Shown here one piece after another: positions 1 to 45,978 of a stretch of 45,978 nt of DNA. Position 1 is the stretch's first letter, and every line of letters begins with the position of its first letter. The position numbers were made by a program, and so were the translations under genes. The notes below the pieces were generated by a model. That model worked only from the letters and a program-made list of their open reading frames with translations, was not told the DNA's origin and made no database searches. Location of the stretch: NCBI GenBank assembly GCA_016930055.1, contig JAFGHP010000049.1, positions 1 to 45,978 on the forward strand. The letters run 5' to 3'. The DNA is from Candidatus Bathyarchaeota archaeon (lineage in GTDB: Archaea > Thermoproteota > Bathyarchaeia > TCS64).

Positions 1-8
1 TAAAAAAT

Positions 9-1193
9 TTAGTGTTTAAGAAGTTTTTTAATTTTTTCTACAATATAATATTCTTCATTTTCTAAAAGGTATTGAGGATTTAATAATAGCAAACCTTTAA
101 CTTCATCAGTTAAGAAAAATGGTTCATATAATGAAGCTATACTTGGTTCATCTTCTCTTAACTTAGTAGATAGAGTTTTTCCAGAGATCCCAGCAATATT
201 TTCATCTATTTTTAAATAACATAAAGGTGTCATAGGTTCTCCATCTTCAACAACTCTTTGAAAAACTATACCTGTTTTAATGCCAGGTATTTCTTTAATT
301 TTGTTACTCATCCATTCTGCTTTATTCATCCATTCCTGAAATACTTTTTTTTCATCGTGTTCTAAATAGATTTTAATTGCTGCAATTAATCCAATAATTG
401 TTTCGCGACTCATTTTTGCTGCTCTTCCTACACCATTAAAAGGATATGATTGTAAATGAGCTAATTTAATTAGATCGGATCTACCTGCTAGTATTCCAGA
501 ATTGTTAGGTCCAGCAATGTGTTTTCCGCCACTATAGACAACTAAATCAGCTCCCTGAGAAATATAATATCTTAATTTTCTTTTTGGGGGTAACTCTGCA
601 GCTGCATCAATAAGTACTGGTAAATTGTTTTTATGAGCAATTTTAATAACTTTTTCTAAAGGTAAACTTCCTTTAAGATTTCTAGCAGTATAATAATAAC
701 ATGCAGTAGTTTTTTTGTTATAAGCAGAATCAAGTTCCCATTCTTTGCTACCAGTCTCAACAAATTTTCCTCCTGCGAGTTCTACTGAATAGTCATAGAC
801 ATTACGATTTGTTTTTTGGACAATAAATTCAGTTTTTAATCCTTCCGTGCGAACTGGAAGTTTAGTTGATAAATGACTCCAACCGCCTTTATGTTTAATT
901 GGGTCGTAGTTTTCTAATTCTGTTCCCTTCATTATACAGGCAGCTGCACCAAGCATCAATCCACAGACTGCACCTGCAACAGGTAAACCTGATTCAGCTC
1001 CAGTTATTTCTGCAATATATTCACCTGCCATTTTTTGTAATTCTACAATATCAACAAAACACTTTGATGCTTCAATCATCTCTTTAATTACATAAGAATC
1101 AGGTATCGAGCCACCAAGATTTGTTAGACTTGTAGCAGCATTAATAACACGTCTTAATCCATATTTTTTGAAAGGATTAATTAAATCATCCAA
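9..1193 (-). CDS. SelA-like PLP-dependent protein
   Basis: This is a 394-residue fold-type I PLP enzyme related to selenocysteine synthase (SelA) and the D-glucosaminate-6-phosphate ammonia-lyase-like branch of that family. The likely PLP lysine lies in SGGKHIAGPNNSG near residue 225, which matches the SelA-type lysine motif, and the preceding LIDAAAELPP segment carries the cofactor-binding Asp. No selB or tRNA-Sec is seen nearby, so selenocysteine synthesis is not supported; a beta-elimination or aminotransfer reaction on a small amino compound is more likely. The start is a TTG placed about 20 nt after an AT-rich TATA-like stretch, consistent with a leaderless message. It is divergent from the acetyl-CoA synthetase gene. 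The substrate is unknown. Confidence 0.75.
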   Translation of the reverse strand: MDDLINPFKKYGLRRVINAATSLTNLGGSIPDSYVIKEMIEASKCFVDIVELQKMAGEYIAEITGAESGLPVAGAVCGLMLGAAACIMKGTELENYDPIKHKGGWSHLSTKLPVRTEGLKTEFIVQKTNRNVYDYSVELAGGKFVETGSKEWELDSAYNKKTTACYYYTARNLKGSLPLEKVIKIAHKNNLPVLIDAAAELPPKRKLRYYISQGADLVVYSGGKHIAGPNNSGILAGRSDLIKLAHLQSYPFNGVGRAAKMSRETIIGLIAAIKIYLEHDEKKVFQEWMNKAEWMSNKIKEIPGIKTGIVFQRVVEDGEPMTPLCYLKIDENIAGISGKTLSTKLREDEPSIASLYEPFFLTDEVKGLLLLNPQYLLENEEYYIVEKIKKLLKH

Positions 1194-1201
1194 TTTATGT
1201 T

Positions 1202-1215
1202 CATATTATATATTG
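1202..1215 (-). promoter_or_regulatory. TATA-like promoter of the SelA-like gene
   Basis: On the minus strand an AATATATAA-type element lies about 20 nt before the TTG at 1193, so the transcript would be nearly leaderless. The call rests on position and composition only. Confidence 0.4.
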
Positions 1216-1313
1216 TTTCAAGAATATATTAAATTCGGGTTATACTAAATACCAAAAAGATTAAATTGTAAAAATGTTTTGATAAATTACGTTTTTTAAG
1301 GTAGGGTTACTTA

Positions 1314-1345
1314 GACAAGTGTCGAAAGATTTATAGACACTTGTC
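1314..1345 (+). promoter_or_regulatory. acs promoter with two palindromic operator-like sites around the TATA box
   Basis: GACAAGTGTC (1314-1323) and its exact reverse complement GACACTTGTC (1336-1345) form a perfect 10-bp inverted repeat with a 12-nt spacer. Each arm is itself a GACA-NN-TGTC palindrome, and the arm centres are 22 bp apart, about two helical turns. The spacer holds a TATA-like TTTATA at 1330-1335. Transcription would then begin near 1355-1360, just before the ATG at 1362. The arrangement suggests a dimeric regulator binding on both sides of the TATA box and blocking TBP/TFB, but no regulator is identified. Confidence 0.6.
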
Positions 1346-1361
1346 GTATGATGGGTCTCTA

Positions 1362-3332
1362 ATGCAACCTCAAGCTTCAACATATGGAGAACAATCCTTC
1401 TCTAAAGCTCTACCTGTTAATGAACGTTTTACCCCATTAAGAAATTTAAAAGATACTTGGAAGAAATCAATAGAAAATCCAGAAGAATTCTGGGCTCAAC
1501 AAGCAAAACAGCTTGATTGGATTAAAGAATGGGATCATGTCTTAGAATGGGATAACAATCACGCCAGATGGTTTAATGGGGGTCTAATTAATGTTAGCTA
1601 CAATTGTGTAGATAGACATGCTAAAACAAGTAGAAAAAATAAAGTAGCAATAATTTGGGAAGGAGAGGACGGGGATCGAAGAGGACTAACCTATCATAGT
1701 CTTTATAGGGAAGTTAACAAAATTGCCAGTGCTTTAAAGGAACTTGGTATAGAAAAAGGAAATACAGTTGCGCTGTATATGCCTATGGTTCCCGAATTAC
1801 CAATAGTTATGTTAGCATGTGCACGTATTGGTGCACCTTTTACACAAGTTTATTCTGGTTTCAGTTCGGGAGCTTTAGCTGAACGTGTTCAACACATTGA
1901 TGCTAAAATAATTATTACCAGTGATGGACTTTGGAGACGTGGTAAAATTATTGATTTGAAAGGAACTGTAGATAAAGCAATAGTCGATTGTCCTACTGTA
2001 GAAAAAGTAATTGTCCTAAAAAGAACAGGCCACCCCATTCACATGGAAGAGGGAAGAGACATTTGGTATGATGATGCACTATCATTAGCTAAAGAAAAAA
2101 ACATAACACCCGAATCGTTACCAAGTGATCATATTTTATATGTTCTTTATACTTCTGGAACCACTGCTAAACCTAAAGGAATACAAGTTGGTACAGGAGG
2201 ATATCTTACATATATTACTTCAACTTTAAAATGGGCTTTTGATGTTGATGAAAATGATGTATGGTGGTGTGCAGCAGATATTGGATGGGTTACTGGTCAT
2301 AGTTATATTGTTTTTGCACCTCTTGCCCTAGGTTTAAGCTTAGTCATGTATGAAGGCGCACCAGAATACCCTGACCCGGGACGTGTCTGGAGGATAATAG
2401 AAGATTATGGTGTCACTAAGTTTTACACAAGCCCAACATTATTACGTTTACTTATGAAATATGGTGATGACTATCCTAAAAATTATGACTTGAGTACATT
2501 AAAGATTTTAGGTTCTGTTGGAGAACCAATAAATCCCGAAGTTTGGAAATGGTATTATACAGTTATTGGTCAAGAACGTTGCCCCATATCTGATACCTGG
2601 TGGCAAACTGAAACAGGTGGATTTATGTTATCTCCAGCTCCAGGATTAGAATTAGCACCAATGAAACCAGGCTCAGCAACATTCCCCTTACCAGGAGTTG
2701 ACCCATTAATAGTAGATGAAGATGGGAAACCTGTGCCTCAGGGTGTTAAAGGCTATCTGACCATAAGAAGACCTTGGCCAGGTATGCTTTTAACTTTGTT
2801 TAAAGATGAAGAAAGATATCAAAACTATTATTGGCGGAAATATCCCAAAGCGGAACAGCCACTATTTTATACAGGTGATTATGCTATTCAAGATGTTGAT
2901 GGTTATTACTGGTTACTTGGAAGATCTGATGATGTTCTGAAAGTAGCAGGTCATCGTTTAGGAACAATAGAACTCGAAGACACACTTGTTAGTCATCAAT
3001 CTGTAGCAGAATCATCTGTTGTAGGTAAGTCTGATGAAATTAAAGGAGAAGTCCCTGTTGGCTTCGTAGTGCTTAAAAATGGTTATAATCCAAGCAAGCA
3101 ATTAGCAGAAGAATTAAAACGTCACGTAAGAAACATTATTGGTCCTATAGCTGCACTAAGCAATGTCTATTTTGTTCAAGGTTTGCCTAAAACTAGAAGT
3201 GGAAAAATAATGAGAAGAGTTATCAAAGCTTTAGTCGAAGGAGAATCAGTTGGTGATACTACAACTTTGGAAGATAAATCTTCAGTTGACTATATTATCA
3301 ATGCATTAAATAATAAGCCTTTAAATATTTAA
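1362..3332 (+). CDS. acs: Acetyl-CoA synthetase, AMP-forming
   Basis: This is an ANL-superfamily acyl-CoA synthetase that makes acetyl-CoA (possibly propionyl-CoA) from the acid, ATP and CoA. Visible motifs are the P-loop-like YTSGTTAKPKG, DTWWQTETGG containing the Trp that limits the acyl pocket in acetyl-CoA synthetases, the YTGD hinge region followed by GRSDDVLKVAGHR, and the C-terminal TRSGKIMRR with the catalytic, acetylatable Lys. The open frame also allows a TTG at 1341 (663 aa), but that codon lies within the right arm of the promoter palindrome and too close to the TATA-like box. ATG 1362 (656 aa) is therefore preferred. The gene is monocistronic and divergent from the SelA-like gene, and it is probably controlled through the paired palindromes just upstream. 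Confidence 0.9.
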   Translation: MQPQASTYGEQSFSKALPVNERFTPLRNLKDTWKKSIENPEEFWAQQAKQLDWIKEWDHVLEWDNNHARWFNGGLINVSYNCVDRHAKTSRKNKVAIIWEGEDGDRRGLTYHSLYREVNKIASALKELGIEKGNTVALYMPMVPELPIVMLACARIGAPFTQVYSGFSSGALAERVQHIDAKIIITSDGLWRRGKIIDLKGTVDKAIVDCPTVEKVIVLKRTGHPIHMEEGRDIWYDDALSLAKEKNITPESLPSDHILYVLYTSGTTAKPKGIQVGTGGYLTYITSTLKWAFDVDENDVWWCAADIGWVTGHSYIVFAPLALGLSLVMYEGAPEYPDPGRVWRIIEDYGVTKFYTSPTLLRLLMKYGDDYPKNYDLSTLKILGSVGEPINPEVWKWYYTVIGQERCPISDTWWQTETGGFMLSPAPGLELAPMKPGSATFPLPGVDPLIVDEDGKPVPQGVKGYLTIRRPWPGMLLTLFKDEERYQNYYWRKYPKAEQPLFYTGDYAIQDVDGYYWLLGRSDDVLKVAGHRLGTIELEDTLVSHQSVAESSVVGKSDEIKGEVPVGFVVLKNGYNPSKQLAEELKRHVRNIIGPIAALSNVYFVQGLPKTRSGKIMRRVIKALVEGESVGDTTTLEDKSSVDYIINALNNKPLNI

Positions 3333-3440
3333 TAAATTTTTTAAATTTAATTTTTAGGGTTAATTCTTTTTTAAACAATAAATAGAAATGAGACTAAAAT
3401 TTTGTTATATATTCTAAATAATTCGTGTTTTTTTCGTTAG

Positions 3441-3452
3441 CTTTAAATTTTA
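3441..3452 (+). promoter_or_regulatory. TATA-like promoter of the leu operon
   Basis: A TTTAAATTTTA stretch is centred about 25-30 nt before ATG 3465 and GTG 3480. It fits an archaeal TATA box for the four-gene leu operon that follows. Confidence 0.4.
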
Positions 3453-3483
3453 TCAAAGTAGTTTATGAGGTACACGAGTGTGA

Positions 3484-5019
3484 AAAAAATGGGGTATCGC
3501 TTTATTCAGTAATAAACCTGATAACGTTACTTTTTTTGATACAACTCTCCGTGATGGAGAACAAACTCCTGGTGTTTCACTTACAATTGCTAAGAAATTG
3601 GTGATAGCCAAAGCTCTTGATAGGTTAGGAGTAAAAGTAATTGAAGCTGGATTTGCAGCAGTTAGCAATGGAGAAAAAGAAGCTGTAAAATTAATTGCTT
3701 CAGAGGGACTTAACGCAGAAATATGTAGTGCAACTAGAAGTGTAAAAAGAGACATTGATGCTGCACTTGAAGCAGGTGTTGATTCTGTAAACATTATTAT
3801 TCCCACATCTGATTTACATATAAAGAAAAAATTAGATAAAACCAGAGAAGATGTCTTGGATATTACAACATCAGTAATTAATTATGCAAAAGAACATGGA
3901 ATAATAGTCGAGATCTGTCTTGAAGATGGCTCAAGAACTGACATGGGTTACTTAAAAAAAGTAATTCAGAGAGCTATAGATGCCAAAGTTGATAGAATTA
4001 CTCCCTGTGATACTGTTGGAATATTAACACCTGAAAGAGCTTACGAGTTCTATGGAGAAATTCATAAAACTTTTCCCAATCTAGTTTTAGGTGTACACTG
4101 CCATAATGATTTTGGTTTAGCTGTAGCAAATTCACTTGCTGCAATTGCTGCTGGAGCAACACATTTCCATGGAACAATTAATGGTTTAGGCGAAAGAGCA
4201 GGTAATGCTAGCCTAGAAGAAATGGCTGTTACGTTAAAATTACTATATGGTATTGAGACGGGAATAAATTCCACATATTTACAAGAAACTTCACAAATTG
4301 TATCAAGATCTACTGGGATGTTAGTTCAAGCTAATAAAGCGATAGTTGGTGCCAACGCGTTTGCTCATGAATCCGGAATACATACACATGCTATTCTTAA
4401 AGACCCTTTAACATACGAATCTATTGATCCATCTATTGTGGGAGCAGTAAGAAGGATTGCTACAGGTAAACATTCTGGTTCAGCGGGATTAAGTAAATCA
4501 TTATCTGAGATGGGTTTTAATCCTACCCCTGAACAATTCGATAAAATATTCCAGAAAGTAAAAAGTTTAGGTGATGAAGGAAAACCTGTCAGTGATACTG
4601 ATCTTTATGCTATGGCTGAAGAAATCACAAGTTCTAAATTGATTAATCCTTTAATCCTTGAAGAATTCATTGTTACTACTGGCAATAAAATTACACCAAC
4701 TGCTTCAGTAAAAATACGTAGAAATGGAAATATTATTGTTGAAGCAGACACAGGTAATGGACCTGTTGATGCAACCATAAATGCGATTAACAAAGCTATT
4801 CTACCTGAGCAAAGAGTTACACTAGATGTTTATCATGTTGAAGCAATAACTGGAGGTACTGATGCTGTAGTTAATGTTGAAGTCCGACTTAAACAAGGAG
4901 ATAAACTAGTTACTTCCAGAGGTGTAAGTGAAGATATAGTGAAAGCAAGTGTAGATGCTTATCTTAAAGGAGTAAATGTATACAGCAGCATGACAAAACG
5001 TAAAACAGGCGAAACTTAA
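3484..5019 (+). CDS. leuA: 2-isopropylmalate synthase (LeuA family); start not canonical
   Basis: A DRE-TIM metallolyase of the LeuA/citramalate/homocitrate synthase family. The catalytic FFDTTLRDGEQTPG motif is encoded at 3532-3573, followed by the HCHNDFGLAVANSLAAI metal-binding segment and GERAGNASLEE. A C-terminal LeuA dimerisation/regulatory domain occupies roughly the last 130 residues and is expected to give feedback control by the end product. The frame is open from 3484, just after a TGA at 3481-3483, but holds no ATG, GTG or TTG before 3598, and a start there would delete the catalytic motif. In the neighbouring frame, ATG 3465 or GTG 3480 would join the frame if the A7 run at 3483-3489 had six A's. 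Its stop overlaps leuC by 1 nt. The leuCDB context favours isopropylmalate, though citramalate synthase is possible. Confidence 0.85.
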   Translation, partial: KKWGIALFSNKPDNVTFFDTTLRDGEQTPGVSLTIAKKLVIAKALDRLGVKVIEAGFAAVSNGEKEAVKLIASEGLNAEICSATRSVKRDIDAALEAGVDSVNIIIPTSDLHIKKKLDKTREDVLDITTSVINYAKEHGIIVEICLEDGSRTDMGYLKKVIQRAIDAKVDRITPCDTVGILTPERAYEFYGEIHKTFPNLVLGVHCHNDFGLAVANSLAAIAAGATHFHGTINGLGERAGNASLEEMAVTLKLLYGIETGINSTYLQETSQIVSRSTGMLVQANKAIVGANAFAHESGIHTHAILKDPLTYESIDPSIVGAVRRIATGKHSGSAGLSKSLSEMGFNPTPEQFDKIFQKVKSLGDEGKPVSDTDLYAMAEEITSSKLINPLILEEFIVTTGNKITPTASVKIRRNGNIIVEADTGNGPVDATINAINKAILPEQRVTLDVYHVEAITGGTDAVVNVEVRLKQGDKLVTSRGVSEDIVKASVDAYLKGVNVYSSMTKRKTGET

Positions 5020-6275
5020 TGGGTTATACAGTTTCAGAAAAAATATTAGCTAGAGCCTCCGGAAACGATGCAGTAAATGTTGGTGAAATTGTTAAAGCAA
5101 AAGTAGATTTAGTAATGATACATGATGCTACAGGTGTTTTAGCAATTCAAGCCATGAAAGATATGGGAAGAACAAAGGTTTGGGACCCTAATAAAGTAAT
5201 TATTGTTCATGATCATGTGGCACCTGCTTGTACCATCCAATCAGCAAAAGTTCATAAAGAGTTACGTGATTTTGTGAAAGAACAAAATATTAAATATTTT
5301 TATGATGTTGGAGAAGGTGTTTGCCATCAACTCTTACCTGAAAAAGGTCATATAAAGCCTGGAACTGTCGTTGTTGGTGCTGATAGTCATACTTGTACTT
5401 ATGGTGCTTTTGGTTCTTTCGCTACAGGAGTAGGTAGTACTGATGCTGGTGTTGCTTTAGTTTTTGGGAAAAATTGGTTTAAAGTACCTGAAACCATCAA
5501 GATAAAAATTGATGGAGTATTAAAGAACAAAGTAACAGCAAAAGATGTTATTTTATTGATAGCTAAAAAAATTGGGGTTTCTGGAGCAACATATTCATCA
5601 TTAGAGTTATCAGGAGAGACAATTAGTGAAATGAGTATCTCAGGTAGAATGACGCTATGTAATATGGCTATTGAGATGGGTGCTAAAGCAGGAATTGTTG
5701 AACCAGATGAAAAAACCTATTCGTGGTTAAAATCCAAAATTAATGGAATCTATGAACCAATTTTAGCTGATGAAGATGCTAAATATAAAAAAACTTTGAA
5801 GTTTGATGTAACAAATTTAGAACCACAAGTTGCTTGCCCCCATAATGTAGATAACGTTAAACCTGTTAGTGATCTTCTTGATGTCACAATCAATCAGATT
5901 TTTATTGGCAGCTGTACAAATGGTCGTTTAGAGGATCTTAAGCAAGTACATAGTATACTAAAAGGAAAAAAAATTAGTAAAAATGTCAGAATGCTTATAG
6001 TCCCTGCTTCGAAAACAATATATAAAAATGCTTTAAGAAATGGAATAATAAACGACCTATTAGATTCTGGTGCTGTTATAAGTAATCCTAGTTGTGCAGC
6101 ATGTTTTGGTGGATCTATAGGTATCCTTGCCCCTGGTGAAGTTGGGTTAACTACCTCTAATAGAAATTTTAAAGGTAGACAAGGTTCACCAGAATCAGAG
6201 GTTTACCTCTGTTCCCCATATGTTGCTGCAGCGTCTGCTATTACAGGTAAAATTACTGATCCTAGGAGTGTTTAG
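5019..6275 (+). CDS. leuC: 3-isopropylmalate/homoaconitate dehydratase large subunit
   Basis: This 418-residue aconitase-superfamily protein is the [4Fe-4S] catalytic subunit that isomerises 2- to 3-isopropylmalate (or a homologue such as citraconate/homoaconitate). Visible are HDH at 64-66, GADSHTCTYGAFG near 120-132, GSCTNGR near 298 with the first cluster Cys, and NPSCAACFGG near 357 with the paired cluster cysteines. At 418 residues it has the length of the archaeal/short LeuC class that lacks the fused swivel domain, which is supplied by the next gene. The start ATG overlaps the leuA stop by one base and the gap to leuD is 2 nt, so the genes are translationally linked. Confidence 0.92.
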   Translation: MGYTVSEKILARASGNDAVNVGEIVKAKVDLVMIHDATGVLAIQAMKDMGRTKVWDPNKVIIVHDHVAPACTIQSAKVHKELRDFVKEQNIKYFYDVGEGVCHQLLPEKGHIKPGTVVVGADSHTCTYGAFGSFATGVGSTDAGVALVFGKNWFKVPETIKIKIDGVLKNKVTAKDVILLIAKKIGVSGATYSSLELSGETISEMSISGRMTLCNMAIEMGAKAGIVEPDEKTYSWLKSKINGIYEPILADEDAKYKKTLKFDVTNLEPQVACPHNVDNVKPVSDLLDVTINQIFIGSCTNGRLEDLKQVHSILKGKKISKNVRMLIVPASKTIYKNALRNGIINDLLDSGAVISNPSCAACFGGSIGILAPGEVGLTTSNRNFKGRQGSPESEVYLCSPYVAAASAITGKITDPRSV

Positions 6276-6277
6276 TA

Positions 6278-6772
6278 GTGAAAATAAGTGGAAATGTATG
6301 GAAATATGGTAACAATATAAATACAGATTATATTATTCCTGGAAGATACATGGAATTAACTGATCCATATGAAATGGCTAAACATGCAATGGAAGGAATA
6401 GATCAAGATTTTATTAATAAAGTCAAGAAAAACGATATAATTGTTGCGGGAGAAAATTTTGGGTGTGGTTCAAGCCGTGAACATGCCCCCTTAGCATTAA
6501 AATATGCAGGTATTGGATGTGTAATAGCAGAAAGTTATGCAAGGATTTTTTATAGAAATGCAATAAATATTGGTTTCTTAGCATTAGAGTGCCCAGAAAT
6601 AACGAAAATAGTTCAAACTAATGATATTATTGAAGTAGATTTAACTGAAGGCCTTATTAACAATAAATCAAATGGTAAAAAAGTCAATTTTATACCTCCG
6701 CCACCTTTTATGTTAGATGTGTTAAATGCAGGCGGTATAGTATCTTACTTAAGAAAGGTAGATGATTGGTGA
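6278..6772 (+). CDS. leuD: 3-isopropylmalate/homoaconitate dehydratase small subunit
   Basis: This 164-residue swivel-domain subunit pairs with LeuC. The N-terminal [15 protein letters not shown] motif and the substrate-binding [14 protein letters not shown] loop are intact, followed by [17 protein letters not shown]. It starts with GTG 2 nt after the leuC stop and ends in TGA, which overlaps the next gene's ATG. The short single-domain form is typical of archaea. The loop that sets chain-length preference cannot be resolved by eye, so isopropylmalate rather than homoaconitate is inferred from the operon. Confidence 0.92.
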
Positions 6773-7770
6773 TGAAAAAGTACAGAATTGCTGCGATTCC
6801 CGGTGATGGTATCGGACCAGAATGTATGAAAGCAACACAAATGGTGTTAAAAGCTCTTTTAAAAGATAAAAATTACACTCTGGAATTTCAAGAATATTAT
6901 GCTGGTGATGAATATAAAATAAAAACGGGAACCGCATTACCTAAAGAGACAATTCAAGGAGTTAAAGAAGCGGATGCAACTCTGTTTGTTGCGGTAGGAA
7001 ATACTGCTAAAGAAGTAATTATTCCTCTTAGACAAATGTTTAATTGTTATGCAAATTTACGTCCAGCTAAAGCTTATCCTGGGGTTAAGGCATTTAAACC
7101 TGACCTAGACATAATGATAGTTAGAGAAAATACTGAATGTCTATATAAAATGGTAGGCTATCAAGGATTAGACTGGGGAGTAAATTTACGTATAATTACT
7201 AAAGAGGCTTCTGAAAGGATAGCTAAATATGCTTTTGAATGGAGTAAGAAAAATAATAGGAAAAAAGTTACAGCTGTTCATAAGGCAAATGTTTTAGATT
7301 TTACTGATAACATCTTTCTTGAAGCTACACGAAAAATCGCTTCAGAATATCCTGAAATTAAGTATGATGAAGTGATTGTTGATGCATGTGCAATGAAATT
7401 AATTTTGTCACCTGAAAATTTTGATGTTATAGTAACCACCAATATGTTTGGAGACATACTATCAGACGAGGTGGCGGGTTTAGTTGGTGGGTTAGGGATG
7501 GCTCCTAGTGGGAATATTGGGGATAAAATAGCCATCTTTGAACCGGTCCATGGATCTGCTCCTGATATTGCAGGAAAAAATATTGCTAATCCTACTGCAA
7601 CTATATTATCAGCCATTATGATGTTGGAATGGCTAGGTGAAAAAGAATCAGCTACACAATTAGATAAAGCCGTTATGATGGTTCTTAAAGAAGGAACTAA
7701 TATTACTCCTGATCTAGGTGGAAAAGCTTCAACTAATGAAATGGCTTTAGAAATAATTAAAAAACTATAA
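6772..7770 (+). CDS. leuB: 3-isopropylmalate dehydrogenase (beta-decarboxylating dehydrogenase family)
   Basis: This is a beta-decarboxylating dehydrogenase that oxidises 3-isopropylmalate (or a homologue) to the 2-oxoacid with NAD. GDGIGPE lies at the N-terminus, RENTECLY and the Lys of AVHKANV in the middle, then the metal-binding TTNMFGDILSDE and the cofactor loop EPVHGSAPDIAGKNIANP. I chose ATG 6772, which overlaps the leuD stop by one base; GTG 6769 and TTG 6766 are alternatives in the same frame. It is the last gene of the leuACDB run. Homoisocitrate and 3-isopropylmalate dehydrogenases are hard to separate by eye; the leuA regulatory domain favours leucine synthesis. Confidence 0.88.
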   Translation: MKKYRIAAIPGDGIGPECMKATQMVLKALLKDKNYTLEFQEYYAGDEYKIKTGTALPKETIQGVKEADATLFVAVGNTAKEVIIPLRQMFNCYANLRPAKAYPGVKAFKPDLDIMIVRENTECLYKMVGYQGLDWGVNLRIITKEASERIAKYAFEWSKKNNRKKVTAVHKANVLDFTDNIFLEATRKIASEYPEIKYDEVIVDACAMKLILSPENFDVIVTTNMFGDILSDEVAGLVGGLGMAPSGNIGDKIAIFEPVHGSAPDIAGKNIANPTATILSAIMMLEWLGEKESATQLDKAVMMVLKEGTNITPDLGGKASTNEMALEIIKKL

Positions 7771-7792
7771 CTTTAGTGATACCACAATTTTT

Positions 7793-8404
7793 TTAGTTTA
7801 TTGGTTGATTTGAAGGAGTCTGATGGCTCTGATTGGGTATTGTTGAGACAAATTTTTTGTATATTGGTATTATACGTTCAGGTGATAATTGAATTCTCAT
7901 AAGATCACCTTCATTTTGATTTGTATAGATATATTGAAAACCAATGCTTTCGTAAAACTTTCTTAAAGGACGTTTTTTCTCATCAAATTCTTCAGTATTA
8001 AGAGAAATATAGGAATATCCTGTTTCATAACAATATATTAACAATAGAGCAACTAGAGTACTACCAATTCCTTTACCTTCAATTACACTCGCTAATGTAT
8101 CTAAATAGAAACCCCCTGGTATTGAATTATCATTATATCCAAATAAAAGTGAAAGCGTTTTATCTTGAATTTTCGCCATAAATAAAATGAATCCATTAGT
8201 ATTTACTCTTAGTTCAATCTCTTCTTTTGTATATCTTAATTCTTCTCGAAACATTAGTGAATCAACTTGTTCAACAATCTTGAAGAGATTATCATCAAGG
8301 TTTATTTGTAGAGAAATTTTACATGGAGTACCAAGTATAATAGATAGTTTTGACTCTGCTACTCTTATGGCTTCTTCTAAAAACGGGGGTTCTTCGTTTA
8401 ACAT
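7793..8404 (-). CDS. GNAT-family N-acetyltransferase
   Basis: This 203-residue protein has a C-terminal GNAT acetyltransferase fold. The acetyl-CoA pyrophosphate loop is EGKGIGSTLVALLL, a Q/R-x-x-G-x-G/A-type motif A, followed by the YISLNTEEFDEKKRPLRKFY and ESIGFQYI elements typical of the family. The N-terminal 60 residues are not recognised. It lies 8 nt after the stop of the Ddl-like ATP-grasp gene and on the same strand, so it is probably the last gene of a three-gene operon with the MurL-like gene. Its acceptor is unknown; the amine of an amino acid or peptide made by the two upstream enzymes is an inference from context. Confidence 0.8.
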   Translation of the reverse strand: MLNEEPPFLEEAIRVAESKLSIILGTPCKISLQINLDDNLFKIVEQVDSLMFREELRYTKEEIELRVNTNGFILFMAKIQDKTLSLLFGYNDNSIPGGFYLDTLASVIEGKGIGSTLVALLLIYCYETGYSYISLNTEEFDEKKRPLRKFYESIGFQYIYTNQNEGDLMRIQLSPERIIPIYKKFVSTIPNQSHQTPSNQPIN

Positions 8405-8412
8405 GTCACATA

Positions 8413-9432
8413 TTATATTATTTTGTAGCGCTTAAGTCCTGCGCTTACTATATATTTGACCATTTGATCAAATGTGTATCCACCTTTTATCCACATATAT
8501 GGATAGAAACTAAAATCGTCTTTTTCTACATCAAAGTCAATTCCTGGTAAAGGATTAATCTCTAAGAAATATAACCTTCCTTGTTTGTTATATCTATAAT
8601 CCACTCTACCCCAATCTTTACAATTCAATATTTTAATGATTTTCAAAGTATTTTCTTCGATCTCTCTTTTGAGACTTTCTGGAATATTTGCGGGACAGAT
8701 ATAATTCTTAGATGTGTCATAGATTGTTTTTGCTCTTTGCCCCAACACATTTTTGAGTTTCGGGTCGAATTTAGTAAAATCTACTTCAAAAATTGGTAGT
8801 ATTATTGGTTGATTATCTTTCTCGAAATTACCATAAAATCCTACACTAAATTCTCTACCATCAATGAACTCTTCAACTAGTATTGGTTGATTATATTCTT
8901 GAAGCATTTGCGAAATTTTTTGTCTAAGTTCTTTTTCGTTGTCAACTACATTATCTTCGTTTATTCCAATACTTGAGCCTTCGTGACTTGGTTTCAATAT
9001 CAAAGGATATTTTAAATTTTGATCAATTTTTTCATCTTTATCAAATAAGACAGTAAAAGGTGCTGTTTTAATTTGATGATATTCCAATATTTTTTTGGTT
9101 GTTGGTTTATCCAAACATATTGCTGTAGTCATAATTCCTGCACCAACATAAGGAATTTGTAACATTTCACAAAAGGCTGGAATATGGCTTTCTCTACTTT
9201 CTCCACTTATACCTTCGGCTCTGTTTAATACTATTGTTGGTTTAATTTTTTTGAGGTTTTCATAACAGGTTTCATCTGCTTCTATATGAATATATTCCCA
9301 TCCCGCTGCTTTTATCGCGTGTTGTACTAGTTCGATTGTATGTTCTGGTTCATATTCCACTTGAAACTCGTCATTTTCTTTTCGAGTATTACATACAAAA
9401 GCTACTTGGATTTTTTTCTTATTATGGGACAT
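8413..9432 (-). CDS. D-alanine--D-alanine ligase-like ATP-grasp enzyme
   Basis: This 339-residue ATP-grasp ligase is of the Ddl type. Visible are LILKPSHEGSSIGI (ATP-binding Lys and the glycine-serine loop), EEFIDGREFSVGFYG (adenine/ribose contacts) and, at the C-terminal end, DWGRVDYRY with FLEINPLPGI, the metal-binding Glu/Asn pair. The family forms an amide bond through an acyl phosphate, often between amino acids. It overlaps the MurL-like gene upstream by 11 nt and is followed 8 nt later by a GNAT gene, so the three are likely co-made. No other murein genes are present, so a role in a wall peptide is not shown. It could make a dipeptide or other amide metabolite. Confidence 0.85.
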   Translation of the reverse strand: MSHNKKKIQVAFVCNTRKENDEFQVEYEPEHTIELVQHAIKAAGWEYIHIEADETCYENLKKIKPTIVLNRAEGISGESRESHIPAFCEMLQIPYVGAGIMTTAICLDKPTTKKILEYHQIKTAPFTVLFDKDEKIDQNLKYPLILKPSHEGSSIGINEDNVVDNEKELRQKISQMLQEYNQPILVEEFIDGREFSVGFYGNFEKDNQPIILPIFEVDFTKFDPKLKNVLGQRAKTIYDTSKNYICPANIPESLKREIEENTLKIIKILNCKDWGRVDYRYNKQGRLYFLEINPLPGIDFDVEKDDFSFYPYMWIKGGYTFDQMVKYIVSAGLKRYKII

Positions 9433-10750
9433 TTGAAAGGACCTCTTTGTATATACTTATTACTTGGTTATTGATTTCTTTTGGCATAGTTATTGATTCG
9501 TGAAGGTTAAAGAAAGTTTTGTAGAGTTCATCTTCTCGACCTTTTGCTTCTTCCAAGAATCTCTGAGCAAATTCTTCTACTAGAGAACTTCTATCACCGT
9601 TTTTCCATGCTAAATAGAAAGCAAATAACTGTTCGTCACGACCTCTTCCTGTTAAAGCGTAAGTATTAATATTTGATCCGCCAAACAAACTGAAGTAATC
9701 TCTGCAATCTTCTGTTAACATATTTCTATTTATTCCAACTGAAGCAGGATCAAAACCACATGCTCTAATTAATAAATACATTTTACTGCATACACTACAA
9801 TTCATACACCATCGAGTATCTCTTCCAGCTTCAGTTTCAACAAAACAACTCATATGATATTTTGCTACTTCCGGATATCTTTTATATAAGGCATACACTA
9901 CAGCTATGTCGTTTAGTGGTTCAATTACACTTATTGTACGTACATTATTATTCGTTAAACTTCTTGTGATTAAATCAATGTTAATTGTCCATTTATGACT
10001 TTGGTCATATGCAGGATAACATATGTATCCTTCTCTATCATAATAGTATTCTGCACAACTCTGCTCGTTTCCAAACAAAATATATTTAGCTTCAAATGTT
10101 TGAGCGATTGGTAAAATCATCATTGCATACTGAGTATTTTGTAGACCCCAACCAATCTCGGTTTTACCTACTCCAAGTCTTACACCATCTCTTAAATGTC
10201 CTGTTGTATGAATAATTTTATTTAATTTTACTTTAAATTCTTTTTCGAAGTCTTTAGCTAAAATGTCTTTATGTTTTTCTTCGTAAAGAAGTAAGGGTTC
10301 GACAATGTATGTTATTTGAGGGTTTAAACCAATTTCTTTACAAACTGCCCAAGTGAGTAAACTATCTTTACCAAAACTTAAAGCAACAACACTGCTATCA
10401 TCTCTGCTTGGTTGTTTATAGCTTGGAATTTTCACATCATAATCCTTGAACTTGACCTTCAAGTTCATGTATTCTTTAATGAGTTCAGATGTACTTGTCC
10501 CATCAACATCAGCGCAACTCGGTAAATCCATTATCATGTTTTGGAAAAAATGAGTCTGGAAATATGGGGCTGATGTATTATACCTGATCTCTTTCTTTCT
10601 TAGAGTTAGAGGAAGATGGATTGTTTCTGCGTAGACTAGGTTGTCAAAAAGCACATCCTTAGCTTCTTGTGGGTAATTTTTCCAGAATCCATTAGGATAC
10701 TTCACGACATACCTAGACCCACGGAGATTTATCTCGAAACCGGAGTCCAT
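9422..10750 (-). CDS. MurL-like ATP-dependent peptide epimerase (PP-loop family)
   Basis: This large protein has an N-type ATP-pyrophosphatase loop SFGKDS (about residue 126 from the chosen start) and a cysteine cluster RWCMNCSVC about 190 residues later. Its length and layout resemble MurL, the enzyme that epimerises the terminal L-Glu of UDP-MurNAc-L-Ala-L-Glu to D-Glu through an adenylate in Xanthomonas. I recognise this from pattern only, so other PP-loop enzymes remain possible. The frame is open to a GTG at 10780, but a TATA-like box lies only 5 nt beyond it. ATG 10750 is better placed, about 35 nt from that box. It overlaps the Ddl-like ligase by 11 nt. Confidence 0.6.
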   Translation of the reverse strand: MDSGFEINLRGSRYVVKYPNGFWKNYPQEAKDVLFDNLVYAETIHLPLTLRKKEIRYNTSAPYFQTHFFQNMIMDLPSCADVDGTSTSELIKEYMNLKVKFKDYDVKIPSYKQPSRDDSSVVALSFGKDSLLTWAVCKEIGLNPQITYIVEPLLLYEEKHKDILAKDFEKEFKVKLNKIIHTTGHLRDGVRLGVGKTEIGWGLQNTQYAMMILPIAQTFEAKYILFGNEQSCAEYYYDREGYICYPAYDQSHKWTINIDLITRSLTNNNVRTISVIEPLNDIAVVYALYKRYPEVAKYHMSCFVETEAGRDTRWCMNCSVCSKMYLLIRACGFDPASVGINRNMLTEDCRDYFSLFGGSNINTYALTGRGRDEQLFAFYLAWKNGDRSSLVEEFAQRFLEEAKGREDELYKTFFNLHESITMPKEINNQVISIYKEVLSNVP

Positions 10751-10780
10751 CTGTCTTGCTTCGATTGAGAGGCTAGACAC

Positions 10781-10789
10781 TTATAGATA
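10781..10789 (-). promoter_or_regulatory. TATA-like promoter of the MurL/Ddl/GNAT operon
   Basis: The minus strand reads TATCTATAAG here. Transcription would start near 10758-10762, which supports translation from ATG 10750 rather than from GTG 10780. The adjacent bases on the plus strand, TAGACACTT, also occur in the right half of the acs operator, but in another orientation to the TATA box. Confidence 0.4.
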
Positions 10790-10816
10790 CCTTGTGGATT
10801 TATATCCGGATTCGAT

Positions 10817-10826
10817 AATATTTAAA
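10817..10826 (+). promoter_or_regulatory. TATA-like promoter of the threonine-synthase-like gene
   Basis: AATATTTAAA is centred about 25-30 nt before TTG 10854 and about 45 nt before ATG 10869. The two promoters in this divergent gap are only about 40 bp apart. Confidence 0.4.
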
Positions 10827-10853
10827 GGTAGTTAATAGATTTTATCATTTGGT

Positions 10854-11837
10854 TTGGGACAAATCTTGATGGATATATTGCAAAATGAATTAATTCAAAA
10901 CGGTATAGGAGATACGATATTAACACATTCACGTAACCTTGAAAAATTGCTTGTTTATAACAATATTTTTCTAAAATTTGAAGGCGGTAACCCAACTGGC
11001 ACAATGAAAGATCGTGCAGCTTATGCCTGTTTAAAGGAAGCAAAAGAATTAGGATATAAAGAAATAGCTATAGGTTCATGTGGTAATTTTGGCGCAGCAT
11101 TTGTTTATGTTGCTAAGCTTTTTGACATTATACCTCATGTATACATTCCTCAACATTATCACACTCAAAGAATACTTGAAATGGAAAAAAACGGTGGAAT
11201 AATCCATCGCGCTCCTGGATCATACGAAGATGTGGTTTTCTTTAGCTCAAAAGAAGCTAAAAAAAATAATTGGTTTGATGCTAACCCAGGTGTAAAATTA
11301 AATACAAAATTATCTATTGATGCTTATGCAACAATTTCTTATGAAATCTTAAATAATTTAGGCAAAACCCCTGATTATGTTGCTATACCTGTAGGGAATG
11401 GAACAACAATTGCGGGAATACATCACGGTTTTAAAATATTAAAAATTAATAAAATTATAAAAAAACTTCCTATTTTGATAGCAGCAAGTACAAGTGGTGG
11501 TAATCCAATTATAAAATGCTTCCAAGAAAATAAAAAACAAATAGAAGATTTAAAACCAAACGAAATTATTGAAACAGATTACAATGAACCTTTAGTTAGT
11601 TGGATTAGCCTTGACGGTCAAGAAGCATTAAATGCACTTTGGGAAAGTAAAGGTTGGTCAACTTATGTTGAAGACAATGAGCTTGTACATTATTCTAATC
11701 TTTTAGAAAAAGAAGAGGGGCTTTCCGTTCTTCCCGCTTCTGCAGGTTCTCTTGCAGCCATTGCTAAATATATTGATAAAAATAATCCTAAAAAAGGATT
11801 AACTTTTGTAGCTGTTTTAACTGGAAGAAAGTTTTAA
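10854..11837 (+). CDS. Threonine synthase-like PLP-dependent enzyme
   Basis: This 327-residue fold-type II PLP enzyme is of the threonine synthase/cysteate synthase/tryptophan synthase beta type. The PLP lysine sits in NPTGTMKDRAA near residue 47, the substrate/PLP phosphate loop is GSCGNFGAAF, and VAIPVGNGTTIAGIHHGF is the glycine-rich phosphate cradle. It is shorter than classic ThrC and starts directly with the catalytic domain. TTG 10854 is close to the expected transcript start; ATG 10869 is also possible. It is divergent from the MurL/Ddl/GNAT operon and its last 4 bases overlap the convergent aldehyde oxidoreductase gene. Threonine synthase, cysteate synthase or a diaminopropionate-type enzyme all fit. 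Confidence 0.7.
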   Translation: MGQILMDILQNELIQNGIGDTILTHSRNLEKLLVYNNIFLKFEGGNPTGTMKDRAAYACLKEAKELGYKEIAIGSCGNFGAAFVYVAKLFDIIPHVYIPQHYHTQRILEMEKNGGIIHRAPGSYEDVVFFSSKEAKKNNWFDANPGVKLNTKLSIDAYATISYEILNNLGKTPDYVAIPVGNGTTIAGIHHGFKILKINKIIKKLPILIAASTSGGNPIIKCFQENKKQIEDLKPNEIIETDYNEPLVSWISLDGQEALNALWESKGWSTYVEDNELVHYSNLLEKEEGLSVLPASAGSLAAIAKYIDKNNPKKGLTFVAVLTGRKF

Positions 11838-13699
11838 CGGACCTTGTCAAGTTTAACATCTACTGAACTAAGGCTTAACCGTTTTAATTCATTGGTTTGA
11901 GGAATCCCTTTTTCATCCCAACCCATTGCTTTATAATATTCCTGAACAAAAGCTTCCACTTCTTCCTCTGTTTTGTATTTTCCTTTATATGGTCCTGTTG
12001 GTAGAGGTTCATAAAACCTTTTGGGATTTACATCATCTATTTTGGGTTTCCATTTTAATTCATGGCTACCTAGTAATAATGCTGCTCTTTGTATGTCAAT
12101 TATTCGTTTTGCATCAGTATTATACCATATTTCTTTTTCCATAGGCCAACCTCTGACAGAGGTATAGAACTCAAATAATTTACTTCTTGTGCCTTCGGGA
12201 TATGTGTTAAAGTTACAATGAACCCCGCTATCATTTAATAATACAGTTAATTCACTGGTTGGGTGGTCTATTGGTAAATAAGCACAACTAGTATGATCTC
12301 CACCCTGGCTACTTAAAGCATAACTAATAGTATGGGGGTAGTCTAATCCGCTTCTAATCCCATGAGCACCAATTGCTATACCTTTAGAAGTTACATTGTA
12401 TAAATTGAGATCAATATTTTTTATTTCACCTATTTTTTTACATGCAAGGTGTGTTCCTTCAGCAAGAATCTCTCCTATTCCTTCTCTTTTTACAATTAAC
12501 TCTATTAAATTAGCAAAACTATCAGCATCTCCCCAATCTAATTTGAAGCCTAAATCTTTCTCAGTAATTATTCCTCTTTGATATAATTCTGCAGCGAAAC
12601 CTAATACATTTCCACATTGGATTCCACATAATCCAGTTTCATCAAGCAAAGAACTTAAGTAAACATTTTCTTCAGGAGTAAATATACCTAAATTTGTCCC
12701 TGCATATGCCATAAGTTCATAATCAGGATTATCTGTGAGAGCTCCAATATATTTCCCAATTTTTGGTGTTGATAATTTCATGCATCCTGTTGGGCAACCA
12801 AAATCTGCCCAGTATCTTTTAACCCAGACCCGTTGTTCATACCATTGACAGCCCTGCGTTTTTTCATTATGCCATTCTTCTTGCCAATTTTTTACTGGTT
12901 CAGAGCTCAAAGTGTTCCCAGCATGATAACTAAACCAACTTGTCCCCCATCGACGCCTAAAATCACTTGCCAATATTTTTTTGGTTAATTCACGGATTAA
13001 TTGTACTGTTTTCTCATAATCATATGGCTCTGGCAGAGGTCCATGACCTTTGACAACAAGTGCTTTTAATTTTTTGCTTCCCATTACAGCGCCATAACCG
13101 CCATACCCTGCACCATAACTTAATTTCCCGACAACTGCAGCCATTCTAACAATATTTTCACCTGCAGGACCAATGTATACACTCTGAGGTTCTTTTACTT
13201 CTCTTTTATTTTTGTACGTTTTCTTTAAAATTGTCCTTCCTTCTTTACTTATTGTCTTTAAAAAATCTATACTTCGCATTCCCCAGAGATGACTTGCGTC
13301 ACGAATTTCGATTTGATTATCAGTGACCCAAATATAAACAGGGTTTTCACTTTTACCGGTTACAAAAATTCCATCTATTCCTGCACATTTCATCTCAATT
13401 GGTAGTTCACAACCAATGCTGCTACCTACTATACCCATACTTTGTGGTGATTTACCACTAATGCATAATCTGGCACCAGGCCAAAATCCGGTTAAGGGTC
13501 CAGTAAAAAATGTTAAAATATTATCTGACCCATAAGGATCAATTTCTTCCCATTTATCACCTAATCTATCCCATAGAAGCTTAACAGCTAATCCCCTTCC
13601 TCCAATAAATTGGCGAAGGTCACTCTCTGGGAATTTAAAATCTTTAATTGTTATTGTCGTTAAATTTATTTCAATAAATTTTCCTGCATATCCTCTCAT
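11834..13699 (-). CDS. Aldehyde:ferredoxin oxidoreductase, tungsten pterin family
   Basis: This 621-residue member of the AOR family oxidises aldehydes to acids and passes electrons to ferredoxin using a tungsten or molybdenum bis-pterin and one [4Fe-4S] cluster. The N-terminal domain begins MRGYAGKFIEINL and includes GGRGLAVKLLW and the pterin-site stretch TGFWPGARLCISGKSP. The usual C-x2-C-x3-C cluster motif appears as D299-x2-C302-x3-C306, with the remote ligand at C495 in DSGVHCNF. So three cysteines are in place and the first position is Asp. It starts 1 nt after the stop of the ferredoxin subunit gene, and the two form an operon. The actual aldehyde is unknown. Confidence 0.88.
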   Translation of the reverse strand: MRGYAGKFIEINLTTITIKDFKFPESDLRQFIGGRGLAVKLLWDRLGDKWEEIDPYGSDNILTFFTGPLTGFWPGARLCISGKSPQSMGIVGSSIGCELPIEMKCAGIDGIFVTGKSENPVYIWVTDNQIEIRDASHLWGMRSIDFLKTISKEGRTILKKTYKNKREVKEPQSVYIGPAGENIVRMAAVVGKLSYGAGYGGYGAVMGSKKLKALVVKGHGPLPEPYDYEKTVQLIRELTKKILASDFRRRWGTSWFSYHAGNTLSSEPVKNWQEEWHNEKTQGCQWYEQRVWVKRYWADFGCPTGCMKLSTPKIGKYIGALTDNPDYELMAYAGTNLGIFTPEENVYLSSLLDETGLCGIQCGNVLGFAAELYQRGIITEKDLGFKLDWGDADSFANLIELIVKREGIGEILAEGTHLACKKIGEIKNIDLNLYNVTSKGIAIGAHGIRSGLDYPHTISYALSSQGGDHTSCAYLPIDHPTSELTVLLNDSGVHCNFNTYPEGTRSKLFEFYTSVRGWPMEKEIWYNTDAKRIIDIQRAALLLGSHELKWKPKIDDVNPKRFYEPLPTGPYKGKYKTEEEVEAFVQEYYKAMGWDEKGIPQTNELKRLSLSSVDVKLDKVR

Positions 13700-13700
13700 A

Positions 13701-14228
13701 TTAAATCAGATCCTTACCTTTTTCACCAAATAATGAAATTGCTAAATTTTTTGAAACTTCTTCAGGTGTTTGAGCAAATAATCCATATTGACTTGATGAT
13801 TCCCGAGGAACTATGTATAAACAATTAAAATTAGTTTCTTGACAAGCCTCCACACACACTGGATTACCATCACATAAATTACAAATTACTATGTGATTTT
13901 TTGTTGGATGAATTGTAGGAATATGTCCTGGACAAGCTTCAATACATTTACCACAAGCAATACATTTTTCGTAATTCACTTTTATGCATTTAAGGTCAAG
14001 ATCAATGCTTAATGCTTCAACTGGACAAATTTCAACACACGCAGGAGATTCACATTGAGCACATAAATGAGCTACTTCAAGTCCAGGAAACAACATAAAA
14101 ATCCGTATACGCGAAGCCTCTGGCCAAATTTTTCCTTCATGCTCTAAACTACAAGCAATTTCACATCTTCTGCAACCAGTACATTTAATGTGATCGCGCA
14201 TTATCCAAAAGGGTTTGCTTGTATCCAA
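13701..14228 (-). CDS. Four-cluster ferredoxin subunit partnered with the aldehyde oxidoreductase
   Basis: This 175-residue electron-transfer protein has four cysteine quartets: CTGCRRCEIAC, CAQCESPACVEIC, CIACGKCIEAC and CNLCDGNPVCVEAC. It resembles the small subunits of AOR, formate dehydrogenase and DMSO-reductase type enzymes (AorB/HycB-like) and should carry up to four [4Fe-4S] clusters. It has no signal peptide, so it acts in the cytoplasm. The TTG at 14228 gives the listed start; an in-frame ATG at 14201, just before the first quartet, is an alternative. The catalytic subunit follows 1 nt after its stop. Confidence 0.88.
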   Translation of the reverse strand: MDTSKPFWIMRDHIKCTGCRRCEIACSLEHEGKIWPEASRIRIFMLFPGLEVAHLCAQCESPACVEICPVEALSIDLDLKCIKVNYEKCIACGKCIEACPGHIPTIHPTKNHIVICNLCDGNPVCVEACQETNFNCLYIVPRESSSQYGLFAQTPEEVSKNLAISLFGEKGKDLI

Positions 14229-14257
14229 TTTTATTCAATATTAATCTAATTCATTAA

Positions 14258-14285
14258 TATTTAAAGGAAAACTAGAAATTTAAAG
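14258..14285. promoter_or_regulatory. Divergent TATA-like promoters between the AOR operon and lhr
   Basis: A TTTAAATATTAA-type element on the minus strand (about 14258-14268) is about 30-40 nt before TTG 14228. GAAATTTAAAG on the plus strand (14275-14285) is about 25 nt before ATG 14307, which would leave the lhr message leaderless. Confidence 0.4.
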
Positions 14286-14306
14286 CACCCAGCTATTTTA
14301 ATATCA

Positions 14307-17174
14307 ATGTCGTCTGTCTTTCAATTACTTCATCCAAAAATTAAAGAAAGTCTATCATATTTCGGTATCCAAGAACCTACAGTACCACAAACAAGTGTTA
14401 TTCCTACAATTTTATTAGGAGAAGATGTTTTATTAGTTGCACCTACTGGAAGTGGAAAAACAGAAGCGGCTATTTTACCCATTTTTGATGCATTACTAAA
14501 ATCTAAAAAAACTGATGGAATTCAATTCATTTACATTACTCCTCTTAGAGCACTCAATAGAGATATGTATAAAAGGATGGTTGAATGGGCTAATTTTTTA
14601 GATATTTCTATAGAAATAAGACATAGCGATACAACCCAAAAAGAACGTAGAAGACAAGAAAAAAAACCACCTCAAATATTAATAACAACACCGGAAACTT
14701 TACAAGCCATCCTCAGTACAAAAGGAATGAAAAATCATTTAAAAAATGTTAATTGGATTGTTATTGATGAAATACATGAATTAGCTGCAAGTAAAAGAGG
14801 CTCTCAACTATCGGTTGGTTTAGAACGTTTAGATAGGATTTGTTTAACTAAACCTCAGAGAATTGGATTAAGTGCAACCATTGGTAATCCTTTAGAAATA
14901 GCCCAATTTTTAGGAGGTATTTCAAAAGTAAAATTAATTGAAACGGATATTGACAAAGATTTTAAATATAAAATTGAGTTCCCCGAACCAGATATCCGGG
15001 ATTTCGAATTAGGTGCAGATCTTCATACATCTCCTAAATTTGTCAGTAGACTTCAAAAAATCAAAGAACTCGTTGAATCTCATACAAAAACTCTAATATT
15101 TGTTCAAGGACGAGGTCAAGCTGAAAGTATTGGTAATAAATTAAATTTGTTAAATTCAAAAATTGATGTGCATCATGGAAGTTTAAGCAGAGAGCAAAGA
15201 CACATCACTGAAGACCAATTTAAAACAGGTAAACTTAAAGCAATTGTATGTACTTCGACGCTTCAGTTAGGTATTGATGTTGGTGAAATTGATCTAATAA
15301 TACAATATAATAGTCCAAGAAAAATATCTACACTCATTCAACGTGTGGGCAGATCTGGGCATAGCATGACTAAATCAAGTAATGGAGTTTTAATTAGTTC
15401 ATATGATGAAGACTTGATTGAATGCATTGCATCAGTTGAAAAAGCTCAAAATAAAGAATTAGAACATATAACAATTTATAATAAACCATATGATGTTTTA
15501 TGTCATCAATTAGTCGGTTTAACTCTACAAGAAGATTCTATAAATTTGATACAGGTCCAAAAAGTTTTTTCCCAAGCTTATCCATATAAAACATTAACTT
15601 TTAAAGAGCTTTCAGAAATAGTAAGTTTTGCATCTAGTATTGGATTGATTAAAATAGAGGACAGTAACATTATGAAAACAAAAAGGGGTCAATTATATTA
15701 TTATGAAAATTTAGGCATGATAAATGATGAAAAGAGATACCCGTTCATTAATGTAGTTACTGATAAAATGATTGGTACAGTCGGAGATGAGTTTTGGAAT
15801 CTTAGAGCAAGAATAGGTCTAAATGTGATTCTACGTGGTAAAGTTTGGAAAATTCTTCAAATTGATGAAGAAAATGGTCGTTTATTTGTTTTACCCAGTG
15901 ATGATCCTTTAGGAGCTCTTCCTGGCTGGGATGGTGAACTAATAGGAGTTCCAAAAGAATTAACTGAAAAAGTTAGTGAAATAAGATTTGAAATATCTAA
16001 CGAGTTTAAAAAGAATGGTCTTAAAGCAATTGAATCTATATCTGAACGTTATAATCTGAACCCAGCATTGATTAGAATTATTTATGCTGAAAATCAAGCT
16101 TTAGAAGAAAATGGGTTACCATTACCAACTAAAAACCAGATAGTAATTGAGGCGTATGATAAATGGATTATAATTCACTCAGGTTCTGGTAATAGAGTAA
16201 ATACTACTCTTGGATGTATATTCGATTCGATACTTAGTGAAATCGATTTAATACATGGCTGGTGGAATGATGCATACAGAATTTTACTTGAAGCACCTCA
16301 CAAAATTTCTACTTATGATTTAAACGAGGTCACTAAAATTGCTACACATTTAACTCCAGATGAAGCAGAAAAAAGATTAAATGAATATTTAGATACACGT
16401 TTTTCATTTACTTATAACTTTAAATTTATTGCTGAAAGGTTTGGAGTAATTCCCCGCGGAAAATCGATTGGTCCTGATGCTCTTCAAAGAATTTATAGGA
16501 GATATCGCAATTCACCAATTTATTTAGAAGCATTGCAGGAAATTTACGCTACTAAACTCGACATTAATTCAGTTAAAGAGATAATAAACAAAATTAACTT
16601 AAATCAAATATCAATTATTAACCATTTAAGCAATGAACCAAGTCCTCTTGCTAAACATATTCTGGAAGCATATAGTGACATTGAAGAAATTATGATTAAA
16701 GGTGCTAGTTCAGAGGATCAATTAAATTATATGCGTAAAAGTATTCTTGCTAGGAAAGTGAAAGTAGCTTGCATGAACTGTGTTTCGTGGCATCAAGAAG
16801 AAAGATTATGGAAATATTCTGAAAAACCAATTTGTGGTAATTGTGGCTCAAGTTTACTCGCAGTTATGGAATATAATCAAGATCCTGAAAATTTCCTAAA
16901 TCTACTTCAAAGATATCAGCAAGGAGTTGATCTAGTATCTGAAGAAAAAGAAATTTTAAGCAAAGGAAGAAAAACAGCTGATCTAGTTCTAAGTTATGGT
17001 AGACGAGCATTAGAAGCTTTATCTGTACACGGTGTTGGGCCAGTTACTGCTTATCAGATACTTAGTCGTATGCAACAAGATGATAAAACGCTTTATTCTG
17101 ATTTATTGAAAGCAAAAATACAGTATATGCGTACAAGACAATATTGGGCTGAACGAAGTGAAAGAATGAAATAA
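14307..17174 (+). CDS. lhr: Lhr-type ATP-dependent helicase
   Basis: This 955-residue superfamily 2 helicase is of the archaeal Lhr/Hel112 type, which acts on branched or damaged DNA and on DNA-RNA hybrids. Walker A is APTGSGKTEA with Lys51, motif II is DEIHE near 153, motif III is SATIGN near 188, and motif VI is QRVGRSGHS near 345. A winged-helix and Lhr core domain follows. Near 821-850 a four-cysteine zinc-binding site is formed by CMNC and CGNC, and the C-terminus has a helix-hairpin-helix-like VHGVGPVTAYQIL. The ATG is about 25 nt after a TATA-like box. The gene is single, flanked by divergent and convergent genes. Confidence 0.9.
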   Translation: MSSVFQLLHPKIKESLSYFGIQEPTVPQTSVIPTILLGEDVLLVAPTGSGKTEAAILPIFDALLKSKKTDGIQFIYITPLRALNRDMYKRMVEWANFLDISIEIRHSDTTQKERRRQEKKPPQILITTPETLQAILSTKGMKNHLKNVNWIVIDEIHELAASKRGSQLSVGLERLDRICLTKPQRIGLSATIGNPLEIAQFLGGISKVKLIETDIDKDFKYKIEFPEPDIRDFELGADLHTSPKFVSRLQKIKELVESHTKTLIFVQGRGQAESIGNKLNLLNSKIDVHHGSLSREQRHITEDQFKTGKLKAIVCTSTLQLGIDVGEIDLIIQYNSPRKISTLIQRVGRSGHSMTKSSNGVLISSYDEDLIECIASVEKAQNKELEHITIYNKPYDVLCHQLVGLTLQEDSINLIQVQKVFSQAYPYKTLTFKELSEIVSFASSIGLIKIEDSNIMKTKRGQLYYYENLGMINDEKRYPFINVVTDKMIGTVGDEFWNLRARIGLNVILRGKVWKILQIDEENGRLFVLPSDDPLGALPGWDGELIGVPKELTEKVSEIRFEISNEFKKNGLKAIESISERYNLNPALIRIIYAENQALEENGLPLPTKNQIVIEAYDKWIIIHSGSGNRVNTTLGCIFDSILSEIDLIHGWWNDAYRILLEAPHKISTYDLNEVTKIATHLTPDEAEKRLNEYLDTRFSFTYNFKFIAERFGVIPRGKSIGPDALQRIYRRYRNSPIYLEALQEIYATKLDINSVKEIINKINLNQISIINHLSNEPSPLAKHILEAYSDIEEIMIKGASSEDQLNYMRKSILARKVKVACMNCVSWHQEERLWKYSEKPICGNCGSSLLAVMEYNQDPENFLNLLQRYQQGVDLVSEEKEILSKGRKTADLVLSYGRRALEALSVHGVGPVTAYQILSRMQQDDKTLYSDLLKAKIQYMRTRQYWAERSERMK

Positions 17175-17182
17175 CATTAATT

Positions 17183-18370
17183 TTATTTATTTAAATATTT
17201 AGAAATTATTTCAATACTTTTTTCAAGTCCTTCGCCAAGTCCTTCTTTATTTATTTTTTTTAAATTTTCTTTAAAAGTTTCTTTTTCCATTATCTCTGTT
17301 AATAAGTTGATAATATTGGTTTTAGTTATATTTTTTTGGTGAATTGCTCTTGCTAATCCTAATTTCTGTGCCCTTCTAGCGTTTCCATATTGTTCTGGGT
17401 GTTTAGGTACTGGTATAATTATTGATGGTTTACCATAACATATGCTTTGCATAAGTGTCTCGTGACCACCCCGCGAGATAACTGCATCACAAGCATTCAA
17501 ATACTCAAACCTATTATCAATCCATGGAATTTTAATTAAAGTACCAATTTGATTTAGAGTTGGTTTTTTTGAAGGATCACCCATAGACATCACAACTTTG
17601 TAATTGTCTGATAAATCACTTAGAATTGGTTCAAGAATTGATATTAAGGGTAAACGTTCAGTTTTTGGTCCACTTATTCCTGCATAAATTAGTTTTTGAT
17701 CTTTTTTTATATTTAATTCCTTTAAAATCTCATTTTTCATAAAATTTTCTTCAGGTTTTTTAGATAATATTGCTCCTATGAGTGTAATTTTTTTTCTATA
17801 TCGTTTTGGAATACGAAGTGTATCCATACTTAAAGTGTATGGCTCTGGAAAATCTGGTATCAAGATTTCATTGCATAAAGACCAGCTTTTGCCTAAAAGC
17901 GTCATAATGGTGCCATCCGCGAGTTTGAATGCCATAAATTCATCTTTCTCTCTTGGCACAAGAGGGTTAAATTGATTCAGGATAAGTATAACAGGAATCT
18001 TCAACAGTTTAGATGCAAGTATAGTTGATAATCTAGAATCAGAAACAACAACATCTGGTTTAAACACTCTAATATTATCTAACTCGATTTCTACTTGTTC
18101 AAGAAAAGTTGGAACTAATTTGATACTTTGCTTTAAAGTAGATTTTAAATCAAAACTTCCAGATACTTCGTTCACTAAATTAATCGCAGGAGATTCAAGA
18201 ACATGAAAACCACTTTTCCTAGCAAATCCAACACTTTCAGAATAGGTAGAAAATAATATTTCAGCTCCTTTTTCCTTTAATTCATTAGCTATTGGTATAT
18301 TTCTACTTATATGACCAAGACCAATCCCGCATGGTCCAAAATATATTTTTGAATTTTTGAAATATCCCAA
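17183..18370 (-). CDS. MurG/GT28-like glycosyltransferase
   Basis: This 395-residue GT-B fold glycosyltransferase resembles MurG and other GT1/GT28 enzymes. The N-terminal half starts with a glycine-rich CGIGLGHISRNIPIANEL loop that binds the acceptor side. The C-terminal half carries the nucleotide-sugar signature ISRGGHETLMQSICYGKPSI and PVPKHPEQYGNA. It has no convincing membrane span, so it would act at the inner face of the membrane or in the cytoplasm on a lipid or protein acceptor. The TTG start has an AGGTG ribosome-binding site 6-8 nt upstream, inside the short gap after the AMMECR1 gene, so the two are co-transcribed. The acceptor and donor are unknown. Confidence 0.78.
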   Translation of the reverse strand: MGYFKNSKIYFGPCGIGLGHISRNIPIANELKEKGAEILFSTYSESVGFARKSGFHVLESPAINLVNEVSGSFDLKSTLKQSIKLVPTFLEQVEIELDNIRVFKPDVVVSDSRLSTILASKLLKIPVILILNQFNPLVPREKDEFMAFKLADGTIMTLLGKSWSLCNEILIPDFPEPYTLSMDTLRIPKRYRKKITLIGAILSKKPEENFMKNEILKELNIKKDQKLIYAGISGPKTERLPLISILEPILSDLSDNYKVVMSMGDPSKKPTLNQIGTLIKIPWIDNRFEYLNACDAVISRGGHETLMQSICYGKPSIIIPVPKHPEQYGNARRAQKLGLARAIHQKNITKTNIINLLTEIMEKETFKENLKKINKEGLGEGLEKSIEIISKYLNK

Positions 18371-18382
18371 TTAGACACCTTT

Positions 18383-19003
18383 TTAATTATTCAATTCTTC
18401 TCTTATAATCATCCCTCTAGGAGCTTCTTCTTTGAAAATAATTGCTTGAAACTTGAATATTTTTACATTAGCATTTAACCAACTTTTAAGAGAAAGCCCC
18501 GCTTTAATACAACATTGCTGTAAAAATTCCTCAGGACCCCAACCCCATTCAATTGGAACCTGGGGAAGCAAAAGACCACTTCTACTGCCATATTGAATAA
18601 TTAAACCATCTACCCCAACTTTAATGACTGAAGGATATTCTTCTGGTTTATTCACTTTTATTAACTCCGGAGGAGTAAGAACACTTACTTCAACTACTAT
18701 TTCATCAACTTCTTTTTTGGATAGTCTAGGAAATCTATAATCTTCGAAAGCTGCAGCAGTTGCCACATCAGAGACTGCTTCAACAAGAGGTTTAACAGGA
18801 TACGGATACCCAATACAACCACGTAATTGTTTTTTATTTCCATCAATTTTATTTAAAGTAACAAAAACACCACATTTTTCCCTTATTTTTAAGGGAATAT
18901 CAATATTATCTAATTGATCTTCTTCGTTAAAAAAATTTTCAATAACGCTTCTAGCAAGTTTTACTAAATATGTGCCTTCTTCGATATTAAGTTCAAAAGT
19001 CAA
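18383..19003 (-). CDS. AMMECR1 family protein
   Basis: This 206-residue member of the AMMECR1 family (TIGR00296) has the hallmark LRGCIGYPYPVKPLVEAV segment and the later FEDYRFPRLSKKEVDEI. Proteins of this family are found with MEMO-type and radical SAM proteins as the AmmeMemoRadiSam system. In this window the matching radical SAM gene lies 19 kb away and no MEMO gene is seen. The invariant Cys in LRGCIG suggests a redox or thiol-transfer role, but none is established. The start is TTG. It is followed 12 nt later by the MurG-like gene. Confidence 0.88.
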   Translation of the reverse strand: MTFELNIEEGTYLVKLARSVIENFFNEEDQLDNIDIPLKIREKCGVFVTLNKIDGNKKQLRGCIGYPYPVKPLVEAVSDVATAAAFEDYRFPRLSKKEVDEIVVEVSVLTPPELIKVNKPEEYPSVIKVGVDGLIIQYGSRSGLLLPQVPIEWGWGPEEFLQQCCIKAGLSLKSWLNANVKIFKFQAIIFKEEAPRGMIIREELNN

Positions 19004-19268
19004 ATTTTATTCCTAATAAACTCAATGCTTCGACTAATATATTAATAAAAGGGCAATATAAACAAAAAATCTGGTTTTAAATAATTATGAAAGCTGCAAA
19101 CAGGTTAAATTTTTTTTCAAAATATAAACTATTCTAAAAGATTACCTTAAAAAACATGGAATTTATTAAGCTATCATCTAAAATTAATTATAAATATTAA
19201 TTCATTAGCTTAAATTTAATTGTATTTTATCATATAATTTCGACAATAATTTTATGTAGAAAAAAGGG
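19004..19268. other. AT-rich intergenic stretch without recognised genes
   Basis: These 265 bases between AMMECR1 and the metalloprotease remnant hold no frame that looks coding, no tRNA fold and no clear repeat. They probably contain the AMMECR1 promoter and decayed sequence beyond the end of the pseudogene. Confidence 0.5.
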
Positions 19269-19906
19269 TTATTTGTTTTGACTCACTTTCACATATATCA
19301 CATCATCATCATACAAATTATATTGAGTACCTGCAGATGCTTTCACATAAATCCAGGTAATTTCTTCAGTAAAGTCACTTGAATCCCACACAGCAGAGTA
19401 ACTAGTTGGACCACCAATTATTGAAACCCAACCAGTATCATATGAACCATAATCATCTAATAGATTATAATCAACCGCTTTTGTACCAACATCAGTTTGA
19501 TTAGTTACAGAAGCAGTTATTGTGACATCGTCTTGTACAGTTTCAGCATAATCAGGGTCAGTAATAGTCACAAACATAACAGGGTAAACATACCTAACTC
19601 CAACTAAGTCACCTGCTTCTAATATCTTTTTTTAATTTCATTAAAAGATGCATATCCATACATTTTCATATCGTCATTATCACCATCATAAAGATCCAAT
19701 AATTTAATTGTATGTCCTGCTTCATGTGTAGCGATATTTTGAACATCTAATTTATTAGTACTTTGTCCAATATACCAATCCCATAGATCATTTAATACTA
19801 TATCAAATTCTATTCGTTCTTCCCATCATCTACTGGATCTAAAAAACCTATAATCCATTCATCATAAATTGTAATAAAAAAAACATCACTAAAATTTTCA
19901 TTATAC
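19269..19906 (-). pseudogene. Decayed matrixin-like zinc metalloprotease with a C-terminal Ig-like domain
   Basis: Three reading-frame pieces on the minus strand join into one protein. The first, near 19830-19906, reads toward YDEWIIGFLDPVDD. The second reads ERIEFDIVLNDLWDWYIGQS and then the zinc motif THEAGHTIKLLDLYD with the Met-turn-like MYGY. The third begins LEAGDLVGVRYVYPVMF and runs through a 102-residue beta-rich, Asp/Tyr-rich Ig-like tail ending at 19269. Frames break near 19830 and at a seven-base T run (19627-19633), where one extra base would restore the frame. The signal peptide and N-terminal domain are absent and the remnant abuts the Mut7-C gene. This is a secreted M10-type protease that has lost function, unless the breaks are sequencing errors. 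Confidence 0.7.
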
Positions 19907-20383
19907 TCATTTATTATTTTTATTTTCTATTGCATTATTTATTGTTGTTAAGATTTTTGGCCAATGTGTTCCTTTCCAATAAATTTTTTTACATCCATCA
20001 CATATCCAGAATTCATAGAATTTATTAAAAACTTTTTCAGGTATCATATTTTTTATATTGTTTTTATCAGTATTTTTTAAAAAAGAATTGCATATTGGGC
20101 ATCTAATTTTCTCTGTATTAAATATCATATTATATTCAGATACAACATCATTTAGAGCTTCTTTATCGTTATTTTTTGTGATATAGTAACTTTTTATTCC
20201 TTTTTTCTTAGCGATTTTTACTAGTAATTCGTCGCGTGTGAGTAAAATTCTATCTTCGCTTTCCGCAATTTCTATTAATTTATGATCGTTTTCGTTTTTT
20301 AAGTAAATTGTATCATATCCCAGGAGCCTTAACCATCTTGTAAGAGACCCAAGCATCCCATCTAGGAGAAATTTATGTTCCAT
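19907..20383 (-). CDS. Mut7-C RNase domain protein
   Basis: This 158-residue protein belongs to the Mut7-C family (DUF82), a PIN-like predicted RNase domain with a C-terminal zinc ribbon. The N-terminus FLLDGMLGSLTRWLRLLGYD is the family signature and carries the first catalytic Asp; LLTRDELL supplies a second acidic position. The C-terminal CPIC and CDGC pairs form the zinc site, with KGTHWPKI after it. The start is ATG. Its TGA stop overlaps the first ATG of the decayed protease region. RNA cleavage is the family expectation and is not shown here. Confidence 0.85.
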   Translation of the reverse strand: MEHKFLLDGMLGSLTRWLRLLGYDTIYLKNENDHKLIEIAESEDRILLTRDELLVKIAKKKGIKSYYITKNNDKEALNDVVSEYNMIFNTEKIRCPICNSFLKNTDKNNIKNMIPEKVFNKFYEFWICDGCKKIYWKGTHWPKILTTINNAIENKNNK

Positions 20384-20401
20384 ATCTATTATATATTGTT
20401 T

Positions 20402-20971
20402 TTATAGTTCTTCTATTTTTTCTTCGAGTCTGCATTCTTCGCAGAGGAATTCTCCGTCAACCATTCTGAGATTATTTGAATAAGCTTCGCAGTGTTCACA
20501 ATATCCAATTGTTGATGGACCAGTAATGTTGTTTACTCCGCTATTTATTTTAGTAATTTCTCGAATAATTTCTACAATGGTTGGCATGACTCTAATGAGA
20601 TCTTTATCTGAAATTATTCCGACTAGATTGTTTTTGTAAGTTACACCTAGTCTTCTGATGTTCATTTGATCCATTAATTTCATTGCATCAATAATTGTGG
20701 TATCTGCTTTTACTACTCTTAGTGGAGAAGACATAACTTCTTTCACAGTAATATTATCTGGTTTATTTAAAGCAACTACTCGAATTACTATATCTCTTTC
20801 TGTTACAATACCTACGGGATGGCCTTCATTATTATTTATAACTACAGCACCAATCTTTTGATCTCGCATTATTTTAGCTACTTGAGATATTTCACTATTC
20901 TCATGTGTAGTTACAACGGGGCTAGACATCGCTTCCCGTACTAACAGTTTAGGTGTAATTTCTAGACTCAT
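20402..20971 (-). CDS. CBS-domain protein with C-terminal zinc-ribbon-like tail
   Basis: This 189-residue protein has two CBS repeats: the first from about residue 10, with MRDQKIGAVVINNNEGHPVG, and the second from about 75, with MDQMNIRRLGVTY. CBS pairs bind adenine nucleotides and act as energy sensors. The tail has CEHCEAY and CEEC, a likely zinc-binding pair. It is not fused to an enzyme, so it may act in trans. The start is ATG. It is followed 18 nt later by the Mut7-C gene on the same strand, so the two may be co-transcribed. Confidence 0.85.
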   Translation of the reverse strand: MSLEITPKLLVREAMSSPVVTTHENSEISQVAKIMRDQKIGAVVINNNEGHPVGIVTERDIVIRVVALNKPDNITVKEVMSSPLRVVKADTTIIDAMKLMDQMNIRRLGVTYKNNLVGIISDKDLIRVMPTIVEIIREITKINSGVNNITGPSTIGYCEHCEAYSNNLRMVDGEFLCEECRLEEKIEEL

Positions 20972-21162
20972 TGCCCCTATCTCCGAAATGAAGTGATATT
21001 CAAAATATAAAAAGGTTTGAATTAAAATCCTTAAACTATTTAAATTATATAAATTTTCAGAATAAATTATGATTATTATTCAAAAAAATTTAATCATACA
21101 AATTGATTAAGATTTTAAATATTCATTAATAAAATATTTTTTACAATTTTTGATAATAGGAC

Positions 21163-21175
21163 GTATTTAATATAA
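21163..21175 (+). promoter_or_regulatory. TATA-like promoter of the PAC2 gene
   Basis: TATTTAATATAAA lies about 20-25 nt before ATG 21193, so the transcript is likely nearly leaderless. The rest of the 221-nt gap to the CBS gene is AT-rich and shows nothing else that I can name. Confidence 0.4.
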
Positions 21176-21192
21176 ATTGATCGAAAGGTTTA

Positions 21193-21966
21193 ATGAACAT
21201 CTTTGTAACCCTTTATCCGAATCTGTTGGAAATCACTTACTTTAGTAAACCTGAATTTAAAAAACCTATTATGCTTGTGGCGTGGCCAGGTATGGGTTTA
21301 ATTGCTAAAATATCTGCTGATTATCTACGTAGAAGACTTAATGCTAAACTTTTTGCTGAAATAGTTTATTATCATAATGTTCTGATTTATAATAATAGTA
21401 TTGGTGAATTAACACCAATTAATCATCGTTTTTACTATGTCCCTGATAAAGATTTGATAATTCTTGTCGGTGATACACAGCCTTCTATCCCAGAAGAGAC
21501 AATGCGTCTAGCTGAGTTAATATTAAAAGCAGCAGAGGATTTTAAGGTTAAACGCATTTACTCGATTGCTGCTTTTCCTGGTGAAAATGAGGGAGAACCA
21601 AAAGTATATGGTATTTGTAACCAAGAAAACCTAAAACCAATTCTTCAAAGTTATAATGTCGGTTTATTACATGAAGAGGGAGCTGTAAATGGACTAAATG
21701 GGATAATAATTGGTGTAGCAAAAAAACACGGAATCGAAGGCATATGTCTTATGGGAGACATTAAATATGCCAATGTTCCTCAACATTTAGCTGCTAAAGC
21801 AATTCTAATGAAACTTAGTTCATTTATTAATATTGATTTAGACACATCTCTTCTTGATAAAAGAGCTAAACGTATAGACGCATCAATAAAGAAAAGACTA
21901 GAACTTTATGTTGAAGATGTTGAAATGAATCCATTAAAAGATAAAAAACTTGATTATATTAGTTGA
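21193..21966 (+). CDS. PAC2-family proteasome assembly chaperone-like protein
   Basis: This 257-residue protein is of the PAC2 family, which includes the archaeal proteasome assembly factors PbaA/PbaB. The signature VAWPGMGLIAKISADYL is near residues 29-45, followed by LIILVGDTQPSIP and RIYSIAAFPGENEGEPKVYG. The C-terminal helix-rich part contains DKRAKRIDASIKKRLELY. The last residues are KLDYIS rather than a clear HbYX proteasome-docking motif, which leaves its partner open. The proteasome alpha gene is 18 kb away. The gene has its own promoter and no close same-strand partner. Confidence 0.82.
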   Translation: MNIFVTLYPNLLEITYFSKPEFKKPIMLVAWPGMGLIAKISADYLRRRLNAKLFAEIVYYHNVLIYNNSIGELTPINHRFYYVPDKDLIILVGDTQPSIPEETMRLAELILKAAEDFKVKRIYSIAAFPGENEGEPKVYGICNQENLKPILQSYNVGLLHEEGAVNGLNGIIIGVAKKHGIEGICLMGDIKYANVPQHLAAKAILMKLSSFINIDLDTSLLDKRAKRIDASIKKRLELYVEDVEMNPLKDKKLDYIS

Positions 21967-22061
21967 TTTTATTAATTAAAAATCCAAACTATTTTAAGTT
22001 ACAAAGTTAAAAACCCCAAATAACTTATAACATAGAATGTGTTTTTAGCGGTGAAGAACAT

Positions 22062-22325
22062 TTGAAAACCTCAGAGAGAGTTTATTGGATTAAATTGGTG
22101 TTATCAATTATATCTGCAATAGTATGCGTTTCTTTACAAGTGTATGTTGGTTTAGATGGTTCAATAGTTTTTATGCTGGGATCCTTACTTTATCTATTAT
22201 TATCCGACTTACTAGCAAACATGATGAAGCTTGAAAGAAATCATGCATTAAAAATTGGGATAGGAACATATGTTTTTACTTGGATAATGACATGGACAAT
22301 TTTATTCACAATACTAAAAATATAA
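22062..22325 (+). CDS. Small conserved membrane protein
   Basis: This 87-residue protein has about three hydrophobic segments: residues 11-30 (LVLSIISAIVCVSLQVYV), 32-52 and 67-86. A lysine-rich stretch (MMKLERNHALK) lies between the second and third, suggesting cytoplasmic exposure. The start is TTG. I recognise it only as a type of small archaeal multi-span protein. A likeness to the EMC6-type fold is possible but not supported by a motif. No function is proposed. Confidence 0.65.
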   Translation: MKTSERVYWIKLVLSIISAIVCVSLQVYVGLDGSIVFMLGSLLYLLLSDLLANMMKLERNHALKIGIGTYVFTWIMTWTILFTILKI

Positions 22326-22335
22326 AACTTTATTT

Positions 22336-22713
22336 TTATTCTTTTAAAAAACTAATTCGATAATGAATGAAATCTGACCAAGCTGAAAAGTATCCTGCAT
22401 CAAATGGTGAATGAACTCCTTTTTGAATTAATTCTTTAAAGTCTTGACTATATTTCAACAAATTTTCTTTATCATAAATAGCTTTATTATAAAATTCTCT
22501 ATCATCTCCAGATTTTGCGGATGTTAACATCCCTTCAAGGGCTTTAACATAACCTTCTTTAAAATCAGGATTAATATTCTTTTTTTCCTTTACTTCTGTT
22601 AATGCTTTATCAGCGTCAGAAAAACGTCTTTCTATAATGCTATCAAAGAAGAGGATCACAGATTCTCTAATTTTTCCTGTAGTAGTCATTTTAGGTAATT
22701 CAATCTTCTTCAT
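22336..22713 (-). CDS. Conserved hypothetical protein downstream of radA
   Basis: This 125-residue protein is predicted to be soluble and largely helical, with charged heptad-like stretches (residues 30-70) and no cysteine. The ATG overlaps the end of radA by 14 nt, so it is translated with it. I do not recognise the family. The context in an aIF1, zinc ribbon, radA run suggests a housekeeping role, and an accessory role in recombination is conceivable. No catalytic motif is visible. The aromatic-rich C-terminus FDAGYFSAWSDFIHY may form an interaction face. Confidence 0.6.
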   Translation of the reverse strand: MKKIELPKMTTTGKIRESVILFFDSIIERRFSDADKALTEVKEKKNINPDFKEGYVKALEGMLTSAKSGDDREFYNKAIYDKENLLKYSQDFKELIQKGVHSPFDAGYFSAWSDFIHYRISFLKE

Positions 22714-23677
22714 CGCTTTCGATCCCTTGTTCAGTTATTTTAATAGGAGTCTCTCCCTCAGGGAGACTAGGACTAACGGTTAGCTTAGCTATTCTTATAT
22801 TATTTCTTCCTTTTCTTAGATAAATTCTTGTATGACTCATATGACCAACAATATTTCCCCCAACCGGTATAACTCCTTTTGTAAAGAATGCGTCGGGTTG
22901 ACTCATAACTTGGTTAGTGATCACAGCACAAGTATTGAATGCTCGACTTAATCTCATTATTTTATGCATATGTTTATTCAGTAATTGTTGTCTTGAAGCA
23001 AGCATCTCTCTACCAATATATTCACTTCTGAAATGGCTTGTTAAACTATCAACAATAATTAATCGAATATTATTATTTTTTATTATCTCATCTGCGTTAT
23101 CTAATAGGACTGTTTGATGTTCTGAAGTATAGGCTTCTGCAAAAATAATTTTTTTTAGAACATCATCAGGATTTAAACCAAATTTATTTGCCATTTGGAT
23201 AATTCTTTCGGGTCTAAATGTATTTTCAGTATCAAGATACAAAGCACCACCATTTAATCCTCCTTCAATTTCGGGTAGTTGAACTGTAATACAAAGCTGG
23301 TGACATATTTGACTTTTACCTGTACCATATTCTCCATAAAATTCAGTTAAACTCTGAGTTTCGATTCCTCCTTTAAGTAGATTATCTAAACTTGAACACC
23401 CGGTTGTAAGATGTTTTATTTGTTTTCTTAGTTCTACAAGTTCATCTCCTCTAACGAAAGTAATTGCTATACTTTTTCTCGCTGCATCAATTACTTTTTC
23501 TGCTATGTCTTCACCTAAACCAGCAGTTATTAACTCGGATATTGTAGCCATGGCTATTGATTCAACAGTTTTAAAACCAACTTCTTTTAATTTTGTAGCT
23601 GTTGCAGGACCAACTAATGGTAAATCTTCAATATTTTGATATTTCACTTTATAATAATCTGGTCCTTTTGCTCCCAT
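22700..23677 (-). CDS. radA: DNA repair and recombination protein RadA
   Basis: This is the archaeal RecA/Rad51-family recombinase that forms filaments on single-stranded DNA and drives strand exchange. An N-terminal helix-hairpin-helix domain (LPLVGPATATKLKEVGF) precedes the ATPase core with Walker A GEYGTGKSQ and Walker B RLIIVDS. DNA-binding loops L1 and L2 lie near residues 220-235 and 261-285 of the 328-residue reading. No intein is present. The frame is open to GTG 23686, but AGGTG there is itself the ribosome-binding site for ATG 23677, six bases later, so I chose the ATG (325 aa). It is followed by an overlapping unknown gene. Confidence 0.95.
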   Translation of the reverse strand: MGAKGPDYYKVKYQNIEDLPLVGPATATKLKEVGFKTVESIAMATISELITAGLGEDIAEKVIDAARKSIAITFVRGDELVELRKQIKHLTTGCSSLDNLLKGGIETQSLTEFYGEYGTGKSQICHQLCITVQLPEIEGGLNGGALYLDTENTFRPERIIQMANKFGLNPDDVLKKIIFAEAYTSEHQTVLLDNADEIIKNNNIRLIIVDSLTSHFRSEYIGREMLASRQQLLNKHMHKIMRLSRAFNTCAVITNQVMSQPDAFFTKGVIPVGGNIVGHMSHTRIYLRKGRNNIRIAKLTVSPSLPEGETPIKITEQGIESDEED

Positions 23678-23724
23678 ATAATACACCTAAAATTATATGA
23701 AACTTTTAGATACTTTAAGATTGT

Positions 23725-23928
23725 TCAATTATTTTTTTCGTTCTCGTCTAGTTCCAAAAACAATGGACCTTCATATCCACATTTATGGCACGTATAGATC
23801 GGAGGTAAAATTCCATAAGTGTTGTTTGAATAAAGTTCAGGGCTTTTACATTTAGGACAAAAAATTGGTTTGGGTCTACTAAATTTAACTTCTTTTAATG
23901 TATTTTTTATACTAGATAAAAAAGTCAT
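23725..23928 (-). CDS. Small zinc-ribbon protein
   Basis: This short protein has two CxxC pairs, CPKC and CHKC, spaced like a zinc ribbon, and an acidic C-terminal tail (LFLELDENEKN). It could bind nucleic acid or a protein partner; I do not know its function. The frame is open to TTG 23943, but ATG 23928 lies 1 nt after the aIF1 stop, with a GAGG ribosome-binding site inside the aIF1 end, so I chose the ATG (67 aa). It sits between aIF1 and radA in the same operon. Confidence 0.7.
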   Translation of the reverse strand: MTFLSSIKNTLKEVKFSRPKPIFCPKCKSPELYSNNTYGILPPIYTCHKCGYEGPLFLELDENEKNN

Positions 23929-23929
23929 A

Positions 23930-24238
23930 TTATTGGACCTCAATATTTTCTTCAGGAAAACCTAATTCTAAAAGAACGTCTTTTACAACATCGCGATGAT
24001 CTCCCATCAGCATTATTTGCTCATTTTTAGTAGTACCACCACAAGCACATTTATTTTTTAAGGTTGTTGCAATTTTTTGTAATTGAGTTCCTTTAGAATC
24101 TATGCCATCAATGATGGTCCATTTTTTGCTCCATTTGCGGTTTTCTAACCGGATTCGAATTCGCTGCTGTTCTCTACTCATTTCCTCACAGACACATATG
24201 TCTTTGGGAAGTCCACAGACAGGGCAAATTTCCGCCAT
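23930..24238 (-). CDS. Translation initiation factor aIF1 (SUI1)
   Basis: This is the archaeal homologue of eIF1/SUI1, which binds the small ribosomal subunit near the P site and checks start-codon selection. The N-terminal zinc-binding CPVCGLPKDICVC is the archaeal form of the family, and the SUI1 fold follows with KKWTIIDGIDSKG, NKCACGGTTKNEQIMLMGDH and a conserved final strand. I chose ATG 24238 because known homologues begin M-x-E-I-C-P-x-C-G; the frame also allows TTG 24244. It is the first gene of the aIF1, zinc ribbon, radA run. Confidence 0.93.
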   Translation of the reverse strand: MAEICPVCGLPKDICVCEEMSREQQRIRIRLENRKWSKKWTIIDGIDSKGTQLQKIATTLKNKCACGGTTKNEQIMLMGDHRDVVKDVLLELGFPEENIEVQ

Positions 24239-24350
24239 TCTCAAAACATAATATCACTCTGTATACTAAAAGCTTTACTTTTTATTCTGAAAATTTACAA
24301 TAATTACAATTTAAATGAATTAAATTTTATTTTTAATATTGACTGGATAA

Positions 24351-24956
24351 TTAAGTATAATTTTGTAATAAGCTAAATGCATTTAAAGCATCCTTTGAAT
24401 CAAGAATAATTATTGTATTTGTGAAACAGCTTATAAATTCGATAATATTGATGTTTCTACTGCTTAATAGTTGAGTAATAAAAGCAACAAAACCAGGTGT
24501 AGTTTCAACTTTTGATGGGCTAAGTAATATTAAAGCAACAAGATTGCTTATTACTTGAACTTGTTTAGGCATTTCTTCAGAGATTGTTGTTTGATCTACT
24601 ATGTAGACATAGCTATCTGTTAAAAACGCAGTAACTATATAAGGTAAATTAATTTTTATTGGTGATGTTATTACAGCAATTTTATCTTGTAAACGAACTT
24701 TAGATTCTTTTAAAATTGATCTAACTTCTTCTTCCTGAAGTTTATTTTCTATTGATAATTCTTCTGCAACACGTATTACTGCTGCTTTAATTGCCTCTAT
24801 GCTTCCCTCTCCAATTTCTTTTTTAAGCATCCGTGATAAAGCTGAGTAATTCACTATCCCCATTTTTAATGAATCTAAAAGACTTGGTCTTACTTGTATT
24901 ACTTCACGAACTTGTTGTGCTATAGATTTTGTCCTATCTGATACATCGTTTACCAT
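24351..24956 (-). CDS. ACT-like domain regulatory protein, unknown ligand
   Basis: This 201-residue protein has an N-terminal helical part (residues 1-85) resembling a winged-helix domain, with ALSRMLKKEIG as a possible recognition segment. Its C-terminal half looks like ACT repeats: IAVITSPIKINLPYIVTAFL and GFVAFITQLLSSRNINIIEF. Archaeal proteins of this make-up are usually unnamed regulators that sense an amino acid. The start is ATG. It is a single gene between aIF1 and the divergent winged-helix/hjc pair, and its target is unknown. Confidence 0.55.
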   Translation of the reverse strand: MVNDVSDRTKSIAQQVREVIQVRPSLLDSLKMGIVNYSALSRMLKKEIGEGSIEAIKAAVIRVAEELSIENKLQEEEVRSILKESKVRLQDKIAVITSPIKINLPYIVTAFLTDSYVYIVDQTTISEEMPKQVQVISNLVALILLSPSKVETTPGFVAFITQLLSSRNINIIEFISCFTNTIIILDSKDALNAFSLLQNYT

Positions 24957-25034
24957 AATTGATACATTTTATTCTATATGATGATATCAATGATAAAGTT
25001 TTCTAAAAAAACTAGATTATTCATTTTCCCCAAT

Positions 25035-25044
25035 CTTATAAATA
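25035..25044 (+). promoter_or_regulatory. TATA-like promoter of the winged-helix/hjc operon
   Basis: CTTATAAATA is a strong TATA-like box and predicts transcription from about 25063-25067, which is upstream of the open frame that begins at 25074. A GAGGAG ribosome-binding-site-like sequence follows at 25089-25094. Confidence 0.5.
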
Positions 25045-25073
25045 AGTAACATCTTAATTGCATTAATTGGTGA

Positions 25074-25412
25074 TTTACCTTATCTCGTGAGGAGTCTTTA
25101 GTAAATATTCTAACCATTGCATTACCTTTTCCTCCAAAAATTATTTTAGGATATAAAAATCTCGAGACAGTTTTTACAAGTGGCGATTTGTCAAGAATTT
25201 GTGATATATCTAGATCTAGTGCAAAATTTTATATTACTAAAATGGTTGAGCTCAGACTCATAACAAAAGTACCTAATAAAAGACTTTATCAAAAATTCCC
25301 CAATTCTTTAACTTTTTCGAGTTGGTTAAAAGATTTAATAAAATTTGCTATCGAGCCTCTCGAAATAGGTAGCCTTCCATTACCGCCCATAAATGATGAA
25401 GATGAAGTGTAG
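25074..25412 (+). CDS. Winged-helix DNA-binding protein, start codon unclear
   Basis: The first in-frame canonical start is TTG 25188 (74 aa), but it would cut into the helix-turn-helix. The open frame runs from 25074 and encodes, upstream of it, LPFPPKIILGYKNLETVFTS and then GDLSRICDISRSSAKFYI with TKMVELRLITKVP as the wing. This is a convincing winged-helix domain with the complete fold only when the upstream codons are used. No ATG, GTG or TTG occurs between the TGA at 25071 and 25188. A GAGGAG sequence at 25089-25094 points to initiation within about 25098-25110, perhaps at ATT 25107. The stop lies 6 nt before hjc, so the two form an operon. Confidence 0.6.
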   Translation, partial: FTLSREESLVNILTIALPFPPKIILGYKNLETVFTSGDLSRICDISRSSAKFYITKMVELRLITKVPNKRLYQKFPNSLTFSSWLKDLIKFAIEPLEIGSLPLPPINDEDEV

Positions 25413-25418
25413 AAAATA

Positions 25419-25877
25419 ATGTCTCTAAGAGAATTAGTAAAACCTACAGTAAAACATTCAAAACCAACAAGGACACTAAGTAGTAAACAAGTTAAAGCAA
25501 TGAAAAAACGTGGTTATGATGCTGAGAGAGAAATAGTAAGTATGATGAGATCAATAGGATTTGATGCTTTACGAGTTCCTGTCAGCGCGCCTAGCAATGA
25601 ACCTTTACCAGATGTTTTTGCTATTAAAGAAAATACTATTATCGCATTTGAGATAAAATGTCAAACAAAATATGCTTATTACAAAAGGGATCAGGTTATA
25701 AAACTTTTAGATTTTTTGTCTATACATAAAATTTATCCCAAGAGACTGGCTATCTTAGCTGCAAAATTCAAATATAAAGGGTGGTCTTTTTCAATTGTGG
25801 ATAAACCTAACTCTTATACCCTAAAAATTGGAGAAGGAATGGCTTTTAAAGAATTAGAAAAACAATTAAAAAATTAA
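25419..25877 (+). CDS. hjc: Holliday junction resolvase Hjc
   Basis: This 152-residue archaeal Hjc-type structure-specific endonuclease resolves four-way DNA junctions. The core starts at GYDAEREIVSMMRSIGFDALRV, with catalytic Glu36, and continues with Asp65 in LPDVFAI and Glu78/Lys80 in FEIKC, giving the E-D-ExK restriction-type active site. About 28 basic residues precede the core, longer than in the shortest homologues. It starts with ATG 6 nt after the winged-helix gene, which may regulate it. Confidence 0.9.
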   Translation: MSLRELVKPTVKHSKPTRTLSSKQVKAMKKRGYDAEREIVSMMRSIGFDALRVPVSAPSNEPLPDVFAIKENTIIAFEIKCQTKYAYYKRDQVIKLLDFLSIHKIYPKRLAILAAKFKYKGWSFSIVDKPNSYTLKIGEGMAFKELEKQLKN

Positions 25878-25922
25878 GATTATTATATATTAAACGGATC
25901 ATTAATTTATTTTAGCAGGTTA

Positions 25923-28316
25923 ATGAGTATGGTTAAAGAATTAAATTATGAAGAAGCAAGGTTAATTTGTAAAAATGATTCATTAAATTGTGAATCATCT
26001 GCAGATTTAAATCCTTTGAAACAAATTATTGGTCAAGATCGAGCAGTTAAAGCTTTGCAATTTGGTTTAAATATTAAAGATAATGGTTTCAACGTATATG
26101 TATCAGGAATGCCTGGGACAGGTAAAAAAACTGCAATAATGAACTTTCTTAATGAACAAGCAAAAATTATGCCAACACCCCCAGACTGGTGTTATGTGAA
26201 TAATTTTAAAGATAACAATAAACCTAATGCATTAAAATTACCAGCAGGTAAAGGGCGCGAATTTAAAAATGAAATGGATAAATTTATTGAAGAAGTAAAA
26301 AAAGCATTAACTAAGTCGTTTGAAAGCGAAGATTATATTCAACGTAGACAAGAGACAATTAAAAAATTTGAGGAAGAAAAAAATGAATTATGGGAAAAAT
26401 TAAATAAACGTGCTAATTCTGCAGGTTTTATTTTGCAAAGAAGCCCAGTCGGTATTGCCATAGTTCCAGTAATTAATGGTGAACCAATCTCTGATGAACA
26501 ATTTGCTTCATTGCCACCAAAAATCCGTGACCAAATTCGTGAAAAACGTGAAAAAATTCAAGAAGACTTTAGAACAGCTTTCAGACAATTTAGAGATTTA
26601 GATAAAAATGTAGAAGAAGCAATTAAGGAATTTAATAAAAATGTAGCAACTTATGCAATGGACCATATTCTTACAAATTTAATCGAGAATTATGGAAAAT
26701 ATGATGAAGTAAAAGAATTTTTAGGCGAAGTCAAAAAGGACATTCTTGAAAATTTAAATTTAATACTTAGTTCTGAGAAACCTCAGCAACAGACAGTGCC
26801 TTTTTTAATGCCTGGTTTAAGGGAAGACCCTACTGAAAAATATAAAATCAATTTAATAATTGATAATACTGACGTAAAAGGAGCCCCAGTGGTAATGGAA
26901 TTAGCTCCAAGTCACCCTCATTTATTCGGTATTATCCAAAAAGAAGCAAGGTTCGGAGCTCTTTTAACCAACTTTTTAATGATAACCGCAGGTTCAGCAC
27001 ATAAAGCTAATGGTGGTTTTCTAATTATACCTGTTGAAGACTTGTTAATGGATCCTTTAGCTTGGGATAGTTTAAAGAAAACTATAATAAATAAAAAAAT
27101 TTCAACAGAAGATCTTGCACAAAGGCTTGGTTATATAGCTACAAAAACTCTAACACCTGAAGCAATTCCATTCGATGCTAAAGTAATACTAGTTGGTAGC
27201 CCAGATATCTATTATGCTTTATATCAACTTGATCGAGATTTTAAAGAAATTTTCAAAATAAAAGCAGATTTTGATACAACAATGGAAAAAAATAATGAGA
27301 ATGTCAAAAATTACGCATCGTTTATCTGTACACTATGTAATAAAGAAAAACTAAAACATTTAGATACATCTGGTATTGCATCAATTATTGAATATAGTAG
27401 CCGTTTAGCAGAGGATCAAGAAAAGCTTAGCACTTGGTTTGCTAATGTTGCAGATATTATTAGAGAAGCAAATTACTATGCAAAAGAAGATAACGCTGAA
27501 TTCATATCAGAAAAACACATCGAACAAGCGTTAGAAGAAAAAATTTATCGAAGTAACCTTATTGAAGAAAAATTAAATGAGATGATAGAAAAAAACATCA
27601 TTCTAGTAGATACTTCTGGAGAAAAAGTTGGACAAATAAATGGTTTAAGCGTTTTAGGTGTTGGTGATTTTATTTTCGGTAAACCTAGTAGAATTACAAT
27701 AAGTATAGGTTTAGGTAAAAAAGGTATAATTGATATTGAAAGAGAAGCTCAGATGGGTGGACCAATCCATACTAAGGGTGTACATATATTAATTGGATTT
27801 TTAAATGATAGATATGCTAAAGAATTTCCCTTAAGCCTTACAGCTAGGCTAGTCTTTGAACAAAGTTATAGTGGAATTGAAGGAGACTCTGCTTCAAGCA
27901 CAGAATTATATGCAATATTATCAGCATTAAGTTCAAAACCAATTAAACAAAACTTAGCAGTGACAGGCTCAGTCAATCAGAAAGGCGAAGTCCAGGCAAT
28001 AGGTGGGGTAAACCAAAAAATTGAAGGATTTTACCAATTATGTAAAACGAGAGGACTAGATGGAACACAGGGAGTCGTTATTCCTAAAAGTAATGTAAAA
28101 AACTTGATGCTTAAAAAAGAAGTTGTTAATGCAATTAAAGACGGAAAATTCCATATTTATCCGGTCTCTACTATAGATGAAGGTATCGAAGCATTAACAG
28201 GCGTTTCTGCAGGCACTATAGATGAAACAGGTGTTTATGGAACTGGTTCTATTAACCAATTAGTTCAAGACAAATTAAATGAAATGGCTGATAAAGTAAA
28301 AGACTGGACAGAGTGA
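25923..28316 (+). CDS. Lon-like ATP-dependent protease (COG1067, AAA_32 type)
   Basis: This 797-residue protein is a COG1067-type Lon relative. An N-terminal AAA+ module carries Walker A SGMPGTGKKT near residue 68. A long helical insert follows (residues about 95-290, rich in Lys/Glu, with YIQRRQETIKKFEEEK). The C-terminal S16 protease domain has the catalytic Ser in GDSASSTE near 656 and Lys in GGVNQKIEGF near 699. It has no membrane segments, unlike the archaeal LonB type, so it should be cytosolic. The ATG follows an AGGTT sequence. It is a separate unit 45 nt after hjc and precedes thioredoxin reductase. Confidence 0.88.
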   Translation: MSMVKELNYEEARLICKNDSLNCESSADLNPLKQIIGQDRAVKALQFGLNIKDNGFNVYVSGMPGTGKKTAIMNFLNEQAKIMPTPPDWCYVNNFKDNNKPNALKLPAGKGREFKNEMDKFIEEVKKALTKSFESEDYIQRRQETIKKFEEEKNELWEKLNKRANSAGFILQRSPVGIAIVPVINGEPISDEQFASLPPKIRDQIREKREKIQEDFRTAFRQFRDLDKNVEEAIKEFNKNVATYAMDHILTNLIENYGKYDEVKEFLGEVKKDILENLNLILSSEKPQQQTVPFLMPGLREDPTEKYKINLIIDNTDVKGAPVVMELAPSHPHLFGIIQKEARFGALLTNFLMITAGSAHKANGGFLIIPVEDLLMDPLAWDSLKKTIINKKISTEDLAQRLGYIATKTLTPEAIPFDAKVILVGSPDIYYALYQLDRDFKEIFKIKADFDTTMEKNNENVKNYASFICTLCNKEKLKHLDTSGIASIIEYSSRLAEDQEKLSTWFANVADIIREANYYAKEDNAEFISEKHIEQALEEKIYRSNLIEEKLNEMIEKNIILVDTSGEKVGQINGLSVLGVGDFIFGKPSRITISIGLGKKGIIDIEREAQMGGPIHTKGVHILIGFLNDRYAKEFPLSLTARLVFEQSYSGIEGDSASSTELYAILSALSSKPIKQNLAVTGSVNQKGEVQAIGGVNQKIEGFYQLCKTRGLDGTQGVVIPKSNVKNLMLKKEVVNAIKDGKFHIYPVSTIDEGIEALTGVSAGTIDETGVYGTGSINQLVQDKLNEMADKVKDWTE

Positions 28317-28362
28317 CTTTTTCGATCGTACAGTTTTTTTATGACCGTATCATTATTCTTTT

Positions 28363-29334
28363 TTGGCGTACTCATTGGAAGAAACCTGGGACGTAATTAT
28401 AGTTGGTGGTGGACCTGCTGGTTTAACAGCTGGTATTTACACCGCCAGACATGGTCTAAAAACATTACTTTTAGAGCGAGGAAAAATGGGGGGTAGAGCT
28501 CTTGAAGCTCATTGGATAGAAAACTTCCCAGGGTTTCCTCAAGGATTAACAGGTCACCAATTAATGCGCCAATTTATTTCGCAAGCTAAAAAGTTTGGTG
28601 TAAAATTTTCTAGAGAAGTAGTTATTGGTGTAAATCTTTTTGATGATGTTCATAAAATGGTTTTAACAAGAAAAGGATTTTATCAAACAAAATCGATAAT
28701 TATTGCTACAGGCACTCAAAAAACTAAACCAAAAATTCCGGGTGAAATAGAATTTAAGGGAAGAGGTGTAAGTTATTGTGCTGTATGCGATGGACCTTTT
28801 TTTAGAAATAAAAAAGTAGCTGTTTTAGGTTCAAGCGAAGAAGCATATATGGAAGCAATGCATCTAGCAGATTTTGCATCTAAAGTATTTTTCATACCTG
28901 ATGCAAACAAAAAACCTAGCAAATTAGGAAGTATTAAGAGTAAAAGACATCCAATAAAAAAACATGATAAAATTGAATTATTAAATAATAATGGAAAAAT
29001 TGAAATTATTGATAATGTTGATGTCTCCGAAATATGCGGTAGTGAAGCTGTGAATTGTGTCAGGTTAAAAGGAGAAAGATCTAATAAATTAGAAGTGGAT
29101 GGAATTTTTATTCTTAACGACCATATATCAACAACTGAAATAATCCAAGAAACTGGTGTTATGATCGATGATACGGGTTGTATTATGGTTGATAATAGAC
29201 AACAAACTAATATTCCTGGAATTTTTGCTGCTGGTGACTGCTGTTGTGCAGGGATGCAAGTAATCACCGCTGCTGGTGATGGAGGTAAAGCTGCTTTATC
29301 TGCTCTGAGGTATATTAAATCAATTAAAAATTAA
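28363..29334 (+). CDS. Thioredoxin reductase-like flavoprotein
   Basis: This 323-residue FAD protein is of the low-molecular-weight thioredoxin reductase family. GGGPAGLTAGIYTARHG near 15-31 binds FAD, the redox pair is C139-x2-C142 in YCAVCDG, and GIFAAGDCCC near 287-295 is the second FAD-binding motif. The middle pyridine-nucleotide domain is unusual: the usual GGGDSA becomes VLGSSEEAYMEA, and no HRRxxxR is present where NADPH phosphate binds (the strand reads VFFIPDANKKPSK). A non-NADPH donor (NADH, F420H2 or ferredoxin) is an inference. The start is TTG; a second TTG at 28375 is also possible. It is followed by enolase 57 nt downstream. Confidence 0.82.
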   Translation: MAYSLEETWDVIIVGGGPAGLTAGIYTARHGLKTLLLERGKMGGRALEAHWIENFPGFPQGLTGHQLMRQFISQAKKFGVKFSREVVIGVNLFDDVHKMVLTRKGFYQTKSIIIATGTQKTKPKIPGEIEFKGRGVSYCAVCDGPFFRNKKVAVLGSSEEAYMEAMHLADFASKVFFIPDANKKPSKLGSIKSKRHPIKKHDKIELLNNNGKIEIIDNVDVSEICGSEAVNCVRLKGERSNKLEVDGIFILNDHISTTEIIQETGVMIDDTGCIMVDNRQQTNIPGIFAAGDCCCAGMQVITAAGDGGKAALSALRYIKSIKN

Positions 29335-29391
29335 TTTTTTTTCTTTAGCAACTTTTTTCAAATAGGGGCTCTCATTTTATTTGGATAGAAA

Positions 29392-30654
29392 TTGAATTAC
29401 TTAATTAAATCTATGAAAGCTCGAGAAATCATCGATTCCAGAGGTAACCCAACCTTAGAGACTGAAATTACATTATCATCAGGATTAATAAGCAAAGCAT
29501 CAGTTCCAAGCGGAGCTTCAACAGGTATATTTGAAGCAGTAGAACTTAGAGATGGAGGAAAAAGATATTTAGGGAAAGGTGTTTTAAAAGCGGTTAATAA
29601 TGTAACGGAAATTATTCAACCAAAATTAATAAACTATGATGTTAGAGAACAAGAAAAAATTGATAAACTTTTATTAGAACTTGACGGAACAGAAAATAAA
29701 TCTAATTTAGGTGGAAACACAATTTTAAGCGTTAGTTTAGCTTGTGCAAGAGCTGCAGCATTTCAAGATAATCTTCATTTATTCGAATATATTGATAAAA
29801 ACGCAAACCTTCTACCAATTCCTTTCTTTAATATTATTAATGGTGGAAAACATGCGGGAAATCAAATTGATTTTCAAGAATTTATGATTGCACCTATAGG
29901 AGCAAAATCATTTAAAGAAGCATTACTCATGGGTATTGAGACATATCAAATTTTAAAAAATAAATTACAGAAAGAATATGGTAAGAATGCTATTAATGTA
30001 GGTGATGAAGGGGGGTTTGCTCCTCCAATGAAAACACCTGAAGAAGTACTTGATACAATTTCGTCAGCAATACAAGAAGCAGGATATGATAATACAATAA
30101 AATTAGCATTAGATGTTGCTTCAAGTACTTTTTATAAAGATAATTCTTATTTAATATCAGGGAAAAAATATACAACAAATCAATTAATAGATTATTATAA
30201 AGAATTAGTAGGAAAATATCCAATAATTAGCATAGAAGATCCATTATATGAAGAAGACTTCGATGGCTTTGCTGCATTAACTAAAGTTTTATCAATACAA
30301 ATTCTTGGTGATGACTTATTTGTAACAAATTCTAAACGATTACAGAAAGGTATTGATCTCGGTGCAGCTAATGCACTTTTATGGAAAGTAAATCAAATTG
30401 GGACTGTAACAGAAGCTTTAGATGCTGCAAATTTGGCTAAAAAAAACGGTTATCAAGTGATGGCTTCACATAGGTCAGGTGAAACAGAAGATACTTGGGT
30501 TGCTGATCTTGCAGTAGGTATCAGTTGCGGTCAAATTAAATCTGGCGCTCCAGCACGTGGAGAAAGGACATCAAAGTATAATCAATTACTTAGAATTGAA
30601 GAATTTCTGGGAGAAAAAGCAAGATTCCAAAAAAATTTTAAAATAATTAAATAA
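29392..30654 (+). CDS. eno: Enolase
   Basis: This 420-residue enolase interconverts 2-phosphoglycerate and phosphoenolpyruvate in glycolysis and gluconeogenesis. The N-terminal AREIIDSRGNPTLE and SVPSGASTG are intact. The metal ligands fall in the LALDVASS, SIEDPLYEED and LGDDLFVTN segments, and the C-terminal HRSGETEDTWVADLAVG carries the substrate-binding and catalytic Lys/His region. The start is TTG; the preceding LNYLIKSM extension aligns with the usual enolase N-terminus. It lies in the same direction as trxB-like and the methyltransferase gene. Confidence 0.95.
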   Translation: MNYLIKSMKAREIIDSRGNPTLETEITLSSGLISKASVPSGASTGIFEAVELRDGGKRYLGKGVLKAVNNVTEIIQPKLINYDVREQEKIDKLLLELDGTENKSNLGGNTILSVSLACARAAAFQDNLHLFEYIDKNANLLPIPFFNIINGGKHAGNQIDFQEFMIAPIGAKSFKEALLMGIETYQILKNKLQKEYGKNAINVGDEGGFAPPMKTPEEVLDTISSAIQEAGYDNTIKLALDVASSTFYKDNSYLISGKKYTTNQLIDYYKELVGKYPIISIEDPLYEEDFDGFAALTKVLSIQILGDDLFVTNSKRLQKGIDLGAANALLWKVNQIGTVTEALDAANLAKKNGYQVMASHRSGETEDTWVADLAVGISCGQIKSGAPARGERTSKYNQLLRIEEFLGEKARFQKNFKIIK

Positions 30655-30698
30655 ATAATGATTAATAGCTGACTCTTGATGGGGATCCGTGAATATTA

Positions 30699-31529
30699 TT
30701 GAACCAAAATTATCCACCATTAATTACTTCAGAGATAGCCATAGAATTATTAAACGGAGCAAGAAAGGTTTCTCTTGACTTAGGTTTAACCAAAACAGAA
30801 ATTAAAATAGAAAGAGATACGATTTTTTTAAATGACAAACCCTTAGTAAGTTTAAATAAATTAAATAAAGTTTTAGAGAAAAAGGATACTATTTTTTTCT
30901 TAAAGGACGATGAAATTTTTATGGCAGCAATATCTGATGTTCACTATTATAAACTAGTAAATACTTCAGATGCCCCTACCATTGAAATCGATGGTATTAG
31001 AATGCATAGAACTAAAGGAACTACACCTACAAAAGATGCTATACTAAAATTGAAATTTCTTGGTGTGGATAAAGGCAAAATCCTTGATACATGCACTGGT
31101 TTAGGATATACGGCTATTGAATCATTGAAAAATAAATCTGAATTAGTAATAACTATTGAAAAAGATTTTAATGTTATACGAATAGCGCAACTTAATCCTT
31201 GGTCTAGAAATCTTTTTGATCAAAAAATTCATAATATATTGGGGGATAGTTATCAGATAGTAAATTTTTTACCCAAAAATTTTTTTGATTACATTATTCA
31301 TGATCCACCTAGACTATCTTTTGCAGGTAATTTATATAGTGAAGTTTTTTATGAAAAAATGTATTCTATATTAAATTTCGGGGGAAAACTTCTACATTAT
31401 ACTGGTGAACCTGGGTCAAAATATAGGAGAATCGATTTACAGAAAGGAGTTCAAAATAGATTGAAATCAGTTGGCTTTAAAAAAATTAATTATTATCCTG
31501 AAATAATGTCGATTATTTGTGAAAAATAA
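30699..31529 (+). CDS. Predicted archaeal SAM-dependent methyltransferase (COG2521-like)
   Basis: This 276-residue protein has an N-terminal beta-rich domain (residues 1-115) and a Rossmann-type methyltransferase domain. The SAM motif I is ILDTCTGLGYTAIES near 128-142, the acidic motif II is IEKDFNVIR, and IIHDPPRLSF is the catalytic motif IV, with a DPP(R) sequence typical of N-methyltransferases acting on a planar amine. The best family match I recognise is the archaeal COG2521 group of unknown substrate. The start is TTG. It converges on a HypE-like gene, with only 1 nt between their stops. Confidence 0.75.
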   Translation: MNQNYPPLITSEIAIELLNGARKVSLDLGLTKTEIKIERDTIFLNDKPLVSLNKLNKVLEKKDTIFFLKDDEIFMAAISDVHYYKLVNTSDAPTIEIDGIRMHRTKGTTPTKDAILKLKFLGVDKGKILDTCTGLGYTAIESLKNKSELVITIEKDFNVIRIAQLNPWSRNLFDQKIHNILGDSYQIVNFLPKNFFDYIIHDPPRLSFAGNLYSEVFYEKMYSILNFGGKLLHYTGEPGSKYRRIDLQKGVQNRLKSVGFKKINYYPEIMSIICEK

Positions 31530-32546
31530 TTAGCTATATAAAATTCTGTAGACTTCATCTTGTTTAATAGCTTCAATTTTTAATGTTTCGCTATTTTTTT
31601 TCAATAATCTACCTTCTTTTAATGATTTTACTTCACCAATGATTGAAGCTCCAATTTTCTTATTAGATAATTCTTCAATAATTTTATCTGCTTTATGTTT
31701 GTCAGCAACAATTAATAATGTACCAGAAGACATTAATTTTAAAGGATCAATTTTTAAAAAATCACATATTTCTATAGTAAGTGGATGAAATTTTATTTTT
31801 TCTTCGTTAATTAATACCCCGATTTTTAAAGCCTCTGACATTTCATATATTCCATTTAGCAAACCACCTTCTGTTGGAGTATGTAAATAGTTTACTCCAC
31901 CTGCGTCTATAGCTGTTAAAGCATCGGGTACGATACTGATTTTTTTTATCAAGTTTTGTGAAATTATTATTTTATTTCTATCAATTTTTTTTATTAACTG
32001 TTTATATAATTCTGTACTCAAAATGCTTGTTCCTTCAATACCTGCAGTTTTAGTCATAATAATTTTATCGTCAACTTCAATTTTTGAATTTATTATTAAA
32101 TTTTCTTTTAATGCTTCACCAATCATAAATCCTGATATAATTGTCTTCTTTAATGTAGGAGTACATTCTGTATGTCCACCAATTATTTGTACTCCAATCT
32201 CTTTACAAGCATCATGCATTTGAGACGTAATTTCAGTTAATTGATCTTCTGTTGCACCTTCTTGAAGGAAAATGGTGTTAAGAAACCATTTTGGTTTAGC
32301 ACCTCTAACTGCTACATCATTAGCAGTTATATGGACAACGAGGGTACCAATATTTTTTTCAGCTCCAGTTATAGGATTTGCTTTAACGACAAGAGCTTTC
32401 TCACCAAAGTCAATTATAGGAGCATCTTCACCTATTCCTGGACCTTTAATAATTCTATTTGAAAGAGTTCCAAGATAAGGAAAAACACACTTCTTCAATA
32501 CTTCTGGTGAAACTTTACCTGTTAAAAACATCTTATCTTGAGACAT
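31530..32546 (-). CDS. AIR synthase-related/HypE-like ATP-dependent enzyme
   Basis: This 338-residue member of the PurM/HypE/SelD/ThiL superfamily has the typical two domains. The N-terminal GPGIGEDAPIIDFG and HITANDVAVRGAKPKWFL bind Mg-ATP, and QIIGGHTECTPTLKKTIISG is the glycine/His loop, followed by the second domain. It resembles archaeal HypE-like/methanogenesis-marker-type proteins rather than ThiL or PurM. No hydrogenase maturation genes accompany it, so the substrate is open. The ATG lies in the gap shared with cdc6, from which it is divergent. Confidence 0.7.
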   Translation of the reverse strand: MSQDKMFLTGKVSPEVLKKCVFPYLGTLSNRIIKGPGIGEDAPIIDFGEKALVVKANPITGAEKNIGTLVVHITANDVAVRGAKPKWFLNTIFLQEGATEDQLTEITSQMHDACKEIGVQIIGGHTECTPTLKKTIISGFMIGEALKENLIINSKIEVDDKIIMTKTAGIEGTSILSTELYKQLIKKIDRNKIIISQNLIKKISIVPDALTAIDAGGVNYLHTPTEGGLLNGIYEMSEALKIGVLINEEKIKFHPLTIEICDFLKIDPLKLMSSGTLLIVADKHKADKIIEELSNKKIGASIIGEVKSLKEGRLLKKNSETLKIEAIKQDEVYRILYS

Positions 32547-32658
32547 GTCTTTAATCTATTATATAATTAATGGTTAATGTATAAGCATTAACTAGCCACT
32601 TTCACTCATCCCCCCCAAGTTGATTTGTTAGGATTTACAAAAAGCATAAATGTAATAC
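32547..32658. other. Intergenic region before cdc6, candidate replication origin
   Basis: These 112 bases separate the divergent HypE-like and cdc6 genes. They hold a perfect 7-bp inverted repeat, GTTAATG at 32573-32579 and CATTAAC at 32586-32592, and a seven-base C run at 32610-32616, which is rare in this AT-rich DNA. Archaeal origins usually lie beside orc1/cdc6 and contain origin boxes with a G-string and AT-rich unwinding DNA. The C run and dyad fit loosely, but no full origin box is recognisable. Confidence 0.35.
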
Positions 32659-33861
32659 TTGAAAATCCACATTGGGAGATTATCTTTGAGTGATTTACGC
32701 AGTGTCTTTGTGGATGAAGGCGTTTTAGACATTAATTACATACCACCTAAACTACTTCATAGAAATGAGGAAAAGAGGTTATTAGAACATTTTTTTGATT
32801 ATCTTCTTTCTGCTCCCTATGAAATGAGCCAACGCGCAATAATTGTAGGTGGAGTTGGAACAGGTAAAACTGCGTTAGCTCAATTATTTGGTAGAGAATT
32901 ACTTGAAAAGGCTAAAAAAAGGAGAGTCAAAGTCAGATATATACACGTTAATTGCAGAGAACTTCGTGGCAGCCTTTTTATGATACTCCGAAGAGTCGTC
33001 AAAATAATGCGTCCAGATTTCCCTGAGCGTGGTTATGCTGCTAACGAGTTGATGGAAATGCTAATGCAATTATTAGCTGAAGAAGATATGCAGCTTCTTT
33101 TAACTCTAGATGAAGTCGACTCTTTAATCGAAACTGAAGGAACAGATGCCTTATATACTTTAACAAGGGTACAAGAAGGCTCTTCAGAAGAGTCCAGAAG
33201 ATTAAGCCTTCTATGCATTACTAAAGACATAAACATACTAAGAAAACTGGATAAAAGCACTTTAAGTAGTCTCCAACGTAGCTTAATTCAATTAAAAGAA
33301 TATTCTTCTCCCCAGCTTTCTTCAATACTTTTGAGTAGAGCTGAAGCTGCTTTCAGAAAAGAGGCAATTCCATTAGAAGTTATTGATTTTATTTCAGAAC
33401 TTGCTACTCAGGAACACGGTGATGCAAGATATGCGATAGATCTGCTTTGGAGAGCAGGTAAATATGCAGATCTTGAGATGAGCCGGCAAATTAATGTAAA
33501 TCATGTTAGAAAAGCTGTTCCTAGCGTTTTCCCTACCCTTAAGGAGGAATATATCAACCATCTTAATCTACATGAACTTTATGTTCTATTAGCAATATCC
33601 CGTTTCTTTAAAAGTAAAAATCTACCAAATGCTTCTACAGGTGAAGTGGAACTTCTCTATAAAGTTGTTTGTGAAGAATATGGTGAAAAACCACGGGGAC
33701 ACACTCAATTTTGGAAATATCTAAACCAGCTGAAAGGATTTGATGCAGTGAATATTAAAATGGATTCATCAAGTCAAGGAAGAACTCAACTTATAAGTCT
33801 CACAAAAATACCTGCTGAAGATTTAGAAAAGGAGGTTTTGCGTTTAATTGAGCAGAAATAA
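32659..33861 (+). CDS. Orc1/Cdc6-type replication initiator
   Basis: This 400-residue AAA+ protein with a C-terminal winged-helix domain is of the archaeal Orc1/Cdc6 type, which binds origin boxes and loads MCM. Walker A is GGVGTGKTAL with Lys70, Walker B is LLTLDEVDSL with Asp151 and Glu152, and sensor 2 and the lid contain EHGDARYAIDLLWRAG. The winged-helix domain follows from about 310, with LHELYVLLAISRFFKSK. The start TTG is the first in frame. It overlaps the next winged-helix gene by 14 nt. Confidence 0.85.
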   Translation: MKIHIGRLSLSDLRSVFVDEGVLDINYIPPKLLHRNEEKRLLEHFFDYLLSAPYEMSQRAIIVGGVGTGKTALAQLFGRELLEKAKKRRVKVRYIHVNCRELRGSLFMILRRVVKIMRPDFPERGYAANELMEMLMQLLAEEDMQLLLTLDEVDSLIETEGTDALYTLTRVQEGSSEESRRLSLLCITKDINILRKLDKSTLSSLQRSLIQLKEYSSPQLSSILLSRAEAAFRKEAIPLEVIDFISELATQEHGDARYAIDLLWRAGKYADLEMSRQINVNHVRKAVPSVFPTLKEEYINHLNLHELYVLLAISRFFKSKNLPNASTGEVELLYKVVCEEYGEKPRGHTQFWKYLNQLKGFDAVNIKMDSSSQGRTQLISLTKIPAEDLEKEVLRLIEQK

Positions 33862-34147
33862 GAACATTGCTGAAGAGATCCTTGGTAGCAAAGGCCGAAT
33901 AAGGGTTCTTCAAGTCTTAACTCAAAGTGTAGAGCTTAATATTAGTGAAATTAGTAGACGTACAGGCCTTAACTATACTAGTGTTGAACGGCATTTAACG
34001 AAACTTGAAAAATATGGGATAGTAAAAGAAAAAAGGTATGGAAAAATAAGAATTTTTCAAATATTATTTACTAATTTAAACATACGTTTTGAAAAAGGCA
34101 GTGACCCTATTTTAGAAATTGATAATACTTCAGAATTTAAAAAATAA
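33848..34147 (+). CDS. Winged-helix transcriptional regulator, overlapping cdc6
   Basis: This 99-residue protein is a winged helix-turn-helix of the ArsR/MarR kind: KGRIRVLQVLTQSVELNISE followed by ISRRTGLNYTSVERHLTKL as the recognition helix, then YGIVKEKRYGKIRIF as the wing. It has no cysteine or sensor domain, so it may act as a simple repressor. It starts with TTG 14 nt inside the end of cdc6 and is clearly co-translated. It may regulate its own operon or the neighbouring polX; no operator is visible. Confidence 0.78.
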   Translation: MSRNKNIAEEILGSKGRIRVLQVLTQSVELNISEISRRTGLNYTSVERHLTKLEKYGIVKEKRYGKIRIFQILFTNLNIRFEKGSDPILEIDNTSEFKK

Positions 34148-34216
34148 TTGTTAATCAGAAACATTGTTTCAGTAATTTATTTTATTTCATCAAATTTTTT
34201 TATTATGTAAATATCT

Positions 34217-34225
34217 TTTATAAAT
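34217..34225 (+). promoter_or_regulatory. TATA-like promoter of polX
   Basis: TTTATAAAT is centred 40 nt before ATG 34261, predicting a leader of about 15 nt. It gives polX its own promoter downstream of the winged-helix gene. Confidence 0.45.
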
Positions 34226-34260
34226 GAAGTTTATGAGCTTATACCATTAGTGATCATATA

Positions 34261-35946
34261 ATGAGTTCTAATGCTGAAGTTGCTTCGATTCTATACGAAA
34301 TAGCAGAGATTTTAACTATAAAAAATGATAGATTTAGAAGCCGTGCCTATCAACAGGCAGCACAACGAATTACTAGTTTAACCGAAGATGTGAAAAAGAT
34401 TAGAGAAAATGGCACATTGGAAGATATCCCAGGGATAGGAAAAAGCATATCTGCAACAATAATAGAAATTCTTGATTATGGACAATCAACTATTTTAGAA
34501 GAACTGAAAGAAAGTTTACCAAAAGGCGTCCAAGAGTTAATGGAGCTTGAGGGAATTGGTCCTCGAATAGCCATGAAATTTGTTACTGAACTCAAAATTG
34601 TAAACATTGATCAATTAGAGCAAGCAGCAAAAGAAGGAAAGATTAGAGACCTTAGAGGTTTTGGTGAAAAAAAAGAAGCAAATATTCTTCAATCCATTAA
34701 AGATTATAAAAATAGACAAACACGTTTCTTACTTGGATCAATTTTACCTGTAGTAGATGAAATGGTTCTTTGGATGAAAGGGTCAAGTTCTGTAAATAAA
34801 ATTGAGGTAGCTGGCTCATTTAGAAGAAAAAAGGAGACAGTAGGTGATTTAGACTTATTAGTGGCCTCAAATAATGTAGATGAATCGTCTGAACGATTTA
34901 TTTCAATGCCTCCAATTGAAAGAATTGTCAGCCATGGACCCACACGTAGTACCGTATATCTTAAAGGCCATTTACAGGTAGATTGTCGCATAATTAAACC
35001 CGAAGCTTATGGTGCTGCACTCCAATATTTTACAGGAAGTAAAGAACATAATGTAAAATTACGAACTATAGGAGTAAAACTAGGTTATAAGTTGAATGAA
35101 TATGGATTATTTAATCGCGAAAACGATGAATTGGTTGCTTCGGAAACTGAAGAAGAAATATACAATTTATTGGGAATGGATTGGATACCTCCAGAATTAA
35201 GAGAAAACAGAGGAGAGATAGAAGCAGCTTTAGAAAGAAGACTCCCTCATTTAATTGGATATAATGAAGTAAAAGGGGATCTTCACTTACATACTAACTG
35301 GAGTGATGGAACAGCATCAATATTTGAAATGGTTGAAGCAGCAAAATCTTATGGTTTAAAATACATAGCAATTTGCGATCATTCAAAAAGTTTAGCGATA
35401 GCACATGGATTAGATGAAGACAGATTATCTAAACAAGGTAAAGAAATCGATAAAATAAACAAAAAATTAGATGATTTTAAAGTACTTAAGGGAATAGAAT
35501 GCGACATTAAAGCTGATGGTAATCTAGACTTCCCTAAATCGGTTCTGAAAGACTTGGATTTTGTAGTTGCTAGCATACACAGTGGATTTAAGAATGATGA
35601 GAAAACCATGACTGAAAGGATTATATCAGCTATACATAATGATCATGTATCAACAATTGGTCACCCTACTGGAAGAATAATACAAAAAAGAAGCCCATAC
35701 CAATTAAATTTAGAGAAAGTAATGGAAGCTGCAGCACAACAAAAAGTTGGTTTAGAGATTAACGGTTTTCCAGATAGGTTAGATCTCGACGATATTTCAA
35801 CCCGAAAAGCAAAGGAGTTAGGAGTAAAATTAAGCATTGGCAGCGATGCCCATGCTCCAAGCCAGATCAATTTCTTAAAATTAGGTATATCTGTCGCTAG
35901 ACGTGGTTGGCTGGAATACAACGATGTAATAAACACAAAATTTTAA
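34261..35946 (+). CDS. polX: Family X DNA polymerase with PHP domain (PolX)
   Basis: This 561-residue enzyme combines a polymerase-beta-type domain (residues 1-330) with a C-terminal PHP phosphoesterase. Two helix-hairpin-helix motifs (LEDIPGIGKSISATI and LMELEGIGPRIAMKF) bind DNA. The catalytic carboxylates are in VGDLDLLV near 195-202 and LQVDCRII near 243, so the polymerase appears intact. The PHP domain begins GDLHLHTNWSDGT near 339 and ends SIGSDAHAP, with its metal His/Asp residues in place. The family fills short gaps in base excision repair and trims 3' ends. Confidence 0.92.
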   Translation: MSSNAEVASILYEIAEILTIKNDRFRSRAYQQAAQRITSLTEDVKKIRENGTLEDIPGIGKSISATIIEILDYGQSTILEELKESLPKGVQELMELEGIGPRIAMKFVTELKIVNIDQLEQAAKEGKIRDLRGFGEKKEANILQSIKDYKNRQTRFLLGSILPVVDEMVLWMKGSSSVNKIEVAGSFRRKKETVGDLDLLVASNNVDESSERFISMPPIERIVSHGPTRSTVYLKGHLQVDCRIIKPEAYGAALQYFTGSKEHNVKLRTIGVKLGYKLNEYGLFNRENDELVASETEEEIYNLLGMDWIPPELRENRGEIEAALERRLPHLIGYNEVKGDLHLHTNWSDGTASIFEMVEAAKSYGLKYIAICDHSKSLAIAHGLDEDRLSKQGKEIDKINKKLDDFKVLKGIECDIKADGNLDFPKSVLKDLDFVVASIHSGFKNDEKTMTERIISAIHNDHVSTIGHPTGRIIQKRSPYQLNLEKVMEAAAQQKVGLEINGFPDRLDLDDISTRKAKELGVKLSIGSDAHAPSQINFLKLGISVARRGWLEYNDVINTKF

Positions 35947-35951
35947 TATAA

Positions 35952-36614
35952 TTATATTTTTTTAAAAAATATTTTTTCGATTAATTCAAAAAAATAATCT
36001 CGACTAGGTGGCCAAGTTAAAAACACACATAAAATGAGGCTAAAAAAAGTAATTACTAATTGAGTTAAAACATTTCCTAAAATATCATTAAAAAAATTAA
36101 AAATGTAACTACCAAATACCGCTCCAATCGAATATAAAATCGTTTTACCAAAGGCTTCGATAAAAAACAATTTATAAAAAGGTAAACGTCTTGTTCCAGC
36201 TAACATTATTATTGGCGTATCAGGTAAAGGCGTCATTGATACAGCTAGGATAGCCCATAATCCAAATTTGTTAATCCATTTAGCAATATAATCGGTGGTT
36301 TTGGTGTTCTCTGTAATTATTTCTGCTACACTAATCCCCAATAAATAAGGAATTAGATCACCTAAAGCTCCACCAATTCCTGCAACAGTTCCGAGTAATA
36401 ATGGATTAAAATTACTTGATAATACTAAAAATAAGGGTATAAAAACGTCTCTAGCAACCATAGTTGCATGACTTAGTAGTGTAACAATAAAAATACCAAA
36501 TAAGCCATATTTTTCCAAATCTGTTTGAAAAAAAAGAACATTCCAGAGGATTAAACCTGATACTAAAGATATTATAATTAATCCAATAAATATAATTGAA
36601 TTTTTTTTATTCAA
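35952..36614 (-). CDS. DedA/VTT-domain membrane protein
   Basis: This 220-residue integral membrane protein of the SNARE-associated/DedA (VTT) family has about five hydrophobic segments. The signature loop GTVAGIGGALGDLIPYLLG and the later AVSMTPLPDTPIIMLAGTRRLPFYKLF match the family, including the basic residue after the re-entrant loop. VTT proteins are linked to lipid flipping or export. The TTG start has a GAGG ribosome-binding site upstream. It converges with polX, with 5 nt between the stops. Confidence 0.8.
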   Translation of the reverse strand: MNKKNSIIFIGLIIISLVSGLILWNVLFFQTDLEKYGLFGIFIVTLLSHATMVARDVFIPLFLVLSSNFNPLLLGTVAGIGGALGDLIPYLLGISVAEIITENTKTTDYIAKWINKFGLWAILAVSMTPLPDTPIIMLAGTRRLPFYKLFFIEAFGKTILYSIGAVFGSYIFNFFNDILGNVLTQLVITFFSLILCVFLTWPPSRDYFFELIEKIFFKKI

Positions 36615-36728
36615 AACAATAATCCTCTTTTATTCACTTTATGATCATCTAATCTAATTACTTACTGTTAATTAATTAAATTTTAATTTTTAAAATCTCA
36701 AGAATATATTATGTAACTAGTAAAAATT

Positions 36729-36896
36729 TTAACTAGTAGCTAAAATATAGAATTGTAAAAGAACCAATAAAATTTGTACTGCAAATATTAAGTATAAATA
36801 CTTTTTTTCTAATTTTGTTCTATAAAATAATGATACTCCTAAAAGAATAAAAAATAATGTCTGGAGTAACGAAACATCAATAACCATATTATTCAT
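36729..36896 (-). CDS. 55-residue two-span membrane protein
   Basis: A small open frame, starting ATG AAT AAT ATG and ending TAA, encodes two hydrophobic segments: LLQTLFFILLGVSLFY (residues 9-24) and YLIFAVQILLVLLQFYIL (35-52). They are separated by a basic loop, RTKLEKK (26-32). A TATA-like ATTTATATAG on the minus strand, near 36911-36920, lies about 20 nt before the start. Length, hydrophobicity and promoter support a real gene, but no family is recognised. The rest of the gap to the DedA gene (36615-36728) shows only AT-rich DNA. Confidence 0.5.
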   Translation of the reverse strand: MNNMVIDVSLLQTLFFILLGVSLFYRTKLEKKYLYLIFAVQILLVLLQFYILATS

Positions 36897-36910
36897 TATA
36901 GTATAAGAAC

Positions 36911-36920
36911 TATATAAATA
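36911..36920 (-). promoter_or_regulatory. TATA-like promoter of the 55-residue membrane protein
   Basis: The minus strand reads TATTTATATA here, about 20 nt before the ATG at 36896, consistent with a nearly leaderless transcript. Confidence 0.35.
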
Positions 36921-36935
36921 AAAATTATTAGGAAT

Positions 36936-37547
36936 TTAGTACGGTTTTACAAGAATTTCATTCATTTTTAAGTCTTTTATTCTATTGGATTCTACAGGTG
37001 TAACAACCATTGCTGTATCTGCTCCGGCATGACTTCCTGCAACGCAAATTACTGTTTTGTTTGGGGGAACTGCATTACTATCAACTGCCATCATTGCTAC
37101 TTCTGCACATACTTTAACTCCCTGCGAAAATAGGCGTAATGTATTAGCAATTATTACATTAACTGGTGGTATAATAAATGGAAGCACGCCATCTTGAGGT
37201 TGATTTTTTTCTGGTTTTTGTCTACCCATACCTACTGCGACTCCACCCGTAAGAACATCAGTACAAGTCACTACTTTGCCATATTTTTCAAGTTTTTCAC
37301 GTGTTTCAGCGGATAAGCTTTGTATTCCAGATGCTCTATAACCGGTCTGATGGGTTACAAAAACAAGTTTAAGTCCAGAATCTTTGAATATTTCAACTGC
37401 TCTTTCACCTGTATATCCTGTTGAAGTTGAAACAATAATAGTGTCAATATGTCTTTCCTTTGCAGATTCTAGAGCAATTTTAAGAGTATCATCGGTGTGT
37501 TCTTTACCACCTTTATCCCATATAGTAACTTTTCTTATGCTACTCAT
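36936..37547 (-). CDS. Stand-alone pyruvate kinase C-terminal-like domain protein (COG1751)
   Basis: This 203-residue protein matches the COG1751 family, a free-standing version of the alpha/beta C-terminal domain of pyruvate kinase. It has no catalytic barrel, so it cannot be pyruvate kinase itself. The fold is seen in IIVSTSTGYTGERAVEIFK, then LKLVFVTHQTGYR and a central DVLTGGVAVGMG glycine-rich loop; the C-terminal half has VICVAGSHAGADTAMVV. In pyruvate kinase this domain binds allosteric effectors; a small-ligand-binding role is an inference. It starts with ATG and lies on the same strand, downstream of the radical SAM gene. Confidence 0.8.
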   Translation of the reverse strand: MSSIRKVTIWDKGGKEHTDDTLKIALESAKERHIDTIIVSTSTGYTGERAVEIFKDSGLKLVFVTHQTGYRASGIQSLSAETREKLEKYGKVVTCTDVLTGGVAVGMGRQKPEKNQPQDGVLPFIIPPVNVIIANTLRLFSQGVKVCAEVAMMAVDSNAVPPNKTVICVAGSHAGADTAMVVTPVESNRIKDLKMNEILVKPY

Positions 37548-37605
37548 TTTATTTCACATCAAAACCTGTTTTTTTAAAGAGATCGTAGCAGATAATGTTT
37601 TGTAT

Positions 37606-38637
37606 TCAATTTAGTAGGTTGTGGATCTCTCTTTCACCAGTTATTGGAATATGTTTGCCACAGTTTAAACAATTCATTTTATCATTTAGATTCCATCCAG
37701 TGATTTCGTAGCCTACGCGATTAATTACATGTTTACCACAATTGGGACAAATCGTGTCCTCATAACCTTTTTCTGAGACATTACCTATGTAAACATAATT
37801 TACTCCTTCAGATTTAGCAATATCTTTTGCTTTAATCAGAGTATTAAATGGTGTCGCAGGAATATTATTAAATTTATAATTAGGATAAAACCTACTAAGA
37901 TGTAAAGGTACATCAGGACCCATTTCGTTAACTAAAAATTTTGCCATTTTCCTTGTTTCCTCTGGATCATCATTAATATTAGGTATTATTAGAAAAGTAA
38001 CTTCAATATGTACACCACGACGATGCATTTCAATAGTTGCATTTAATACACTCTGAAGATCAGCTGAACAATATTTGCGATAAAATTCATCGCTAAACCC
38101 TTTCCAATCAACATTTGCAGCATCAATTAAATCAACAAAACGTTCTAATGCTTCAAGGCTTACATAACCGTTAGTAACAAGAACATTCTTAATATCCTCT
38201 TTTTTAGCTATCTTTGCACAATCCTCTACATATTCCAAATTTATTAAAGGTTCATTATAAGTATAAGCAATACTTGTACATTCCTGTGTATGTGCCGTAT
38301 CTATAATATAATCAGGTGGCCAACGTTGTGTTTTTCCTGTTGGTGGTTTAGCCATACTAATATGCCAATTCTGGCACCATGGACAAGTAAAACTACACCC
38401 AACACTACTAATGCTCAAAGATAAGCTTCCTGGATAAAAATGAGCTAAAGGTTTTTTCTCAATTGGATCAACAGCAATAGAACTTAGAATGCCGTATGTC
38501 TCGTTGTATATTTTTCCATCTCGATTACTTTTTGTTCCACAAAATCCGTTCTGTCCTGGTTTAATAACGCATTTTCTGGGACAAATAATGCATCTCGTTG
38601 TATTATCATCAATTTTTTCTTGATATCGAGATAACAT
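37606..38637 (-). CDS. AmmeMemoRadiSam system radical SAM enzyme
   Basis: This protein is a PflA-like radical SAM enzyme of the AmmeMemoRadiSam group. The cluster motif is CSFTCPWCQNW, a C-x3-C-x2-C sequence. An N-terminal CIICPRKCVIKPGQNGFC cysteine region precedes it, and a C-terminal zinc-ribbon-like part has CPNCG and CLNCG. In this system the enzyme occurs with AMMECR1 and MEMO proteins; the AMMECR1 gene is 19 kb away and MEMO is not in this window. The frame allows TTG 38646, but ATG 38637 lies about 35 nt after a TATA-like box at 38665-38676. It is divergent from a second radical SAM gene. Confidence 0.85.
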   Translation of the reverse strand: MLSRYQEKIDDNTTRCIICPRKCVIKPGQNGFCGTKSNRDGKIYNETYGILSSIAVDPIEKKPLAHFYPGSLSLSISSVGCSFTCPWCQNWHISMAKPPTGKTQRWPPDYIIDTAHTQECTSIAYTYNEPLINLEYVEDCAKIAKKEDIKNVLVTNGYVSLEALERFVDLIDAANVDWKGFSDEFYRKYCSADLQSVLNATIEMHRRGVHIEVTFLIIPNINDDPEETRKMAKFLVNEMGPDVPLHLSRFYPNYKFNNIPATPFNTLIKAKDIAKSEGVNYVYIGNVSEKGYEDTICPNCGKHVINRVGYEITGWNLNDKMNCLNCGKHIPITGEREIHNLLN

Positions 38638-38664
38638 TTTTATCAATTAAATATTAAAACGTCT

Positions 38665-38705
38665 CTTTTAAATATCTTCTATTAAAGATTAAATTATTTA
38701 AAATA
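38665..38705. promoter_or_regulatory. Divergent TATA-like promoters between the two radical SAM genes
   Basis: GATATTTAAAAG on the minus strand (38665-38676) serves the AmmeMemoRadiSam gene, and TATTTAAAAT on the plus strand (38696-38705) lies about 25 nt before ATG 38725. Both transcripts would have very short leaders. Confidence 0.4.
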
Positions 38706-38724
38706 TTATAAATACTGATTATGA

Positions 38725-39786
38725 ATGTGGAGAATTTTTAATGAAAATATTTTTAATAATATTGGTATAAAAAGAGCTCTTCCAAGATATCTCGATGTTT
38801 TAAAAGGGAATAAACTTCCATATTATGTATTAGATCGAAATTATTTAGCGAATTTTAGTTATGAAATGTCCATAGAGGATTTATGGGATCTACACGAAGA
38901 AATATTAGATAATTATAATGAGATTATAAAAGAAAACATAGGAATGAAAACTGATTTTAATTTCTCTTTTCTATCATTAAAAATTGAAATTGCTAAAAGA
39001 ATTATGGAGTCTTGCATTTTTTGCGAAAGAAGGTGTAAAATAAACCGCTTAGAAAGCAAAAAAGGTTATTGTGGATGTGGTAACAACTTTTCTTTATCAA
39101 ATGCTTTTCCCCATATGGGTGAAGAACCTGAATTAATTCCTTCAGGAACAGTATTTACTTGTGGTTGTACTATTAGATGTCTTCATTGTCAAAACTACGA
39201 GATAAGTCAATGGTATGATAAGGGAATAGAGATTAACTCAAGTCAAATGGCGAAAATAGTATTAAACCTGAAAGAAAACGGATGTATAAACATCAATATG
39301 GTTGGTGGTGAACCAACACCTAACACTTACTTATGGTTAAAAACAATGGGAGAAACATCATGTATTTTACCTACAATTTGGAATAGCAATAGTTATTACA
39401 GTATCGAGACTTCGAAACTGTTAGCTGGTTTTATTGATGTTTATCTTCTAGATTTTAAATACGGTAATAATGATTGTGCTCTTAAAATATCTGGAGCTGA
39501 AAATTATTTTGAGGTATGTAAAAGAAACCATTTAATGGCAAAGGAATACGGTGAACTGTTAATCCGTGTACTGGTTCTCCCAGGACATAATGAATGTTGT
39601 ACTCGCCCAATTTTAGAATGGATAGTAGAAAATCTTGGTGAATGGACCCGAGTAAATCTACTTTTTCAATATAGACCTGAATGGAGAGCATCTGAAATAA
39701 ATGAGTTGAAAAGACGTCTCAATTCTAATGAAATAGCTGAAGCAATAAAGATAGCAAAAGATGTTGGTTTAAAAAACCTTGTTTAA
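38725..39786 (+). CDS. PflA-like radical SAM protein (COG1313-like)
   Basis: This 353-residue radical SAM protein has the cluster motif CTIRCLHCQNYEIS. An upstream cysteine group, CIFCERRCKINR then GYCGCG, resembles the extra Cys region of the PflX/COG1313 group. The barrel has INMVGGEPTPNTYLWL, the GGE motif that binds the SAM amino group, and later YLLDFKYG. The target is unknown. It is divergent from the AmmeMemoRadiSam enzyme and overlaps the end of the convergent proteasome alpha gene by 4 nt. The ATG fits a leaderless transcript. Confidence 0.8.
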   Translation: MWRIFNENIFNNIGIKRALPRYLDVLKGNKLPYYVLDRNYLANFSYEMSIEDLWDLHEEILDNYNEIIKENIGMKTDFNFSFLSLKIEIAKRIMESCIFCERRCKINRLESKKGYCGCGNNFSLSNAFPHMGEEPELIPSGTVFTCGCTIRCLHCQNYEISQWYDKGIEINSSQMAKIVLNLKENGCININMVGGEPTPNTYLWLKTMGETSCILPTIWNSNSYYSIETSKLLAGFIDVYLLDFKYGNNDCALKISGAENYFEVCKRNHLMAKEYGELLIRVLVLPGHNECCTRPILEWIVENLGEWTRVNLLFQYRPEWRASEINELKRRLNSNEIAEAIKIAKDVGLKNLV

Positions 39787-40484
39787 AAATATTTTTGGAC
39801 TTCCTCTTCAGTAAGTTTTTTAAAAGTTTTTTTAGAAGAAGGAATAATTGCTACATTAATATTTTCTGGTTTTAGACTACTTCCATATGCAGTTTTAACT
39901 GCTTCAATACATAATTTAGTAATATCATCCAAAGACATGTTTGAATTATATTGTTTTTCTAAAATTTCTTTACCTTTTTCACTATTCATACCTAAAGCTG
40001 TAGCTTTGTAGCCTCTATAACTTCCGCTGGGATCTATACTTAGAAGATGGGGCCCAGTGGAATCTACACCAGCAATTATCATACTTACACCAAAGGGTCT
40101 TATCCCAGCATTTTGCGTATATTGCTGCAAAAGATCTCCAACGTTTATCACTAATCCTTCTATGCCTATTGGTTCATCATAAGTCATTGTATGACCTTGG
40201 CAAGCAAGGCGTGCTTCTCTTACTAATACTCTTGCATCTGGACTAAAACCAGCAATTACAGTGGCAACATGAGTATCTAATTCAAAGAGTTTTTTGCTAA
40301 AACGAGAATCTTCAAGACTACTACTTAAAACTTCAACTGCTGTTAAAACTACACCATCTTTAGTATAAGCACCAGCAACAGGGGCTCCACGTTTCACTAG
40401 CTCTAAAGCATATTCAACTTGGTATATTCTACCCTCTGGTGAAAAAATTGTTATTGCTTCATCATATTCTCTTCCTCTAGACAT
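39783..40484 (-). CDS. psmA: Proteasome alpha subunit
   Basis: This 233-residue protein is the archaeal 20S proteasome alpha subunit. The N-terminal YDEAITIFSPEGRIYQVEYA is the alpha signature that forms the gate and the ring helix; the fold continues with GVVLTAVEV, VATVIAGFSPDARVLV and GPHLLSIDPSGSYRGYKATALG. As expected for an alpha subunit, there is no processed catalytic Thr. The tail ends in EEEVQKYF. The start is ATG. It has its own unit between a convergent radical SAM gene and tiaS upstream. Confidence 0.95.
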   Translation of the reverse strand: MSRGREYDEAITIFSPEGRIYQVEYALELVKRGAPVAGAYTKDGVVLTAVEVLSSSLEDSRFSKKLFELDTHVATVIAGFSPDARVLVREARLACQGHTMTYDEPIGIEGLVINVGDLLQQYTQNAGIRPFGVSMIIAGVDSTGPHLLSIDPSGSYRGYKATALGMNSEKGKEILEKQYNSNMSLDDITKLCIEAVKTAYGSSLKPENINVAIIPSSKKTFKKLTEEEVQKYF

Positions 40485-40606
40485 TCTAGTCGCCTTTGTT
40501 AAACGAATGTTAAGCGTCTATTTAAACATCATTTAACCATACTTTGTAGTATCAAAATTCGTTATTTAAAATAATATTTTTTTAGTCAAAAACTAATAAA
40601 ATAATC

Positions 40607-41920
40607 TTAACTATGCCAAGGTTGAAATAATAGTTCATTAAATAGTTTTTTTTCTATACCATATCTTTTTAATGGTTTTGTTAAATGTCGCTCTGCTCTT
40701 GGAGGTGGTAGATAGGTTTTAACTTTTATTTTTCTATCAACTTTTTCAATGTTCTTTGTTAAAGTTAGGTCTCTATATCCACATTTTTTGCATCTTAATC
40801 CTTGACCTATTCCCATTGATTCTGTAGCTGATCCACATTTGGGGCATTTTGGATTAGATAATTTCATAATATCTACTAAATTCAGTATTTCTATTTTTTC
40901 AACATTTACTGTTAGGCTTTCTTCAATTTTTTTTATGCTTCCTGAAACTATTACTTCATCTTCTGGTCTTAATTCTCTAATAATTTCCCGAAATTTACCT
41001 GAAGGTTCATAGACACTACAGTCAATTTCTCCTGTATCATCATAGATTTTAAAAATTACGTGACCTCCTAAAATAATCCAAGGCATTTTTAATATTTTTG
41101 CATGAATCGTTGCTGGGTTAAATTCTTTTAATTCAGAAATTTTGTATTTTTTTTCTATATGTTGGTCTGTTCCTTGATTTGATCTATATATTATCCAACA
41201 TTCAACTGGTTCAATTGGTTTTACTATTTTAAACCCATTAAAAACTGACTCAGCGGTTTCACCTCTGATACCATATAATACGGGGTCGGGTCCTCTAGGA
41301 GCAATTAAAATTTGGTTAGTATCATAGTCAATATTGTTGAAAGTTTCGGTTTCAAGTTTATCCATTTCAAAAACAGATTTTTTATCAAGTATTCTCTTTT
41401 TACCTCTATATTGAGGTAGTCTATATGTCAATAATTCAAAGGTGTGATCTTCTTTTAAGGTTCCTCCTATTGCTGCTAATGCCCCAATTAAACCGCGTCT
41501 ATTTTTGAATCCTATTGCATTACAGCAAAATTTGTTTATTAATTCCTCAGCTTCTTCTAATTTTACTATCGTTTGAACCACTTTTTTTGAGAAGTATTCC
41601 ATCTCCTCGGGGATGCTTCCTTTATGAAATACTATACCTGGATTCGTGTTATCACAATTAAAATCAGCTTGTTTCTCAACTTCTTCAATTATTGTTTTTT
41701 TAATCTTAAATTCTAATTCATCATCGAATTCAATTCGTAAGCATATTGCTCCATTGCCTCTTGTTTTCCAAGGTGCATTAGGATTTAATCTTAATAAAAT
41801 AGGATAATCAGCAAACCTTACTCCCATCTTTACAAATTTCTGAATTAAAGTAGCAGCTATATATGTTGTACATCCACCTTTAGGAGAATCGGTATCATCT
41901 ATACCAACATGAAGCAGCAA
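40607..41920 (-). CDS. tiaS: tRNA(Ile2) 2-agmatinylcytidine synthetase TiaS
   Basis: This 437-residue archaeal enzyme attaches agmatine to C34 of tRNA-Ile2 so that it reads AUA codons. The kinase-like N-terminal GIDDTDSPKGGCTTY is the family hallmark. Following it are NPNAPWKTRGNGAICLRI, an OB-fold near residues 280-345 (KMPWIILGGHVIF and DEVIVSGSIKKI) and a C-terminal zinc ribbon with CPKC and CKKC. The TTG start is immediately followed by the motif, as in homologues. The reading of AUA as Ile in this AT-rich genome would depend on it. Confidence 0.92.
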   Translation of the reverse strand: MLLHVGIDDTDSPKGGCTTYIAATLIQKFVKMGVRFADYPILLRLNPNAPWKTRGNGAICLRIEFDDELEFKIKKTIIEEVEKQADFNCDNTNPGIVFHKGSIPEEMEYFSKKVVQTIVKLEEAEELINKFCCNAIGFKNRRGLIGALAAIGGTLKEDHTFELLTYRLPQYRGKKRILDKKSVFEMDKLETETFNNIDYDTNQILIAPRGPDPVLYGIRGETAESVFNGFKIVKPIEPVECWIIYRSNQGTDQHIEKKYKISELKEFNPATIHAKILKMPWIILGGHVIFKIYDDTGEIDCSVYEPSGKFREIIRELRPEDEVIVSGSIKKIEESLTVNVEKIEILNLVDIMKLSNPKCPKCGSATESMGIGQGLRCKKCGYRDLTLTKNIEKVDRKIKVKTYLPPPRAERHLTKPLKRYGIEKKLFNELLFQPWHS

Positions 41921-42025
41921 TTGAACTCGTGAGGAGAGAAGTACGATAGTCTAAAAAGTTTATTCTAATATAATCGATTAAATTATAGATAATATTAAAT
42001 TATCTAAGAGAGGTATAGAACAGAA

Positions 42026-42514
42026 ATGCTTCTAGAAGCTAAAATTGATTCACTTAATCAAGCAAAAGTAGAAGGATACATTCAATTAGAAAACAACTTT
42101 CTCCCTCAGCCCATAACCTTCCTAATTGATACAGGTTGCTCCCAAACTTGTCTTCTACCAGATGATGTTGTCCGTTTAGGAATAGAACATAATAATTTAC
42201 CTATAGTCACTAAAACAATTATTACAGCAAATGGTCCAGTGAATCTGAAATTGTTAACAAAAGTTGAAGTAAGTATTCCTATTGTAGGAGGACTCTTTGA
42301 AAATAAAAGAAAAATTATTAAATTTCCTATAAATGAGCTCGCTTTCTTGCCACCTAATCTAAGTTATAAACCTCTACCTTCAAACATGGTATTTAGTCTA
42401 CTCGGAATGGACGTACTAAGATTCTTTCCACGTTGGACATGGAAAAAAGATAAACTTATAATGGATTTTGGGAAAAACGAATTAGATTCTCTAATCCAAA
42501 GTTTAAAAATTTAA
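42026..42514 (+). CDS. Retropepsin-like aspartic protease domain protein
   Basis: This 162-residue protein has a single aspartic-protease-like lobe. The active-site sequence is TFLIDTGCSQTCLLP, with the catalytic Asp in DTG, and the C-terminal half has the LLGMDVLRFF motif, in the same relative position as the ILG-hydrophobic motif of retroviral-type proteases. A single lobe would need to dimerise to be active. There is no signal peptide or zinc site. The ATG start gives a short leader. It is divergent from tiaS and convergent with an Lrp-type gene. Its substrate is unknown. Confidence 0.72.
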   Translation: MLLEAKIDSLNQAKVEGYIQLENNFLPQPITFLIDTGCSQTCLLPDDVVRLGIEHNNLPIVTKTIITANGPVNLKLLTKVEVSIPIVGGLFENKRKIIKFPINELAFLPPNLSYKPLPSNMVFSLLGMDVLRFFPRWTWKKDKLIMDFGKNELDSLIQSLKI

Positions 42515-42531
42515 AAAGAAGGACACAAAAC

Positions 42532-42759
42532 TTAAACTACTATCATTGTGAGTGTGCTTCTGACTTTATCTAATCGTCTTATTTTCCAACTAATGATATC
42601 TTTCAACTCTTGCATAGTTTCTGTTTCAATTCTAGCAATAATATCATAAACACCATAAACCATATGAGCTTCTCGTACTTCTTTTACATCTTTTAAACCT
42701 TTCAAAACTTCTGTCTCTGCACCAATCTCAGCATTGATTAATACAAACGCTGTAGCCAA
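42532..42759 (-). CDS. Stand-alone Lrp/AsnC ligand-binding (RAM) domain protein
   Basis: This 75-residue protein consists only of the C-terminal sensor domain of Lrp/AsnC regulators, without the helix-turn-helix. AFVLINAEIGAETEVLKGLK and VYGVYDIIARIETETMQELK are the alpha-beta repeats, and the protein ends with a RSTLTMIVV strand. Free RAM domains bind amino acids and can mix with full-length Lrp proteins. The start is TTG. It is divergent from the NAD(P)HX repair gene. Confidence 0.85.
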   Translation of the reverse strand: MATAFVLINAEIGAETEVLKGLKDVKEVREAHMVYGVYDIIARIETETMQELKDIISWKIRRLDKVRSTLTMIVV

Positions 42760-42923
42760 ATATACACCAAATAATATATCAAATTAAAAGTACTTAAAAG
42801 TTACCAGTATAATATGTTATTTTTTCTAAAAAACTATTTTTTTAAATATTTATTTATTTCTTGATCCTTTTTAATATTCTAATACGTGAGTTTTAAAATC
42901 TATGAGATGTATTTTTCATTATT

Positions 42924-44450
42924 ATGATCTTGGACGATTTTATATCCGTTATGGATATGAGGGCAATTGAATTAAATGCCAATTATTTAGGTGTACCAAA
43001 TTTAATTTTAATGGAAAATGCCGGAAAAACAGTTGCAGATATTATTACCTCAAAAAGTAAAAAAACTGATTTAATTACTTTTTTTTGTGGTTTAGGTGGA
43101 AACGGTGGAGATGGATTAGTTGCAGCTAGACATTTAGCTTCTAGAGGATATAAGATAAAAATCATAATAATAGGTGATCCAACTCTAATAAGATCTGAAG
43201 AAACTCAATTAAATTATTCAATTATTAATCAAATGAAATCGAGCCTAAATGTTGAAATAGTTAAGGATTCTTCTGAATTGAAGGAATATAGTTCTGAAAT
43301 TATTGTAGATGCATTGTTGGGATATAATTTTAAAGGACCACTAAATAATTTACTTAAAGCTTGTGTTAATAAAATAAATGAATCTAATTGTTATAAAATT
43401 GCTATAGATGTTCCAACTGGAATTTATGCAGATACTGGTGAAACATTCGAGGAGTATATTAAAGCAGATCTCATAATATCTTTCCATAAACCTAAACTCG
43501 GGTTCAAAGAAAAACCCAAAAATTTTGGTGAAATAAAAATAGTTCCAATAGGGATTCCACCTGAAACAGAAATTTTTACTGGACCAGGTGACATTCTGAA
43601 AAACCATAAAACCCGTTTACCCGATAATCATAAAGGAATGTTTGGAAAATTGCTTGTTATTGGAGGAAACTCAATGTACTCTGGTGCCCCAACTTTAACA
43701 ACGTTAGGTGCATATAAAATCGGTCTAGATTTAGTTTATACTGCTTTACCAGAAAAAATCGCTAACACTGTTTCAGGGTTTTCTCCAAGCATAATTACTT
43801 TAAAATACCCACAAGACCATTTAACCGAAAAGAGTTTAGAACTTATTGAACCTTTTATTGAGAAAGTTGATTCTGTTGTTATTGGGCCAGGAATTGGGTT
43901 AAATACAGAGACAAAAAAAGCTGTAAACAATCTGATAAGTATATGCGAAAAGCGAAAATTACCAACCTTACTGGATGCAGATGCATTAAAAATATTTTCT
44001 GAACAAAAAAGAATTTTGAATTGTCCAACGGTTTTTACACCAAACACTATGGAGTTTAAAATTTTAACTGGCATTGATACTAATTTATCTCTAAAAAATA
44101 AAGCCAAGATTGTAGAAGAAGAAGCAGAAAAATTAAATGCAGTAATTTTATTGAAGGGAAATACAGATGTTATAAGTGATGGTTTTAAAACACGTTATAA
44201 TCAGACAGGCAACCCAGGAATGACGGTTGGAGGAACTGGCGATGTTCTTTCTGGAATTGTTTCTGGATATCTAGCTCAAAAGGTAACGCCTTTTGAAGCT
44301 GCATGTTCAGGAGCTTTTATTAATGGTGTAGCAGGAGATATTGTTTTTAATGAAAAAGGATACCATATCCTTCCTGAGGATCTTATAATTAAAATCCCAG
44401 AAGTTATTGAAAAATCAATTAAAGGAAAATTAAAAAAAATAATTAATTAA
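42924..44450 (+). CDS. nnr: Bifunctional NAD(P)HX epimerase/dehydratase
   Basis: This 508-residue fused enzyme repairs hydrated NAD(P)H. The N-terminal epimerase half has LMENAGKTVAD and FCGLGGNGGDGLVAARHL, with the catalytic Asp in IAIDVPTGI. The C-terminal ADP/ATP-dependent dehydratase half begins near residue 225 with KGMFGKLLVIGG and ends in the ribokinase-like GGTGDVLSGIVSGYLAQ, with the catalytic Asp. The two-domain fusion is common in bacteria and archaea. ATG 42924 is the only good start. It converges on the M55 gene with 2 nt between the stops. Confidence 0.93.
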   Translation: MILDDFISVMDMRAIELNANYLGVPNLILMENAGKTVADIITSKSKKTDLITFFCGLGGNGGDGLVAARHLASRGYKIKIIIIGDPTLIRSEETQLNYSIINQMKSSLNVEIVKDSSELKEYSSEIIVDALLGYNFKGPLNNLLKACVNKINESNCYKIAIDVPTGIYADTGETFEEYIKADLIISFHKPKLGFKEKPKNFGEIKIVPIGIPPETEIFTGPGDILKNHKTRLPDNHKGMFGKLLVIGGNSMYSGAPTLTTLGAYKIGLDLVYTALPEKIANTVSGFSPSIITLKYPQDHLTEKSLELIEPFIEKVDSVVIGPGIGLNTETKKAVNNLISICEKRKLPTLLDADALKIFSEQKRILNCPTVFTPNTMEFKILTGIDTNLSLKNKAKIVEEEAEKLNAVILLKGNTDVISDGFKTRYNQTGNPGMTVGGTGDVLSGIVSGYLAQKVTPFEAACSGAFINGVAGDIVFNEKGYHILPEDLIIKIPEVIEKSIKGKLKKIIN

Positions 44451-44452
44451 TT

Positions 44453-45283
44453 TTATCTCCTTATAGTAGTTCCTGCAAGAGAAATGCTAGCTCTTAATCC
44501 TTTTAATGCTGTTGGATAATCTTCAAAAACTGCTTTTGTTGAAAAACCATTTACTCTATCCATATATGGAAGTATTGAAACTGCATCAGCCATGGTTGGT
44601 GTACTCCAAATAACCCTGACTTCAACAGGAGCATTAACCCAAAAAGGTTCAATTTTATTTACTTTCCCTAAAGCTTCTTTTACATTATCGTAAATTACTT
44701 TTCTTGCTTTTTTTGGATGAAGACACTTAGCTGAAAGTCTACCAACAGCCCATTTCACTATAGCAGTGCTAATTTCTGGTACAAAATTTTGAGCCTCATA
44801 AGCTACCGCTTCATCTCCAGAAATAAAAACCGATGGAACATCATACCAACCAGCTAAAGCTGCATTTAAACCAAACTCACCTGTTTCTCTACCATTAATG
44901 AAGATTCCATTTACAGCAGAACCAGATATTGTGTGAGAAAGAACTGCTTTTTCTGCACCAGCCATTGCATGATAACCAACATAGAGAGCAGCATCGAAAC
45001 CCTCTTCAATTCCTTCCATCATCGAATTTGGTTTAGGTGACCCCCTAATCAGATACGCTGCTTCATTAACATCTTCTGGTTGAAGATTCCTCATACCACC
45101 ATGAGCATCAGAAACAATAATTTCTTTAACACCAAAATCTAATGCAGCATCTATAGCTGCATTCAAGTCACCAGCCATCATCTTCCTATAATAATTATAT
45201 TCACTAGTGTCACCACCAGTTTGTGAACCATCAACAACACCAGTAATTCCCTCCATGTCAATGGAGATAAAAATCCGTTCAAC
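44453..45283 (-). CDS. M55-family D-aminopeptidase (DppA-like), start not canonical
   Basis: This is a member of the M55 peptidase family, zinc-dependent D-aminopeptidases typified by DppA. SDAHGGM near residue 50 and GYHAMAG near 94 are zinc-binding His sites, and the C-terminal part has the family segment VRVIWSTPTMADAV. The first ATG (45256) lies inside the conserved VFISIDMEG-type N-terminus, so it would lose the Asp of IDMEG that binds zinc in DppA. Upstream, RIFISID is encoded in frame as far as 45307, but no ATG, GTG or TTG occurs after the TGA at 45308-45310. I placed the start at GTT 45283 by alignment to the family; an A7 run (T7 at 45288-45294 on the plus strand) may hide a frameshift from an upstream GTG. 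Confidence 0.82.
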   Translation of the reverse strand, partial: VERIFISIDMEGITGVVDGSQTGGDTSEYNYYRKMMAGDLNAAIDAALDFGVKEIIVSDAHGGMRNLQPEDVNEAAYLIRGSPKPNSMMEGIEEGFDAALYVGYHAMAGAEKAVLSHTISGSAVNGIFINGRETGEFGLNAALAGWYDVPSVFISGDEAVAYEAQNFVPEISTAIVKWAVGRLSAKCLHPKKARKVIYDNVKEALGKVNKIEPFWVNAPVEVRVIWSTPTMADAVSILPYMDRVNGFSTKAVFEDYPTALKGLRASISLAGTTIRR

Positions 45284-45315
45284 AGAATTTTTTTGGACTA
45301 AACCCCTTCACCAAT

Positions 45316-45325
45316 ACTTATAACA
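45316..45325 (-). promoter_or_regulatory. TATA-like promoter of the M55 gene
   Basis: The minus strand reads TGTTATAAGT here, predicting transcription from about 45290-45297. Any start codon must then lie downstream, which argues against the GTG at 45311. Confidence 0.4.
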
Positions 45326-45436
45326 ATATTACAATGATAAGATTTTTTCTAAAAAAAATAGAATAAGCATAATACAGCAATTCCTAAAAAACGATATTAT
45401 TACAAAATTACTAATATTAAATATTAAAGTAAATTT

Positions 45437-45865
45437 TTACCGAGCAGGTTTACGAGTTTTTCCAAGAATCAACAATTTTAGAGGCACACCATTTACTTCA
45501 CGTACCTTATATCTTACTCCAGGAATATCACCCATCGAACGACTACGAGGCCCATGAATACCTTCAATAGTAACTTCATCGTGTTCATCAACAAAATTTA
45601 ATGCACCATCACCCGGTAAAAAAGCAGTGGCTAATCTACCATTCTTAATAATTTGTACACGAACACACTTGCGAATTGCAGAATTAGGTTGCTTAGATTC
45701 AACACCAACTTTCTGTAAAACAATTCCTCGACCCATAGGGGCTCCTTCAAGTAAATCCTTCTTTTCAGTTTTCCGTTTTAATTTAAGAACATAACTCTTA
45801 CTCTTTAACTTCATTTTTTTCCTTTTTTTCCTCAAATTCCGAGCAGTATACAAACCATTAGGCAC
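45437..45865 (-). CDS. rps12: Small ribosomal subunit protein uS12
   Basis: This is the archaeal S12 protein of the decoding centre. The [14 protein letters not shown] segment, [14 protein letters not shown] and [24 protein letters not shown] are the conserved elements; PNSA and PGVRYKV carry the streptomycin-site region. Archaeal uS12 starts M-x-N-G-x-Y-x-A-R, and here PNGLYTAR is preceded by GTG 45865, which has a GGAG ribosome-binding site 9 nt upstream. The frame extends to ATG 45880, adding five residues plus the Met, but this ATG directly abuts the GGAG and is probably not used. A TATA-like box lies at about 45914-45925. Confidence 0.93.
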
Positions 45866-45913
45866 TATAATAAACTCCATTAAATTTACTAAGATTAAGG
45901 TAAACCTAAAATC

Positions 45914-45925
45914 CTTTAAATTTAT
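45914..45925 (-). promoter_or_regulatory. TATA-like promoter of the uS12 gene
   Basis: The minus strand reads AAATTTAAAGG, preceded by A-rich sequence that could be a BRE. Transcription would start near 45890, leaving a leader of about 25 nt that contains the GGAG site for GTG 45865. Confidence 0.45.
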
Positions 45926-45978
45926 GTTTTACACAATATATTAATAGAAACGAAATCTTAAAAACATTATCTTTAATA

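Follow-up and report, generated by a model that had tools for sequence, protein, structure and literature searches.

The locus and its features

The window analysed here is a stretch of 45,978 nt that forms one whole contig of a Bathyarchaeia genome (G000; 1.79 Mb, 94% complete). Three intact open reading frames on its minus strand encode a MurL-like protein, a Ddl-like ligase and a GNAT-type acyltransferase, and a gene for a PLP-dependent enzyme lies divergently on the plus strand. The features are as follows:

10780..9422, minus strand: gene for the MurL-like protein (452 aa, GTG start)
10361..10378, minus strand: SFGKDS, the PP-loop motif at residues 135-140 of the MurL-like protein, placed by conservation
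9788..9847, minus strand: cysteine cluster C312-x12-C325-x2-C328-x2-C331 of the MurL-like protein, placed by likeness to the QueC zinc site
9432..8413, minus strand: gene for the Ddl-like ATP-grasp ligase (339 aa; PF07478, TIGR01205 and Foldseek matches to Ddl)
8404..7793, minus strand: gene for the GNAT-type acyltransferase (203 aa; weak GNAT matches, conserved neighbour and alignment)
10854..11837, plus strand: gene for a PLP-dependent enzyme (327 aa when read from a TTG, start codon uncertain), assigned through NF004996 to the threonine-synthase-like family PRK06381
10804-10799, minus strand: TATA-like hexamer TATAAA, read from the sequence, 24 nt upstream of the GTG start

The MurL-like and Ddl-like genes overlap by 11 nt (9422-9432) and 8 nt (8405-8412) separate the latter from the GNAT gene, both exactly as given in an earlier note on this DNA. 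The same note had placed the start of the MurL-like gene at 10789, an error of 9 nt, since an in-frame TAA at 10783-10781 makes the GTG at 10780 the real start, in agreement with the conserved N-terminus of the relatives of this protein. It had further proposed one TATA-like promoter for the three minus-strand genes. The hexamer is indeed present and its spacing of 24 nt to the GTG is that expected for a leaderless archaeal transcript, but congeners carry degenerate versions, so that the element gains weak support and transcription from a single promoter stays at the level of the plausible.

Several other neighbours were considered as members of the cluster and rejected. The leuA/leuC/leuD/leuB-like genes upstream (3598-7770) adjoin the set in G000 and G004 alone and are probably leucine genes, even though they come close to, without reaching, the cut-offs of homoaconitase and homoisocitrate dehydrogenase models. 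Genes for a gamma-glutamyl cyclotransferase, an amidohydrolase, an enolase-superfamily protein and an amidotransferase are confined to the genus of the window, and formylmethanofuran dehydrogenase genes near two loci elsewhere (L031, L178) look unrelated to the set.

Conservation of the four-gene set

The gene set is not unique to this assembly but is present in 13 Bathyarchaeia genomes (with GNAT in 12) and 15 Asgard loci, and the PLP gene, which had merely been suggested as a supplier of an amino acid, belongs to the conserved set. Within the host family (27 genomes), orthologues of the MurL-like protein, here named MurL1, and of the Ddl-like ligase have an identical distribution, both occurring in 13 genomes. 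On the gene maps, the PLP gene is clustered with those for MurL and Ddl in the same 13 Bathyarchaeia genomes, lying co-directionally and directly upstream in four. The GNAT gene accompanies the set in 12 of the 13, with a Ddl-GNAT fusion in three, and was not found on the gene map of G023, which has the other three genes. Proteins scoring above the PRK06381 cut-off are present in 12 of the 13 set-bearing host-family genomes, the PLP gene of the 13th (G004) being split over contigs, and in one other genome (G014), where the PLP gene has the same helicase as neighbour but MurL-like, Ddl-like and GNAT genes are lacking.

Among Asgard archaea, a MurL1 relative was detected in 18 of 228 genomes. 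All four genes stand together in 15 loci, two of them from Borrarchaeum with the order PLP > MurL > Ddl > GNAT in one direction, while the 13 further loci carry the complete set with a convergent PLP gene; the remaining MurL1 genomes comprise two loci cut by contig ends (L185, L192) and one unmapped match (G646). Plasmids yielded no match to the MurL-like protein.

Thus, the PLP gene takes three different orientations across Bathyarchaeia and Asgard archaea while its linkage is retained, and linkage that outlasts both changes in orientation and large divergence argues for one pathway. Pairwise protein distances correlate among all four proteins (Mantel r 0.84-0.91, 22 quartets), although shared descent alone gives such a correlation, which demonstrates inheritance as a set and not function. 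We are highly confident that the four genes form one pathway, and very likely it is one dedicated to a small peptide.

A distant relative of MurL with a predicted QueC-type fold

The MurL-like protein matched the MurL model NF041275 with E=1.4e-6 and 27.1 bits, where the curated cut-off of 700 was not reached, in a collinear alignment of residues 108-439 to model positions 118-442 of 447. The same model was matched by 24 of 25 relatives (best 7.5e-12), which cover several phyla of archaea as well as a single Microgenomates genome, and the sole other model with any match was PRK13795, hit weakly by three of the 25. No Pfam family was matched by the window protein at E 0.1, hence no QueC family PF06508 either. 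Judged by these profiles, the relationship to MurL claimed in the earlier note holds at a distance: the protein is a remote homologue of MurL and not a member of its family.

An AlphaFold model built from the 25 sequences reached a mean pLDDT of 94.4, and its best Foldseek matches were QatC, QueC and Cap9, followed by ThiI, GMP synthetase and TtuA. TM-scores by target length were 0.68 for QueC (3bl5) and 0.80 for Cap9 (prob 1.00), the matches spanning the core domain only, with about 0.31-0.35 by query. The predicted structure is that of a QueC-type PP-loop protein. Residues G137, K138 and S140 of SFGKDS are invariant in the 25 relatives (family form S-x-G-K-[DE]-S), as are the four cysteines of the C(x)12CxxCxxC cluster, and SFGKDS is present in all 22 quartets. 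These conserved motifs are variants of those of QueC, SGGxDS and C(x)8CxxCxxC (PMC13329287). QueC, QatC and Cap9 thus resemble the MurL-like protein in fold, but they share no sequence match with it, and neither a 7-deazaguanine nor a defence context is seen here.

Enzymes of the PP-loop type work by adenylating a substrate, with AMP as a product. MurL depends on ATP and Mg2+ to epimerise a C-terminal residue. The predicted fold fits the AMP-forming chemistry of MurL, which releases AMP from ATP, acts in the L-to-D direction only, spending ATP, and was described as having no known conserved domains (PMC8788868). If the profile match reflects true homology, the QueC/PP-loop fold would extend to MurL itself, an enzyme of which we found no mention in the two QueC-family papers searched (including PMC13329287). 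Compared with MurL of Xanthomonas oryzae (XOO_1319), likeness consists in collinear distant homology over ~330 residues and an adenylating fold suited to the conversion of ATP to AMP; in contrast, MurL has a MurD2 partner and serves a wall pathway, while the partner here is a Ddl-type ligase and no wall pathway is found. Many PP-loop enzymes with this QueC-type fold form amides, and we see the chances that the protein epimerises as evenly balanced.

The ligase and the acyltransferase

The ligase is strongly similar to Ddl, as had been claimed, with E=5e-36 against PF07478 and E=6e-48 against TIGR01205, though its 163.5 bits remain under the cut-off of the latter (245.65). Its structural model (pLDDT 86.5) has Ddl structures as best Foldseek matches (E about 1e-23), and in the alignment the ATP-grasp core is intact and the position of Ddl Ser281 is retained as Ser308. 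In Ddl, Ser281 holds the carboxylate of the second substrate and Tyr216 belongs to the D-Ala1 triad. The window ligase thus shares fold, ATP-grasp core and the Ser281 position with Ddl (TIGR01205), but it differs in a motif of its own (NRAEGxxGESRE) and at the Tyr216 position, where 21 of 22 quartets have Thr and the pattern used did not match the remaining one. These residues suggest that the enzyme likely acts on an amine bearing a free carboxylate and that D-Ala:D-Ala ligase activity is unlikely. It may use D-amino acids, although neither its score nor its Tyr216 position is that of a D-Ala:D-Ala ligase; that it makes a dipeptide is, in our judgement, reasonably probable. Ddl-like genes related to this one at about 38-48% identity adjoin lysine-2,3-aminomutase-like genes in other Bathyarchaeia, which is likewise a context of small amino-acid products.

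For the third protein, the similarity to GNAT enzymes is weak. Three GNAT families matched with E about 1e-3 and 19-20 bits, just under the Pfam cut-offs. The gene is a conserved neighbour of the set and the GxG stretch is retained in the alignment. It would probably acylate the product, an expectation held with some reserve.

The PLP enzyme and a second archaeal module

The PLP protein exceeded the cut-off of the PRK06381 model NF004996 (374 bits against 266). However, G000 encodes a separate threonine synthase at another locus (L089), between homoserine kinase-like and aspartokinase-like genes (named by eye). NSxNPxRxEGQ is the phosphate-site motif of threonine synthase, and the host's own enzyme largely retains it as NSINPWRIEGQ. 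The motif is absent from the window PLP protein and its relatives, and the window protein has ANPG...N in its place. Above the cut-off but without this motif, and located beside MurL-like genes, the PRK06381 proteins of these archaea probably bear a wrong label as threonine synthases.

Other Thermoproteota possess a second module with the order PLP > DgcN/DUF1611-like > distant MurL-like, in which the genes overlap in G226 and a GNAT gene lies alongside in G333 and G233. Its PLP proteins also exceed the PRK06381 cut-off and likewise have ANPG...N in place of NSxNPxRxEGQ, and through this shared family the pairing of PLP and MurL-like proteins recurs with two different partners. With respect to the D-glutamate pathway of DgcN and DgcA (NF041892, NF042940), it is only in the second module that a DgcN homologue takes the place of the ligase; these full-length homologues score 165-169 bits against a cut-off of 480, and none is located in the window's cluster.

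No wall pathway found

In bacteria, MurL and Ddl take part in wall synthesis, and an alanine racemase scoring above cut-off is encoded in the host genome (L148), which might suggest that the set belongs to a murein or pseudomurein wall pathway. The racemase is no conserved member of the set: across the order it is found both in genomes that have the set and in genomes that do not, and set-bearing Borrarchaeum lacks it. Moreover, the absence of wall genes noted earlier for the window holds, as regards Mur ligases and transpeptidases, at the level of complete genomes: both Mur-ligase matches of G000 are FolC, leaving no MurD2 partner, Mur ligases are missing altogether from two genomes with the set (G010, G015), and a transpeptidase is absent from the 28 related genomes searched. 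With no transpeptidase in the host family and FolC as the only source of Mur-ligase matches in G000, the product is not murein, and a role of the set in any such wall is extremely improbable.

Proposed pathway and alternative explanations

The scheme into which we place the observed linkage, co-variation, folds, motifs and missing wall, and whose substrates, epimerisation, acylation, reaction order and biological role we infer, would begin with the PLP enzyme making or supplying an amino acid. The Ddl-type ATP-grasp ligase would then turn the carboxylate of a first amino acid into an acyl phosphate and couple this amino acid to a second one, held by its free carboxylate, to yield a dipeptide. 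The MurL-like PP-loop enzyme might subsequently adenylate the C-terminal carboxylate with ATP, whereupon the activated alpha-carbon would change from the L to the D configuration and hydrolysis of the adenylate would release AMP, and the GNAT protein would cap the free amine from an acyl-CoA. The best single reading of the product, put forward tentatively, is thus a dipeptide that is N-acylated and has a D-residue at its C-terminus; it would most likely serve as a soluble metabolite, for instance a compatible solute or a signal. Seen as a whole, the set may represent a murein-independent archaeal D-peptide pathway, in which a QueC-fold epimerase of the MurL type takes over what a Ddl-type ligase has made, with a dedicated PLP enzyme as supplier and a GNAT to cap the product, and which is kept across Bathyarchaeia and Asgard archaea, a proposal that we regard as possible but short of probable. 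In its favour are the identical distribution of MurL1 and Ddl, the linkage that persists through changes in orientation, the Ddl-GNAT fusions, the co-varying distances, the homology to MurL together with an adenylating fold, and a Ddl fold with the serine retained. The recurrence of the PLP family with distant MurL-like proteins and a homologue of DgcN, a D-Glu N-acetyltransferase, likewise speaks for it, as do the FolC identity of both Mur-ligase matches and the lack of transpeptidases. On the other hand, the similarity to MurL is distant and the relatives in fold mostly form amides or a thiolate instead of epimerising; the missing Tyr216 of the ligase, the weak GNAT match and the GNAT gene not found in G023 also speak against this reading.

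The main rival, in our view unlikely, is an amide-forming role of the MurL-like protein similar to QueC, by which the set would make a dipeptide that is N-acylated, amidated or extended at its C-terminus, and free of any D-residue, an osmolyte of the N-acetylglutaminylglutamine-amide type. In the synthesis of N-acetylglutaminylglutamine amide, an acetyltransferase joined to an ATP-grasp ligase generates the acetylated dipeptide. The Ddl-GNAT fusion in three genomes resembles this acetyltransferase and ATP-grasp logic (TIGR03103 and partners), but the window ligase and GNAT have no match to these families and the asparagine-synthetase-like partner is lacking. The closest solved structures, QueC, QatC and Cap9, form amide-type bonds, and QueC uses ammonia (PMC13329287), in favour of amide formation; however, no QueC or asparagine-synthetase model was matched by sequence, MurL being almost the sole family, and no amidotransferase subunit is conserved in the set, as the nearby GATase-like gene is confined to the genus of the window.

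Degradation or recycling of D-amino acids or D-peptides, with acylation of a D-amino acid by the GNAT and correction of its stereochemistry by the MurL-like protein as for D-glutamate with DgcN and DgcA, seems more doubtful still. A DgcN homologue does lie beside distant MurL-like and PLP proteins in other archaea, and both the window's genus and G489 have, close to the set, enolase-superfamily genes related to DgcA and dipeptide epimerases. Against this, the ATP-grasp ligase is biosynthetic and invariably part of the set, and MurL consumes ATP in its one-way conversion of L to D (PMC8788868). The structural likeness to QatC and Cap9 might point to a system for defence, or for the modification of proteins or nucleobases, with a QueC-like enzyme at its core, comparable to type IV CBASS or qatABCD. 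Such a role is very improbable, given that PADLOC matched none of the proteins, the partners are amino-acid enzymes whose genes co-vary, and no defence island is visible.

Novelty and biological meaning

No description of the four-gene set was found in the literature searched, which was covered in part, and nothing relevant emerged on DUF1611 with a racemase, on archaeal MurL or on D-alanine in Bathyarchaeia. The enzymes belong to known superfamilies, whereas their combination, their hosts and the link to the QueC fold are new as far as could be checked. If the proposed D-peptide pathway is true, archaea without murein would make a small peptide with a D-residue by means of relatives of wall enzymes, and such enzymes would not be specific to walls. 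MurL would then fall within the QueC/PP-loop fold, making its AMP-forming mechanism directly testable. With its four enzymes, the cluster offers a defined target in the search for metabolites of two groups that are important and for the most part uncultured.

Gene neighbourhoods around and beyond the set

Genomes of the window's genus carry, after the set (MurL-like, Ddl-like, GNAT and divergent PLP genes), genes for a gamma-glutamyl-cyclotransferase-like protein, an amidohydrolase, a member of the enolase superfamily and a glutamine amidotransferase; two of these genomes also have an alanine racemase there. An aldehyde:ferredoxin oxidoreductase (AOR) and a ferredoxin-like gene adjoin the PLP gene; two congeners have AOR at the corresponding place, and one congener has the ferredoxin-like gene.

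Loci in the window and elsewhere
Window 11834-14228: AOR and 4Fe-4S ferredoxin-like protein
L025 9572-13634; L026 10159-15999; L027 47-5551: genes beyond the set, window's genus
L042 624-3935 (G000:C85), also L039 and L040: second MurL paralogue
L146 81-2546 (G000:C77): ATP-grasp-like/Ddl-like protein
L142 5787-9053; L143 6306-9505; L144 2770-4919; L145 6094-9899; L147 543-3056: Ddl-like and lysine-2,3-aminomutase-like genes
L155 3128-6626; L156 3311-7392; L154 5190-9130: PLP, DgcN/DUF1611 and distant MurL-like genes
L080 479-9393: Nanoarchaeota gene row
L078 2-3287: Microgenomates MurL-like and Acetyltransf_6 genes

The genome of the window (G000) encodes a second MurL paralogue (34% identity). 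Its gene lies in a neighbourhood kept within the genus, with genes for a protein that looks ferritin-like, an AdoMet-decarboxylase-like protein and a small protein rich in Cys. G000 also encodes an 821-aa protein with an ATP-grasp-like N-terminal and a Ddl-like C-terminal half.

Elsewhere in Bathyarchaeia, and in the set-carrying host-family genome G004, lysine-2,3-aminomutase-like radical-SAM genes adjoin Ddl-like ligases, mostly two per locus. A second archaeal module is a single run of genes that encode a PRK06381 PLP protein, a DgcN/DUF1611 homologue and a distant MurL-like protein; in two of three loci a GNAT lies alongside. One Asgard genome (L189 2458-4735) carries two extra genes between the PLP and GNAT genes of the set: one encodes an enzyme of the MenC/N-acylamino-acid-racemase type, the other a D-aminopeptidase-like protein of the beta-lactamase fold.

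In a Microgenomates locus, a MurL-like gene precedes two Acetyltransf_6 (FemX-like) genes, with overlaps. The Nanoarchaeota locus has the look of a cluster for a peptide natural product, with consecutive genes for a Ddl-like ligase, two MurL-like proteins, another ATP-grasp protein, a PLP decarboxylase and an ABC exporter.
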